This document shows, in pieces, positions 1 to 64,000 of a stretch of DNA of 64,000 nucleotides (position 1 is its first letter; each line of letters starts with the position of its first letter). The DNA is taken from assembly GCF_000016605.1 (NCBI RefSeq), contig NC_009440.1, positions 1-64,000 on the forward strand, in the 5' to 3' direction. The notes under the pieces are model-generated. The model had not been told where the DNA came from. It made no database searches and was given only the letters and a program-made list of their open reading frames with translations. The DNA is from Metallosphaera sedula DSM 5348 (GTDB lineage: Archaea > Thermoproteota > Thermoprotei_A > Sulfolobales > Sulfolobaceae). The position numbers were made by a program, and so were the translations under genes.

Positions 1-92
1 TTTATTTTATGAGTATATCTGAAATAGTGAAGAAAGAGGAAACAAAACCGACGCTCCCTGAACCTCTGCAAACCATTATATCACGCTTCGCA

Positions 93-120
93 GAGACCCC
101 TTCATTTCCTCTGGAAACAC
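93..120 (-). repeat. Origin recognition box, inverted copy
   Basis: Read on the minus strand this contains TTTCCAGAGGAAATGAAGGG followed by GTCTC, an ORB-like element with the G-string. It faces the two direct ORBs across the 121-198 segment. Confidence 0.75.
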
Positions 121-198
121 TCGGTTTTGGCTTCTCAACTCTTCTCTCACCCTTTTATACAAACCGTTTCTTTCGCCCTCTCCACTCTCTAGTTCACT

Positions 199-225
199 AA
201 CTTTCTCCAGTGGAAACAGAGGGGT
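199..225 (+). repeat. Origin recognition box 1
   Basis: AACTTTCTCCAGTGGAAACA then GAGGGGT. Identical over about 26 bases to the copy at 240-266. A 41-bp repeat spacing is close to four helical turns, which would place bound Orc1 proteins on the same face of the DNA. Confidence 0.85.
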
Positions 226-239
226 GTCTCCACTTTCCA

Positions 240-266
240 AACTTTCTCCAGTGGAAACAGAGGGGT
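240..266 (+). repeat. Origin recognition box 2
   Basis: Second direct ORB copy with the same core and G-string, 65 bp before the cdc6-1 start. Orc1/Cdc6-1 binding here could also regulate its own gene (inference). Confidence 0.85.
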
Positions 267-330
267 TATTTACTCCCCGGTTAAAGCCAGTCCGAATCCT
301 TAAAATCAGTAGAGATCAAGTACAACCAAT

Positions 331-1521
331 ATGAGTGACATTATCGACGAAGTGTTATCCTCAGTTAAGAACTCAGCCATCTTCAAGAACAGGGAATATC
401 TCCTCCCCGACTACATCCCAGAGGAGTTGCCTCACCGTGAAAATGAGATAAAGAAGCTTGCAAGCATTCTCGTTCAGTTGTACAGGGGGGAGAGACCCAG
501 TAACATCTTCATTTACGGTCTCACAGGTACTGGAAAGACCGCAGTAACCAAGTATGTTCTGAGTAATCTGCAAAGGAAGCTCAATAACTTCGAGTACGTG
601 TACATAAACGCCAGACAGACCGACACCCCCTACCGGATCCTGGCAGATATAATTGAGATCCTAGGGGATAAGGTTCCCTTCACGGGCCTTTCCACGGCGG
701 AGCTGTACAGGAGGATGGTCAAGGTTTTGGAGAGGTCAGAAAGGGTTATGATTATCGTGCTGGATGAGATTGATGCACTGGTCAAGAAGCACGGTGATGA
801 TATACTCTACAAGTTAACCAGGGTGAATTACGACGTTCATAAGAGTAAGATCTCCATCGTAGGAATAACCAATGACGTAAAGTTCATAGATGGGCTCGAT
901 CCCAGGGTTAGGAGTAGCCTTGGAGAGGAGGAGTTGGTGTTTCCCCCATACAACGCTGAACAACTGGAGGATATCCTCAAGAAGAGGGCAGTCCTGGCCT
1001 TCAGGGAGGGAGTGGTATCGGAGTCCATCATCAAGTTATGCGCAGCCATAGCTGCCAGGGATCACGGAGATGCCAGGAGGGCCCTAGATTTGCTTAGGGT
1101 TGCCGGGGAGATCACGGAAAGGGAGAGGAAAAACCAGGTAGGCGAGGAAGAAGTTGAGAAGGCCAGGGTAGAGATAGAGAGGGATCGCGTGTATGAGGTA
1201 ATCGCGACCTTACCCTTCCACTCTAAGCTGGTCCTGTTATCCATCATTAAGGGTCTAACCAAAAATACCAGGCTTACCACGGGGGAAATTTACGACCTTT
1301 ACAGGAACATTGCCACCTCGATGGGATCCGAATTTGTGACCCAGAGGAGGGCAAGTGACATAATAAACGAACTGGACATGATGGGGATAATCTCAGCTAG
1401 GGTGGTGAACAGGGGAAGATATGGTAAGACAAAGGAAGTTGTTCTGGCAGTCGACTCCGGAATAGTCCTGAAAGCCCTCCTGGAGAGTGACGAAAGGTTT
1501 GCTGATTTCTGGAGTGGATGA
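331..1521 (+). CDS. cdc6-1: Orc1/Cdc6 replication initiator 1
   Basis: AAA+ initiator of 396 residues that binds ORB elements and starts replication at oriC1. The AAA+ domain has Walker A GLTGTGKT at 63-70 and Walker B LDEID at 144-148. The last ~110 residues form the winged-helix DNA-binding domain expected of the family, and length is normal for Orc1-1. A TATA-like CTTAAAAT at 299-306 lies about 30 bases before the ATG, so the mRNA is probably leaderless or nearly so. Direct adjacency to ORB repeats identifies it as the oriC1 initiator rather than a Cdc6-2 or Cdc6-3 paralog. Confidence 0.97.
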
Positions 1522-2017
1522 TGGATATTTTCCCTTGAGATATAAGGGTCAGAGGGGTAAGGCTCCCCTCGTGGTTACTCTTTTTGACGGAATGAGACTT
1601 AAGGACTTGAGGATAGGCCTTATCACGGTAGATGGTAGAGATGCTAGAGACGTCTTCTCTCAAATTAACTGGGGAGTTATAACCATGTATGACGGGATAA
1701 CTTTCGGTGGCTTCAACTACATTATTCCAGAGAGGAACTTCATCGTGGTATATGGGAATAAACCCAACCTAGAGGAAGTTGAGAAGGCCTTGAGGGCCCA
1801 TTTTCAGGATGATAGAGGGAGGGAGATAATGGGCGTTCTTGAGAGGTTAACCAGGATTGAGACTAGGTGGGGCCCCCTATACCTCTATACTGACCTGGAT
1901 CTAGCGGACGCGAGGAGGATCGTGGAGGGGTACCAAGTCATTTCCAAGTACCCGGAGCCCATAAGGTATGCCCACGTCATAGGAAGGGCTGTGGGCATGT
2001 GGAGAGAAAAATCCTAG
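1499..2017 (+). CDS. DUF99 family protein (endonuclease dU-like)
   Basis: Protein of about 172 residues resembling the archaeal DUF99/UPF0215 family. The N-terminal [10 protein letters not shown] motif carries the paired acidic residues typical of the family, and a second conserved segment [12 protein letters not shown] follows. Some members have been linked to endonuclease activity on deoxyuridine-containing DNA; activity here is unproven. The frame is open from GTG 1487; TTG 1499 (giving MLISGVDDG) fits the family start better, and GTG 1514 is also possible. The start overlaps cdc6-1, suggesting translational coupling and a repair or replication-linked role (inference). Confidence 0.75.
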
Positions 2018-2037
2018 CTGGCGTTATCGTACCCGTG

Positions 2038-2973
2038 TCACGAATCGTAGCAAGTCCTCTTCTGAAGAGACTTACCCATGCTTATCCTTTCCTCCCTTTC
2101 CTTAAGCCTCTCCTCCATGATCCTTCTCTCGTATTCTGAGGAGGGTTCCAGTTTCTGTATGGGCCTAGGTTTCCCATTCTCGTCGATGGAGACGAAGGAG
2201 AACACTGTCCTAGATACTAGCCTCCTGCTACCGGTGAAGTGATTTATGGCAAATATCTTGGCTCCCACATCCAGGGAAGTATTCCCCGTATATTCCACTG
2301 CTCCCTGAATTTCAAGTATATCACCTATCTTCACTGGAACAAGGAAGTCGGCCGAACCTGCACTCGCCGTGAAAGTGTTACCCTTAGAATACATCTTCGC
2401 GACTATGGCCAACGCCTCATCTAGCATCATGTACATTTTCCCTGCGTAAAGTATACCGTTTCCGAAACCGTGTTCTGGATATATGGTCCTTATGTAACTT
2501 CTTCCGAAGGTCATTCCAGGCAGGAGTTCAGACGTGTCCTCAGAGACCATTTTCTTCCTTTCCAGTCTTTTCACTCTTCTCTTCTCGGCTCCTTCATCGC
2601 CCTCTATCTTAACGGTGAGGGGTCTGGGTCTCCCGTTTTCATCCACGGCGACGTAACTCATTAACCCTATGGCACCCAACTCCTCTGTATTCCCCCTCTT
2701 GATACAACCAGTTACCTCAATTTCCACCGAACTTTTCCACGAGGCCTTGGCCTCAGCAGTAACTCTCAGAATGTCTCCCAATCTAGCTGGCTTGAAGAGG
2801 TAGAGGTAATCCACAGAAGCCAGGAGATAGTTTCCTTGGCTCACCGATGACATGAGAATGCCTGCAGTATCTATGAGCCAGCTCATGTAGATTCCGCCGT
2901 GAAGCGATCCGAAGTGGTTAGTGTGCCATGGGAATACGTTATAGTAAGTTTCTGTTCTATACGTGTACGTCAC
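2038..2973 (-). CDS. Double-hotdog acyl-CoA thioesterase
   Basis: Protein of 311 residues with two tandem hotdog domains. Repeat one carries [20 protein letters not shown] near residues 19-38; repeat two has the matching helix segment with [12 protein letters not shown] near 177-188. Each repeat has a later SVDY/SADF strand and an ENGKPRP stretch. Tandem hotdogs are typical of ACOT/BFIT-type acyl-CoA hydrolases that release CoA from acyl-CoA. The C-terminus is charged and Arg/Glu-rich. It is last in a minus-strand chain: its start overlaps the nadM stop by 4 bp (ATGA). Substrate is unknown. Confidence 0.85.
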
Positions 2974-3491
2974 CTCTTATCAGTACCTACTATTTCTCTT
3001 AATCGTTCATCTCCCTTAATACTCTTTATGAAATCTGATACCTCTCCTGGAACTAAACTTTCCCACTTCTCTCCTGTTATCATATTCTTCCTGATTAGGG
3101 TGGAGTTGTACTTCTCCCTGTGGAATGAGGGGGGTATGAGGATCTCGCTTCCGGCTTCCTTAAACAGTCTTAGTACCAGTGGGTTCCTAGCTATAACCGC
3201 CTCAAACGACGGAACATACATCTTGACGTGATATGCCCACACGTTGTTCATGAGGATATCCGGTACTGGTATGAGATAGTACCTGTCTCCCGGTATTCCC
3301 TCGGCTTTCATGGCTCTCCTAATCATCTCAATTCTCTCCCCAGCCGTGAAGGGATTAGAGAGAGTGTGACTCTCTTGGGCGCTCCCAATTAGGATTATTA
3401 GCTCATCTAACCTCTCCAACCCCCACTTAACCACGCTTAGGTGGCCTAAGTGAAAGGGCTGAAATCTTCCAGGATAGATTCCTCTAAGCAG
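2970..3491 (-). CDS. nadM: Nicotinamide-nucleotide adenylyltransferase
   Basis: Archaeal NMNAT, joining NMN and ATP to form NAD. Hallmarks are [12 protein letters not shown] (nucleotide-binding HxGH), then [14 protein letters not shown] and the C-terminal NREKYNST-like [11 protein letters not shown] segment. The catalytic N-terminal motif is read only if translation starts upstream of GTG 3434. In that frame the codons before it are TGA TGA TGT CTG CTT AGA GGA ATC TAT CCT, with no ATG, GTG or TTG. CTG at 3491 is proposed as start, giving 173 residues, normal for the family. It overlaps the 3' end of the SAM adenosyltransferase gene by ~46 bp. Start codon uncertain; function firm. Confidence 0.9.
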
Positions 3492-4249
3492 ACATCATCA
3501 CCTTCTTTTACATTAAGCACTACTGAAGCATCTGCCTTATTTAATCCTAATTCAAGGAACCCATATCCGTTTCGGTAAATTATGAGGTCGCTTCCCCCTT
3601 CCTGGAATGTTCTAGCCCCAATTCCGGTGAAGGTTCCATCCCTGGTTCTTATCTTAGCCTTTTCCCCAAGTTTGATCCTGACATTTCTCAGGGATAGGGC
3701 TACATTACCGAAGTGGTCAACGAAGAACACCTTGGAGCATATCATTCCGTTCTCTCTCCTACTCTCAAGATTTAACTTCACGAGATCAGTTTCGTCCACT
3801 CTCGTTCCCAAAGTCTCTATTGGAACTCCCCTACTCAACAACGCTGCGCTCACGGAGAAAATATCTCTCCCGTGAAATGTATTGGATATTTCCCTAGATA
3901 GATATATCCTTTCATTATCAATGCTGTGAACCTTGAGTATGCCGTCCTCCCTTATCGCAGGTAGGAGGACACCGTTATCGGGACCCACAAAGAAGTAGTT
4001 TCTGGTCCTCACGGCTAGGGGTCTCCTTCTAGTTCCTACCCCTGGATCTATCACCACAAGGAAGGTGGTGTATTTCCTAAAATACCTATAGGAAGTGTAG
4101 AGCTGATATGCCCCCGCAATCACGTTAAAATTTTTCGAGTTTGGTGAAATGTAGACTACATCAACATTCTTGTTAATTCGCCTTATTACGGCCTCCATTA
4201 CACCGTTATAGTTGTCGGAGATCCCGAAATCAGTTAGAACTGCTAGCAA
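3446..4249 (-). CDS. SAM hydroxide adenosyltransferase (DUF62)
   Basis: About 267 residues. The N-terminal AVLTDFG plus YNGVMEAV, then [18 protein letters not shown] and [12 protein letters not shown], identify the DUF62 / S-adenosyl-L-methionine hydroxide adenosyltransferase family, which hydrolyses SAM to adenosine and methionine and is related to fluorinase and chlorinase. [11 protein letters not shown] marks the start of the C-terminal domain. The frame is open to an upstream start at 4297, but TTG 4249 puts the start next to the conserved TDFG and leaves a 20-bp overlap with the CYTH gene. It sits between a CYTH protein and nadM in one overlapping transcription unit. Confidence 0.88.
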
Positions 4250-4778
4250 GCTTCTCGACCTTAAGCTCCAGGTAAGATTTCGTGATAACTTCACCACTTA
4301 TTCCAAATCTAGATTTAAATTCCTTAAAGAAGTCGAGTAGCTTCTCCTCGTCGATGTCTATTCCCTCTATCTCAACGAAGTTACCCAAACCCTCCACTAT
4401 GTCTATGCAGACGCTGAACTCCCCCTTCTTCAGCACATGGCGCGTTTTTCTCACGCTCTGTGCCTCCCTGTACCCCAGCTTCTCGAGAATCCTTATCATG
4501 CTATCCTTGTCGTCGAGGGAGACAGTTATTTCCTCCCTGGATTTGCTCCTGGAGCCCATCTTGGGGCCCTTGTAGGTAAGCTCTATTTTATCGTTCACAA
4601 GCCGTATCCTCAATGCCTCATCTGTCTTCCTAAAGTCCCTTGTATCTCCGTTGAGATAGATATCCTCTTGGGTTTCCTTGCCCACGTATACGTAGCCGTC
4701 CTGCAGTAGTTTTTCCATCAAGGATTGGGGGTCAACGTTGAGCTTCACTTTTATTTCACGTTCAATCACATCGGTCAT
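4230..4778 (-). CDS. CYTH domain protein (class IV adenylate cyclase-like)
   Basis: Protein of 182 residues with the CYTH signature ExExK (EREIK at 6-10) and alternating charged strands such as ALRIRLVN and ELTYKGPK. CYTH proteins act on triphosphate substrates, as class IV adenylate cyclases, thiamine triphosphatases or tripolyphosphatases; which applies here cannot be told from sequence. Archaeal members are often annotated CyaB. It is the first gene of a four-gene minus-strand chain. Its ATG abuts the ATG of the divergent methyltransferase gene (CATATG at 4776-4781), so both promoters must lie inside the opposite gene or the real starts lie further in. Confidence 0.87.
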   Translation of the reverse strand: MTDVIEREIKVKLNVDPQSLMEKLLQDGYVYVGKETQEDIYLNGDTRDFRKTDEALRIRLVNDKIELTYKGPKMGSRSKSREEITVSLDDKDSMIRILEKLGYREAQSVRKTRHVLKKGEFSVCIDIVEGLGNFVEIEGIDIDEEKLLDFFKEFKSRFGISGEVITKSYLELKVEKLASSSN

Positions 4779-5789
4779 ATGAGTGAAATTGATTCCTATC
4801 TAAAAAATAATGATTCGCTCCTTTACACTTATCGTATCACTCCAGATATAAAAAGAATTGCTGAGAAGTATGGCTTCCTGGACTACATGGTTGAGAGGTA
4901 CCTTGAATTTCTAGGAGAAGGGACAGAGGATTTCCTTTCCTCCTGTTCCGTGCCATTGACGAAATCCATAAGGTGCAATTCTCTAAAGATAGATTGCGGG
5001 AAGCTGGAGAAGCGGTTAACTGATAAGGGCTTCTCGCTCAAAAGGATTGAGTGGAGCAGGTTTGGATACAGGGTGGAAAAGGTCCCACCTAGGCCTACTC
5101 TTGGGGCAACAGTGGAGTACATGAAGGGTTTCTATTACATTCAGGGAGAGGCTTCCATGATTCCTCCTGAGGTCCTATCACCCAAGGAGGGTGAGCTGGT
5201 TCTGGACATGGCTTCCTCCCCTGGAGGAAAGACCACCCACATGGCTCAGTTGATGAATAACAGGGGGACAATAGTGGCACTTGAGAAGAATCCCGCAAGA
5301 TTAAGAAAAATAAGATCCAATATCTCTAGGTTGGGAGTATCCAATGTTGTGCTGTTGTGGATGGGTGGAGAGGATGTCCCAAAGCTAGGAATCGAGTTTG
5401 ATAAGATATTGTTAGATGCACCTTGCTCGGGCGAGGGATTAATACCCCTGGATCCTTCCAGGAAAACCAAGACCAAACCGGAGGATCTGAAAAATTTTCA
5501 GCGAACTCAATTAACACTCCTTGCGTCTGGGTTTAAGGTACTTAAAAGAGGTGGATATATGGTTTACTCAACGTGTAGTATAGCCCCTGAAGAGGATGAG
5601 GTAATAGTTGATTTCGCAGTTAAGTACCTAGGCATGAGGGTTGAGAAGATACAGGGAATACCGGGAGAGAGGGGCTTAACTAGCTTCAAGGGTCTCTCCT
5701 TCTCTCCAGAACTCACCCAATGTCTTAGGATCTATCCTCATCTGCAACACATGGAGGGATTTTTCGTTTGCCTGCTGAGGAAAGAGTGA
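4779..5789 (+). CDS. NSUN-family RNA 5-methylcytosine methyltransferase
   Basis: About 336 residues. The SAM-binding motif DMASSPGGKT is at 143-152. Both catalytic cysteines of Nol1/Nop2/Sun m5C methyltransferases are present: PCSGEG (C216) and YSTCSIAPEEDE (C266). The N-terminal region with SIRCN and YIQGEASM is typical. It methylates cytosine in tRNA or rRNA; the target is not determinable here. The gene lacks its own PUA domain, and a small PUA-like gene follows with a 4-bp overlap, so the two may form a functional pair. The start is probably ATG 4779; the conserved region begins near residue 25, so a later start is possible. Confidence 0.92.
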   Translation: MSEIDSYLKNNDSLLYTYRITPDIKRIAEKYGFLDYMVERYLEFLGEGTEDFLSSCSVPLTKSIRCNSLKIDCGKLEKRLTDKGFSLKRIEWSRFGYRVEKVPPRPTLGATVEYMKGFYYIQGEASMIPPEVLSPKEGELVLDMASSPGGKTTHMAQLMNNRGTIVALEKNPARLRKIRSNISRLGVSNVVLLWMGGEDVPKLGIEFDKILLDAPCSGEGLIPLDPSRKTKTKPEDLKNFQRTQLTLLASGFKVLKRGGYMVYSTCSIAPEEDEVIVDFAVKYLGMRVEKIQGIPGERGLTSFKGLSFSPELTQCLRIYPHLQHMEGFFVCLLRKE

Positions 5790-6238
5790 GAAAGGTTAAT
5801 CCAGGTTTACTCGCTCACGTCCTTCACGAGTATGGATGTGACAAAATCCCCGTAAAGCTGGACCTCTATGAGATACGGAATGTAATCTACGGTACTACGG
5901 TAAATCCAGGGGTAATAGACATGTTGAATGGAAATCTTGTTGAGATGATTGGTGTTCCCCTTCTCCTGAAAAAGAGAACTGGGATGGTCCCCCTCCTACC
6001 CCTCGGTGATTACATGGTTAAGTCCTGTTCCCACAAGGTTATCTTGCCAGACAAAATAATTGAGAAAGTACTCTACGGAAAGCCTGTGATCGTTGAGGAG
6101 GTATATAATTTCAGAAGGGCTTTGCTGGTCGATGGGTACAACGATTTCGTGGCCTTCGTCACTCTCAGGAGGAGGAACAGGGGTACTGAGATAATACCGG
6201 TTCTAGATATAGGATGGTATTTAAGGGGCGGGGGCTAA
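5786..6238 (+). CDS. Small PUA-like RNA-binding protein
   Basis: About 150 residues, starting with GTG overlapping the NSUN stop (GTGA); TTG at 5768 is an alternative. N-terminal NPGLLAHVLHEYG and a C-terminal half with SCSHKVILPDK and FVAFVTLRRRN are compatible with a NIP7/PUA-like RNA-binding protein. Family assignment is tentative because no single motif is decisive. Coupling to the NSUN methyltransferase suggests a subunit or specificity factor for RNA methylation (inference). It is followed by a 66-bp gap with a TATA-like sequence before radA. Confidence 0.6.
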   Translation: MRKVNPGLLAHVLHEYGCDKIPVKLDLYEIRNVIYGTTVNPGVIDMLNGNLVEMIGVPLLLKKRTGMVPLLPLGDYMVKSCSHKVILPDKIIEKVLYGKPVIVEEVYNFRRALLVDGYNDFVAFVTLRRRNRGTEIIPVLDIGWYLRGGG

Positions 6239-6304
6239 TAATAGGCAAATATTTATTGTTAGACACACGTCTATTAACTTTAGAAAAGGTGAAGTGGTGG
6301 AAAA

Positions 6305-7279
6305 ATGGCAGACCAAGTAGAGGAGAAGAAAAGGATCAAGACAGTCAAGGATCTATCGGGCGTAGGCCAGGCAGTACTTAATAAGCTCACGGAGGCCGGT
6401 TACTCAACCCTAGAATCCATAGCGGTGGCATCTCCACAGGATTTGAGTACCGCTGCTGGAATACCCATAACCACAGCTCAACGCATTATCAAGGAAGCTA
6501 GGGATGCCCTTGATATTAGGTTCAAGACTGCCCTAGAGATAGAACAGGAGAGAGCGAGTGTTAAGAAAATAACTACCGGAAGCCAGGCCCTAGATGGCCT
6601 TCTAGGAGGAGGTATAGAAACAAGGACCATGACAGAGCTATTTGGCGAATTCGGTTCGGGCAAGACTCAGATATGCCATCAGGTTTCCGTTAACGTTCAG
6701 CTTCCCCCAGAAAGGGGTGGACTTTCCGGCAAGGCGTTATACATAGATACTGAGGGTACCTTTAGGACTGAGAGAATAAAGGCGATGGCATCTGCGCTAG
6801 GCCTTGAGCCCAAGGAGGTTCTTCAGAACATCATGAGTATAAGGGCCATAAACACCGATCACCAAATTGCCATAGTTGAGGAACTGCAGGATATAATAGC
6901 AAAAGACAACTCCATTAAACTAGTGGTAGTTGACTCTATAACGTCTCATTTCAGGGCAGAGTATTCAGGGAGAGAGAACCTGGCGGTTAGGCAACAGAAG
7001 TTGAACAGGCACCTGCACCAGCTTGTGAGACTGGCCGAGATATATGACTTGGCAGTAATAGTTACTAACCAAGTTATGGCTAGGCCAGATATGTTCTACG
7101 GAGATCCAACGGTTGCTGTGGGTGGCCATACCCTATATCACGTTCCAGGGATAAGGGTTCAGATAAAGAAGAGTAGGGGCAATAGAAGGATTGCTAGGAT
7201 GGTTGACGCACCTCATCTCCCAGAGGGAGAGGTAGTCTTTAGCATAACCAACACGGGTATAAGGGACGCAGAGGAATAA
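6305..7279 (+). CDS. radA: DNA repair and recombination recombinase RadA
   Basis: Archaeal RecA/Rad51 homolog of 324 residues that forms filaments on single-stranded DNA and catalyses strand exchange. The N-terminal helix-hairpin-helix domain (about 10-65) is followed by the ATPase core, with Walker A GEFGSGKT at 114-121, Walker B LVVVD at 206-210, and the DNA-binding loop around [12 protein letters not shown]. Length is normal. A TATA-like AAATATTTAT at 6247-6256 and a purine-rich GGTGAAGTGGTGG shortly before the ATG suggest its own promoter and a short leader. Confidence 0.98.
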
Positions 7280-7283
7280 AACT

Positions 7284-7291
7284 TCTTAATA
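7284..7291 (+). promoter_or_regulatory. TATA box of the HIT gene
   Basis: CTTAATAA begins 30 bases before the ATG at 7314, the spacing seen for other leaderless genes in this window. Confidence 0.6.
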
Positions 7292-7313
7292 ATCCGCTTC
7301 CATAAAACACTCC

Positions 7314-7823
7314 ATGGATCATTTGTGGGCGCCTTGGCGCTCTAAGTATATTATGGATGCCTCTAAGGGAAAACAGGAAAGTTGTCTTTTCTGTAGAGTT
7401 ACAACCGAAAAGAGGGACCAGGAGAACTTAGTCGTGTGCAGGGGCAAGAAAGCTTTCGTCATACTCAATAAGTATCCCTACAACCCTGGTCATCTCATGA
7501 TAGTCCCATATAGACATGTGCCTACGCTTGAACTTCTTGATCAAGAGGAGGGTTCAGAACTCATTGTATTAACCTCAAGGGCTGTGAAGGCGTTAAGAGA
7601 CATCTATACTCCTGACGGTTTTAATGTTGGGATTAACATTGGTAGGGTAGCTGGAGCTGGAATAGAGCAACATATTCATGTTCACGTAGTGCCTAGATGG
7701 AATGGGGACTCAAATTTCATGCCGGTAATAGGCAATACAAAGGTTCTTCCAGAAACGCTAGAAGAGACGTATAAAAAGCTTAGTGATAAGTCAATATGTG
7801 GTGAAGAAGTCTTCGATCGCTGA
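7314..7823 (+). CDS. HIT family nucleotide hydrolase
   Basis: Protein of 169 residues with the histidine triad HIHVH at 120-124 followed by VVPRW, and an N-terminal CLFC (C24, C27) typical of zinc-containing HIT proteins. [12 protein letters not shown] is the other conserved block. Members hydrolyse dinucleoside polyphosphates (Ap4A-type) or adenylylated conjugates by nucleotidyl transfer to the middle histidine. The [10 protein letters not shown]-terminus is common in AP4A phosphorylase-like HIT proteins. The TATA position implies a leaderless mRNA. Confidence 0.93.
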
Positions 7824-7849
7824 TTGATGAAGAGGGCAGGGTTTTACTG

Positions 7850-9058
7850 ATGATGCGAAAAATTCTAGATGATATATTTAGGGCAAGGGAGAGAATATCT
7901 CCCTATATCCATGAGACGCCCGTGGACTATTCCACTACTTTTTCGAGAATGACTCAGTCCGAAGTTTATCTAAAACTGGAGAACCTACAGAAGACTGGCT
8001 CATTCAAGGTTAGAGGGGCCTTTAATAAGATCTTGGAAATGAAGGAAGAGGAAAGAAAGAGAGGCGTAATAGCCGTTTCTGCCGGCAATCACGCCCAGGG
8101 TGTAGCCTATGCTGCAATGACATTGGGTATAAAGTCCACCATTGTTATGCCAGAAACTGCCCCTATCTCCAAGTATAAGGCAACAAAAGGTTACGGCGCC
8201 GAGGTAATTCTATACGGGAAGTTCATCCACGAGAGCATGAAGAAGGCGGAGGAGTTGATACGGGAGAGGAACTTGACCCTTGTTCATCCATACGATGATC
8301 CGTTGATAATCGCTGGCCAAGGGACAGCTGGGCTTGAGATGGCAAAGGAGAAACCTGATGTCGTAATAGTACCCATTGGAGGTGGAGGGTTAATCTCTGG
8401 AGTTTCAGTTGCCCTAAAGGGGATTAACCCAAACACTAAGGTGATAGGAGTTCAATCTTTCGCCTCTCCTTCGTTAAAGATCTCAAAGGAACTTGGAAGG
8501 TTAACTGATATAGAGCCCTCCTATTCTATTGCGGACGGAATCCTGGTTAAGTCCCCTTCTTCCCTCACATTTGAAATCGTCTCAGAATATGTAGACGACA
8601 TAGTTCTAGTGGATGATGACGAGATAGCCTGGGCTATGATGATGCTTCTGGAAAGGAGCAAGACGGTAGTAGAGCCTGCAGGAGCTGCTCCATTGGCAGC
8701 GCTACTTAGCGGTAAAGTTGAGGCTAGAGGGAAGAAAGTTATGGCACTCCTTAGCGGAGGTAATGTAGATCTGTCCCTTCTGGCGAGGATAATTGATAAG
8801 ACATTGTATAAGACCAAGAGGATTGTTAAGGCAAGGGTAATAGTTCCGGACAAACCTGGCTATCTTAACAAGGTTCTTAATCACGTAGCCCAAATACGAG
8901 GAAATATAATTGACGTGGTTCACGATAGGGTAAGCAGTGATGTTTTGCCTGGTTACACAAAAATATATGTCATGTTTGAGGTCGCAGAACAAGAGGATCT
9001 AGGAAAATTCATAGTAAGCCTTCAAAATGAGAATATAGAGGTTAAACTCATAGAATAG
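7850..9058 (+). CDS. ilvA: Threonine ammonia-lyase with ACT domain
   Basis: PLP enzyme of 402 residues converting threonine to 2-oxobutanoate and ammonia, the first step towards isoleucine. The PLP lysine is in [10 protein letters not shown] (K53), [10 protein letters not shown] is the substrate/phosphate loop and [10 protein letters not shown] binds the PLP phosphate. A C-terminal ACT domain from about residue 325 ([17 protein letters not shown]) suggests feedback control by amino acids. It could be biosynthetic or catabolic; adjacency to prephenate dehydratase, another ACT enzyme, favours biosynthesis. It starts 27 bp after the HIT gene. Confidence 0.93.
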
Positions 9059-9090
9059 GTTCTATTTCAACCCTCTCTTCATTCGAAATT

Positions 9091-9098
9091 CTTAATAA
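9091..9098 (+). promoter_or_regulatory. TATA box of pheA
   Basis: CTTAATAA matches the box of the HIT gene exactly. By the 29-30 base spacing seen elsewhere, transcription would begin near 9120, only about 12 bases before the ATG at 9132. Confidence 0.5.
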
Positions 9099-9136
9099 CT
9101 AGAAGCTATGAGAACTCACTGGTTGATCCAGATGGA

Positions 9137-9925
9137 ATTTACTATCTAGGGCCTAAGGGTAGTTTCTCCCACGAGGCTGCACTTAAAATTGAGGGAAATC
9201 ATATAGAAGCCTCTTCAATATCTGAGATATTCGATAAGCTATCCACAAATGCGATTGGGGTTGTTCCGGTAGAAAACACACTAGAGGGGCCAGTTAATGA
9301 AACATTGGATAACCTATACACCAGAAAGGGAGTGTATGTGAACAAAAGGATAGACATGAAGATAGACCTAGTCTTAGCCTCAAGGCCTGACGTAGAACTG
9401 GAATCAGTGACTAAAGTTTACTCCCATAATCACGCAATACATGAGGCCAGAAACACCCTATCCAAACTCGGACTTACAAATTTCATTCCAGTGAACAGTA
9501 CATCTAAGGCGGCTCAACTAGCCCTAGAGGATAAACAATCTGCGGCGATATGTTCTAGATTTGCGGCGAAGTTGTACGGGTTAAAAATTCTCAAGGAGAA
9601 CATCCAGGATGGGGTTAATATAACTAGGTTCCTTGTGGTGTCCAGAGAACTGACGGAGGTTGGCGAGAGGACCATAGTGTTTTTCACAGTTCCCGACGTT
9701 CCAGGTTCACTATTCAAGGTCCTAGAGAAATTCTATTTGCATAACGTTAATCTGTCAATGATTTACTCTAGGCCAACCAAGATAATTCCATGGAATTACT
9801 ATTTTTATCTGGAGTTTGAGGGAAGCATTTCCGAGGCAAAGAGAACAGGCCTTCTGGACGAGTTATCCAAGGTTACGCAGGAACTAAAAATAGTAGGAAG
9901 CTACACTACAATACCTGTCACATAA
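9137..9925 (+). CDS. pheA: Prephenate dehydratase, start codon disrupted
   Basis: Converts prephenate to phenylpyruvate for phenylalanine synthesis. The conserved N-terminus ([13 protein letters not shown]), [15 protein letters not shown], the catalytic TRF motif (NITRFLVV) and a C-terminal ACT domain with a YSRP motif are all present in one frame from about 9137. That frame has no ATG, GTG or TTG between the ilvA stop (same frame) and TTG 9305, which would delete the first ~56 conserved residues. An ATG at 9132 lies one base out of frame: ATGGAATTTAC would read M-E-I-Y-Y if one more A were present. Either a one-base deletion, a sequencing error or non-standard initiation (ATT 9137). Function firm, start unresolved. 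Confidence 0.85.
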
Positions 9926-10883
9926 CTATTCCGGGCTTTAAATTGTCAAGACTGTATAGGAGCATGTAGCTTTTAGCTCCGGTTATCCCCAAGGCCTTCA
10001 TGGAGGCTTCCCTTATAACTGCCTTGCTCCTACCATGCAGCATGCAGTAGCACAGGTAATCCCAGGGCTTATTGCTTTCCCTTAACACCACGTGCGTGGC
10101 CTCGTTCAGATTTTCAGCTATCCTGTTACAGGATTCTTCGATATTATCAGTATTGATGAGTAACATAGCGTTCTCAGTAATTCCTACCTTTTCTCCATTT
10201 ACTGTGGCTCCGTAATCCTTGATAACGTGCTTTGATCTTAATTCAGAAATCAAGTCCACGAGTTCCGCTTCTCTATACCCAAATCTCTCGGCAAGTGCCT
10301 TGAAAGGCCTCTCTACTATGGGAAGGGGATAGGACAAAGCCTTCAGGAATTCCATGTTTAGCCCTAGTTCATCAGCCGTGGGAATTTTCTCAGGTGTTTT
10401 CTCATTTTTGCTCCATGAGATCCCGCGTATTAAATCGTACTTTACACTTAATTTGAGATTCCTCTTGGAGAAAAGTATTACATAGTCTTCAGCTTTTACC
10501 TCCTCCATCAGATCCCTGACCCTCTTCTCTAAGGCTTCTTTCGATTCAGCCTTAAGGACGTACCAGACGTTATATCTTGGATGGTTCCTGATGAAGTTAT
10601 GCGTGAGTTCCCTTATGTGAAGCGCTTCTCTCCTGAACTTATCCAGTTGATCTAGGGGTATGGATGCGGCAATTAACGCTCCTTCCATTCCCTTAGATCT
10701 AAAATTGACATACATTCCAACTCTTTTTATAATTTCAGAATCTATAAGATTCAGTGTTTCCTTGAGGACTAGGTCAGTTCTTAGATTCAGCTTGCCAGCT
10801 ACTATATCGAAGGGTTTCTCATCGAGAGGGAAGTTGTATTGAAGTTCCATGAGAAGCTTAATCTGGGTATCGGCAAGATCCAT
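9918..10883 (-). CDS. Siroheme decarboxylase, AhbA-AhbB-like fusion
   Basis: Protein of 321 residues made of two consecutive Lrp/AsnC-like units, each a short helix-turn-helix plus a ferredoxin-like domain. Unit one (about 1-150) has [19 protein letters not shown]; unit two (about 170-321) starts with [17 protein letters not shown] and has [20 protein letters not shown]. This pattern matches siroheme decarboxylase subunits AhbA and AhbB, which convert siroheme to didecarboxysiroheme in the alternative heme pathway. Normally two proteins, here one polypeptide. It is convergent with pheA, overlapping by 8 bp. A plain Lrp regulator is less likely given the paired domains. Confidence 0.78.
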
Positions 10884-10928
10884 GATTATATAGCAAGTTT
10901 ACTGGATTAAAAACCCGTTATTTGTCTC

Positions 10929-12335
10929 TCAATAATCAATTCCCAGCTTATTCAGTATTCCTCTAGCTGCTAGAACCCCAGTCGCAGCGGCTATATTTAT
11001 ACCTCTAGAGAGACCAGCACCATCTCCTGCAGCATATAAGTTATCTACCACTGTTTCCATATTACTGTCGACAACTGCCTTCATGCTGTAATATTTTATC
11101 TCTGGAGCATAGAGGAGCGTATTGGACGAGTAAATCCCAGAGGCCATGTTGTCTAGCCTCTCTAGACCCTCAACCAGGTCTGCAACTACCCTGTAAGGCA
11201 TACCCATGCTGATATCTCCAGGTGTCACGTCCTTAAGCGTAGGCTTAACCGTGGATCTCCCTATTCTCTCCCACGTGCTTCTCCTACCCTTCTCAAAATC
11301 TATAAGCCTCTGAAGGATTGGTTTTTCTCCACCTAGTCTAGTCATTAGTCTGGCCACGCTCTTTCCGTACTCAATAGTATCCTCTAGGGGATCCGATAGT
11401 TTTACAGTTGCGAGGAAGGCAAAGTTGGTATTTCTGCTTTTCTTATCCACATAAGTTTCGCCGTTAACACCTATGGTACCATCATCGTAAACTTCCTTCA
11501 TAATGAATCCTCCTGGATTCACGCAGAAAGTTCTAACCTTGTCGTCATACTTCCTGGTGTACATGATAACCTTGGGATCCCAGACAGCGCTAGTTAGGTC
11601 TTCCATGATAAATGATTCCACCTCAACCCTAACACCTATATCTAGTGGCCCTGATACCATGTCCACACCAAGTCTCTTGGCCTGGTCATAGAACCACTTC
11701 GCGCCTGAACGACCTGGCGCAGCTAGCACTGTTTTGGCTTCTATCTCTCCCTTATTCGTCTTTAGGTTGAACATGTTTCCCTTCTTCTCGAGTTGGTAAA
11801 CCTCCGTGAGCTCCGAGATTTTTACACCGTTTTTCTCCACATAGTTTGTCATCTCCTCTATTACAATAGGGCTCTTGTCAGTACCTATATGTCTCTGAAC
11901 AATCGGAACAAATTCCGCACCAGCCTTAGCTGCCTTTCTCTGAACTTCCTTGACCCTCTCCTCATTGGGTCTAAATAATCTGTCCTTAGGAGCGCCAAAC
12001 TTCACGAAAACCTCATCAATATAGTTGACCAGGTTTTGTGCCTTCTCCCAGCTCCTCATTATCTCGTGAAGTTCTCCGCCTATGTCGGGCCTAAGATTTA
12101 TTATTCCACTGCTAAACGTACCTGCACCTCCAAGCCCGTAGTTTATATGACACGGAGTGCAGAAGGTACACTTTTCCTTGGGGGTTAGCAGAGGGCAACT
12201 CCTTCTAGACGCCCTAACTCCCTTGTCTAACAACAAGACCCTATATTCTCCGTTCTTAGGCATAGCGTTGGCTATCTCATATGCTGCGAACAGGCCAGCG
12301 GGACCTCCTCCTATAATTACCACGTCATACTCCAT
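10929..12335 (-). CDS. FAD-dependent dehydrogenase, COG2509-like
   Basis: About 468 residues. The N-terminal dinucleotide-binding [10 protein letters not shown] near residues 10-19 marks a FAD-binding Rossmann fold, and C-terminal [21 protein letters not shown] is the second FAD contact of this family. The cysteine cluster [21 protein letters not shown] near 47-67 is conserved in this uncharacterised dehydrogenase group and may bind an Fe-S cluster or form a redox center (inference). Substrate is unknown. GTG 12344 (4-codon longer, overlapping purA) is an alternative start; ATG 12335 directly follows the purA stop. Confidence 0.82.
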
Positions 12336-12336
12336 C

Positions 12337-13350
12337 TCAATCACCCATCTTCTCCTTTCGTAGATCTATGGTATCCAGGGCGTCCTCCCCGGTTCCAATG
12401 AGTGTAACTGGAACTCCAAGCTCATTTTCCACGTTCTCAACCCATCTCTTAGCTTCCCCTGGTAGTTTAGAGTATTCTCTGACCCCCTTGGCGTCCTTGA
12501 ACAGGGCGTCCAGCTTTGTTATGGCAACCTGCGTGGCTGAATTTATTTGAATTGCCCTTTTAGCAAGAGTTAAGTTAAATGGAGCAGCTCTTCTCATTCT
12601 CCCAGTAACGGTTCCCCTTTCCACAAGACCCATCTCCTCCGCCTTCTCCTTGGGTAGTTCGTTCTCCAGGTAGCCTTCACCAACTCTGGTCACAAACGAC
12701 TTGAATATTATGATAATTTGGTCCACGTATTTAGGCCCGACCCCAATTTCGCTTAAAACTCCTCCAGACGTAGTATTCCTGCTTGTTACGAAGGGATACT
12801 CCCCATGATAAAGACTCAAATAAGTTCCCTGAGTTCCCTCACCTAATACCCTTTCGCCCCTCTCAATGAACTCTAGCACACTCTCTGGCACATTTGAAAT
12901 ATATTTCTCAAGATCTTTAAAATCCTTAGCAAGTTTAAGTTTTCTAAGTACTCTTTTGGCCTCAGAGGTTCCTACACCCTGACCCGTACTACCTATCACT
13001 TTCATTAGATATTCGTCTTTTCTTTCCTCCTCTACTTCAGTTTGGGTGATAATCCCCACGTGTGGATCTATCATGAATCTATCCGTTGAGCCGGTTTCGT
13101 TTAATTCCTTCATTAGTTGCTCCACGCTTGTTAGTGCCCCTGGCCCCAGAGCTAGCTTAACCTTAGGATTAACGAAGGCAGAAGGTATTATCCTAATTTT
13201 CCATGTTTTACCTCCATATGACACCGTATGACCAGCATTTATGGATCCAGTCCTCACAGCTAGGGAATATCCGCCATTCAAACCTAGATAAGATGCTATT
13301 TTCCCCTTACCTTCGTCTCCATAAAAACCTCCAACCAAAATATCTAGCAT
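12337..13350 (-). CDS. purA: Adenylosuccinate synthetase
   Basis: GTP-dependent ligase converting IMP and aspartate to adenylosuccinate on the way to AMP. The P-loop-like [12 protein letters not shown] occurs at 7-18, with GAGHTVSY-like [22 protein letters not shown] and [14 protein letters not shown] following. At 337 residues it is the short archaeal form. It lies downstream of two purP genes on the same strand with a 135-bp gap, and its partner purB is divergent, so most of the IMP-to-AMP branch is here. Confidence 0.96.
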
Positions 13351-13485
13351 TAAGCACCGTTTTGGTTAATCTCCTTCCATAATATAAAAACCTTAACGTA
13401 GGGAATTTATAATGATAAATCTCCGATAAATGGAGAGATTGAATAATGAGTCTAGTTCTTTATGTGGATAAATGTTAATTATCAA
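13351..13485. promoter_or_regulatory. purA upstream region
   Basis: 135-bp AT-rich gap between purP and purA. It contains an imperfect hairpin (AATCTCC, loop GATAAAT, GGAGAGATT at about 13417-13440) and several T-rich stretches on the minus strand. It may end the purP transcript and start the purA one; no regulator site is recognised. Confidence 0.4.
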
Positions 13486-14529
13486 CTAGCTTATAACCTT
13501 GTCCAGCTCCTTCTTCTGTATAGCTTCCTTGATTTCTATGGCTATTCTTCTTCCTAGACTGATGGGCTTGCCGAAGTATAATTTAGAGTATTGACTTCCT
13601 ATTCCCATGTACGCGTTAGTTCCGCCACCTATCCTTGGGGCAACGTCGAAGACCACAATGTCTAAGTCTGGAGTAACTGCAAGTTGAAGGGTGAAAGGCC
13701 CAATTATACCCCCCTTTTCCAGCTTTCTTGTAGTCTCTACGAACGAGTAGCCCGCGTCGAACAGCTTTTCGAGCATGCTTTCCCTGATGGTCGCAGGCTC
13801 GTGGCCCACCTCAATTAGTCTTGGATATCTCCCCAGCTTACTCTGTATGTCAGAGGGAAGTCTGTAAAATGAGTCCCAATCGCTTTGTATCCTTCTATCT
13901 ACGCTAATTATTTCAACTCTATCAAATATTGGCGAGTAAAAGTAGTTGATATTGAAATAAGCCCCAAAAATGAACTCCTCTATGACCATTTGCGATATTC
14001 CCTGTTGATCTATTATCCCATCCTTCTCCAGTTTCCTCAACTTTTCCTGAAAATCTTCCCTATTAGCTGCGAAGAAAAATCCCCTTTCTACCTTTCTCTT
14101 AGCCTCGGGTATTTTGACTATAACAGGTCTATCAACTTCCTCAGGCCTTAGGGTCTTAGGCCTCCTTATTTTAGCCTCGTCAAGTATCCTGTAGTAATTC
14201 TTTTCACCAGTCCTCTCCTCCCATCTAAGCATCATTCTATTACCGAAGAACTTGACCTTCATGGCCTCTATGGCATCGTAACCTAGATACACTGCCATAC
14301 TTCGGTTCGGGACTATTAGCGCGTCTTGCTCGATCAGTCTCGTCTGAATCTCGTCACTGGATATCTCCTTAAAATCGTTGAGGATGATGCAAGTGTCAAC
14401 TATTCTCTTGAATTCCTTATATGGTCTTTCTCTCCCCTTTTTACAAAGGGCTATTGTACTAAATCCCTCGTCCTTAGCACCATCAAACACGTCCAGGGCT
14501 GAGTGGCTGGCTACCGACGCTATTTTCAT
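13486..14529 (-). CDS. purP: FAICAR synthetase PurP-like protein, copy 1
   Basis: ATP-grasp protein of 347 residues of the PurP family, which uses formate and ATP to formylate AICAR to FAICAR in archaeal purine synthesis. N-terminal [19 protein letters not shown], the [10 protein letters not shown] segment with GRGFFF-like continuation, and [15 protein letters not shown] match the family. The ATG overlaps the stop of the second copy (ATGA). Many archaea have two PurP-like proteins, often only one being the catalytic enzyme. Which copy is active cannot be decided here. Confidence 0.9.
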
Positions 14530-15524
14530 GTGGTCACCTCATTTAACCTGTTCTTTTGGATTGCTAGATTTATTTCTCTCCCTATCCTTCTTCCGACGCT
14601 CATGGGTTCATCCCAATAGAGCCAACTGTAGGGACTCCCATCCACATAAAGGTTAGTTCCGGCCACTATCCTTCCCGAGAACTCAAAGACAACCACATCA
14701 AGGGTATCCGTAACTATGGATTCAAGGCAGAAGGGACCTATGGCCCCGGGAGGCACCACATTTTTTGTAGTTTTAACAAAATTTTCTGCGTATTCATATA
14801 CTGAAGGCAATATACTCTCTCTGGCTACCGCTGGGATGTTGCCTGCGACCACGAACGTGGGCTCGGCTTTAATATCACTTGGAAGTCTCCTCAGACCGTC
14901 AACGTTGGTCTCATACCTGATATCAATCCCAGTCATCTCCACACGCTGTAGCATTGGACTGTAGAAGAATTGAAAGTACATAGGAATCCCAATCACGTAT
15001 TCCTGTATTATTAATTCCTCTACGTTGTTGATCAGCCCTTTTTCCTGGAGCCTCCTTATCCCCTCCTTGACCTCCTGTTTATTCCTACCTATGAAGTAAC
15101 CTCTTCCACCCTTGGCACCTGGCAATTTCACGATAACCATTCTATCGACATCCTCAGGGTTTTCAAACTTCATCGGTGTTTTTATATTGCTTAGCTCCAA
15201 TAATTTCATTTTTTTGGATTGATTTGATTCCCATGGAAACAAGTTCCTGTTACCGAAAATGGGCGTCCTTATCCGTGAAACCCTCTCCATGCCGATGTAC
15301 TCGATGAGACTTCCATGTGGTACAAAAACGGAGTTGGAAGTGCCATTGATCTTTTCCACAGCCTCATCTTCACTGGAATACACATAGAAGTTATCTATGA
15401 AGCTGAATCTTCTGTAAAAACCTTCCCTCTTGCCATTTACAACTATCCCAGTCTCGAAGCCTTCCCTTTTGGCCCCGTGAAGAATCTGAAGCGAGGAATG
15501 GCTTGCTAGAGTGAGTAATAGCAT
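14526..15524 (-). CDS. purP: FAICAR synthetase PurP-like protein, copy 2
   Basis: About 332 residues, clearly paralogous to the neighbouring copy: [59 protein letters not shown]-grasp fold, predicted AICAR formylation with formate. The open frame extends to TTG 15575, but ATG 15524 gives the normal family start. It is first in the operon and divergent from purB, separated by about 56 bp containing a symmetric TATA sequence. The glycine-rich loop KGGRGYF is better conserved than in copy 1 ([10 protein letters not shown]), which may favour this one as the catalytic enzyme (inference). Confidence 0.9.
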
Positions 15525-15550
15525 TTCGGGACTCACAATAGGGAAATGTA

Positions 15551-15559
15551 CTTTTAAAC
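15551..15559. promoter_or_regulatory. Symmetric TATA box between purB and purP
   Basis: CTTTTAAAC reads as GTTTAAAAG on the other strand. It begins 30 bases before ATG 15581 of purB and about 33 bases before ATG 15524 of purP, so one AT block may serve both divergent promoters. Confidence 0.5.
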
Positions 15560-15580
15560 TTCCTTGATCTTGCAATGAGT

Positions 15581-16951
15581 ATGGATGTGGTTTGTCCCAT
15601 AGACTGGAGATATGGTAGCAAGGAAATGAGGAGGATATTCACTAGAGAGGGAATCATTGAGTACAGAATTAAGGTTGAATTAGCGTTACTTTACGCCCTA
15701 AAGGAACTGGGCTACGTATCTGAGGAGGAATATGGTAAGGTGGAGAAAGCCTCAGAGAGCGTCACGCCCGAAGAGGTGGATAACCTAGAGGCCAAACTTG
15801 GACATGATGTGATGGCCCTTGTGGTATCCATGGCAGAAAAGGCTGGGGATGCGGGTAGATTCGTACATTTTGGTGCAACTAGTTACGATATAGTGGACAC
15901 TGCCTATGCCTTGATGTTCAGAGATGCGCTATCCATCCTGAAGGCTAAGTTCGTCAAATCTTTAGATAAATTAAAAGATCTTAGCCTGAAGTATCAGGAC
16001 CAGGTTATGGTGGGCAGGACTCACGCTCAACATGCAGTACCCATCACCTTGGGATTCAAATTCGCGAACTACTTGTATGAGATGACAAGGTCATTGGAAA
16101 GGTTGGTAGAGACCGAGAAGAGGGTAGTCCTGGGTAAAATGAGCGGAGCTGTCGGTACTATGGCGAGTTGGGGAAAGGATGGACTCAAGGTGGAAGAGTT
16201 GGTTATGAGGAGGCTTAACCTGAGGCCTCACTCCATATCCACTCAGGTTGCACCTAGGGACGGTTTTGCCGAGTTGATCAGCGATCTAGCCATAGCTGGA
16301 TCGGTGATGGACAGGTTCGCGATAGAGGTTAGGGAGCTCATGAGGCCTGAGATCGGGGAGATGGCCGAGGGAGTAGGGGACAGGGTCGGTAGCAGTACCA
16401 TGCCCCACAAGGAGAACCCGGTAACTGCGGAGAAGATTAGTGGTCTCTCCAAGTTACTAAGAGGAATGGTCGTATCTGAACTGGAAAATATTCCACTCTG
16501 GCATGAGAGAGATTTAACCAATAGCTCAAGTGAGAGATTTATCATATCCCACGCCTTCCTTGTTATGGACGAGATGCTAGACAGCTTTAATGAATTATTA
16601 TCTAACTTGAGAATTAATTTAGACGCCATGGAAAGGAATCTTCGGCTAAGTAAAGGATTGAATATGGCTGAAAGCTTAATGATTAACCTCACATTGAAGG
16701 GTTTACCTAGGCATAAGGCCCATGAGATAGTTAGCAAGATCTCCAGAGAGGCCAGAAAAGGAAATTCCAGTCTCCTGGAGGAGGCCATCAAAGACAAAAC
16801 AATCTCGTCGATGTTCAGTCAAGAGGAGCTTGAAAGAATATTGAATCCCAAGGCCTATCTGGGCCAGTATAAAACACTTATACAACGGGCTATAGATTAC
16901 TATGAGAACCTAGTAAGAGAGCTTAATGAGACCAGGGGAGTAATACATTAA
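15581..16951 (+). CDS. purB: Adenylosuccinate lyase
   Basis: About 456 residues. Catalyses two steps of purine synthesis: SAICAR to AICAR, and adenylosuccinate to AMP, releasing fumarate. The fumarase/aspartase superfamily signature [12 protein letters not shown] is present near residues 268-279, with [13 protein letters not shown] and [10 protein letters not shown] as the other conserved blocks. The TATA spacing favours ATG 15581 ([13 protein letters not shown]); ATG 15575 is two codons upstream. Divergent from the purP pair. Confidence 0.96.
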
Positions 16952-16973
16952 TACTCCAAGCCAAAATTTTCCA

Positions 16974-17060
<87 letters not shown>

Positions 17061-17074
17061 CATTGGTGATTCTG

Positions 17075-18016
17075 ATGAAGCTAAAGGAGTTAGGAGAGCA
17101 CAGTTTCATTGAAACAGTCATTTCCAAGTACGTAAATTCGGATGTGAACCTGGACGTCTACAGGCAAGGAAATGTTGTTCTGAAAATAGACGGATTTCCT
17201 ATTAAATATACAATGCCCTTTATGGACTTTTATGATCTAGGATGGAAGGCAGTAGTTGCCGCTATGAGTGATCTAGTCTCCTATGGCGCTACACCTCTAG
17301 TTGTTCTATCGTCTTTCGGGCTTAGTCCTGAAATAGAGTCTAAGAACGCCGAGATGATGATAATGGGAATAAGTGACGCCTCAAAATATTACGGAGCTAC
17401 CTATGGCGGAGGGGATACAAATTCTTCAGAAGACTCTGGCTGGATCGATATAGCGATATTTGGTAATCCTGTTTGTAACACAAGACCCAAGGCAGAACCC
17501 GGAGACTTAGTTTATGTTACAGGAGAGTTAGGAAGAACTACAGGCGCCTTTCTCTGGTATAGTTCGGGTGGGAAGTTTCCCCTACCCTTAGACTCAGTGA
17601 TCAAGCTTAGACATCCTGTAATCAACAGGGCCATTTTGCGTGCTCATAGGGAGCTCTGTAGCGTTGTGGCACTTGGAACTGATGTGAGTGATGGGATTCT
17701 AGTTAGTCTTAACAAAATAGCCCACTATATTGGACACGGAATTGACATTGCTAATATTCCATTAGTGGAATATATACAGGAGTTAGTTGATAAGAACATA
17801 GTTAGTCTAAATGAAATATTAAAATCTGGAGGAGAAGAATATGAGACGATCTTCGTAGTGAAGAAGGAGACATCATCCATTTTTCTGGACGCAATGAAAA
17901 GGTATGGCGTGATCGTTAAAGAAATTGGAAGAGTAATTGATAGTGAACCAGAAATTAGATTGAATTCAAAGAAATACGAGGTTCACGGTTGGGATAACTT
18001 CAAGGGTTGGTTTTAG
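17075..18016 (+). CDS. thiL: Thiamine-monophosphate kinase
   Basis: About 313 residues of the PurM/ThiL fold; phosphorylates thiamine phosphate to the cofactor thiamine diphosphate. Conserved features are TMPFMDFYDLGWKAVVAAMSD (ATP/Mg site), YGGGDTNSSE, TGELGRTTGAF and TDVSDGIL. ATG 17075 is preceded by GGTGATTCTG, a good Shine-Dalgarno, immediately after the tRNA-Thr 3' end. The N-terminal ELGEHSFIETV is usual for ThiL. Product call is confident though related AIR synthase-like proteins share the fold. Confidence 0.92.
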   Translation: MKLKELGEHSFIETVISKYVNSDVNLDVYRQGNVVLKIDGFPIKYTMPFMDFYDLGWKAVVAAMSDLVSYGATPLVVLSSFGLSPEIESKNAEMMIMGISDASKYYGATYGGGDTNSSEDSGWIDIAIFGNPVCNTRPKAEPGDLVYVTGELGRTTGAFLWYSSGGKFPLPLDSVIKLRHPVINRAILRAHRELCSVVALGTDVSDGILVSLNKIAHYIGHGIDIANIPLVEYIQELVDKNIVSLNEILKSGGEEYETIFVVKKETSSIFLDAMKRYGVIVKEIGRVIDSEPEIRLNSKKYEVHGWDNFKGWF

Positions 18017-18083
18017 CCAAATAACCAGTTTGTAAGGAGAATAGACTTATATATAGTCCTAGCAATTTCATGTGTAGATCTAC

Positions 18084-19829
18084 ATGGCTCAAGTTGAGAC
18101 AGAAAATAAGGGTTTTAGACTGCTACCAGCGCCATCAAAATTCGAAAATGGGGAAGTAAAGTTTGGCGACAGGGACATCAAGATTGGGGGACCTTTACCT
18201 AAGCTTGCCCAGGACGAGAAGCTTATCAGGGTTACGCATTCTTTGTGTCCTGCTTGCTACAGGCTATTACCAGCAACCATATTTGAGAAGGACGAAAAGA
18301 TGTACATTAGGAAGATATGTCCTGAGCATGGAGAGTTTGAGGACCTTTATTATGGAGATGTGGGGATGTACTATAAGTTCGATTACTGGGAGTATGAGGG
18401 TAAGGGTCCTAGAGTTCCTTACGTTGACCTTAAGTCTCCCTGTCCTTATAACTGTGGACTATGTCCAATGCATCATCAGCACTCGGCACTTGTGAACCTG
18501 GTTATAACTAACAGATGTGATTTGTCTTGTTGGTACTGCTTCTTCTATGCCGAGAAGGCTGGCTACGTCTTTGAGCCAACACTGGAGCAGATAAAGTTCA
18601 TGGTAGATCAGTTAAAGAGGCAGGATACTACCATAGTTATCCAGGTTACAGGAGGCGAACCTACACTTAGGGAAGATATTGTTGAGGTAATTAAGCTCCT
18701 CAGGGAGTCAGGTGTCAGACATATTCAGCTCAACAGTTGGGGGGGAACTTTCGCCAAGATGTACATGGCTGATCCGGATAAGGCAGTGAGATACGCCATA
18801 GCCCTGAGGGAGGCAGGAGTCAACACTGTTTACATGAGCTTTGACGGGACTACCAGAAAGACCAATCCCAAGAATCATTGGGAGGTTCCTTACACCTTAG
18901 AAGTGTTCAGAAGGGCAGGGATGACCAGCGTCGTTCTAGTACCCACAGTTATCAAGACTGTAAATGACCATGATCTAGGAAATATAGTGAAATTCGCTGC
19001 AAGGAATATGGACGTTGTGAGAGCCATAAACTTCCAACCTGTCAGCTTGACAGGAATGATGAAGAGGAATATGAGGGCCAAGTTTAGAATAACCATTCCA
19101 GAAGTCCTGAAGAACATAGAGGACCAGACGGACGGCGAGGTCACTAGGGACAGTTGGTATCCAATAGGCACTTCAGTCGTGTTCTCGAGATTAGTCGAGG
19201 CTTTAACAGGTAAGGAGCAATTCGAAATGGCCAATCACCCAAGTTGCGGTGCTGGCACCTATATCTACATAGAGTGGAGAAACGGAGAACCACACTTCAT
19301 ACCCATTTCCAAGTTCATTGACCTAGAGGGTCTTCTAGAGTACTTCAAGGAGAAAGCAGAGGAACTCAAGGAAGGAGCTAACAAGTACTGGATTGGGATG
19401 AAGTTACTCTATAACGTCAGGAAGTTCATCGACAAGGAGAAAGGACCCAAGGACTTCGATGTATATAAGATGCTGTATAATGTGGTGGTAAGTCACAACT
19501 ATGAAGCTCTAGGCGAATGGCATTACAGGACATTGTTCCTGGGAACCATGCACTTCATGGACCTCTACAATTACGATATTAACAGGGTCATGAGATGCGA
19601 TATTCACTATGTTGTACCAGATGGGAGAGTAATTCCATTCTGTACCTACAACGTTCTTAATGATCTATACAGAGATAAAGTACTCAGGGAGTATCAGATA
19701 CCTCTAGATGATTGGATAAAGAAGCATGGGGAGAACAGTCTTGGAGATGCAATGAAGTATAGAAGGGTTGCAAGTACTCTAGAGAAGGGAGAAATATACA
19801 AGGAGACGTACAAGTACTTTAACGAGTGA
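18084..19829 (+). CDS. tes: Radical SAM protein, tetraether synthase-like
   Basis: Protein of 581 residues. The radical SAM cluster motif CDLSCWYC has C145, C149 and C152, and [11 protein letters not shown] follows. Extra cysteines CPAC (55, 58), C79 and CPYNCGLC (120, 124, 127) precede it, the layout of the COG1964 group that includes Tes, which joins archaeol tails into membrane-spanning tetraether lipids. C-terminal cysteines ([29 protein letters not shown]) may bind more Fe-S clusters. Sulfolobales have several COG1964 proteins, so Tes identity is probable, not certain. It stands alone, with a T-rich end downstream. Confidence 0.72.
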
Positions 19830-19851
19830 TTTTCTTTTAATTTTTGTTTGA
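19828..19851 (+). terminator. T-rich terminator between convergent genes
   Basis: TGATTTTCTTTTAATTTTTG spans the gap between the tes stop and the end of the opposing reductase gene. Oligo-T runs are the usual archaeal intrinsic terminator; no hairpin is needed. Confidence 0.6.
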
Positions 19852-20472
19852 CTACTTCTTGTAGATTAAGACTATTTCTTCTCCACACTGGCATCTATAT
19901 GCTGAATGTAGCTTAAGAGTAGGTGACATGGATCCTGGAAAACCATCTCCATCAAAGATAGAGGTGCCGGAACCAAATACTCTTGGAGAAACAGTTACCC
20001 TGACCTCATCTACGCATCCTTCTTTCATGAGTGACCAATTCAGTTTCCCTCCACCCTCAACCATTACCGTTCTCACTGAAAACGTTTTATAAAGATCAGC
20101 CATTGCATCACATAGAGTCGAAAACGTTCTAACGTATACACCCTTTTTTGTCAGCTCTTTTAGGGAATCGCTAAGATTCCTGGTGTAAACTACTGTGGAT
20201 GGGGGAATATTGAATATTTTCAATCCAGGATCCAAATCCCCGCTGTTAGTTACGATAACCCTGATAGGATTTTTCCCCGTGTAGTATTTTAGAGTCAGGC
20301 GTGGATTATCCACCCTAGCAGTTCTGGCTCCTATCATCACAGCATCTACTTGCGCTCTTAACATATGTTGCCTGATCTTGTCATACCTACAGCTGAGTTC
20401 GCTGAACGAATCCTTAGCTGCAATCTTACCATCAATTGTCATCGTGCTAGAGATAATTATGTAAGGTCTCAT
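19852..20472 (-). CDS. arfC: Diaminoribosylamino-pyrimidinone phosphate reductase
   Basis: About 206 residues of the RibD C-terminal/Rib7 reductase family, which uses NAD(P)H to reduce 2,5-diamino-6-ribosylamino-4(3H)-pyrimidinone 5'-phosphate in archaeal riboflavin and F420 synthesis. Motifs: STMTIDGKIA, VMIGARTARVDNPRLT, VVMVEGGGKLN-like VMVEGGGKLNWSLM, and SPRVFGSG. It is separated from the main riboflavin operon at 42768-46110 by 22 kb and is last in an operon with three unusual genes. Confidence 0.9.
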   Translation of the reverse strand: MRPYIIISSTMTIDGKIAAKDSFSELSCRYDKIRQHMLRAQVDAVMIGARTARVDNPRLTLKYYTGKNPIRVIVTNSGDLDPGLKIFNIPPSTVVYTRNLSDSLKELTKKGVYVRTFSTLCDAMADLYKTFSVRTVMVEGGGKLNWSLMKEGCVDEVRVTVSPRVFGSGTSIFDGDGFPGSMSPTLKLHSAYRCQCGEEIVLIYKK

Positions 20473-20473
20473 C

Positions 20474-20638
20474 TCATCGAATTACGGGCTTTAGGCTATA
20501 AAACCAAACTCTCAGATCGCATTTAGATCTCTTTTCGCAATTTACACAGCATTCATGGCACACATTGATATTCCTTACACCGCAGAACTTGACTATTCTG
20601 GGCCTAAAGCAAGATCCACAATTTTCCTCGTATACCAT
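20474..20638 (-). CDS. Small cysteine-rich zinc-finger-like protein
   Basis: About 54 residues from ATG 20638 with eight cysteines in the first 40 residues (7, 10, 19, 27, 30, 31, 34, 40), enough for two four-Cys metal sites. The basic C-terminus ends in LKPVIR. No known family recognised. It is 1 bp from both neighbours, between a metallo-beta-lactamase-like gene and arfC, strongly suggesting co-translation. An in-frame start at 20659 would add seven residues overlapping the upstream gene. Zinc or Fe-S binding is inferred. Confidence 0.65.
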   Translation of the reverse strand: MVYEENCGSCFRPRIVKFCGVRNINVCHECCVNCEKRSKCDLRVWFYSLKPVIR

Positions 20639-20639
20639 T

Positions 20640-21164
20640 TTAGTACCTCTTGTATTCATATAAGCCGAAAATATATTTAATCTTGGGGTCGAATGGGGTC
20701 AACCTTGAAGCCCCAACGAAGAGGCTATCGTTGTTCCTCAAAATAATCGAACCTTGTGTAGGCGAACTGGATCTAATTATTTCAAGGTTTCCTAAGCGAG
20801 TCTTCTTTTCCCTTATTACCATAAAAGGTGAAGTGGCTGGATATTCTTCTTTAGCGCAACTTCCCATCCTTAGCCCTGTCGAATCCCTCTCGTGAATAAT
20901 TATTCTAGCGTTTATCATGTCAACTAGAAATTTTGCACCAGCAGCAGCGTCCCTTAAGCAACTAGTCAAAATCACATTCATGGATTTAGTTTTTTCCTTG
21001 GCTATCTCCAGGACATTTCTTAGTAATTCAGTTGGCTGTTCATTCCCACCCGTGTCAACTAGGTAGAACGTATCTTCACTTTCAATTAAATAAGAGTTTG
21101 CTAGATACCCATACGTCTTACCAGCTACCATGTAAACTCCCTTAGCTATCCTGGCAATACTCAA
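20640..21164 (-). CDS. Metallo-beta-lactamase-like protein lacking metal ligands
   Basis: Protein of 174 residues. The opening IAKGVYMVAG plus NSYLIES and YLVDTGG is the typical start of a metallo-beta-lactamase fold, followed by LTSCLRDAAAGAKFL where active members have THxHxDH-AGA. The histidines are replaced (S68, L70, A73), only D72 remaining, and the later GHTPGS-like position reads SPTQGSI. It is therefore probably catalytically dead or repurposed, for example as a binding or regulatory protein. ATGA overlap with the upstream phosphoribosyltransferase gene. Confidence 0.75.
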   Translation of the reverse strand: MSIARIAKGVYMVAGKTYGYLANSYLIESEDTFYLVDTGGNEQPTELLRNVLEIAKEKTKSMNVILTSCLRDAAAGAKFLVDMINARIIIHERDSTGLRMGSCAKEEYPATSPFMVIREKKTRLGNLEIIRSSSPTQGSIILRNNDSLFVGASRLTPFDPKIKYIFGLYEYKRY

Positions 21165-21868
21165 AGGTCGAATACTACCTCCATCGGAAACTCGTTTACG
21201 GAGTTAATGTTTTCTCTCTTGGCTACAACGATGAGAGCCCCTGCTACTCTACCACCTGCTTTTCTGACAAGTTTTGACGTGGAAAGTAATGTTTTCCCGG
21301 ATCTCATGACATCATCGACTATGAGAACCCTGTCTGATTTAGAAATGAAATCTTTCCTTGCATATATGCTAACAACAACACTATCCGATTCCCTCACACT
21401 CTCTTCCACATATGTCAGATGTATGGAGTCCTTATGTTTCTTAACGATGATTAGCGGTTTATCAAGTATGGTGGCTACGATGGTGGCAAAGGGTATTCCA
21501 TTACTTGCTATACCAACAATCTTTTCTACGTCCTCGAAGCGAGAAACGTGAGTTTCTAGGAGTATCTTTAACATGCTAGGGTAATGAAGGAGCTCAGACG
21601 TATCTATAAAGGAATCTGGAAATTTCCTTATTTTATCCTGAAAAAATCTGTGAAGGAACCCTTTCTGACCTACCTTACTAATCAAGTCTCTTGCCTGTTG
21701 CTCGCTAGGGACCGTAGATCCATTGACATATCTGCATAGGAGGCTCTCCTGTAGTCCCAATAGCCTAGAGAGTTCTTTATAGGTGTACTTGTTTTTTAGT
21801 TCCCTTAGCAGATCTACAGCCAAAAGCCTATCCCTTAGGTCCCTGTCCTTGCTTCCATCGCGAATCAT
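21161..21868 (-). CDS. HTH-phosphoribosyltransferase regulator (GfcR/PyrE-like)
   Basis: About 235 residues. The N-terminal helix-turn-helix (about 25-60: YKELSRLLGLQESLLCRYVNG) is fused to a type I phosphoribosyltransferase domain with the PRPP motif VLIVDDVMRSGKT near 185-197. This architecture matches archaeal orotate phosphoribosyltransferase homologs that act as transcription regulators (GfcR in haloarchaea). It may sense PRPP or a nucleotide/sugar phosphate. Frame also open to a start at 21886; MIRDGSKD at 21868 is more typical. First gene of a four-gene chain ending in arfC. Confidence 0.8.
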   Translation of the reverse strand: MIRDGSKDRDLRDRLLAVDLLRELKNKYTYKELSRLLGLQESLLCRYVNGSTVPSEQQARDLISKVGQKGFLHRFFQDKIRKFPDSFIDTSELLHYPSMLKILLETHVSRFEDVEKIVGIASNGIPFATIVATILDKPLIIVKKHKDSIHLTYVEESVRESDSVVVSIYARKDFISKSDRVLIVDDVMRSGKTLLSTSKLVRKAGGRVAGALIVVAKRENINSVNEFPMEVVFDL

Positions 21869-21946
21869 TAAAATATCCCCTTCCAATTCTTGTTACAGAT
21901 GATTGAGATCTTAAGTGCTGATCAAATGATGTAAAAAAATCACTGA

Positions 21947-23374
21947 TTAAATGCCTAGCTTTCTTTTGATGATGTCATTGACTAGCTTAGGGTCTGCTCT
22001 CTTTCCTGTTTTCTTCATTACTATTCCTACGAGGTAATTGGCGACCTTAGGATCCTTCTTAACCTTCTGAAGTAGCTCGGGCTCATTCCTCAGTGCTTCG
22101 TCGACTATCCCCTCTATTAATTTTTCATCTGACACTGTAGTCAGACCCATCGCCGTTACTATATCGCTGGGCATCTTACCCTCGGTGATTATAATGGGCA
22201 ATATCTCCTTAACGATCTTTATCGTTATGGTACCCTTATCCATTAACTCTAGCAACTGGCTCAGGTGTTGTGGTGTGGCCTTAGAATCTGTTATCTTCAT
22301 GTTTTTGTCGTTTATCCATCTGAGGTAATCGTTGATTATTAAGTTGGATAATTTCTCGTAGTTATTGTAATTCTTGGCAGTCGCCTCAAATAGGTCAGCC
22401 AGGGCCTTGTCCATCACTAGAACTGTAGCATTATACCTACTTATTCCATATTGTTTTATCATTCTCTCTATCCTAGCATCCGGAAGCTCTGGTAGGTTTT
22501 CCCTAATCTTCCTGATAAGATCGGAGGAGATCTCATAAGGAGGAAGGTCTGGGTCTGGAAAATACCTATAATCTTCATCGGTCTCCTTTGCCCTAGACGA
22601 GACTGTAACCTTCCTGGCAGAATCCCAGTGCCTAGTTTCTCTCGGCACCTTTTGCCCCTGTAATATAGCTGCCCTCTGTCTGGCTACCTCATACTCTATT
22701 GCTTCCTTAACGTCCTTGGGGGATCCAACGTTCTTGACTTCAACTCTCTCTCCCCCCTCCACAGAGATGTTTACGTCAGCTCTCATGGAACCTTCAATCT
22801 CACAATCGCACACTCCTAAGTGTTCCAATATAGACTTTAGCTTGTCCAAGAATAATTTGGCTTCCTTAGAGTTTTCTAGGTCAGGCTCCGTAACTATTTC
22901 TAGCATTCCCATTCCAGACCTGTTGTAGTCCAGGAGAGTATATGTACTGGTTAACATGGATCCTGTGGGATAGATAGTCTTAGCTGGATCTTCTTCTATA
23001 TTTATCCTTCTAATTCTAATAATTTTTTCACCAAGAGCGATCTTACCATTTCTCGCAATAGCCATACTTCCTGGCCCATCATACTGAGAAATTTGATAAT
23101 TTTTTGCCATATCAGGATAGAAATAATGCTTCCTAGTAAAAGTCAGATACTTGGGATACTCGCATTCCAAGGCTATAGCGACCATCAAGGCCTTGTTTAG
23201 GGCCTCTTCATTTAGTACTGGTATGGCACCGGGAAGACCTAGGCAAACTGGGCACAAATCCGTGTTGGGATCCAGATTCACGTAATCCGCGGGGCAAGGG
23301 CAGAAAAGTTTCGTTTTCAGGGAAGTCAAGTGGACGTGAACTTCCAGACCTATTCTAGCCTTAGGTTCGCTCAT
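21947..23374 (-). CDS. gatB: Aspartyl/glutamyl-tRNA amidotransferase subunit B
   Basis: Protein of 475 residues, the tRNA-binding and kinase subunit of GatCAB that converts Asp-tRNA-Asn or Glu-tRNA-Gln to the amide form. Conserved blocks: GLEVHVHL, zinc-binding CPC...CPVCLGLPG, FYPDMAKNYQISQYDGP and DYNRSGMGMLEIVTEPD. The C-terminal YqeY-like tail domain is complete. gatA and gatC are not in the window. It follows cdd by 2 bp. The TTG tRNA-Gln gene at 54195 would be a plausible partner if Gln-tRNA is made indirectly. Confidence 0.95.
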   Translation of the reverse strand: MSEPKARIGLEVHVHLTSLKTKLFCPCPADYVNLDPNTDLCPVCLGLPGAIPVLNEEALNKALMVAIALECEYPKYLTFTRKHYFYPDMAKNYQISQYDGPGSMAIARNGKIALGEKIIRIRRINIEEDPAKTIYPTGSMLTSTYTLLDYNRSGMGMLEIVTEPDLENSKEAKLFLDKLKSILEHLGVCDCEIEGSMRADVNISVEGGERVEVKNVGSPKDVKEAIEYEVARQRAAILQGQKVPRETRHWDSARKVTVSSRAKETDEDYRYFPDPDLPPYEISSDLIRKIRENLPELPDARIERMIKQYGISRYNATVLVMDKALADLFEATAKNYNNYEKLSNLIINDYLRWINDKNMKITDSKATPQHLSQLLELMDKGTITIKIVKEILPIIITEGKMPSDIVTAMGLTTVSDEKLIEGIVDEALRNEPELLQKVKKDPKVANYLVGIVMKKTGKRADPKLVNDIIKRKLGI

Positions 23375-23376
23375 CC

Positions 23377-24650
<1,274 letters not shown>

Positions 24651-24683
24651 GTTTTCTTACCTTGTATAAGCTCACAGCAATTC

Positions 24684-24691
24684 ACTTATAT
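24684..24691 (+). promoter_or_regulatory. TATA box of the rpl24e-ndk unit
   Basis: CTTATATA begins 40 bases before ATG 24724, leaving a leader of about ten bases with a purine-rich AAGGTAGATCAAG before the start. Confidence 0.5.
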
Positions 24692-24723
24692 ACTTCACTC
24701 ATATTGAGATAAGGTAGATCAAG

Positions 24724-24909
24724 ATGGTAGTTTCCCACAAGTGCAGTTTCTGTGGAGGAGATATACCGCCAGCCACTGGCATGATGCATGTGAGAAATGA
24801 CGGTACGATTCTTTGGTTCTGCTCAAACAAATGCAGGAAATATATGCTAAAGTATCATAAGGATGCTAAAAAACTGAAGTGGACAACCTCCTACTCGAGG
24901 GTAAGATAA
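24724..24909 (+). CDS. rpl24e: 50S ribosomal protein L24e
   Basis: Protein of 61 residues with the four-cysteine zinc site CSFCGGDI...CSNKC and the following RKYMLKYH segment, diagnostic of L24e. Followed by ndk with no gap other than one base, a common archaeal arrangement. Confidence 0.97.
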
Positions 24910-24910
24910 A

Positions 24911-25333
24911 TTGGCTACCCAGAAGACCTTTGTAATGATAAAGCCTGACGGTGTTAGAAGGAAACTCATAGGAGAGATAGTAGGAAGGATAGAGAGGAAA
25001 GGGCTACGAATAGCCGCAATGAAGATGGTCAAGATTGATAGGGAAACAGCTAACAAGTTATACGAGGAACATATAGGGAAGTCATTCTTCAACGAGCTTG
25101 TAAGCTATATTACTTCAGGTCCAGTAGTTTGTATGGTAGTGGAAGGAGACGAGGCTGTTAGGGTCATGCGTACTCTCATAGGAGCCACCGATCCCAAGGA
25201 AGCCTCACCTGGTACCATTAGGGGGGACCTTGCTCTATCAAAGGCTGAAAACGTTATACATGCCTCAGACGCAGAAGAGAAAGCTAAGAGGGAGATGTCA
25301 CTTTTCTTCTCTCCAAACGAGATCACTGAATGA
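24911..25333 (+). CDS. ndk: Nucleoside diphosphate kinase
   Basis: Protein of 140 residues with [12 protein letters not shown] at the N-terminus and the catalytic histidine in [15 protein letters not shown]. Transfers the gamma phosphate between nucleoside triphosphates and diphosphates. The start is TTG at 24911, one base after the rpl24e stop. The 3' end overlaps convergent infB by 11 bp. Confidence 0.96.
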
Positions 25334-27116
25334 AAATACCATAGAGGGGATTCTCGGCCTTTTTTATCTTTATTAGCTCCTTGATTACCTCCATCATATC
25401 CTCTGTGATCGAGTCCTTATAATTCTTGAAGAGGATCTCTAAGTCCTCTTGAGGAACATCGGTGTACAGAACGTCTCCCTCCTGGACCTGTCTACCTATC
25501 ATAATGTTTCCTTTTATTGACATGGAAACCTCCATCCCCTTTGTGGCTCTCTCAATGTTTTTCTTATTATCCTGAATAGCTAAGACCTCTCCCACTCTCT
25601 GTCCATCCTCTCTTATCAAGGGATACTTTGGCCTCACTACGCCTCCTAAAACTTCTACACCTACTATAGCCGGATCACTTCTTCTAAAAACATATCCCGG
25701 TAAGATCTTGATCTTTCCTGGTAACACAAGGGAATCCAGGGTCCTCCTTTTTCTCCTCTCCCTGAGATCTTCAATGTATTTGATAGTGTCGTCTATCAAC
25801 TGGTAGATTATATCGTTGTAAATTATCTTAACCTTAGATGTGTCTAATCCTGGGATGGGTTTTACTCTGAAGGCTGCAATTATTCCGTACTCCTCAACCT
25901 CCTTGGCTGAGAGCTCAGCCTCGATCAAATCCCTCTTAGTGATTGGGCCTATATCAGCCACTCTTACTGGAATTCCTATTTTTTCGAATCCTGCGACCAA
26001 GGACTCCAGTGATCCTAAGCTATCTGCCTTTACCACTATACCTGTGGAGTTTTTAGAAAACCTCACCTTAGATAGCTCCTCTTCAATAAGTTTTCTAGCT
26101 TCCTGAAGTTTGGCCTCATCGTTAGCCACGTATAGGGGGGATCCTGCAAGAGCCTCCTCAAGGCCCGGTGCTGAGATTTTAACTCCTGCTGCCGCGGATA
26201 TTTCATCTATGCTCCTATAACCTGATCTAGTCATTCTCATATCCTGTAGGGGTGCAGGTAGTAGGATGTTCCTAATTTTAGTGACTATTACTCCGTTTAT
26301 TCCGCCCAGAACTATCGTGTCACTTTTTCTTAGTATCCCATCATAGATTATCACATCGATAGTATGTCCTAACCCTTGCTCCTCCTTGACCTCGAGAATT
26401 ACCCCTTTAGCAGGTCCTTCCACTGCCCTTAGTCTTGTCTTAAGATATTGCTGTGTCAGACCCGCTAAAAGCGCCAGCAATTCAGGTAAGCCTTCACCAG
26501 TCTTCCCAGAAACTGGAACAATGGATACGTAACGTGTGAAGTCCCTTACTCGGTCAAATCTCTCTGCGTTAAAGCCCATTTCTGCCAACTGCATTACCAG
26601 TTTGTATACATAATTATCTAGGGCTTTCTGAACACTCTGTGATTGAGATCTAAAGGATTTTGTAAACGTTTCGTTCTCTATGGGCCTCCATCCAGGTATC
26701 CTGTCTATTTTATTGGCAGCGACTAGGAAGGGTACCTTCTTATCTTTTAAGATCTCAATAGATTCTATGGTCTGTTTCTGAAATCCTTCTGTTATGTCTA
26801 CCACTAGAATTGCAATATCAGCTACGCTTCCACCTCTCCTCCTTAAATTTGAGAAAAGCTCATGACCTGGAGTGTCTATGAAAAGCAATCCAGGAATCTC
26901 AAGCTTCACGGGGATTATACCTTTTAAGGGTTGAGCAACTTTTTCGATAACGCTGCTTGGGACGAAACTAGCCCCAACCTCCTGGGTCATTTCGCCTGGT
27001 TCCTTCTTAACAACTGCAGTTCCCCTAATCTTGTCCAAAAGGGTAGTCTTACCGTGATCAACATGACCTAATACCACGACAATTGGCTGTCTAAGTCTCA
27101 CTTCTGTCTTTGACAA
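25323..27116 (-). CDS. infB: Translation initiation factor aIF5B
   Basis: GTPase of 597 residues, archaeal homolog of eIF5B/IF2, that promotes subunit joining. G1 is GHVDHGKT at 17-24, G3 DTPGHE, and G4 NKIDRIPGW; domains II-IV follow, with a complete C-terminus. Length is normal for the archaeal form lacking the long bacterial N-terminal extension. Divergent from the malic enzyme gene with an 83-bp spacer. Confidence 0.97.
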
Positions 27117-27199
27117 ACAGAATCACCGAACCTGAATGATATGATGGAGCTTTGTTTATTATTTTTAAGTAAGTACGGTTTTTCCTTTGATTGAGAAAA

Positions 27200-28486
27200 A
27201 TGGTCGTAACTGATTTCGAGAGTATGGCTTTGGACGTTGCAGTGAGATACAAAGGGAAAATCCAGGTAATGCCTAAGGTTCCTGTGAACTCCCTGAACGA
27301 TTTCTCTATACTTTATACTCCCGGGGTGGCGGCCGTTTCTCAGGCTATACACAAGAATAGAGAGCTATCATTTCATTATACATATAGGTGGAATGCTATC
27401 GCAGTGGTCACAGATGGATCCAGGGTACTGGGTTTAGGGGATATTGGTCCTGAGGCTGCCATGCCAGTCATGGAAGGTAAAGCACTCATCTTCAAGTTTC
27501 TAGGTGGGGTAGATGCTATACCCCTTCCCTTAGGGACAAAGGACGCAGACAAGATAGTGGAGACAGTTAAGTTATTGGAACCTGCATTCGGAGGAATCAA
27601 CCTTGAGGACATAGAATCCCCTAAGTGCTTCTACGTTCTTGAGAGACTCAAGAGCATTATGGAGATCCCTGTTTGGCATGACGATCAGCAAGGTACTGCA
27701 GGCGCTACCTTGGCGGGATTGATTACAGCCCTTGAAATAACTGGGAAGAACCCTAAGAACATCAAGATTGTTCTCTTTGGTACAGGTGCAGCTAACATAG
27801 CTACCGCGCGATTGCTTGGAAAATTTGGAATTCCTCTAAAAAACATAGTTCTTGTAGATTCCGCAGGAGTCATATACAGGGGGAGACAGGACGAGGAAAG
27901 AATGAAAACAGAAAATCCCTGGAAGTACGAGTTACTTAGGGAAACCAATGGAGAAAATGTGACCACTATAGAGGATGCCTTCAAGGGAGCTGACGTTGTG
28001 ATAGCGGCCTCAAAGCAGGGACCAGATGTGATTAAGAAGAGTTGGATAAAGCTCATGAATACTGACCCCATAGTATTTGCTCTAGCTAATCCAACACCTG
28101 AAATATGGCCAGAGGAGGCAAAGGAAGCCGGAGCTAAAATTGTGGCGACTGGAAGAAGTGATTTCCCGAACCAAGTCAATAACTCCCTCATTTTCCCAGG
28201 TGTTTTCAGGGGTTCCCTAGATGTTAGGGCCAAGGCGATAACGGACGAGATGGTGATTGATGCAGCAAGGGAGCTGGCCAGTCACGTAAGGGAGAAAGGA
28301 GCAACGCCTGACTATATAATTCCCAAGATGACGGAGTGGGAAATATATCCTCGTGTAGCGGCAGCCGTGGGTGTAAGGGCCATACAGCAGAACGTCGCTA
28401 GAGTGTCTAGAAATTATAATGAACTATTTGACAACGCTAAGACCTTGATCGAGAAGGCAAGAACCCAGTTAAGATCTATAGCTTAA
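27200..28486 (+). CDS. Malic enzyme (NAD(P)-dependent)
   Basis: About 428 residues. Oxidative decarboxylation of malate to pyruvate and CO2. Conserved YTPGVAAVS, GDIGPEAAMPVMEGKALIFK and WHDDQQGTAGATLAG cover the malate/metal sites; FGTGAANIATARLLG is the nucleotide-binding Rossmann loop and FALANPTPEIWPEEA is also typical. No C-terminal phosphotransacetylase-like domain, so the short archaeal/bacterial form. ATG 27200 is preferred over TTG 27191. Cofactor preference cannot be read from the sequence. Confidence 0.94.
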   Translation: MVVTDFESMALDVAVRYKGKIQVMPKVPVNSLNDFSILYTPGVAAVSQAIHKNRELSFHYTYRWNAIAVVTDGSRVLGLGDIGPEAAMPVMEGKALIFKFLGGVDAIPLPLGTKDADKIVETVKLLEPAFGGINLEDIESPKCFYVLERLKSIMEIPVWHDDQQGTAGATLAGLITALEITGKNPKNIKIVLFGTGAANIATARLLGKFGIPLKNIVLVDSAGVIYRGRQDEERMKTENPWKYELLRETNGENVTTIEDAFKGADVVIAASKQGPDVIKKSWIKLMNTDPIVFALANPTPEIWPEEAKEAGAKIVATGRSDFPNQVNNSLIFPGVFRGSLDVRAKAITDEMVIDAARELASHVREKGATPDYIIPKMTEWEIYPRVAAAVGVRAIQQNVARVSRNYNELFDNAKTLIEKARTQLRSIA

Positions 28487-28541
28487 ATTTTTATAACTAT
28501 ATACACTATGAACCTTTGCCTAGTATACTAGGGTGTAGGTT
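28487..28541 (+). promoter_or_regulatory. Promoter and palindromic leader of the RNA polymerase operon
   Basis: An AT-rich TATA-like ATTTTTATAAC lies at 28487-28497. A perfect 14-bp palindrome CCTAGTATACTAGG at 28519-28532 lies near the expected transcription start, 9 bases before the rpoH ATG. It is a candidate operator or leader hairpin. Confidence 0.55.
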
Positions 28542-28793
28542 ATGCGTTCATCTTCTAAAAAGATAGATCCGAGTGTGCATGTGCTTGTTCCTAAACATGA
28601 AGTACTCTCTGTTGAGGAAGCGTTCAAGGTCCTTAAGGAGCTTGGTATTGGGCCTGAGCAACTTCCTTGGATGAGAGCCTCAGATCCTATGGCGAGGACA
28701 ATCAATGCAAAGCCGGGAGATATAGTGAAAATAACCAGGAAAAGTCCCATAGTTGGAGAACTTGTAGTTTATAGGTATGTGGTGAGTGGATAA
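28542..28793 (+). CDS. rpoH: RNA polymerase subunit H (Rpo5)
   Basis: Protein of 83 residues with [33 protein letters not shown] (split here in two blocks) and the C-terminal VVYRYVV-like end typical of RpoH/Rpb5 C-terminal domain. It lies in the jaw of archaeal polymerase. First gene of the rpoH-rpoB-rpoA1-rpoA2 operon, 2 bp before rpoB. Confidence 0.97.
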
Positions 28794-28795
28794 GC

Positions 28796-31700
28796 ATGCT
28801 TTCAGTTGACGATAGATGGGTAATAGTAGAGGCATACTTTAAGTCCAGAGGGTTAGTAAGACAGCATTTAGACTCATTTAATGATTTTATAAAGAATAAG
28901 CTTCAGGAAATTATAGATGAGCAGGGAGAAATAATCACCGAGATACCTGGTCTAAAGATTAGACTAGGTAAGATAAGGGTAGGAAAACCTAGGGTTAGGG
29001 AAGCAGACAAGGGCGACAAGGAGATAACGCCCATGGAAGCCAGGCTGAGAAACCTGACCTACGCTGCCCCAATTTTCCTAACCATGACACCTGTAGAGAA
29101 CAACATAGAGGGAGATCCCACCGAGGTTCATATAGGCGATATTCCTATTATGCTCAAATCGATAGCTGATCCAACTTCGGAGTTCAGCCAAGACAAACTA
29201 GTGGAAATAGGAGAGGATCCAAAGGACCCAGGTGGATACTTTATCATTAATGGAAGTGAAAGAGTAATCGTAACTCAGGAAGACTTAGCAACAAATAGAG
29301 TTCTGACTGATGTGGGAAAGGCGGGCTCCAATGTTACCCATACAGCTAAAATAATTTCGAGCACCTCTGGGTATAGGGTTCCTATCACCATAGAGAGATT
29401 GAAAGATTCCACAATCCACGTTTCATTCCCTTCAGCGCCCGGTAGAATTCCATTCGCAATATTAATGAGAGCCCTTGGGGTAGAGACCGACGAAGATATT
29501 ACACTGGCAGTGTCCCTTGACCCACAAATACAGAACGAACTTTTACCTTCTTTGGAACAGGCGAGCTCTATTTCTTCAAAGGAAGACGCATTGGACTTCA
29601 TAGGCAACAGGGTAGCTATAGGTCAGAAAAGGGAAATGAGGATACAGAAAGCTGAACAGATTTTAGATAAATATTTCTTACCACATATAGGTACTAATCC
29701 ATCAGATAGAGTAGCCAAGGCTTACTATCTGGCCTTCGCAGTCTCAAAGCTGATCGAGCTTTATCTTGGCAGAAGGGAACCCGACGACAAGGACCATTAT
29801 GCTAACAAGAGGCTGAAATTGGCGGGAGACTTATTCGCTAGTCTCTTTAGAGTAGCGTTTAAGGCCTTTGTTAAGGACCTAGTGTTTCAGCTCGAGAAGT
29901 CAAAGGTTAGGGGAAGAAGGTTAGCCATTAATGCCCTTGTAAGGCCTGACATAATTTCGGAGAGAATTAGGCATGCACTTGCCACAGGAAATTGGGTTGG
30001 AGGAAGAACAGGCGTAAGCCAGCTTTTAGATCGTACCAATTGGTTATCAATGTTAAGCCATCTAAGGAGGGTTGTATCTTCCCTAGCCAGGGGTCAGCCT
30101 AACTTTGAGGCCAGGGATCTACACGGAACCCAATGGGGCAGGATGTGCCCATTCGAGACACCAGAGGGTCCTAACAGCGGTCTTGTGAAGAACATAGCTC
30201 TCCTGGCCCAGATATCAGTTGGAATAAATGAGAAGAGCCTTGAGAGAACTCTTTACAATTTGGGTGTAGTCCCTATAGACGACGCCATAAAGAAGGTTAA
30301 GTCTGAGGAAGGCCAATCTGAGAATTATCAGACCTGGAGCAAGGTAATTCTAAACGGGAGACTAATAGGCTATTATCCTGATGGGCGTGAACTGGCAGAG
30401 AAAATAAGAGAGAGCAGAAGAGAGGGTGAGTTAAGCGATGAGGTTAATGTAAGCTATAACATTACAGAAACCTTTAACGAGGTATACATTAATTCAGATA
30501 GTGGAAGAGTAAGAAGGCCCCTTATCGTTGTTAAGCACGGTAAACCACTTGTGACTAAGGAAGATATAGAGAACCTGAAAAAGGGTAAGATAACCTTTGA
30601 TACCTTAGTTAAAGAGGGGAAAATTGAATTCCTTGATGCAGAGGAAGAAGAGAATGCGTATATAGCTCTTGAGCCAAAGGATGTAACCAAGGACCATACC
30701 CACTTAGAGATATGGGCTCCAGCAATTCTAGGCATAACAGCTTCAATTATTCCATACCCTGAGCACAACCAGTCTCCTAGAAATACCTATCAGTCGGCTA
30801 TGGCAAAGCAGGCCTTAGGACTGTATGCAGCCAATTATCAAATAAGGACAGACACTAGAGCTCATCTCCTTCATTATCCTCAGAAGCCAATAGTCCAAAC
30901 TAGGGCTTTAGAGGCCATAGGATATACGGAGAGACCTGCAGGAAATAATGCGATATTTGCCCTTATGTCCTACACAGGATACAACATGGAAGATGCCGTT
31001 ATCATGAATAAGTCGTCCGTGGATAGAGGGATGTTTAGGTCCACTTTCTTCAGGCTTTACTCCGCCGAGGAAATCAAGTATCCAGGAGGGCAAGAGGATG
31101 AAATCCTTCTTCCCGAGCCCGGCGTAAGGGGATATAAGGGAAAGGATTACTATAGGCTTCTGGAATCTAACGGAATAGTTTCTCCTGAGGTTGACGTTAA
31201 GGGAGGAGATGTATTAATAGGGAAGGTAAGCCCACCAAGGTTCCTTCAGGAATTCAAGGAATTGTCACCTGATCAGGCTAAGCGTGATACGTCGATAATA
31301 ACTAGGCACGGAGAACGTGGTACTGTAGATCTAGTATTGGTGACCGAGACCTCTGAGGGAAATAAGTTAGTAAAGGTGAGAGTTAGGGACCTGAGAATAC
31401 CAGAAATAGGAGACAAATTCGCTACTAGACATGGGCAGAAGGGAGTAATAGGAATGCTAATACCCCAAGTGGACATGCCATATACAACTAGTGGGCTAGT
31501 TCCAGATATAATACTGAATCCTCATGCGCTTCCCTCCAGAATGACTGTAGGTCAGATAATGGAAGCGATAGCAGGAAAGTTCGTAGCAGCCACTGGTAAT
31601 CCTATTGACGCAACACCGTTCTATAATACTCCCATAGAGGAAATTCAGAGGAAGCTTCTGGAACATGGTTATCTAAGCGACGGATCAGAGGTTGTATATG

Positions 31701-32162
31701 ATGGTAGAACAGGAGAGAAATTGAAAGGAAGAATATTGTTTGGTATAGTTTACTATCAAAAATTACACCATATGGTAGCGGATAAGATGCATGGGCGTGG
31801 TAGAGGGCCAGTTCAAATACTCACTAGACAGCCCACCGAAGGAAGAGCTAGGGAAGGAGGACTTAGATTTGGGGAAATGGAAAGGGACTGCCTTATAGGA
31901 TACGGTGCAGCGATGTTAATCAAGGATAGATTACTAGATAACTCAGATAGGGCAACAGTATACGTTTGTGAACAGTGCGGATATGTAGGCTGGTATGATA
32001 GGACTAAGAACAAGTATATATGCCCAATTCATGGTGATAAGACAACTTTATACCCCGTGGTAATATCATATGCCTTCAAGTTGTTGCTTCAGGAACTTAT
32101 GAGCATGGTTATCGCACCTAAGTTAGTTCTGGGAGACAAAGTTCCTGTTGGAGGTAATTCCA

Positions 32163-32170
<8 letters not shown>
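28796..32170 (+). CDS. rpoB: RNA polymerase subunit B (Rpo2)
   Basis: Protein of 1124 residues, unsplit as in crenarchaea (many euryarchaea split it). Second-largest polymerase subunit. Visible hallmarks: [27 protein letters not shown]-type segment ([19 protein letters not shown] region), [25 protein letters not shown], and the C-terminal zinc motif [11 protein letters not shown]...CPIHG. Overlaps rpoA1 by 8 bp, so translation is coupled. Confidence 0.99.
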
Positions 32171-36007
<3,837 letters not shown>

Positions 36008-36014
36008 ATGAAAA

Positions 36015-36326
36015 ATGTCACAATCAATTACTTTCGAGTCAGAAATTAAGGTCCTTCTCAAGACAGGCAAAGTACTCCTAGGAAGTAAAAGGACTATAAA
36101 GGCCTTGAAGATGGGGAAGTTAAAGGGTGTGATAGTGGCTTCAACGCTCAGAGGTGATATAAAGAGTGATATCATGAGATACGCATCTTTAGCTGGGATC
36201 CCAGTAGTCGAATATAAGGGAAGCGGATGGGAATTAGGAACTATTATGGGTAAGCCTTTTCTTGTATCTGCTGTGGGCGTAGAAGAGCTTGGAGATTCTC
36301 AGATAATGAAATTAGCGAATGGATAG
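36015..36326 (+). CDS. rpl30e: 50S ribosomal protein L30e
   Basis: Protein of 103 residues. GKVLLGSKRTIKALKMGK and GIPVVEYKGSGWELG identify L30e of the L7Ae/L30e/Gadd45 fold. Standard location between rpoA2 and nusA in archaea. Preceded by AGGTGA Shine-Dalgarno. Confidence 0.96.
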   Translation: MSQSITFESEIKVLLKTGKVLLGSKRTIKALKMGKLKGVIVASTLRGDIKSDIMRYASLAGIPVVEYKGSGWELGTIMGKPFLVSAVGVEELGDSQIMKLANG

Positions 36327-36338
36327 CGGTGATATTAA

Positions 36339-36770
36339 GTGCCTGATATAAAGTTAACCCCTGAAGAAATGCGATACATGTCCCTTTTCCAAGACGTTAC
36401 AAAGGTCACTGTTAGGGACTGTGTAATAGATGAGGAAGGCAATAGAATAATTTTCCTAGTAGATCCAGAAAATATGGGAATGGCTATTGGAAAAGGAGGA
36501 ATGAACATCAAAAAACTAAAGAAGATTATCGGTAAGGACATCGAGGTAGTAGCATATAGCGAAAACTTGGAAGATCTTATAAAGAACCTTATGTCTCCCG
36601 CTAGGGTTAAGAGCGTCAAAACTATAGATAGTAATTCAAGGAAGACGGTACACGTAACAGTAGATCCTCAAGACAAGGCTATAGCAATCGGTAAAGCAGG
36701 CAGAAACGTTTCTCGGGCCAAAATAATTTTAAAAAGATACATGGACATAGACTCCGTGATAATTAATTAA
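36339..36770 (+). CDS. nusA: NusA-like KH-domain transcription factor
   Basis: Protein of 143 residues with two KH domains, each with its GxxG loop (GKGGMN near 49-54 and GKAGRN near 113-118). It lacks the N-terminal RNA polymerase-binding and S1 domains of bacterial NusA, as all archaeal homologs do. Probably an RNA-binding elongation or termination factor. Starts with GTG after GGTGATATTAA. Confidence 0.94.
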
Positions 36771-36781
36771 GAGGTGTCGAT

Positions 36782-37222
36782 TTGGCAGATAAGTCTCCAA
36801 AAGGTATATTTGCGGCTAGAAAATTAAAGCTCAGAAGATTAAAGTTTAGGTGGAGTCAGAGGAAGTTCAAGACCAGGGTATTGCAATTAAAGAAGAGATT
36901 TGATCCTTTGCAAGGAGCTCCCATGGCAAGGGGTGTGGTTCTGGAGAAAGTTGGGATAGAGTCTAGACAACCCAATTCAGCTGTAAGAAAGTGTGTAAGG
37001 GTTCAGCTAGTCAAGAACGGGAGAGTCGTAACTGCGTTCGTTCCAGGTGACGGTGGAGTGAACTTTATAGACGAACACGACGAGGTGATTATAGCCGGAA
37101 TAGGTGGCACTTTGGGTAGGTCCATGGGTGATTTGCCCGGAGTAAGATATAAGGTAATAATGGTAAACGGAGTCTCCCTTGATTCGTTGTACAAGGGGAA
37201 GAAGCAAAAGCCCGTTAGATAA
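36782..37222 (+). CDS. rps12: 30S ribosomal protein S12
   Basis: Protein of 146 residues (uS12). [16 protein letters not shown] and [10 protein letters not shown] mark the decoding-site loops. Start is TTG 36782 with AGAGGTG upstream. Last gene of the polymerase transcript, followed by a T-rich segment and the convergent nuclease gene. Confidence 0.98.
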
Positions 37223-37241
37223 CTTTCTAGTTCTTTCTAGT
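37221..37241 (+). terminator. T-rich segment after rps12
   Basis: AACTTTCTAGTTCTTTCTAG contains a direct repeat TTTCTAGTT and pyrimidine runs just after the stop. Likely transcription end between two converging units. Confidence 0.4.
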
Positions 37242-37706
37242 TTAGGCTTTATTTCCTCTCTCTGTAGATCTATCTACCAGCTCCTTCTTTACCTTTATTG
37301 GTTTCCCGGTCAATAGGGCAAGATATATAGCATGGCTTGGGATCATTCTCTTTTGGATTATTAAACCGCCAAAGTTTAACTCCACCGTAGCAATGTAAAT
37401 ATCATCTTGTATATCGTCAATGATAACCTGAGTGACTCTTTTCTCCAACTCCTCTATTACTTCTGGGATAAACGAGATAATATCATATACTGTCTCCCTC
37501 CTGGCCAGCTCCGATAGACTTCCAGTATCATTAGGTTCATTTTTTAGTAATTTGTTTATTGCATTTACTATATCAGGGGGAACATAAAACAGATTGAATT
37601 CCCTACCATCCTCTAGATAGCATATTATTACTGGCACACCGTTCATGGGCGATATGAAAGCATCTACCTTATTTACTCCTATGAGATCGTGCTCCTGTTC
37701 AGCCAT
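37242..37706 (-). CDS. Bifunctional nuclease family protein (DUF151)
   Basis: Protein of 154 residues. The GVPVIICYLEDGREFNLFYVPPDIVNAI stretch and the later SHAIYLALLTGKPI with a preceding ATVELNFGG strand match the BFN/DUF151 family (COG1259), whose plant members have RNase and DNase activity and whose bacterial structures are known without a clear role. Function here is unknown. It lies on the minus strand in the middle of the otherwise plus-strand str ribosomal cluster, between rps12 and rps7, and is divergent from rps7 over 72 bp. Confidence 0.78.
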   Translation of the reverse strand: MAEQEHDLIGVNKVDAFISPMNGVPVIICYLEDGREFNLFYVPPDIVNAINKLLKNEPNDTGSLSELARRETVYDIISFIPEVIEELEKRVTQVIIDDIQDDIYIATVELNFGGLIIQKRMIPSHAIYLALLTGKPIKVKKELVDRSTERGNKA

Positions 37707-37778
37707 TATATATTATCTTATCCCACGAAGACTATTAAACCCTTCATGAATAGTTATTTAACCCGTTAAGTTCGTATA

Positions 37779-38378
37779 GTGGTGAGTGTAGAAATGGATA
37801 GTTACGAGCTATCAAAACTGGATATAAGGATATTCGGCAAATGGGATACCAAAGTAGATATACGAGACCCTAGTTTGAAGAAGTATATCTCACTCATGCC
37901 AGTATATCTACCTCACTCGGGAGGAAGGCATGAGCATAGGAGGTTTGGAAAAGCTAGGGTCTCCATCGTGGAGAGGTTGATAAATGAGCTGATGAGGCCG
38001 GGAAAGAATAAGGGAAAGAAGATCCTGGCATATAACATTGTGAAGGCTACCTTTGAGCTGATTAATGCTAGAACAGGTCAAAATCCTCTGCAGGTATTAG
38101 TTAGGGCTATTGAGAACTCAGCGCCTAGGGAAGAGGTGACAAGGATCATGTACGGTGGAATAGTTTATTACGTCGCTGTTGACGTCTCTCCCCAAAGAAG
38201 AGTGGATATAGTTCTAAGGAACCTAGTAGATGGTGCTAGACAGGCTGCGTTTAACAATCCGAAGCCCATAGAGGAGGCATTGGCTGATGAGCTAATCGCT
38301 GCTGCCAACGGTGATAACAGAAGCTTCGCCATAAGGAAGAAAGAAGAGATGGAAAGGATAGCCCTGAGCTCCAGATAA
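37779..38378 (+). CDS. rps7: 30S ribosomal protein S7
   Basis: Protein of about 199 residues (uS7). [34 protein letters not shown] and [20 protein letters not shown] are conserved. The frame begins with GTG GTG (37779, 37782); TATA-like GTTATTTAAC at 37754 favours the second GTG, and ATG 37794 is another candidate. Own promoter after the inserted nuclease gene. Confidence 0.97.
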
Positions 38379-38431
38379 ATAGCTAAACTTTTATTAACTA
38401 AGACCTTTATCTCGGGTAGGAGTTGAGCTAG

Positions 38432-39739
38432 ATGTCTCAAAAGCCACACTTGAATTTGATTGTTATAGGACACGTAGACCACGGAAAGAGCACTCTAGTT
38501 GGAAGACTTTTAATGGATAGGGGTTTCTTGGATGAAAAGACCATTAAAGAGGCAGAGGAAGCTGCAAAGAAGCTAGGAAAAGAGTCAGAGAAATACGCTT
38601 TCCTTCTAGATAGGCTCAAGGAGGAGAGGGAAAGAGGTGTTACAATCAACCTAACATTCATGAGATTCGAGACAAAGAAGTACTTCTTTACTATAATTGA
38701 TGCTCCTGGGCACAGGGACTTCGTCAAGAACATGATCACTGGAGCTAGTCAGGCCGACGCAGCAATATTGGCAGTTTCGGCTAGAAAAGGTGAATTTGAG
38801 TCAGGAATGAGCCTAGAGGGTCAGACTAGAGAGCACATAATACTTGCCAAGACCATGGGTCTTAACCAAGTTATCGTAGCTATCACAAAGATGGACGTAG
38901 CAGAACCGCCATACGATCAGAAGAGATATAATGAGATAAAGGAGACCATCGAGAAGTTCATGAAGTCCTTCGGATTTGACATGTCTAAGGTTAAGTTCAT
39001 CCCAATTGTCTCAATCACTGGTGAGAATGTAACCAAGAGATCAGAAAACATGAAGTGGTATAACGGACCCACGCTGGAGGAAGCCCTAGATATGTTGGAG
39101 ATCCCACCGAAGCCAGTTGACAAGCCTCTAAGGCTACCCATACAGGAAGTCTATTCAATATCAGGTGTTGGTACCGTACCAGTCGGCAGAGTTGAGAGCG
39201 GTGTCATGAAGGTGGGCGATAAGATAGTTTTCATGCCTGCAGGGAAATCCGCAGAGGTCAGATCTATCGAGACTCACCACACTAAGTTGGAGAAAGCAGA
39301 ACCAGGAGACAACATTGGTTTCAACGTGAGGGGTATAGACAAGAAAGATGTTAAGAGGGGAGATGTAGTAGGTCATACTACTAACCCACCCACAGTTGCT
39401 GAGGAATTCACGGCGAGGGTAATAGTTGTGTGGCATCCAACAGCTCTGGCAGTTGGTTATACCCCGGTCGTTCACGTTCACACAGCGAGCATTGCTTGTA
39501 GGGTTTCGGAGATAGTAGCAAGATTGGATCCGAAGACCGGTAAGGAGGCTGAAAAGAACCCACAATTCATTAAGCAAGGAGAGTCGGCTATAGTCAAGTT
39601 CAAGCCCATAAAGCCGTTATGTGTTGAGAAGTTCAGCGACTTCCCGCCATTAGGAAGATTTGCTATGAGGGATATGGGCAAGACTGTAGGTGTGGGAGTA
39701 ATAAACGACGTTAAGCCCAGTAAGATAGAGATAAAGTGA
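38432..39739 (+). CDS. tuf: Elongation factor 1-alpha
   Basis: GTPase of 435 residues delivering aminoacyl-tRNA. G1 GHVDHGKS at 13-20, G3 DAPGHRDF, G4 TKMD. The insertion and length are those of archaeal aEF1A. A TATA-like CTTTTATT about 43 bases upstream and GGTAGGAGTTGAG before the ATG suggest a short leader with Shine-Dalgarno. rps10 follows after 20 bp. Confidence 0.99.
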
Positions 39740-39759
39740 CAGGATAACGGTGTACATTA

Positions 39760-40068
39760 ATGCCAAATAAAGCTAGAATACGACTGTGGAGCACCAACGT
39801 TAACAACCTTAATTATGTTGTAAATCAGATAAAGGGTATAGTGGATAAGACAGGCGTCAGTATGAGAGGGCCTATACCACTTCCCACGAGGAGAATGGAA
39901 GTACCTGTGATGAGGTTGCCGCATGGCGAGGGAAGGAAGAAGTGGGAGAAGTGGGAAATGTCCCTCCACAAGAGGATAATTGATATTTCTGCTGATGAAA
40001 GGGTAATGCGCCAGCTAATGAGAGTAAAGGTTCCAGAGGACGTGTATATAGAGATTCAACTTATTTAG
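39760..40068 (+). CDS. rps10: 30S ribosomal protein S10
   Basis: Protein of 102 residues (uS10). [10 protein letters not shown] at the start, then [16 protein letters not shown] and [10 protein letters not shown] are diagnostic. Standard tuf-rps10 pair. tRNA-Ser follows 21 bp downstream. Confidence 0.98.
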
Positions 40069-40089
40069 GACGTTTTTCCCTTCAAAGGT

Positions 40090-40185
40090 GCCGGGGTGCC
40101 CGAGCGGACCAAGGGGCTGGCCTGGAGAATGTTCCGGCTAGCCAGTAGGGGCAACCCTACGCGGGTTCAAATCCCGCCCCCGGCG
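40090..40185 (+). tRNA. tRNA-Ser (GGA), with intron
   Basis: Class II tRNA with acceptor GCCGGGG/CCCCGGC, discriminator G, D arm with CCC/GGG, anticodon stem CTGGC/GCCAG and T arm GCGGG/CCCGC. Anticodon GGA at 40124-40126. A 12-base intron at 40128-40139 lies at 37/38; loop bases CTGG pair with CCGG at the intron 3' side to give the four-pair central helix of a bulge-helix-bulge motif. Long variable arm TAGGG-GCAA-CCCTA. Confidence 0.95.
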
Positions 40186-40200
40186 CGTTAGGTGATTTTC

Positions 40201-41490
40201 ATGCTTCCCAGAGTTCTGGTCTCAGCTGATCGTAGTGGATCAGGAAAGACTCTCGTAACATCAGGTATCATGAAGGCCCTCTCGAAAAGAATGAATGTGA
40301 GAGGCTTCAAGGTTGGACCAGACTACATTGATACAGGATACCACAAACTAGCTACTGGAAGACCATCAATTAACCTAGATCTTTTTATGATGGGAGAGGA
40401 GGGTGTAAAAAAGTCCCTTGTTAAGTATTCCCGCGGAAGTGATATTTCTGTAATAGAGGGAGTGATGGGGCTCTATGATGGCCATGGTATAGAGTATAGC
40501 ACATATAGGTTATCTCAGGCTACTCAGACTCCAATTATCCTTGTCCTTGACTGTAGTTCCATGGGCACTACGGCTGCGGCTCTAATTCATGGGCTCAAGA
40601 GTTTTGGTAATGCAAATATAAAAGGCGTTATCTTTAACAAGATAGCCTCTGAGCCCCACTATTCCTATTGCAGGGAGAAGGTGACTGATGTCAAAGTGTT
40701 AGGTTATATTCCAAGGATTAACTTAACAGTACCCTCTAGGCATCTTGGACTTTTCACGATTGAAACCTATAACAAGGCCATGGAAGCGGTTGAGGAAATG
40801 TCTAGACTGGTGGAATCTTTCATAGACCTCGATGAGATAGTAAACATTGCTAGTGAGGCCCCTGATATACAAGTAGACTTGGAGGACGACACAACGAGCA
40901 AGAAGAAAGGTATCATGGCAATTGCATACGATTCTGCATTTTCTTTTTACTATCAGGAAAACTTGGATATACTCAGTAAGTTCTATACTATCAAACTGTT
41001 TAGCCCAATAAATAACGAGACTGTGGATGAGGCAGATTTTATCTACCTTGGCGGAGGATATCCGGAACTGTTCCCCAAAGAACTTTCTGAGTCCTACTCT
41101 ACTATCAAGTGGATAAGGGAGTCAGTCTATTCAGGAATCCCAGTTATTGCAGAATGTGGAGGACTCATGTATCTCTCAAGTTATATCAGAACTAAGGAAG
41201 GTAAGTTCCCCATGGTGGGTGTTTACGATATGGGAATTTCAATGAGCAAGCTTACTCTAGGTTACAGGATGACAGATATCATAGAAGATATTCCTCTCGG
41301 AAGGACAGGAGACATCATTAGGGGACACGAATTTCACACCTCATCTCCAGAATATGTTAATGAGAAAAGGTTTACACTAAAACATAGAAATGGAAAAGGT
41401 ATACAGGACGGTTTCGATGGTGTTAGGGTAAATAACGCGATAGGATCTTATCTTCATGTGCATTTAGCCAGTTTGAGACTGTCTCTTTAA
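40201..41490 (+). CDS. cobB: Cobyrinate a,c-diamide synthase
   Basis: About 429 residues. ATP- and glutamine-dependent amidation in corrin (cobalamin) synthesis. N-terminal P-loop SADRSGSGKTLVTSG near 6-20, the FKVGPDYIDTGYH block, and a C-terminal glutamine amidotransferase domain with nucleophile cysteine in AECGGLMYLS. ATG 40201 preceded by GGTGATTTTC, directly after tRNA-Ser. No other cobalamin genes are nearby, so it is isolated here. Ni-sirohydrochlorin amidation is an alternative role in other lineages. Confidence 0.93.
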   Translation: MLPRVLVSADRSGSGKTLVTSGIMKALSKRMNVRGFKVGPDYIDTGYHKLATGRPSINLDLFMMGEEGVKKSLVKYSRGSDISVIEGVMGLYDGHGIEYSTYRLSQATQTPIILVLDCSSMGTTAAALIHGLKSFGNANIKGVIFNKIASEPHYSYCREKVTDVKVLGYIPRINLTVPSRHLGLFTIETYNKAMEAVEEMSRLVESFIDLDEIVNIASEAPDIQVDLEDDTTSKKKGIMAIAYDSAFSFYYQENLDILSKFYTIKLFSPINNETVDEADFIYLGGGYPELFPKELSESYSTIKWIRESVYSGIPVIAECGGLMYLSSYIRTKEGKFPMVGVYDMGISMSKLTLGYRMTDIIEDIPLGRTGDIIRGHEFHTSSPEYVNEKRFTLKHRNGKGIQDGFDGVRVNNAIGSYLHVHLASLRLSL

Positions 41491-42219
41491 TTCTAGTCTC
41501 TTTACTCTCTCCAGCATGTCCAATAGTTTGTCAATATCCTTAGCATAAAGTCTAATCTTGTATGGATATTTTGCCTCAGTCGAGTCTATCTCAACATATT
41601 TCTTTTCCCTATTAACCACAAAATTGGAGTTAAGTAAATGCTTGGCGTGAAGAAAGACAGACATACCTCCCGATCCAATTACTCCCTTCTCCGTTACCTT
41701 ATAACTTAATGGAGCCATTGTTGACATCATGCTAGGCTTAAACAGCCTCCTGTATACAAAGAATCCAAACAGATATATTATTTCAAAATAAACTAGATAA
41801 ACTGCAAGCCTATAATATGGGTCCGTCTGAGAGGTAGCAATTTTAGAAACGTAACTATACACGAAGAATAATACAACAATATAGATAAGGTACGAGAACA
41901 ACATGGTCATATTCTTCTTGGCGAACTGCATGTACTCCCTTTGATATTCCTCGTCCTTCATGACAAGATCATTAGCGTTCTTCTCCTCATATAACGTTCC
42001 AGAATTTGCCACTTCCATCATTAATTTCCTATCCCTAAGCATTGGATTAGACTTGTAAGTCATGGAAAAAGTGATTGCCATTATTATAATGAAATAAGAG
42101 ATAAACGCCTCAAGGAAATATTTTGGATAAAATCCTAATACTATAGATATTACAACGAGATATGTCTGGCTAATAAGCGCAAATTTCCAATTATAAGGAT
42201 TGGGTGTCGCTGAAGACAT
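41464..42219 (-). CDS. Membrane protein, DUF2208-like
   Basis: Protein of 251 residues with four predicted membrane helices: about 12-30, 33-53, 103-125 and 142-158. A charged cytoplasmic loop (about 58-100) lies between pairs, and the ~90-residue C-terminal domain ends in charged helices. The DUF2208 name is from memory of crenarchaeal membrane proteins of this shape and is tentative. No function known. Its 3' end overlaps convergent cobB by 27 bp, and its promoter interleaves with that of the divergent glycoprotein gene. Confidence 0.7.
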   Translation of the reverse strand: MSSATPNPYNWKFALISQTYLVVISIVLGFYPKYFLEAFISYFIIIMAITFSMTYKSNPMLRDRKLMMEVANSGTLYEEKNANDLVMKDEEYQREYMQFAKKNMTMLFSYLIYIVVLFFVYSYVSKIATSQTDPYYRLAVYLVYFEIIYLFGFFVYRRLFKPSMMSTMAPLSYKVTEKGVIGSGGMSVFLHAKHLLNSNFVVNREKKYVEIDSTEAKYPYKIRLYAKDIDKLLDMLERVKRLELKRQSQTG

Positions 42220-42262
42220 ACTAACTGGTATATAACGGTGTGACTTATATACTTATATAACA
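42220..42262. promoter_or_regulatory. 43-bp divergent promoter with interleaved TATA boxes
   Basis: TATATAAC at 42230-42237 is about 28 bases before the plus-strand ATG 42263. On the minus strand TATATAAG at about 42245-42252 is about 27 bases before ATG 42219. Both genes would be leaderless, and the two boxes overlap each other's transcription starts. Confidence 0.6.
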
Positions 42263-42730
42263 ATGCGTGAACTTTTTCTCCTACTCTTGGCGTTCAGCTC
42301 CGTATTGTCTCAGCAGAGTACATTTACCTATTATTTTCAATCCCCAAATCAAACCCTTATTGTAAACGTAACTTCTGTACCCTCGGATTACGCGAAGCCT
42401 TACAATCTCTCCAATGGAATTTTATTGGTTCTTAACTCTACCCCGCAGAATATCTCATCTAATGTCTCGTTTGATAGGATAAACTCCACTGCCGTCATTA
42501 TACCCCTCTATGCGCTGGAACCCAACTCGATATATCAGATAAATTTCACCCTCCCAAAGCTCACCGTGGTGGTCTACCTATCCTCCACGCTTAGAAATGA
42601 TAGTTATCATCCAGTGAGCTCAGGTAAAGATTCCTCCTCCAATACAAACCTACGAAACCTACCTTTCATCGTTTTTATTGTAGTAATGGTTATCATTTCA
42701 ATACTATTAAACCGGAGAAAACGACATTAG
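42263..42730 (+). CDS. Secreted, membrane-anchored N-glycosylation-rich protein
   Basis: Protein of 155 residues. It has an N-terminal signal peptide (MRELFLLLLAFSSVLS, likely cut near residue 16) and a C-terminal membrane helix (LPFIVFIVVMVIISILL) ending in RRKRH, so the middle faces outside. The exposed ~110 residues carry about nine N-x-S/T sequons (NQT, NVT, NLS, NST, NIS, NVS, NST, NFT, NDS), suggesting heavy glycosylation. No family recognised. Leaderless, divergent from a membrane protein gene. Confidence 0.75.
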   Translation: MRELFLLLLAFSSVLSQQSTFTYYFQSPNQTLIVNVTSVPSDYAKPYNLSNGILLVLNSTPQNISSNVSFDRINSTAVIIPLYALEPNSIYQINFTLPKLTVVVYLSSTLRNDSYHPVSSGKDSSSNTNLRNLPFIVFIVVMVIISILLNRRKRH

Positions 42731-42738
42731 TATATACG

Positions 42739-42746
42739 CTTTTATA
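42739..42746 (+). promoter_or_regulatory. TATA box of the riboflavin operon
   Basis: CTTTTATA begins 29 bases before ATG 42768 of ribB, consistent with a leaderless first gene. No riboswitch-like leader fits in this space. Confidence 0.6.
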
Positions 42747-42767
42747 CTATTCTGAGTATAACTCCCC

Positions 42768-43430
42768 ATGCTAAGGTTGGAAGAGATAAGAAAGGATCTG
42801 GAAGCCGGTATCCCAGTTTTGATATACGATTTTGACGGTAGGGAGGAAGAGGTGGACATGGTATTTTACGCCGGTGCTGTCTCCTGGAAAAGTGTGAAAG
42901 CTCTGAGAGCTCTGGCTGGGGGTCTAATTTGTTATGCCACTGGGAAAAAGGAGGCAGAGTTGCTGGGTCTTCCTTTCCAGGTCGATATTCTAAGGAGTAG
43001 TCAGGAGCTTTCGAGACTCGTGAAGAGGCCCAAATATAATGACGAGCCAGCTTTCTCCATATGGGTCAATCACGTGGATACCGTGACAGGGATATCGGAC
43101 CAAGATAGGGCCCTTACCATAACAGAACTCCATAAAGTAGTGTCACATCTAAGTGAAGATAGCGAGAACTACAAGGAGTTGTTCTACGAGAAATTCTATT
43201 CTCCGGGTCACGTCCCCATACTCATTTCCAGAGGAATTAGAAATAGACGTGGACACACTGAACTGAGTGTAGCGTTAGCAGAGGCACTGGGTCTAGAGAG
43301 GAGTATGCTCTTCGCCGAAATGTTGGGAGAGAAGACTAGCCTGAGAAAGGAAGAGGCCATAAAGTTTGCAAAGCATAACGGGTTTCATTTCCTAGAGGGG
43401 AAGGACATTCTACAAGAGGTGGTAGCGTGA
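42768..43430 (+). CDS. ribB: 3,4-dihydroxy-2-butanone 4-phosphate synthase
   Basis: Protein of 220 residues. Converts ribulose 5-phosphate to the four-carbon riboflavin precursor. LIYDFDGREEEVDMVFYAG holds the acidic metal-binding residues, and HVDTVTGISDQDRALT, FYSPGHVPIL and GHTELSVALAEALGL complete the active site. First gene of the operon; ribC overlaps its stop by 4 bp. Confidence 0.95.
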   Translation: MLRLEEIRKDLEAGIPVLIYDFDGREEEVDMVFYAGAVSWKSVKALRALAGGLICYATGKKEAELLGLPFQVDILRSSQELSRLVKRPKYNDEPAFSIWVNHVDTVTGISDQDRALTITELHKVVSHLSEDSENYKELFYEKFYSPGHVPILISRGIRNRRGHTELSVALAEALGLERSMLFAEMLGEKTSLRKEEAIKFAKHNGFHFLEGKDILQEVVA

Positions 43431-43897
43431 AGGAGAGGGTGTACGGAGTGGCCGATACGACTTTCTCAAGGGTTAATATGGGCGAGATAGCGATCAACAC
43501 CATCAGGAGGGAGGATCCAGAGGCCGACATAGTCCGTTATACAGTACCAGGTATTAAGGATCTACCAGTGGCTGCCAAGAGACTTATCGACTCAGGATGT
43601 AACGGTGTTATAACCCTAGGCTGGGTAGGGAAGACACAGTTGGACAAATACAGCTACCTTGCCACCAGCATAGGATTGATTACCGTTCAGATCATGACCT
43701 CGACTCACGTCATCGACGTAACTGTCCACGAGGATGAGGCTGAGGATGAGGAATCACTTAAGGAGATAGCTATTGATAGAACCAGGAAACACTCTGTGAA
43801 CCTGGTTAGACTGGTTAGGGACGGCAAGAACGCGCTCACCGGGATGGCCGGTAAAGGATTGAGGCAGGGGTATAGAAATGCAGGACAGCTCGATTAA
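43427..43897 (+). CDS. ribC: Riboflavin synthase, archaeal type
   Basis: Protein of 156 residues of the archaeal pentameric riboflavin synthase family, paralogous to lumazine synthase and unrelated to the bacterial two-domain enzyme. Start [32 protein letters not shown] and [15 protein letters not shown] are family features. Overlaps ribH by 20 bp. Confidence 0.95.
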
Positions 43898-44333
43898 GCT
43901 AGGGATAGTGGTTGCGGAGTTTAACTACGACATCACCCACTTGATGCTAGACAGGGCGATTTCTCACGCTAAGTTCCTCAATGCGGAAGTCAGGGCAGTA
44001 TTCAAGGTCCCTGGAACCTTCGAGATCCCTCTCGCCGTGAAGCAGTTGCTGTCCAGGGATGATATAGACTGTGTTGTTACCCTGGGGGCAGTAATTAAGG
44101 GAGAAACTAAACATGACGAGGTAATTGCCAATCAGGTAGCCAGGTTGGTATCGGACCTATCCCTTGAGTTCAACAAGCCTGTTTCCCTGGGGATTATAGG
44201 ACCCGGAGCCACGCATGAGCAGGCCATGGAAAGAATTGAGGAGTATTCCACTAGGGCAGTCGAATCAGCCGTGAAGATGGCAAGGAGAATGAGATCCATG
44301 ATGGAGGGTAGTTCCTCGGTGAACATAGAGTGA
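43878..44333 (+). CDS. ribH: 6,7-dimethyl-8-ribityllumazine synthase
   Basis: Protein of 151 residues. [50 protein letters not shown] (catalytic His in KHDE) and [19 protein letters not shown] are diagnostic. Makes the lumazine from ArP and the ribB product, which ribC then dismutates to riboflavin. ATG 43878 lies in the end of ribC. Confidence 0.97.
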
Positions 44334-45031
44334 AGGTGATGGTTGTCGAGCTGTATAACTACAGGGAATGGACTGAATTGCTGGGAAATGACAGGGAGTG
44401 GAAGATCCAGGTGAATCAACATCTTCTCTCGTCAAAGATGATCTGGAAGGCGTCTCAAATGGGCGGTATGGTTTTTCCCATGAGATATGATCAAGCTATC
44501 ATGCTTGCTGACGGGATAAAGCCCAGTGATCTTAGGGCTTTCCTCCACTACGTGTCAAGGGTAGCTCCTGTAAATATTAGGGCATGTCTAGGATACGGGG
44601 AAACTCCACGTAGGGCAGAGGAAAATGGGTACAGTTGCCTTAAGGGGTTGGAGCCCGGAACTTTTCAGGTCTTAGCGTATCCTGACTCACCTGTTGCTGT
44701 GGCCCATTTTGACCTCAACGGTTTCACCGACTTCACCAATGGAACCTCCACGTATAGGTCCTTCACAGAGGCACAGAAGTTTTATTCTGAGATAGTAGCG
44801 CACATCTACTCACTGGGTGGTATAGCCCAGTATATGGGAGGGGATAACATTGTTACAGTGATCAGCACAGACGTGATAGACCAGGTTATAGCTAAGGTGG
44901 AGAATGAACAAAGAATGAAGGTAGGTATAGGAATCGGTAAAAATGCGAGAGATGCCATGAGGAACGCGACAAAGGCCTTAACTGAAATCAGGAAAGATAG
45001 GCGAGAAACTTGGAAGCTTCTTCAAGAATAG
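44330..45031 (+). CDS. arfA: GTP cyclohydrolase III
   Basis: Protein of 233 residues that opens GTP to the formylamino pyrimidine, first step of archaeal riboflavin/F420 synthesis. [18 protein letters not shown] and the two GGDEF-like halves with [11 protein letters not shown] and MGGDNIVTV are characteristic. GTG start overlaps the ribH stop. The reaction product needs deformylation by ArfB, and the next gene is an amidohydrolase. Confidence 0.95.
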
Positions 45032-46110
45032 TAAACGTAGAATATGCTCTACTGGGTCAAGATTTAGAACTGGTACACAAAATTCACCTGGAGATCAGTG
45101 ACGGGATAATCTCCCACATAGGAAAGGGATGGGATGTTAAGGGCGAATCCTACCCTAATTCCCTTCTCATGCCTGGGCTGGTAAACTCCCACGTTCATAC
45201 CTTCGATGGGATCGCACCTGAGTTAGGATGGAACCTAACCCTTAAGGAGGTGGTAGGCGACCCTCATAGCGAGAAGTATAGAGTACTCTCCCTGAGGAGC
45301 CTCCCTGAGTTAAGGGCCTCAACCCTTAACTTCCTTAACAGGTCCTTGGAGCTTGGGATTTTCACTGTAATCGACTTCAAGGAAATGGATATCAATGGTG
45401 CAAAAATCTCGAAAGAGGTTAAGGAAATCTCACCCATTAACTACGTGACTCTGGGGAGATTGGACGGTGAGATAACAAGGGATAGACTTGAAATCCTCAA
45501 GGAGTTGGTGGACGGGTATGGGGTAAGTAGCGTATCCATAGGGATGGAAAAGCTTAGCCTCATTCGAGAGGTATTTAGGGATAAGATGACCGCTATCCAT
45601 GTTTCTGAAACGCTTAGGCATAACTTGGCCTCAGACCTTGAGACCTCTCTTTCCACTCTTAAACCTGATATGGTGGTTCATGGCATCCATCTATCTGAGG
45701 AGGAGATGGAACTCTTGGCAGAAACGGACACCAAACTGGTTATATGTCCTCGAAGTAACCTATGGTTCTCAACGGGTATTCCCAACATTCCCATGATGAT
45801 AAGAAAAGGGGTTAGACTACTAATCGGAACCGACAACGCCGGGATCACCGATCATGATCTCTGGAAGGAGTTAGAGGTTGCATTACTTCTATCGCGACTT
45901 CTGGATCCAGGAAGTGATTTTTCCAGGGATATCCTTAAGTCTGCTACCGTTAACCCTGGAAAAGGGGTTTATCCAATAGAGGAGGGAAATAGGATGACAG
46001 GAATAATCATGGGGCCACTCCCCAGGTTCGAAGTCTCAAATAACAGGTATATGGCACTAATCAAGGAACCTGGAAAAATAATTAGAGTCTTGGGGCTACC
46101 CAAAATCTAA
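45010..46110 (+). CDS. Amidohydrolase in the riboflavin operon
   Basis: Protein of 366 residues of the amidohydrolase superfamily (TIM barrel). Metal ligands: HVH (61-63) in VNSHVHTFDG, IHVSE, VVHGIHL and the catalytic Asp in IGTDNAGITDHD. It resembles chlorohydrolase/deaminase-type members. The start is TTG 45010, overlapping arfA by 22 bp, so co-translated. No arfB (creatininase-like formamide hydrolase) is in this operon; deformylation of the ArfA product is an attractive but unproven role. A deaminase for another purine or pterin is the main alternative. The stop overlaps convergent pcna by 29 bp. Confidence 0.8.
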   Translation: MEASSRIVNVEYALLGQDLELVHKIHLEISDGIISHIGKGWDVKGESYPNSLLMPGLVNSHVHTFDGIAPELGWNLTLKEVVGDPHSEKYRVLSLRSLPELRASTLNFLNRSLELGIFTVIDFKEMDINGAKISKEVKEISPINYVTLGRLDGEITRDRLEILKELVDGYGVSSVSIGMEKLSLIREVFRDKMTAIHVSETLRHNLASDLETSLSTLKPDMVVHGIHLSEEEMELLAETDTKLVICPRSNLWFSTGIPNIPMMIRKGVRLLIGTDNAGITDHDLWKELEVALLLSRLLDPGSDFSRDILKSATVNPGKGVYPIEEGNRMTGIIMGPLPRFEVSNNRYMALIKEPGKIIRVLGLPKI

Positions 46111-46825
46111 TGCCCGCACCCTTCTCAAGGGGGGCCGTTAATTTCATGGGAATCCCTGCCCCAAAGCCTATCTCTATTTCCTTGGAGAAGGAAAGTGCAC
46201 TTGATACCTTTTCCAGGATTGCTAAACTATACCTGGAACTTCCCTGTTTCTCTATTTCAAGCTTCGTCAGCGGTTTCCCGTTTTTTAGAACGGCGGAATA
46301 TTTTTTCCCGGCCTCTTCAACTTCAAATGACACGTGATCATCCTCGGCCTTTATTTCCACTTCTTCCCCTACCTGCATGGATTCGTCAACCAGAATCGAG
46401 AGTATATCACCACCGATCCCCATGGTAACAGAGTGGGCTACGGAAGGCTCCTTCAAAATTTGAGGTTCCCCCTTCTCAGCCTTGATTGAGAGACTACTCC
46501 TTGTGCCCGTTTTCTCATCCTTCATGGATATCCTGATACCTTCGTTAGTTTCAGTTATCTCGACACTGGACCTCCCCTTCATCTTCGAAAGTATCTTCTT
46601 CAACTCTCCCAAGTTGAGCTTTACAGAAATCGGCTTCTCAATGCTATATTCCTCTAGTGCATCTTTACCTATCTCAACTACCCCCATCATTACCTTATCG
46701 TCAGTAAGGTATTTGCTACCTATTCCTTCCTCCGTGAAATTAAGGGTTAACTCGTCACTGATCTTAGAAATGGAGGACACAATGTAGTAGAAATCCCTAG
46801 AACTGCCGTATATTGCCCTGAACAT
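46082..46825 (-). CDS. pcn1: DNA sliding clamp PCNA1
   Basis: Protein of 247 residues with the two-domain clamp fold. The N-terminus (MFRAIYGSSRDFYYIVSSI), LNFTEEGIGSKYLTDDKVM, and the C-terminal end in FWVAPRL most resemble PCNA1 of the heterotrimeric Sulfolobus clamp, as does the gene order next to rpo13. PCNA1 needs PCNA2 and PCNA3, neither in this window. ATG overlaps the rpo13 stop by one base. Confidence 0.93.
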   Translation of the reverse strand: MFRAIYGSSRDFYYIVSSISKISDELTLNFTEEGIGSKYLTDDKVMMGVVEIGKDALEEYSIEKPISVKLNLGELKKILSKMKGRSSVEITETNEGIRISMKDEKTGTRSSLSIKAEKGEPQILKEPSVAHSVTMGIGGDILSILVDESMQVGEEVEIKAEDDHVSFEVEEAGKKYSAVLKNGKPLTKLEIEKQGSSRYSLAILEKVSSALSFSKEIEIGFGAGIPMKLTAPLEKGAGIRFWVAPRL

Positions 46826-47133
46826 TACTCTTCCTTACTCTTCTTGGTTTTTTTAGTTTTCTTAGTCGTCCTTTTCTTGGCTGTCCTCTTTTTACCTTTC
46901 TCGGTCTTACTCACGAAAATCGAGTTATTGTCCTCAAACTCTTTCTTTGCCTCCTCTATACTGATTTTCCCTGACATAAGTCTGTGCCACACCTCGGTGT
47001 TCTTTGTAAGTAACTCTATATCCTGAAGGGACATAGCTGGTACTCCTTCTTCGTCTTCCTCCACTTTGCCAGCTTCATCCACCGATGTTTCCGGTTCATT
47101 TTCGTCATCGTAATCCTCTGACGTGGAAATCAC
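46825..47133 (-). CDS. rpo13: RNA polymerase subunit Rpo13
   Basis: Protein of 102 residues. An acidic N-terminus (about 1-30) precedes a conserved helix-turn-helix-like core, SLQDIELLTKNTEVWHRLM and SGKISIEEAKKEFEDN, and a lysine-rich tail of KKxKK repeats. This matches Rpo13, the polymerase subunit found in Sulfolobales and some other crenarchaea, whose tail contacts downstream DNA. Location beside PCNA1 is as in Sulfolobus solfataricus. ATGA overlap with the upstream ATPase gene. Confidence 0.92.
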   Translation of the reverse strand: MISTSEDYDDENEPETSVDEAGKVEEDEEGVPAMSLQDIELLTKNTEVWHRLMSGKISIEEAKKEFEDNNSIFVSKTEKGKKRTAKKRTTKKTKKTKKSKEE

Positions 47134-48773
47134 CCCTGATTTAGGCGAACAACTACTATATCATTCGCCGTTATATCTCTTGTTATCACCTTTCCCCTTT
47201 CAAGTACCGAAAGAGTTTCGTAAATAACTCTCCTCGCCTCTTGACTCTCTCCTCCAATCAACCTAGCGATGTAATTTAATTCGTCGGGATCATTCATTCC
47301 CATTATCATGGTCATTGAGGCATTGTTTATCATCTTTTCAAGTTTATCGGAATATTGTGAAATTAGTATAAAGCCATATCCAAATTTTCTTCCCTCAGCG
47401 AAAAGTCTTTCGGCTAGGGCCTCACCACTCTCCCTTCCCAGTAGAAAGGGTGCCTCGTCTATCACTACGAGCTTTCTTAGTGAGGCAGATTTCTCAAGGT
47501 ACATACTCCCCAGAATAGAGGTTAGAACGGTCTCCATGAGGATGTACTTTATGTTCGTGGTGGTTATCCTAGAGAAGTCTAGTATAACTTTTCCTTCAAG
47601 TAGTTTTCCCAGGTCCTCGCTCCCATAAAAGATGTTTGAGTCTAGGAACCTCAGGTAAGGATCTATGCTTCCCCACCTATTCAAATCCTGTGAATTGAAT
47701 GATGCCCTCTTTTTCCTTTCTAGGAGTAGAAGCACATCCCTTATCGTAGGAGGGTCTAGAGACCAAGTCCTCTCATCCTCGTCATATATTCCCCTTTCCT
47801 GGTACGCCTCAACGAACAGGTTCGATAGGTCCATGGTCTGAATACTTCCCAGATTGAAGATAGATTTAAGCATCAGGGCAATTTCAATGGATCTCTGTTT
47901 AGGGGACCTCCCGAAAAGAGAGAGAGGATTTACCCCGTTAAGGGACATATCCATCCTCCTCCCTGGGACATCTTCATATTCCCCGTGTAGGTCGAAGACG
48001 ATGTAATCTACGTTAGTTTTTGAAAGGATTAATTTAGCCAGGGTGGACTTCCCATATCCGCTCGACCCCACTATTACCATGTTGTAATTCTTCATCTTAG
48101 AAAAATCCACACAAAAGGGCTTCTTCACATTAATCCATTTATATCTGTATCCTGCTTGAAACAACCCAGGTGTAAGACTTCTAACCAACACCTTCTCTTC
48201 ATTGCCTATACATATCCCAGTACTAGTTTCCTTGGGTTCTACCATGAGAAGGTAGGGAAGAGAGATCCAGGATAGGGAGGACAAAGGGCTCAACTCGATC
48301 CTTCCGATAAAGGAGAGAATAGCCCCGTCTATTATCACTCCAGTGGCCATAAATGGCGATCTCGTGAGTGCATAGACAGCCGGTGCTAGTATTGCCGAGA
48401 CTAGGAGGATCTTCAGGTCAGGTGTCCTCTTGATCCTTCTCCATAGCCTAAAGGTAGTATCCCACAGCGACCTCGTTAAGTAAAGGAATGCCGATGATAT
48501 CCCAACCCCGGAGAGATATTCCAAAAGAATGAGGGGATCGACGGACCCATAAACTAGATTAAATAAGGCAAATATGCTGAGGGAGAAGAGAAGGCTCGGG
48601 ATCAGGGAATCCAAAACTAGGAGGGAAAAGACCCCATCCAGAAATAATAGAACGGATAATATTAGGGCACCGTTAAACCCGCCAATGATAGGTTGGAGGC
48701 TTTCCAGCTCAACGAAGATCATCTCCGCAAGCACTAAGCCTATTGCTATGAGATACCGCGTTACTTTTTGCAT
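47130..48773 (-). CDS. Membrane-anchored HerA/VirB4-type ATPase (CedB-like)
   Basis: Protein of 547 residues. The first ~180 residues contain about five hydrophobic segments (about 5-22, 34-56, 58-78, 125-138, 168-178 regions), then a HerA/FtsK-type ATPase: Walker A GSSGYGKST at 236-244, FDLHGEYED, Walker B LVVIDE at 435-440, SQYSDKL sensor, and a MGMNDPDELNYIARL end. Membrane tethering plus this ATPase fits CedB, the DNA-import motor of the crenarchaeal Ced system, but Sulfolobales have other HerA paralogs, so CedB is only a candidate. First gene of the operon with rpo13 and pcn1. Confidence 0.75.
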   Translation of the reverse strand: MQKVTRYLIAIGLVLAEMIFVELESLQPIIGGFNGALILSVLLFLDGVFSLLVLDSLIPSLLFSLSIFALFNLVYGSVDPLILLEYLSGVGISSAFLYLTRSLWDTTFRLWRRIKRTPDLKILLVSAILAPAVYALTRSPFMATGVIIDGAILSFIGRIELSPLSSLSWISLPYLLMVEPKETSTGICIGNEEKVLVRSLTPGLFQAGYRYKWINVKKPFCVDFSKMKNYNMVIVGSSGYGKSTLAKLILSKTNVDYIVFDLHGEYEDVPGRRMDMSLNGVNPLSLFGRSPKQRSIEIALMLKSIFNLGSIQTMDLSNLFVEAYQERGIYDEDERTWSLDPPTIRDVLLLLERKKRASFNSQDLNRWGSIDPYLRFLDSNIFYGSEDLGKLLEGKVILDFSRITTTNIKYILMETVLTSILGSMYLEKSASLRKLVVIDEAPFLLGRESGEALAERLFAEGRKFGYGFILISQYSDKLEKMINNASMTMIMGMNDPDELNYIARLIGGESQEARRVIYETLSVLERGKVITRDITANDIVVVRLNQG

Positions 48774-48812
48774 ATGCTTAATAAGCCTTAGGGCCGAGAG
48801 TAATATGCCTTC

Positions 48813-51530
48813 ATGTCTTCAGTATCTCAAGAGTTTATCTCTAGGCTACAATCTCTAGGATACAGGGAACTTACACCCATTCAGAAGCTGGCAATTCCTA
48901 GTATTCTAAAGGGCAAACACACACTGGTCATAGCTCCTACAGGTTATGGTAAGACGGAAGCTGCCATAATTCCAGTAATGTATCAGATCTTTGCCAAGGG
49001 ATATGAAAGGATATCAGCGCTTTACATTACTCCCTTAAGGGCACTCAACAGGGATCTGGAAGGGAGATTGAAGAGCTTTAGTCAGACCTTTGGAATTAGG
49101 GTAGCAACTAGACATGGGGACAACTCCAGAAAGGAGAGAAGGGAGATCATCCTTAATCCTCCAGATCTTCTCATTACAACACCTGAGACCCTACTCTATC
49201 TAATCGTGGATAAGAGGGTTAAGAAGCTACTAGCTAACCTCAAATGGGTTATCATTGACGAATTGCAAGAAATGCTTGACCAGAAGAGGGGTTATGAGCT
49301 ATCTGTGGTACTTCAACGCCTCAAGAGGATCTCCAGAAACCCGAGATTTATTGGCCTCTCCGCAACTATCAGCGACGTTGAACTGGCGAAGTCCTATCTG
49401 AGCCTAGACGAGGAGGTCGAGGTTGCCAAGGTAGATGGGAGGAAGGACACGGAAATTCTCATTGAGACCCCAGAGCCCTCACAGGAGGTCGTTGATCTAG
49501 CGGTAAAGAGAGGAATGGACCCCATACTGCTAGCTAGATTACTCAGGCTTAAGGACGTAATAGAGAAAAATAGGCCAGTTCTCATTTTTACCAACACAAG
49601 GGAGACCGCAGAATTCCTTGCCAATCAACTACAAACCATGTTCAATCTGAGGGTTGCAACCCATCACGGTTCGCTCTCCAAGGAGATTAGGACTAACATG
49701 GAGTCCAGTTTTAAGGCAGGTGAGCTGGACGCAATTGTTGCGACGTCAAGCCTGGAACTGGGTATAGACATAGGTACTATTTCCCTAGTGGTTCAGTACA
49801 TGTCTCCAAGACAGACCATAAGGCTTCTACAGAGGGTTGGGAGGAGCGGACATTCCCTTAACAGGAAGGCTAGGGGACTCGTCATCCCTGGGAATTACAT
49901 GTACGACGTACTTGAATGTAAGGCTATTACGGAACTATCTAAGTCCTATTTAGAGCCCATGATAAAGGAGGAGAACCCCCTGGACGTATTGGCCCATCAG
50001 ATAGCAGGGATGGTGATAGAGGGACCGCTTCTCATGTCAGATGCACTTGAAATATTTAGGGGCTCCCCCTACTTCAGAAACCTCACCCCAGAACTCCTTG
50101 AGGCAGTCGTGGAACAACTTGAGGCAGAGAGGGTAGTGAAAAGGGAGGGAGAGGTCCTGAAACCCTCTAGGAGGACTTGGAAGTACTATTACACTGTGAA
50201 CATGATTCCAGACTCCAACATGTCCTACCTCGTCATTAACACCAACACCAACTCCAGGATAGGAAATCTAGATTTCGATTTCGTGTCAATTCTAGACGAG
50301 GATAGCGTTTTCGTCCTAGGAGGGAGACTTTGGAGAGTGGTGTCCATAGAGGAGGGTAAGGTCTTTGTGTCCCCAGCTGAACTCAAGAAGGGTGATCTAC
50401 CCAGTTGGTTCGGCGAGGCCATACCAGTGGAGAAGGAGGTCTCAATGAAGGTTTACGAATATCTAACCGAATCCTTTGCGGGAAGAAGGGAGATCGAGCC
50501 TGAACTCAAGGCCAAGATAGAGAGTCACCTCTCGAGGAATTACCCAGCCCTAAGGAGGGATTTGATCCTGGTGGAACTAGTGAACTCGGATCTCCTTGTA
50601 ATCCACTCTCCCTTCGGTACTAGGGGTAACAACACCTTGGGGTCACTCATATCCGCTGTTCTCTCCTCCATGGGATACAGAACCTCGTTCAGAAGCGACC
50701 CCTATCATGTGGTGTTAACCTCCATGGTGCCTCTAGATGTGGGGGTAGTGGAGGACGTCCTGGGCAAGGTTAAATCCATGGACCCTGAATATGCCTCCAG
50801 GTTACTGGAGCAGCAAGTCGTTAATGAACCTGAATTCAAGTGGATTTTACTCATAGAGGCACAGCGTTTTGGTGCCATAGAGAAGGGAACCGAAATCAAA
50901 CTGGGCCATTACGTCCTGAGGGCCTACATTGACACCGTGATAGGGAAAGAGGCGATCAAGGAGTTTATGCTAAGATTTCACGATGTATCTATCCTTTCAA
51001 TTCTCAAGGGGATGGCATGGGAAGTCGTGGAAGTTCCTTCGCCATCTCCTCTTGCCCAGGAGTTTCTCGATCGTCTCCTTGTCTTCACCTCCATAGATGA
51101 CAAACCAGTTATGGTCGAGGTATTCAAGAGGAGACTCCTGAACAAGGAGATACTTTCAATCTGCCTATTATGCGGTTGGAACTCCAGGGTGAAGGTATCC
51201 GATGTCCCAGAGAGATGCCCCAAATGCGGGTCGGTGTTCATTACCTCAACCTTTCCAGATGACAGGGAAGCTCTCGATATCGTGAAGAGAAACATAAGGG
51301 GAGAAAAGCTCAACAGAAAGGAACAGAAAAGGCTCTCAGAGCTAAAGTCCATAGCCTCGCTTTACTCGAATTATGGAAGGACAGCCTTTCTGGCCCTTGC
51401 CGTTAGGGGAATAGGCCCTACTAACCTAGGCAGAGTCCTGAGGTCCCTCTCCAAAGGAGAGGATAAGTTTTATCAAGCTCTCATGGAGGAGGAGAGGAAG
51501 TTCATCAGGTACAGGAAGTACTGGCAGTAA
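48813..51530 (+). CDS. Lhr-family superfamily 2 helicase
   Basis: Protein of 905 residues. Motif I APTGYGKTEA, motif Ia TPLRALNRDL, motif II IDELQEM, motif III GLSATI, and motif VI QRVGRSGH are present, followed by the winged-helix and Lhr-core domains. The C-terminus carries a four-cysteine zinc site CLLCGW...CPKCGS, seen in a subset of archaeal Lhr-type proteins. Predicted 3'-5' DNA or RNA helicase. Divergent from the HerA-like gene across a 39-bp spacer. Confidence 0.92.
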   Translation: MSSVSQEFISRLQSLGYRELTPIQKLAIPSILKGKHTLVIAPTGYGKTEAAIIPVMYQIFAKGYERISALYITPLRALNRDLEGRLKSFSQTFGIRVATRHGDNSRKERREIILNPPDLLITTPETLLYLIVDKRVKKLLANLKWVIIDELQEMLDQKRGYELSVVLQRLKRISRNPRFIGLSATISDVELAKSYLSLDEEVEVAKVDGRKDTEILIETPEPSQEVVDLAVKRGMDPILLARLLRLKDVIEKNRPVLIFTNTRETAEFLANQLQTMFNLRVATHHGSLSKEIRTNMESSFKAGELDAIVATSSLELGIDIGTISLVVQYMSPRQTIRLLQRVGRSGHSLNRKARGLVIPGNYMYDVLECKAITELSKSYLEPMIKEENPLDVLAHQIAGMVIEGPLLMSDALEIFRGSPYFRNLTPELLEAVVEQLEAERVVKREGEVLKPSRRTWKYYYTVNMIPDSNMSYLVINTNTNSRIGNLDFDFVSILDEDSVFVLGGRLWRVVSIEEGKVFVSPAELKKGDLPSWFGEAIPVEKEVSMKVYEYLTESFAGRREIEPELKAKIESHLSRNYPALRRDLILVELVNSDLLVIHSPFGTRGNNTLGSLISAVLSSMGYRTSFRSDPYHVVLTSMVPLDVGVVEDVLGKVKSMDPEYASRLLEQQVVNEPEFKWILLIEAQRFGAIEKGTEIKLGHYVLRAYIDTVIGKEAIKEFMLRFHDVSILSILKGMAWEVVEVPSPSPLAQEFLDRLLVFTSIDDKPVMVEVFKRRLLNKEILSICLLCGWNSRVKVSDVPERCPKCGSVFITSTFPDDREALDIVKRNIRGEKLNRKEQKRLSELKSIASLYSNYGRTAFLALAVRGIGPTNLGRVLRSLSKGEDKFYQALMEEERKFIRYRKYWQ

Positions 51531-51571
51531 GCTTTTAATAGTGACCGAGAACTTTTCACAAGTGTTCTGAT

Positions 51572-51862
51572 ATGGCCATAATTGAAGTGGGTAGGATTTG
51601 CGTTAAACTATCTGGACGCGAAGCCGGGAGTAAATGTGTCATAGTTGATATAATAGACAATAATTTCGTCCTTGTAACAGGTCCAAAGAGCATCAGCGGG
51701 GTTAAGAGAAGGAGGGTAAACATATCCCATCTGGAGCCCACCGATAAGACAGTGGAGATAGGGAAGGGAGCCTCGGACCAAGAAGTAGAGGCCAAGCTGA
51801 AGGAGCAAGGACTAGTAGATTTTATGAAGGAAAAGGTGAAGGTAAAAATTCCAGTGATTTGA
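51572..51862 (+). CDS. rpl14e: 50S ribosomal protein L14e
   Basis: Protein of 96 residues. EVGRICVKLSGREAGSKCVIVD and the KRRRVNISHLEPTD block identify L14e (KOW/SH3-like). Its stop TGA is directly followed by the cbf5 ATG, the typical archaeal rpl14e-cbf5 pairing. Confidence 0.96.
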   Translation: MAIIEVGRICVKLSGREAGSKCVIVDIIDNNFVLVTGPKSISGVKRRRVNISHLEPTDKTVEIGKGASDQEVEAKLKEQGLVDFMKEKVKVKIPVI

Positions 51863-52883
51863 ATGGATTTTTCTCCCTTCGTGGAAAGGATAGACAAGTT
51901 TTGTGGTTATAATCAACCCTGGGAAGTTCGGAAGGATTACGTTCCGGCTGGGGATTTCGGAGTCCAGCCTGATAAGAGAACTATCAAGGACCTCATAAAT
52001 ACCTCTATTATTAACGTGGATAAGCCCCCTGGGCCAACTAGTCATGAAGTGGCCTTCTGGGTAAAGACCATGTTTAACCTACCCAGGGTGGGACACGGAG
52101 GGACCCTAGAGCCCTAATGGGCGGGGCAATCCCAAGGTAACCGGCGTCCTACCCATAGGTTTAGGGAAGGCCACCAAGATAATGAGCGTGGTAACGAAGT
52201 CGGGTAAGGAGTATGTATGTTTAATGGAGGTCCATTGTGATTTTCAGGAGGAAAGGCTTAGGGCGATTGCCAAGGAGTTCGTTGGGACAATATATCAAAA
52301 GCCACCCGTGAGATCTTCGGTGAAGAGAAGGGTAAGGAAGAGGAAGATCTATTCGCTGGAGGTTCTTGAGATGGAAGGAAGAAGAGTCCTCATGAAAATC
52401 TCCTCAGAACCTGGAACCTACATGAGGAAGATTTGCCACGACATGGGCATCCTCCTGGGTTGCGGTGCCCACATGAGGGAATTGAGGAGAACAAGGTCAG
52501 GAATATTCACCGAGGATACAGTTGTAACGTTACAACAGGTTTCGGAGGCCCTCTATCTTTACCGCAACTGCGGTGAGGAGGATGAGCTGAGGAGAATACT
52601 CATTCCCATGGAGATGGCCTTCTGCGGGATACCCAAGATAATCGTAGACGATGAGACAGTGAACTCCCTAGCCTACGGCTCCCCCTTGATGGCGCCAGGA
52701 ATAGTGGCCTTTCAGGGATTTAAGAAAGGAGATACGGTGGCGCTCATAACTTGGAAGGGAGAGGGAATAGCCTTGGGAAAGGCCCTGGTAGATTCAGTGA
52801 GTATGGGTAAGAGGGGAGAGGTAGTGAAGCCTGAAAGGGTATTAATGGATAAAGATGTGTACCCGAAGGCATGGAAGAAATGA
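51863..52883 (+). CDS. cbf5: tRNA/rRNA pseudouridine synthase Cbf5, intron-containing
   Basis: Two exons, 51863-52109 and 52129-52883, give about 333 residues after removal of a 19-base intron. Cbf5 is the catalytic subunit of the H/ACA guide RNP. Exon 1 has VDKPPGPTSHEV and ends RVGHGGTL; exon 2 starts PKVTGVLPIGLGKATK, so the joined motif is GTLDPKVTG with the catalytic Asp codon (G|AT) formed only by splicing. KPPVRSSVKR, EPGTYMRKICHD and a C-terminal PUA domain (GSPLMAPGI) follow. Without splicing the frame ends at TAA 52115. Introns in crenarchaeal cbf5 are established. Confidence 0.95.
52110..52128 (+). other. cbf5 mRNA intron with bulge-helix-bulge motif
   Basis: Exon helix GGGA (52100-52103) pairs with TCCC (52130-52133). 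Central four-pair helix CCCT (52104-52107) pairs with GGGG (52123-52126). Intron helix GCCC (52111-52114) pairs with GGGC (52119-52122) with loop TAAT. The three-base bulges AG|A and CA|A hold the two cleavage sites. This is a complete hBHBh' substrate for the archaeal splicing endonuclease. Confidence 0.93.
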
Positions 52884-53431
52884 TGTTCGTGGTAACCGAC
52901 GTGGTTAACGGAGTCCCTCTGAACTTGATCAGTTACCCAGGTCTCTTCTCCAAGAAGAGGCTAGACCTGGGAACTAGGGTACTCCTGGAGAACCTCATAA
53001 TCCCTGAGGAGGGAGCAGTAGCTGATGTGGGATGCGGTTACGGACCCATAGGGATATACGTTGCCATCATAAATCCTAGGCTCTCAGTTTACATGCTCGA
53101 CGTGAATCCGTTGGCGGTGAAGGCCTCAAGGGAGAACGTAGAGAGGTATGGATTAGGGGATAGGGTGAAGGTGCTCAAGAGCGATCTGCTCTCAGGATTT
53201 GAGTTCAGGGTTAAGGCCATTTACTCGAATCCTCCGCTTTCCAAGGGAGTAGATGTACTGGAAAGGCTTGCCAGAGATGCTCCAGAAAGACTGGAGAAGG
53301 GTGGATGGGTGCAAATGGTCCTGTATAAGGGAGAGGGAAACGCTGTGAAAATATTTAGTGAGTACTTCCCTGAAGTTAAGGTCATGAAAAGCGTGAAGGG
53401 ATACTCAATTGTCCTTGCCGTAAACAATTAA
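52871..53431 (+). CDS. RsmC-like SAM-dependent methyltransferase
   Basis: About 186 residues, a class I methyltransferase. Motif I VADVGCGYGPIG near 52-63, acidic MLDVNPLAV and motif IV SNPPL (with YSNPPLSKG) are those of small N6/N2-guanine RNA methyltransferases (RsmC/RlmG type). N-terminal NLISYPGLFSKKRLDLGTRVLLE also matches this group. Target RNA unknown. The ATG lies within the cbf5 3' end (13-bp overlap; ATGs at 52880 and 52883 are alternatives), linking it to rRNA/tRNA modification. Confidence 0.85.
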   Translation: MEEMMFVVTDVVNGVPLNLISYPGLFSKKRLDLGTRVLLENLIIPEEGAVADVGCGYGPIGIYVAIINPRLSVYMLDVNPLAVKASRENVERYGLGDRVKVLKSDLLSGFEFRVKAIYSNPPLSKGVDVLERLARDAPERLEKGGWVQMVLYKGEGNAVKIFSEYFPEVKVMKSVKGYSIVLAVNN

Positions 53432-53454
53432 AGAGAGCAGACAGATAGTTAAGT

Positions 53455-53550
<96 letters not shown>

Positions 53551-54194
53551 TCTGGAATCCTTTTAGTCAGTTGGTAGGTTCCTTGGAAGGTATTATGAAC
53601 CCATCGCTCTACAGGTAGCCAGTTGTACAATGCTAGATACTCGCCATAAGGAACGGGCTCATGCGTCCTCGATTAGGTTTAATTGGTATCAGCCCTCTTG
53701 GTCGGAGACCGATGGGTAAGAAGTCTAGGGGCTGACCTTCTGTCACAAAAGTAGTGAAACGAGTTTACTCAAAACTTGTGCAATTCATTGTCCATTCTTG
53801 TTGGTTACACCTCAGTTGATAGACTCCTAAGACCTAGCTAAACTGGAGGGGTATGAATGCCTCCAACTGTCCAAAACTTAGCTCAGGATGTTCTTTAGAT
53901 TTGAGCGTTCAGCGGGTTTTTAGTCCTCTATTAGAAAATCAGAAAATGTGAAATCGGCAGCTCTTGCGCTCGGAAGCTGTACGAGTTAAGGTTCCTAACC
54001 TTTTGCGCTACTTGTAGTGCTATCCTGTTGGATATTTCCCTCAAGCTTACTGTCCAAAATAAGTAGCTTAAAGATTTTAAAGTACCATCTAGGATGATTC
54101 AACAAAATAGCTCAAGGAGCGGACATCGATCTTGACGGAAACTTAAGGACTCCCTTAAGGAAGCTTTATAACGCAGAATTCTAAATTCCTAATT
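53551..54194. other. 644-bp hairpin-rich non-coding region
   Basis: No gene over 45 codons is supported on either strand. It contains a stem TCAGCCC/GGGCTGA (53689-53735) enclosing TCGG-AGA-CCGA, then four hairpins in a row: CAGCT/AGCTG (53958-53979), AAGGTT-CCT-AACCTT (53988-54002), GCGCTAC/GTAGTGC (54005-54020), TATCC-TGTT-GGATA (54021-54034), and later CTTAAGG-ACTC-CCTTAAG (54142-54159). A minus frame at 53633-53764 is open for 44 codons without a good start. Could be an unrecognised structured RNA or decayed mobile DNA. Confidence 0.5.
54164..54171 (+). promoter_or_regulatory. TATA box of tRNA-Gln
   Basis: CTTTATAA begins 31 bases before the tRNA 5' end, the spacing expected for an archaeal tRNA promoter. 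Confidence 0.65.
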
Positions 54195-54267
<73 letters not shown>

Positions 54268-54354
54268 CCTCCTCGTGATTTTTTGGGTCCTAAAATCCCA
54301 CTTGATACACTAATTCACGTGAATTTGACATTCTTTCCATGGACTAACCTCGCG

Positions 54355-55959
54355 TTATGGCACCGCTAGAAGCATGGATATAACAGATAAGATTACGAGA
54401 ACCAGGAGTACATTCCTATACTCCTCTCTCAACTCCCTCTCCACTAAAACGAAGGCCAGTTCTAAGACCACCACTATTGCAAACTCTATTTCTAGATACG
54501 CGAACGAAACGTAGCTCAAGGGATTTCCTTTAATAGATCCAAACTCCCCTAATAGGCCCACAATTGTCATGATCATTATGACGAGTAAGGATATAGCCTC
54601 TGGTTGTCTCCTTGATAACCTCCCCAGCAAGGATCGTATGGCCTTACCAACGTAACCTATGTTGGCCTGGATGTAATACGGGAAGGAAAGCAGTCCTACC
54701 ACTAGGCCAAGCAAGAACGCTAAACTAAACCCAAAAGACGATATTTCGAACCCAGGGATTCCCAGAAGCTTGAATGTTTCCCCCAGGTGCACCACAAACT
54801 CCTGTAGAAAGAGTCCCCACAACAACATGTTCATCAACCAAAGAAAAGACCTCCAAAAGCTAAGGTATTGAAACTCTAGATTGTACGTAACCTTAACGTA
54901 GACCTGGGTCCCCTTTGAATCGATTTCGGTTCTAAACTGCATATCTATGGCACTATTGGACTCGATTACCCCATTAACGGGTTCTGGGTTACCGAATAAG
55001 TCCAACTTGACGCCAGGGAAAAGTTCAACCTTCCTCTTATTCCAATTATCTAAACTCACCGTTTTTTCTTCGGGTCTCTCCTCCTCCAAACGGGTAAAGC
55101 TGATTTTTCCCAGATTACTAATCACCTTGTAACCTCTAGGCGGTATTATTACTATACCCTCCGTTATGTTCCCAAATAGCTGTATCTTTATCTCGAACCC
55201 TTTCTGGTCTCTCCTTATCTCATCATATCCCTTGAAGCTTATTATACGACACTCTCCAGGATTAAGTTCTCTCTCCAACTCAGCAATCACAGTGAACTCA
55301 ACCCTGTTCACATCTTCGCCTAATAGTTCCCTCAGTTGGCCATTTGTTAACAAGATGAGAGACTCACGGTTCTCCTCCACACGTAAACCTCTGACGTAAC
55401 TATCTAACTTGAAGTAGACATGTTTTACGGGAAAATCCGTGTTGTTACAGATTGTATATTCATGTTTTCTGAGGCCCCTCATGGAATCTTCATGCTTGAA
55501 GAATATTCTCGTTCTGGTGATGGAGAGATTGTCTACGATCTCCAGGCTATCAACTTGGATTTGAGACTGGGTAATCCTCATCTCACCGGACATGTTAAAG
55601 TATACGTATCTAGGTTTCCCTGACTCAGCCAGATAAATTGCGAGATTGAGGAGATCAATCACCTTTAGCTGAAACCCTTCTACCTGACCTTCTTCCTCCT
55701 TTGGTTCAGCGACGCTGGATAACACGGTGGAATTTATCCTAAGCCGGTTAAACTGAACAGAGAAGACTTTACCATCCTCTGCTATTGCCCTGACCTCTGC
55801 CTCTATCTTTGAGTCTCGTTCCCTCTTCACCGTTATTTCCAGTTTAGTCAAGATAATGTAGGATTCGTGAGATTCGCGATACCTCAATTTCAAATAAATT
55901 CTGTACGCAACTCTCTCTGAAATAGCACCTGTACTATCCTTTTCCATGGACATGAACAA
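54355..55959 (-). CDS. Large membrane protein of unknown function
   Basis: Protein of 534 residues, not recognised. No signal peptide. The first ~365 residues are soluble, beta-rich and charged, with repeated short strands and segments such as GECRIISFKGYDE and GIVIIPPRGYKVI. The last ~165 residues hold about five membrane helices (near 378-396, 410-430, 455-475, 490-508, 515-533). This soluble domain followed by a membrane block resembles some Sulfolobales lineage-specific proteins. TATA-like sequence in ACTTATTAAATTC upstream fits a start at ATG 55953 as well as 55959. It is isolated between tRNA genes, which suggests accessory DNA. Confidence 0.7.
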   Translation of the reverse strand: MFMSMEKDSTGAISERVAYRIYLKLRYRESHESYIILTKLEITVKRERDSKIEAEVRAIAEDGKVFSVQFNRLRINSTVLSSVAEPKEEEGQVEGFQLKVIDLLNLAIYLAESGKPRYVYFNMSGEMRITQSQIQVDSLEIVDNLSITRTRIFFKHEDSMRGLRKHEYTICNNTDFPVKHVYFKLDSYVRGLRVEENRESLILLTNGQLRELLGEDVNRVEFTVIAELERELNPGECRIISFKGYDEIRRDQKGFEIKIQLFGNITEGIVIIPPRGYKVISNLGKISFTRLEEERPEEKTVSLDNWNKRKVELFPGVKLDLFGNPEPVNGVIESNSAIDMQFRTEIDSKGTQVYVKVTYNLEFQYLSFWRSFLWLMNMLLWGLFLQEFVVHLGETFKLLGIPGFEISSFGFSLAFLLGLVVGLLSFPYYIQANIGYVGKAIRSLLGRLSRRQPEAISLLVIMIMTIVGLLGEFGSIKGNPLSYVSFAYLEIEFAIVVVLELAFVLVERELREEYRNVLLVLVILSVISMLLAVP

Positions 55960-56102
55960 TAAGAGAATTTAATAAGTTTCAACCATTCCCACGTTTATTT
56001 CTGTCGCTATCTCGTCGTTATGCTCTTGTCCAATTACTAGCAGTTCCAAAGATTATATCAGATAATTTTAAAACGTAAATAGATTAGTATAATCTTGGAA
56101 GG
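55960..56102. promoter_or_regulatory. Divergent upstream region
   Basis: AT-rich 143-bp spacer between the membrane-protein gene and the small ORF. A TATA-like TTTTAAAACG lies at about 56067-56076 on the plus strand, roughly 30 bases before the ATG at 56103, and ATTAAATTC-type sequence on the minus side. Confidence 0.4.
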
Positions 56103-56258
56103 ATGGTCGAAGTCAAGATAATCGGAAAGGATATATTTGAGACCATTAAGGAACTGGAGGAAGGGCCCAAGATGCCAGGATGGGCCGAATGGAGAGCGGT
56201 AGAAGCTAACGGGAAGGATAAAAGAAGATCTCAAAATCGGGCAAAGAGTCTATTCTAA
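56103..56258 (+). CDS. Small ORF of 51 codons, unknown
   Basis: Short reading frame MVEVKIIGKDIFETIKELEE..., charged, with codon use like neighbouring genes and a GGAAGG just before the ATG. It ends in a basic KDKRRSQNRAKSLF tail. The start looks like the beginning of a longer protein, so it may be a truncated gene or a genuine small protein. No family recognised. Low-to-moderate support. Confidence 0.45.
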   Translation: MVEVKIIGKDIFETIKELEEGPKMPGWAEWRAVEANGKDKRRSQNRAKSLF

Positions 56259-56541
56259 CCTTGAAAACCAAGCCTTTTGTTACGCTCAAGCTGTAAATGC
56301 CCTAAACTGTTTAGGAAAATAAGCCAGGAAAATTACTGAGACTTGGATTGGCCATGAAGGTGTAGGATAAGATATTTCATGTGTGTTAATCTTCTGGTTA
56401 AGCGCAGGCCATGCTAACTTTGTTTTGAACCCCAGTGTTTGTGACTAGGTCGATGCCTAGACCTGAGGCTTAACAGTCTGAATTAATCAGGAATTCGACT
56501 GATATCCTGGTCCGAAGAGATCAAACTTTTAAAATGAAAGG
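56259..56541. other. Non-coding stretch with inverted repeats
   Basis: No supported gene. A plus-strand frame around 56276-56320 reads FCYAQAVNALNCLGK before a stop, possibly a decayed gene fragment. Inverted repeats AGGTC-GATGCCTA-GACCT and GCCT-AGACCTG-AGGC overlap near 56449-56470. Confidence 0.35.
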
Positions 56542-56616
56542 CGCCGCAGCCGGGATTTGAACCCGGGTCAGGGGCTCGACAGGCCCCCATCCTAGACCGG
56601 GCTAGACTACTGCGGC
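56542..56616 (-). tRNA. tRNA-Asp (GTC)
   Basis: On the minus strand: acceptor GCCGCAG/CTGCGGC, anticodon stem GGGGC/GCCCC with loop CTGTCGA (anticodon GTC), T arm CCGGG-TTCAAAT-CCCGG, discriminator G. No intron. AT-rich ATTAATATTATTAC upstream on the minus strand is the likely promoter. Confidence 0.95.
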
Positions 56617-57004
56617 ATATTAATATTATTACATTCAATATTTAAAGTTATCTTTTCTTTTTCTTCGGCTATAAATGGGACTAAGTTCAACTGTTCTGAT
56701 GGTGTTATTAGAACTTTCTAAGAAAAATCTAAAGGCAAACCTCCAAATTTGCTAACTTTGATTGTAGAACCTTGATAGCTGTTAAATCGTGAAGCATTGG
56801 CTGGATGTTTGGTTATTGCTGAAGTTAGTGGGTAGCTTGATCCCACTGCCCACTCCACCAAAGTAACTGAGTGGTCCAAACGCGACGAGCCTTATTTACG
56901 TTCTAGAAATATCGCCAAAATGACAATGCCATCCGAGGATATATGCATATGTGTGGCAAGTCCACTTACTTTCGGCTAACCCTGTAGTATATAAACTAGA
57001 TATA
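56617..57004. other. Non-coding stretch before the six-cysteine protein gene
   Basis: About 390 bp without a supported gene. Contains AGTGGG/CCCACT hairpin near 56828-56849 and a perfect 10-bp palindrome ATATGCATAT at 56941-56950. Short minus-strand frames separated by stops (for example one ending GGLPLDFS near 56710) hint at a decayed gene, but nothing is identifiable. Confidence 0.35.
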
Positions 57005-57012
57005 CTTATATA
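57005..57012 (+). promoter_or_regulatory. TATA box of the 57034 gene
   Basis: CTTATATA begins 29 bases before ATG 57034, preceded by further AT-rich sequence; strong leaderless promoter. Confidence 0.7.
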
Positions 57013-57033
57013 ATCCTAAAACTATTGTTATCC

Positions 57034-58632
57034 ATGGAAACCCTTCAAAGAGAACAGTTAGTTCAGGCCGAGATAAACGGGGATTCTCAGGCCGTTTTGA
57101 CCCAAATGAGGGTGATCAATGAGCAACTCAATAACTTTGTTCAGAACGATAGGGTACTGGAATCGATCTCCTTTAACGCAATAGCCATGGTGCGGGTTGG
57201 GTCACCTTTCACGTATATCACCAACAACGATGAGGCCAACGAGGAGGCCAGATGTAACGGCAGAACCGAGGATAACATGAGGGATAGATTCAACGCGGGG
57301 GACAGGGAGTACATGAAGCTCGCCTTCGTTTCCATAGCCAGCGACGATGACATATCTGCGCAAATCGTGGGCAAGCCCGTCAAGGAAGCTCCCAAGCTCG
57401 TGTTCAGACAGGGCGTTATGGTAAAGCTCACGAATCCCTCAGGAAAGGAAATTATGGTATACGTGGGTGGAATCTCGCCAGAGTGGAGAGGGGATAGAGT
57501 CTCAACTTATCAGTACGGTGCAGAGAGGAGATTTAAGTTCAGTTCCGGGGTTAGGAATAGGATCTCGGGCGTGTTGGGCAGGTTCAACATTGGCGTGCTC
57601 TTTGGCGCAGAGAGGGCATCTCAGGTATTTGTGAATCCTCCCTCACCCAAGTCGTCAAGCTACTCCGCGTTCTTGCAGTCATATAGGAGAGATATACTGG
57701 AGGATAGCATCAAAAAAGGCCCTGGCCTATTTTACAAAACTCCAACTTCGCACGGAGGGTGTAATGCATGTACCTCTATAGCGTTATCTACTAGCTCTAA
57801 CTTTCCAGATCTTCTCCCGGCTTTCTCCACTCCCTTTGTCCCATTCATTGACCAGAGCTATTACTTGATCCCTGGCTATCCTGAGAACCCCATAGACGAG
57901 TATTACCTTGGGTCTCCCGTCTATGCTGGTAACTCCAACTGCGACACACCCACCATCGTAGGTTTCATCTCCTCCCTTGTACCCTTTTCCCAGGCCCTTC
58001 AGGCTTACGCCCAACTCCAGAACAGGTCAGTCCAGTCTAGTAATCAGCTAGAAAGTCAGCTGAACCAGTTCCTCTCATCCTCCTCGGTCGCATTCGTCTT
58101 CCCCCCACCAAGGAGCTGGAGCTACGACGACGTAATACAGTGGTCCTACTCCTTGGGCTACTCGCAGGACTACATATCCACGGCCGTCAATTTCGCGGTG
58201 GTGTTGGGAATTATCCTTTCCCAGTACCCTGAGGACGTCGTCGACGACCTCGAGAAAGAGCTGTATAGGCACGAGTTCAGTTGTTCCAACCAGGACCAAT
58301 GTTACTCTGAGATGAGCAAGATAACGCAGGATATCTACAACGTGCTCTCCCAGCAGGGTTCGGACAAGGAACTTGAGGCATTACGTGTATGTCACGCGGA
58401 GGCCACCACGCTCGACGAGACCTGTTACTGGAACTGTGTGGATAGGGTCTACGAGTCCCTCAAGCGTCTCCCGCTCTTTGAAAGGCTACACATATCACCT
58501 TCGCCCGAGGAGTTAAGGTGGGATGCGCAAACCCAATGCAAGGAGGCCTGCATCAAGTTTAACGAGAAGAGGTACCTCGAATGTCTGAAACAGATATATC
58601 CCTCCAGGGGCACTCACGTGACGCCCCAGTGA
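57034..58632 (+). CDS. Orphan protein with mirrored six-cysteine C-terminus
   Basis: About 532 residues, not recognised. No signal peptide or membrane helix. An N-terminal helical segment (1-50, Gln-rich) is followed by a beta-rich region, a Ser/Pro/Tyr-rich middle (about 205-365) with GGCNACTS, and a helical C-terminus. There the cysteines are arranged C-x10-C-x3-C (CHAEATTLDETCYWNC) and, about 30 residues later, C-x3-C-x10-C (CKEACIKFNEKRYLEC), a mirror pattern suggesting a disulfide-stapled helical pair. ATG 57034 fits the TATA box; TTG 57025 is in frame. Flanked by tRNA-Asp and tRNA-Leu. Confidence 0.75.
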   Translation: METLQREQLVQAEINGDSQAVLTQMRVINEQLNNFVQNDRVLESISFNAIAMVRVGSPFTYITNNDEANEEARCNGRTEDNMRDRFNAGDREYMKLAFVSIASDDDISAQIVGKPVKEAPKLVFRQGVMVKLTNPSGKEIMVYVGGISPEWRGDRVSTYQYGAERRFKFSSGVRNRISGVLGRFNIGVLFGAERASQVFVNPPSPKSSSYSAFLQSYRRDILEDSIKKGPGLFYKTPTSHGGCNACTSIALSTSSNFPDLLPAFSTPFVPFIDQSYYLIPGYPENPIDEYYLGSPVYAGNSNCDTPTIVGFISSLVPFSQALQAYAQLQNRSVQSSNQLESQLNQFLSSSSVAFVFPPPRSWSYDDVIQWSYSLGYSQDYISTAVNFAVVLGIILSQYPEDVVDDLEKELYRHEFSCSNQDQCYSEMSKITQDIYNVLSQQGSDKELEALRVCHAEATTLDETCYWNCVDRVYESLKRLPLFERLHISPSPEELRWDAQTQCKEACIKFNEKRYLECLKQIYPSRGTHVTPQ

Positions 58633-58768
58633 GGAAACCAAACATTCTTTCTCGATCTCGTGTTTCAAGATTCTCACGTTACGGTTATTGAAATCGTGTG
58701 ATACATGAGTCACCCACAAAACTCTCTATTTCTAGGGCCAGGTTCTCACAAGCTCATCCAAGATGAAG

Positions 58769-58865
58769 TGCGGGGGGCGGGATTTGGACCCGCGCAGGAC
58801 TGCTCCAGCGGATCACCTATGTGATCTTAAGTCCGCCCCCTTTGACCAGGCTCGGGCACCCCCGC
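58769..58865 (-). tRNA. tRNA-Leu (TAA), with intron
   Basis: On the minus strand: acceptor GCGGGGG/CCCCCGC, discriminator A, D arm CCC/GGG, anticodon stem GCGGA/TCCGC, anticodon TAA (58829-58827), long variable arm, T arm GCGGG-TCCAAAT-CCCGC. A 12-base intron at 58814-58825 lies at 37/38; loop CTTA pairs with intron TAGG as the central splice helix. Confidence 0.94.
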
Positions 58866-58946
58866 AGAAATAAACTTGATCCAGTTGCTTAAAGGTTTAT
58901 CCGAAAATTTAATTTATCACTGATACTCTCTGTTACCAGATTTACG

Positions 58947-59246
58947 ATGGTGAAGCATTCGAGAGGAAACAGGACAAGGAGCAGGAAACTTCTCAAGAAG
59001 TCACCTAGGGAAAGGGGAGCGGTTCCTTCTTTGGGTAGGCTAATGCTTGACCTGAAGGAAGGTGAAAGGGTAGTTATAAAGATAAACTCCTCCACCCATA
59101 GTGGGATGCCACACAGGAGATATCAGGGTAAGGTTGGAACCATTCTCGGGAAAAGGGGCAAGTCCTACGAAGTTAAGGTAAAGCTGGGAGATAAGGAAAA
59201 GATCCTCATAGTTAGGCCAGAACACCTGAATCAGATAAAGGCTTAA
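58947..59246 (+). CDS. rpl21e: 50S ribosomal protein L21e
   Basis: Protein of 99 residues. HSRGNRTRSRKLLKK, HSGMPHRRYQGKVGTILGKRG and YEVKVKLGDKEK are diagnostic of L21e. First gene of the rpl21e-rpo4-DUF655-ksgA operon conserved across archaea. Confidence 0.97.
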   Translation: MVKHSRGNRTRSRKLLKKSPRERGAVPSLGRLMLDLKEGERVVIKINSSTHSGMPHRRYQGKVGTILGKRGKSYEVKVKLGDKEKILIVRPEHLNQIKA

Positions 59247-59259
59247 AAGTGATTTTTCT

Positions 59260-59598
59260 ATGTCCTCTATCCAGATCATTGAGGAAGATTACGTTCCCTA
59301 CTCGGTGGCCAAGGAGATTCTAAAGGAGGCCATTGAGTCAGGATCTTCCTCCTCCATTCTACAGAAGACCTTCGAATACCTTAACTCTCTAGAGAAGTGC
59401 AGCGCTGAAAACGCGCGGAAACTCATGGAGGAGCTTAAGGGAATGATCTCCAAGAAGGAGGTTATGGCAATGATAAGCAGTCTTTGCCCCGACAACCCCG
59501 ATGGCCTTAGGGCTATCCTCACCCTAGAGGGTAAGACGTTTTCACAGGAGGAACTTGAAAAAATTCTAGATTTAATAAAAAGATACAGAAACAACTGA
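59260..59598 (+). CDS. rpoF: RNA polymerase subunit F (Rpo4)
   Basis: Protein of 112 residues resembling archaeal Rpo4/Rpb4, which forms the polymerase stalk with Rpo7. YVPYSVAKEILKEA, TFEYLNSLEKCSAENARKLM and LCPDNPDGLRAIL with the final SQEELEKILDLIKRY are typical. Located between rpl21e and the DUF655 gene as in other archaea. Confidence 0.95.
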   Translation: MSSIQIIEEDYVPYSVAKEILKEAIESGSSSSILQKTFEYLNSLEKCSAENARKLMEELKGMISKKEVMAMISSLCPDNPDGLRAILTLEGKTFSQEELEKILDLIKRYRNN

Positions 59599-59642
59599 TT
59601 GTCTTTAATATTCTAATTGCATATATCCTTATCTGTGGCACT

Positions 59643-60278
59643 ATGAGTAAGAGAGGGCCTAGGGAGCGCTACGTTTATGTGTTAGACCACCTTAGGGAAG
59701 GAAATCCGCTGGATAAGCACAAGTGGCATAAGAACAAGCCCCTGGTACAGGTCATAGGTGAGGATTACTTCATTCTAATGGAGGCTTTCCCGTTAACTGA
59801 ACAGATTCAGATAGAGGAGAGGATAGATAGGGATCAGGAACCCCCCGTACTCAAGGTCGATGTCCTCATTGATTACGAGGACCTTACCTCGCTTGCCAAG
59901 GATAATCTGGGAAAGATCCTGGAGAAGATAGTTACGGCAAAGGAGAGTCAATTTGTCAACTTCTTCAATAAGGCCGAGCCTCTAACCCTGAAACTTCATG
60001 CCCTTGAGCTTCTCCCAGACATAGGGAAGAAGACTCTGAGAACAATCCTGGAGGAGCGAAAACGCCTCCCCTTCTCCAGCTTTGCAGACATAGAGACGAG
60101 GGTGGGAATTAAGAACGTGAAGGAGATACTCGTGAAGAGGTTGCTCATAGAGATTAAGAGGGAGGACAAGTATTTCCTTTTCGTGTATCCAGGTGAGTCC
60201 GAAAGGGGGATTGAGGGAGAGAGGAAGCCTCAGGAGCAGAAATATATAGGCTACTTAGAAAGATTAAAGCAGGGATGA
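59643..60278 (+). CDS. DUF655 RNA-binding protein
   Basis: Protein of 211 residues of the archaeal DUF655 family (COG1491). The N-terminal ~110 residues form an OB-like domain (YVYVLDHLREGNP, VQVIGEDYFILME); the C-terminal half holds helix-hairpin-helix motifs (LELLPDIGKKTLRTILEER). Function unknown; conserved linkage with ksgA and rpo4 suggests a role in rRNA or ribosome assembly. Overlaps ksgA by 4 bp (ATGA). Confidence 0.9.
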   Translation: MSKRGPRERYVYVLDHLREGNPLDKHKWHKNKPLVQVIGEDYFILMEAFPLTEQIQIEERIDRDQEPPVLKVDVLIDYEDLTSLAKDNLGKILEKIVTAKESQFVNFFNKAEPLTLKLHALELLPDIGKKTLRTILEERKRLPFSSFADIETRVGIKNVKEILVKRLLIEIKREDKYFLFVYPGESERGIEGERKPQEQKYIGYLERLKQG

Positions 60279-60928
60279 ATTATTCACAGAATTTTCTGGT
60301 AGATCAAGAAATAATTTCTCGTATTGTGGGTTATGCTTCTGAATTGAGGCCCCTCATAGAGATAGGATGTGGGAAGGGGAATCTCTCCAGGTTTCTAAAC
60401 CCCGACGTCTGTATTGAGCTGGATTCTCGCCTACTTCCCTTTCTTTCCCAGTATAACCCTGTTCAGGGAGACGCTAGAAAGCTTCCAGTGTCCAGGGGAC
60501 AGATAGTTTCCTCGCTTCCATACTCCATAACCTCAGATTTTTTCGTCGAAGTTTCAAGGCTGGACTCATTCCCTAGGCTTCTCCTTGTTCTACAGGAGGA
60601 TTTCGTGAATAAGATACTGGATTACCCGACCTTTCTATCCTTTCTCCTGAATTATTATTACAGGATTAGCGAGCTCATGGTGATCCCGCCCAAGGCATTT
60701 AGGCCCGTACCCAAGGTTTTCTCATCCTTGGTTCTCCTCGAAAGGAGGAGGAATTACAACGAGATAGTGACTGAGATAATAAAATGTTTGAGCAGTTATA
60801 GAAACAAGACCTTGAAAAATGCCTCGCAACTGTGCGGTTTAAGCTCAACTGAAACTAGAAGGGTGAGGGACTTCAAGCCATGGATGGTTACAGAGTTATT
60901 GGGTTCGGTGGGTATAAGCTCTGCGTGA
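60275..60928 (+). CDS. ksgA: 16S rRNA adenine dimethyltransferase KsgA/Dim1, short variant
   Basis: About 217 residues, shorter than usual (~260-280). The SQNFLVD start, motif I EIGCGKGNLSRF and C-terminal PPKAFRPVPKVFSSLVLL identify KsgA/Dim1, which dimethylates two adjacent adenines in the 3' end of 16S rRNA. Motif IV, normally N-L/I-P-Y, reads SSLPYS with Ser for the catalytic-site Asn, and the substrate-recognition domain is reduced. Activity may be altered. Overlaps the next gene by 49 bp. Confidence 0.9.
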   Translation: MNYSQNFLVDQEIISRIVGYASELRPLIEIGCGKGNLSRFLNPDVCIELDSRLLPFLSQYNPVQGDARKLPVSRGQIVSSLPYSITSDFFVEVSRLDSFPRLLLVLQEDFVNKILDYPTFLSFLLNYYYRISELMVIPPKAFRPVPKVFSSLVLLERRRNYNEIVTEIIKCLSSYRNKTLKNASQLCGLSSTETRRVRDFKPWMVTELLGSVGISSA

Positions 60929-61479
60929 ATGAGGAGGTTTATGAGCCAGCGGAGGACTCTGAGATTCTAGCCTCTATTCTGGACGTAAAACCGGGAGAAA
61001 AAGTGATAGATGTGGGCTCAGGAAGCGGGATATTGGGGATAGTTGCAGGCAGGATGGGAGCCTCTGTCATCTCAATAGACGTGAACCCCTACGCCACAGA
61101 GGCGACCCTATGTTCCTCGAAGTTAAATCACGTGAATATTGAGGTGATAAATTGCGATTCGGTTACGTGTTTGAGGGGGTTCAGGGTTGATGCCTTGATA
61201 TTCAATCCGCCCTATCTACCCGTGGAGGAGACATCTAGCTGGATAGGATATAGCTGGTCCGGGGGAAAGGGAGGGACTGAGGTCCTCATAAGGGTAATGA
61301 GCGAAGTCAACGCAAGGAGTTACTATTTTGTGTACTCTAGCTTCACAGATGAGGAGGAGATAGACAGGTTCCTCAAGTCTCGTGGTTTAGAAATAAATAA
61401 AGTCAAAGAAAGGGTAATCGGGTTTGAGGTTCTCAAGGCGGTGAAGGTAGTTGCTAAGGGTTATACTGGTGGAGCCTGA
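60880..61479 (+). CDS. HemK-type glutamine N5-methyltransferase (Mtq2-like)
   Basis: About 199 residues. EPAEDSEILA near the start, motif I VIDVGSGSGILGI, and catalytic NPPYLP in IFNPPYLPVEE match archaeal HemK2/Mtq2, which methylate the GGQ glutamine of release factor aRF1. Begins inside ksgA; the C-terminus overlaps the TrmJ-like gene by 29 bp. Target inferred from family. Confidence 0.9.
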   Translation: MDGYRVIGFGGYKLCVNEEVYEPAEDSEILASILDVKPGEKVIDVGSGSGILGIVAGRMGASVISIDVNPYATEATLCSSKLNHVNIEVINCDSVTCLRGFRVDALIFNPPYLPVEETSSWIGYSWSGGKGGTEVLIRVMSEVNARSYYFVYSSFTDEEEIDRFLKSRGLEINKVKERVIGFEVLKAVKVVAKGYTGGA

Positions 61480-62146
61480 AGGGGAATATAACGTAGGATT
61501 TGTAGCGAGATTATGTAAGAACTTTGAAGTCGATCAACTATACATAGTTAATCCCAGGTGTGACCTCAACAAGGCCTTGGAGTTCTCGGCAAAGGGAAGA
61601 GATTTCATGGAGAAGGTAGTAGTTACCTCAACCCTGGAGGAGGCGCTGCGTGACTTGGATCTAAAGATATCCACATCTAGTATTGCCGATTCTAAGGGAG
61701 ATATGTTACGAAAGTCCATGCCTCCCTGGGAGATCGTCAAATTGATGGAAAATAGGAAGACAGGTTTAGTGTTTGGCAGGGAGAGCGTGGGCTTAACGAG
61801 GGAGGAGATATTAATGACAGATATCATGGTTCACATCCCAGCCAATAGAAGCTACCCAGTCCTCAATCTGTCTCATGCTGTTGGAATAGTTCTCTATGAG
61901 ATCTGGAAGTCCACCCATCTGCGTGGAGGCGAGACCGGTCCTGCTCCTTCCCAGGAGACATTGAGCCTAGTTGATAAGTACGTGAAGACCCTTTACGACG
62001 CGATCAAGAGGTCTAACGGAGATGAAGCAATGTATATTGCAACCAAGAGGTCACTACTGCGGGGCATTAGGGACGAGGAAGAGGGGAGAGCAGTGGTTAG
62101 GTTCCTTAGAAAGGTCTACATGAGAATGATCCATAGCAATGAATGA
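61451..62146 (+). CDS. trmJ: SPOUT RNA 2'-O-methyltransferase (TrmJ-like)
   Basis: About 231 residues starting at TTG 61451. SPOUT/TrmH fold with RVILVEPEGEYNVGFVARLCKNF, LVFGRESVGLTREEI and PVLNLSHAVGIVLYEIW, the three SpoU motifs. TrmJ methylates the ribose at position 32 of tRNAs; this assignment is by resemblance to archaeal TrmJ. C-terminal helical extension present. Third consecutive overlapping modification gene. Confidence 0.88.
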   Translation: MLRVILVEPEGEYNVGFVARLCKNFEVDQLYIVNPRCDLNKALEFSAKGRDFMEKVVVTSTLEEALRDLDLKISTSSIADSKGDMLRKSMPPWEIVKLMENRKTGLVFGRESVGLTREEILMTDIMVHIPANRSYPVLNLSHAVGIVLYEIWKSTHLRGGETGPAPSQETLSLVDKYVKTLYDAIKRSNGDEAMYIATKRSLLRGIRDEEEGRAVVRFLRKVYMRMIHSNE

Positions 62147-62179
62147 GTTTTTATACTCTTTACTAAAGATGTTTGTTCA

Positions 62180-62830
62180 ATGTCAGCTAGATCAGGTGCC
62201 AAGGGTAGTGCTGGTGCACTTAAAGATAAGTGGAAGATGAAGAAATGGTTCTCAATATATTCACCTAAGGTATTTGGAGAAGTATCCTTGGGTTCTACCC
62301 CAGCCTTTGACGTATCACAGACCATGGGCAGGAAAGTGGAGACTACGCTTTACGACCTGACAGGAGACTTCAGCACGGTATACGTTCACCTTTACTTTAA
62401 GGTTGTGAGGAATGAGGGAGAAAGGCTTTTCACTGAATTTGCTGGTCACGAACTCTCAAGGGATTATGTGAGGTCTTTGGTAAGGAGAAAGAGTTCCAAG
62501 ATTAACAAGGTGGTAGACATAACCACTAAGGATGGCTTCACACTTAGGGTTAAGACTTTGGCCTTAACGGCCTACAGGGTTCACAGGGAACAGGCTACTA
62601 CCATTAGGAAGATCATGGAGGATGTGGTTAAGAAGACGGCAGAGGGTAAGACCTTCGATGAATTCGTTCAGGAAATGATATTCGGGAATTTAGCAAATAA
62701 TATATTCAATGAGGCAAAGAAAATAGCTCCTCTTAGGAAGGCCGAGATAGAGAAGTCCAAGGTTCTCTTTGCACCCCTTATTAAGGAGGGTAAGCAAACC
62801 GTTGAAAGTAGTGCTCCTGGCAGCGGGTAA
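62180..62830 (+). CDS. rps3ae: 30S ribosomal protein S3Ae
   Basis: Protein of 216 residues. KDKWKMKKWFSIYSP, STVYVHLYFKV and FDEFVQEMIFGNLANNIF are diagnostic of eS1/S3Ae. The start SARSGAKGSAGALK is the usual basic leader. The next gene begins inside its 3' end. Confidence 0.96.
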   Translation: MSARSGAKGSAGALKDKWKMKKWFSIYSPKVFGEVSLGSTPAFDVSQTMGRKVETTLYDLTGDFSTVYVHLYFKVVRNEGERLFTEFAGHELSRDYVRSLVRRKSSKINKVVDITTKDGFTLRVKTLALTAYRVHREQATTIRKIMEDVVKKTAEGKTFDEFVQEMIFGNLANNIFNEAKKIAPLRKAEIEKSKVLFAPLIKEGKQTVESSAPGSG

Positions 62831-64000
62831 AGGAGAAAGACTGGAACCCATTACCCATACCAGGCCTAAGCCCTTTGTTCCCGTTCTCGGCGAAACCCTT
62901 ATTGAGAGGAATTTAAGGATTGTCAAGGATATTGTGAAAGATCCTGATATTTTTGTAGTAATCCCTGAGGAGTATCCTCGCGAGTATGAGAATTTCTTTT
63001 CGCGATTGCAGGGAGTAAGGCTCGTGAAACAGGGCGAAAGAAAGGGAACGGGAGGCGCTCTTCAGTATATTCCTAAATTCTCCGATGACGAGGTTGTCAT
63101 TTTTTACGGTGACGTATACACCACTAGGAACTCCGTGGAGAGGTTGATATCTGAGCCAGGTAATGCCATGCTTGGTATTGAAGTTCCCAATCCCAGCGAA
63201 TACGGATCTCTTCAAATTGATGGGGAAGGGAACCTTCGAGGAATCGTGGAGAAAAGTCCTAACCCACCCTCTAAGGTGATTAATGGAGGAATCTATAAGC
63301 TGTCATCGTCAATCTTAGATTTGGTGGACTCCCTGGAGATCTCTCCCAGGGGAGAGTATGAGTTTACTGACGCTCTTACGGCCTTCGCCAAGACACATAA
63401 GGTAAAGGTGGTTAAGAGCAATGATTTCTGGAGGGATGTGGGAAAGCCCTGGGATGTCATTGACATAAATAAGGCTGAACTGGACTCAATTCCAGGTAGA
63501 ATAGAAGGGGAATTGGAGGAAAATGTTAAGATAGTAGGAAAAGTGATCATTGAAGAGGGAGCTAAGGTCCTATCTGGTACAAGGATAGAGGGACCTGTAT
63601 TCATAGGTAAGAACTGTGTAGTGGGACCTAATGCCTATCTAAGGCCCTACACCCTTCTCACTGGTAACGTGAAGATAGGGTCATTCGTGGAGATTAAGGA
63701 ATCGGTAGTAATGGAGGGGACAAAGATTCCTCACCTGAGTTACGTTGGGGATAGCGTGATCTCAGAGGACGTTAATTTTGGGGCCGGTACATTAGTGGCG
63801 AACTTAAGGTTTGATGAGAAGGAGGTCTTCATGAATATTAAGGGAAAGAGACAGGGAACTGGCAGGAAAAAGATGGGAACTGTAGTGGGGGGACATGTAA
63901 GAACAGGGATAAACGTGTCCATTCTGCCTGGAATAAAGATCGGGGCTTACGCCATGATTTATCCAGGAGCAGTGGTAAACAGGGACGTGAACAGGGGAGA
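62802..64000 (+). CDS. Bifunctional sugar-1-phosphate nucleotidyltransferase, partial
   Basis: Open to the window edge; at least 399 codons. The TTG start at 62802 lies in the end of rps3ae. N-terminal nucleotidyltransferase LLAAGKGERLEPITHTRPK (about 5-23) and FYGDVYT; the C-terminal part from about 230 is a left-handed beta-helix of hexapeptide repeats (VFIGKNCVVGPNAYLRPYT, VKIGSFVEIK). This two-domain layout matches the Sulfolobus ST0452-type enzyme with nucleotidyltransferase and amino-sugar acetyltransferase activity, making UDP-GlcNAc or dTDP/UDP-glucose. C-terminus missing only because of the window edge. Confidence 0.9.
   Translation, partial: MKVVLLAAGKGERLEPITHTRPKPFVPVLGETLIERNLRIVKDIVKDPDIFVVIPEEYPREYENFFSRLQGVRLVKQGERKGTGGALQYIPKFSDDEVVIFYGDVYTTRNSVERLISEPGNAMLGIEVPNPSEYGSLQIDGEGNLRGIVEKSPNPPSKVINGGIYKLSSSILDLVDSLEISPRGEYEFTDALTAFAKTHKVKVVKSNDFWRDVGKPWDVIDINKAELDSIPGRIEGELEENVKIVGKVIIEEGAKVLSGTRIEGPVFIGKNCVVGPNAYLRPYTLLTGNVKIGSFVEIKESVVMEGTKIPHLSYVGDSVISEDVNFGAGTLVANLRFDEKEVFMNIKGKRQGTGRKKMGTVVGGHVRTGINVSILPGIKIGAYAMIYPGAVVNRDVNRG

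What the first reader, a model, noticed from the sequence alone, without database searches (positions are those of the whole stretch)
52100..52133. 19-base intron splits the catalytic Asp codon of cbf5
All three helices and both three-base bulges of the splice motif can be drawn exactly. Splicing yields GTLDPKVTG; without it the protein stops after residue 84. Placing the intron in the codon for the catalytic Asp makes all Cbf5 activity depend on the tRNA splicing endonuclease, a possible feedback link with tRNA processing. Cbf5 introns are known in crenarchaea; the exact structure and codon split are read here.
Basis: partly seen in the sequence, partly recalled or inferred. Interest (0 to 1): 0.55.

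Follow-up and report, generated by a model that had tools for sequence, protein, structure and literature searches.

The report
Known cbf5 intron with stop-codon safeguard
A tiny RNA segment interrupts the key codon of an essential archaeal RNA-modifying enzyme and has to be cut out of the message; this was already known for this organism, but a survey of relatives suggests the segment is older and more widespread than described and is kept in a form that stops translation whenever it is not removed.

Summary
In detail: 52100-52133 folds exactly into a bulge-helix-bulge, and removing 52110-52128 (19 nt) restores GTLDPKVTG and a 333-residue Cbf5. [quoted passage not shown]

Two results that my paper searches did not show in print. 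(1) The intron also lies at this exact split outside the window's order: 70 of 134 resolved loci there, 28 families; 218 of 310 loci overall. (2) All 47 introns with length divisible by three carry an in-frame stop, in 32 separate clades of an exon-2 tree; in the order, where loci were not picked by frame, 36 of 36 against 7.4 expected with structure kept. Stop words by frame are 148/41/42. No retained intron found leaves the frame open. Eukaryotes show this and explain it by nonsense-mediated decay, which archaea are not known to have (recalled).

The parts
51863..52109 (+). cbf5 exon 1 (ATG to first base G of the Asp83 codon)
52110..52128 (+). 19-nt bulge-helix-bulge intron
   Evidence: fold; homologous introns; Yokobori 2009 table
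52100..52103 (+). outer helix, 5' strand GGGA (pairs 52130-52133 UCCC)
52104..52107 (+). central helix, 5' strand CCCU (exonic; pairs 52123-52126 GGGG in the intron)
52108..52110 (+). 5' bulge AG|A, cut between 52109 and 52110
   Evidence: cut rule from PMC2738675
52111..52122 (+). inner hairpin GCCC-UAAU-GGGC
52115..52117 (+). TAA stop in the frame of exon 1, inside the intron loop
   Evidence: in-frame stops across relatives
52127..52129 (+). 3' bulge CA|A, cut between 52128 and 52129
52130..52133 (+). outer helix, 3' strand UCCC
52129..52883 (+). cbf5 exon 2 (AT of Asp83 to stop); TIGR00425/NF003280 Cbf5
51572..51862 (+). ribosomal protein L14e gene, its stop directly abutting the cbf5 start (context)
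52871..53431 (+). methyltransferase-like gene overlapping the end of cbf5 (context)

Best explanation
A bulge-helix-bulge pre-mRNA intron in cbf5, cut by the tRNA splicing endonuclease and ligated to rebuild the catalytic Asp codon (shown by others in related species; inferred here from sequence). My addition: the intron is maintained so that any message that keeps it cannot yield a full-length protein. Introns that would keep the frame (multiples of three) always hold an in-frame stop, and others shift the frame and often hold a stop as well. The likely reason (inferred) is that cbf5 messages are translated before or without splicing often enough that a full-length Cbf5 with a peptide inserted at its active site, able to join H/ACA particles but not to catalyse, would be harmful. 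The exonic codons flanking the cut are held by the splice structure rather than by the protein.
For: Fold and restored frame. Same codon split in 148 of 176 loci of the order and 70 of 134 outside, with 8 more loci seen later, none a multiple of three. Multiples of three: 47 of 47 with in-frame stop, 33 genera, 14 families; in the order 36 of 36 vs null 7.4, sd 2.3, maximum 16 in 1000; one per genus 25 of 25 vs 4.7, 0 of 2000 reach it; 32 clades on the exon-2 tree, all with stop, mean null chance 0.24 (45 of the 47 introns are on that tree). Other lengths: order 63 of 112 vs about 19.5; outside 22 of 59 vs about 10.6. Stop words by frame 148/41/42 over all, 110/23/20 in the order. Codons ACC-CTA before the cut: 177 of 218 with intron, 2 of 92 without; elsewhere in exon 2 of intron genes ACC is 21% of Thr and CTA 20% of Leu. 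Central helix changes on both sides: C-G to T-A in 9 loci at pair 2 and 6 at pair 3. Two EndA-type genes.
Against: No RNA data here: splicing, retention and translation of retained message are not measured. Outside the order the first 46 intron loci were picked because their exon-2 frame was short, which favours stops in multiples of three; the check is that 30 of 30 long-frame loci and 12 of 12 resolved were intronless, and the unbiased order set carries the claim. Outside the order the frame bias is weaker (38/18/22), and for lengths 3n+2 there 9 of 31 vs null 5.2 lies within the null range. The enrichment also in frame-shifting introns is more than a pure full-length-product safeguard needs. 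A crude tRNA-intron control showed no frame-0 preference (11/7/18 in 44 ARAGORN introns) but many of its boundaries are doubtful.
Confidence: 0.8

Rival explanations
1. Early-termination quality control: the in-frame stop serves to end translation at once on unspliced message, so that the ribosome leaves and the splice structure can re-form, or so that uncoupled transcription is terminated or the message decays. The full-length product is not the point.
For: Stops are enriched also in frame-shifting introns, where a frameshift would already break the protein: order 63 of 112 vs about 19.5. Median distance from the Asp codon to the first stop on unspliced message is 5 codons, maximum 53, over 218 introns.
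Against: The rule is absolute only for multiples of three (47 of 47) and about half for the rest (85 of 171), the pattern expected if the full-length product matters most. A ribosome stopped in the loop still covers the motif (inference).
Confidence: 0.3
2. Regulatory gate: splicing of cbf5 reports the load on the splicing endonuclease and turns Cbf5 down when tRNA precursors compete (the first reader's feedback; close to the negative regulator proposed by Watanabe and Yokobori).
For: Active Cbf5 needs splicing. Negative regulation is proposed in PMC2738675.
Against: No regulatory element or measurement; intron loop and length vary freely (13 to 76 nt); 92 of 310 loci have no intron.
Confidence: 0.12
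3. Not an intron but a frameshift mutation, sequencing error or programmed recoding.
For: The frame is broken in the genome.
Against: Six Metallosphaera-group genomes carry a 19-nt insert at the same spot (L002-L007); 218 loci, one codon split, central helix kept through both-sided changes; published cDNAs in relatives.
Confidence: 0.01
4. The in-frame stops are a by-product of AT-rich hairpin loops, composition or shared descent.
For: 89 of 99 first stops in the order lie in the hairpin loop.
Against: Frame preference 148/41/42; nulls keeping helices, loop place and composition give 7.4 of 36; 32 separate clades with stops at codons 2 to 10 and all three stop words.
Confidence: 0.04

Closest known systems
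Crenarchaeal cbf5 pre-mRNA intron (Watanabe 2002, Yoshinari 2006, Yokobori 2009)
   Same: Same gene, same codon split, same splice motif; M. sedula itself listed with 19 nt (PMC2738675; the two older papers only as cited there).
   Different: That paper knows it only in Desulfurococcales and Sulfolobales, 16 to 44 bp, and notes that some 3n introns do not change the frame. Here: 28 families outside the order, 13 to 76 nt, and every 3n intron has an in-frame stop.
Counterselection of stop-free 3n introns in eukaryotes (Paramecium, Jaillon 2008; Yarrowia, PMC2911113)
   Same: Introns of length 3n without a stop are avoided (passages of PMC2911113; Jaillon 2008 only as cited there).
   Different: There explained by nonsense-mediated decay of spliceosomal-intron retention; here a protein-spliced intron in archaea, not known to have that pathway (recalled), and no exception in 47.
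Archaeal tRNA and rRNA bulge-helix-bulge introns
   Same: Same motif and enzyme.
   Different: Not translated; no reading frame to protect. The rough tRNA control showed no frame-0 preference.

Membership tests
Crenarchaeal cbf5 intron | insertion between first and second base of the catalytic Asp codon of cbf5 | tested here: met
   Asp83 aligns with GTLDPKVSG of PDB 2aus
Crenarchaeal cbf5 intron | bulge-helix-bulge with cuts between second and third bulge bases | tested here: met
   AG|A and CA|A
Crenarchaeal cbf5 intron | splicing seen in cDNA | not testable with these tools
   No RNA data here; reported for other species
EndA-processed intron | hetero-oligomeric splicing endonuclease in the genome | tested here: met
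   two PF01974 genes at 2126726-2126983 and 2168661-2168900 of the genome; that they form the enzyme is inferred
Cbf5 (H/ACA pseudouridine synthase) | spliced product matches the curated equivalog | tested here: met
   NF003280 428 bits (cut-off 242), TIGR00425 383 bits (cut-off 238)
Stop-free 3n intron counterselection | introns of length 3n lack stop-free members beyond chance | tested here: met
   47 of 47 with stop; order 36 of 36 vs 7.4
Stop-free 3n intron counterselection | acts through nonsense-mediated decay | not tested
   not known in archaea (recalled)

The most novel reading that the evidence does not exclude
The cbf5 intron goes back to an ancestor of much of the archaeal phylum, and natural selection keeps it translation-proof: without nonsense-mediated decay, archaea purge introns that could be read through, which means unspliced cbf5 message is routinely met by ribosomes. 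The Asp-codon position makes any read-through product a dead enzyme that could still occupy H/ACA particles.
Probability: 0.7. Interest if true: 0.65.

Novelty: already known. Interest (0 to 1): 0.5.

Why it matters
Why this intron persists has been open since 2002 (PMC7714728 says its function is not known). The stop rule turns this into a testable claim: unspliced cbf5 message is translated and read-through is costly. It would be a case, outside eukaryotes, of selection on introns for translational failure. Practically, gene finders split cbf5 in these genomes, and the wider range shows where else they will fail.

Tried and rejected
Second intron: three loci flagged with a TGA inside exon 2 (L039, L063, L065) show no internal stop in exon 2 by tblastn; I take the flag to be the terminal stop (inference). 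Motif scan as evidence on its own: rejected, as frequent in shuffled windows. Gain versus loss on the tree: at least 19 changes between intron and none on a FastTree of exon 2, which cannot give direction; common ancestry of the introns is inferred from identical position and motif. Real tRNA introns as negative control: the fetched loci held mostly intronless tRNAs; 44 ARAGORN introns gave 11/7/18 by frame, a weak control. Excised intron circles in print: passages of PMC12558985 do not mention cbf5. Paper searches for a wider distribution or for the stop rule in archaea showed none in their listings; the library holds open-licence papers only, and the stop-rule searches were few.

Rows left out: 19 of 197 order genomes (7 without match, 12 with partial or weak match) were not fetched; 3 of 179 order loci (L159, L179, L182) lack the junction; 68 of 208 outside genomes were not fetched; 6 of 140 outside loci were unresolved by motif and are not in the counts (four later shown to have 13-14-nt introns, two none); four same-class loci (L326-L329, introns 67, 32, 19, 14 nt) are also outside the counts. 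L034 (Nanohalarchaeota, intronless) is in the 29 intronless but not in later counts.

Full report
What is there. The window is bases 1-64000 of a single-contig genome of 2,191,517 bp, the size I recall for Metallosphaera sedula; close named relatives are M. javensis and M. yellowstonensis. cbf5 starts at 51863, directly after the stop of a ribosomal protein L14e gene. At the catalytic motif the frame runs GGG ACC CTA GAG CCC TAA and stops after 84 residues. Bases 52100-52133 fold exactly into a bulge-helix-bulge, -16.8 kcal/mol. Cutting between the second and third base of each bulge removes 52110-52128 and joins G to AT, giving GTLDPKVTG and a 333-residue protein that passes both curated Cbf5 models; Asp83 aligns with GTLDPKVSG in PDB 2aus.

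How far it is from chance. The motif alone is not remarkable: about as many strict motifs appear in shuffled windows. Its place and conservation are. I searched 197 genomes of the window's order with the exon-2 protein; 190 had a match. I fetched 179 loci from 178 of them and could place the junction in 176: 148 have an intron, 28 do not, and every intron splits the codon as G|AY. Of the 148, 146 have a complete central helix and 139 also an inner helix of at least 3 bp; shuffled introns reach that in 0.2%.

It is known. Yokobori 2009 (PMC2738675; [quoted passage not shown] sedula genome annotation ignored it, states that it must be spliced for a functional protein, and repeats an earlier proposal that it is a negative regulator.

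Wider range. Yokobori finds the intron only in Desulfurococcales and Sulfolobales. In a search of 250 genomes of the phylum many outside the order had an exon-2 frame too short for a continuous gene. I fetched 140 loci outside the order: of 134 resolved, 70 have an intron at the same split, in 28 families. The sample is not a prevalence estimate, because 47 of the 140 were chosen for a short frame. Lengths run from 13 to 76 nt. A tree of exon 2 needs at least 19 changes between intron and none.

The stop rule. In the order, 36 introns have a length divisible by three, and all 36 contain a stop in the frame of exon 1. Nulls that keep the helices, the loop position and the composition give 7.4 (sd 2.3, maximum 16 in 1000). 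Taking one intron per genus and length class, 25 of 25 against 4.7. Outside the order, 11 of 11 against 3.9, with the caveat that most of those loci were picked by short frame; as a check, 30 of 30 long-frame loci and 12 of 12 resolved long-frame loci have no intron at all. Together 47 of 47, in 33 genera and 14 families; 45 of them are on the exon-2 tree, where they form 32 separate clades with stops at different codons and of all three kinds. Introns of other lengths shift the frame; 85 of 171 also hold an in-frame stop, above the null in the order (63 of 112 vs about 19.5) and less clearly outside (22 of 59 vs about 10.6; for 3n+2 alone 9 of 31 vs 5.2, within the null range). Stop words by frame are 148, 41 and 42. 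On unspliced message the first stop comes at a median of 5 codons after the Asp codon and never later than 53 (218 introns). A rough tRNA-intron control, with doubtful boundaries, gave 11, 7 and 18.

Constraint on exons. Thr-Leu before the cut is written ACC-CTA in 177 of 218 intron genes and in 2 of 92 intronless genes, although ACC and CTA make up only 21% and 20% of Thr and Leu codons elsewhere in exon 2 of intron genes. These bases form the central helix and the first bulge. Where the exon differs, the intron follows: C-G becomes T-A in 9 loci at the second and 6 at the third pair of the central helix. The outer helix is dispensable if the inner one is present: 29 of 33 introns with an inner helix under 3 bp have a complete outer helix, against 63 of 185 of the others.

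How it most likely works. Shown here: structure, position, conservation, stop rule, codon constraint, presence of two endonuclease-type genes. Shown by others in relatives: cleavage and cDNA. Inferred: endonuclease cutting in this species, and that selection acts against translation of retained introns. The best reading is that cbf5 message meets ribosomes before splicing is complete, and that an intron read through in frame would give a full-length enzyme with a peptide in its active site, inactive but able to enter H/ACA particles. That stops are also enriched in frame-shifting introns suggests an added benefit of early termination, my main rival. Eukaryotic genomes show the same avoidance of stop-free 3n introns and it is explained there by nonsense-mediated decay (passages of PMC2911113); archaea are not known to have that pathway (recalled).

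On the feedback idea. Nothing tested here supports or refutes a sensor of endonuclease load. Free variation of intron length and loop and the many intronless lineages argue against a conserved signal within the intron.

Verdict. The object is already known; its wider range and the stop rule appear new within the searches listed, and the second makes an old question testable.

Noticed in passing
L330 (genome G197, family f12): Cbf5 in one 797-aa frame is split by a long insert after the GTYIRKLC stretch; the insert has intein-like and LAGLIDADG-like motifs by eye (no family search run), so probably an intein in Cbf5.
   Followed up: partly
L305, L307, L308, L310, L311, L313, L319, L168, L170, L218: cbf5 introns of only 13 nt, shorter than the 16 nt minimum in PMC2738675; they rely on a complete outer helix with little or no inner helix.
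   Followed up: partly
L057, L106, L111 versus L059, L074, L101 (genus code g52): Within one genus code, three cbf5 genes have the intron (36, 37, 40 nt) and three lack it; the intronless ones no longer use ACC-CTA, as if constraint was relaxed after loss.
   Followed up: partly
window 53454-53552: tRNA-Ser(TGA) 22 nt after the methyltransferase gene downstream of cbf5; its length and the sequence next to the anticodon suggest a short intron, so a second endonuclease substrate may sit beside cbf5.
   Followed up: no
window 16975-17061: A clear tRNA by Rfam (64 bits) for which ARAGORN gives a four-base anticodon and no amino acid; perhaps an intron or odd anticodon loop.
   Followed up: no
218 cbf5 introns: Only 47 of 218 (22%) introns have a length divisible by three; not corrected for relatedness.
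   Followed up: no
window 52871-52883: The methyltransferase-like gene starts 13 bases before the end of cbf5, so its translation may be coupled to that of cbf5 and suffer when cbf5 is not spliced.
   Followed up: no
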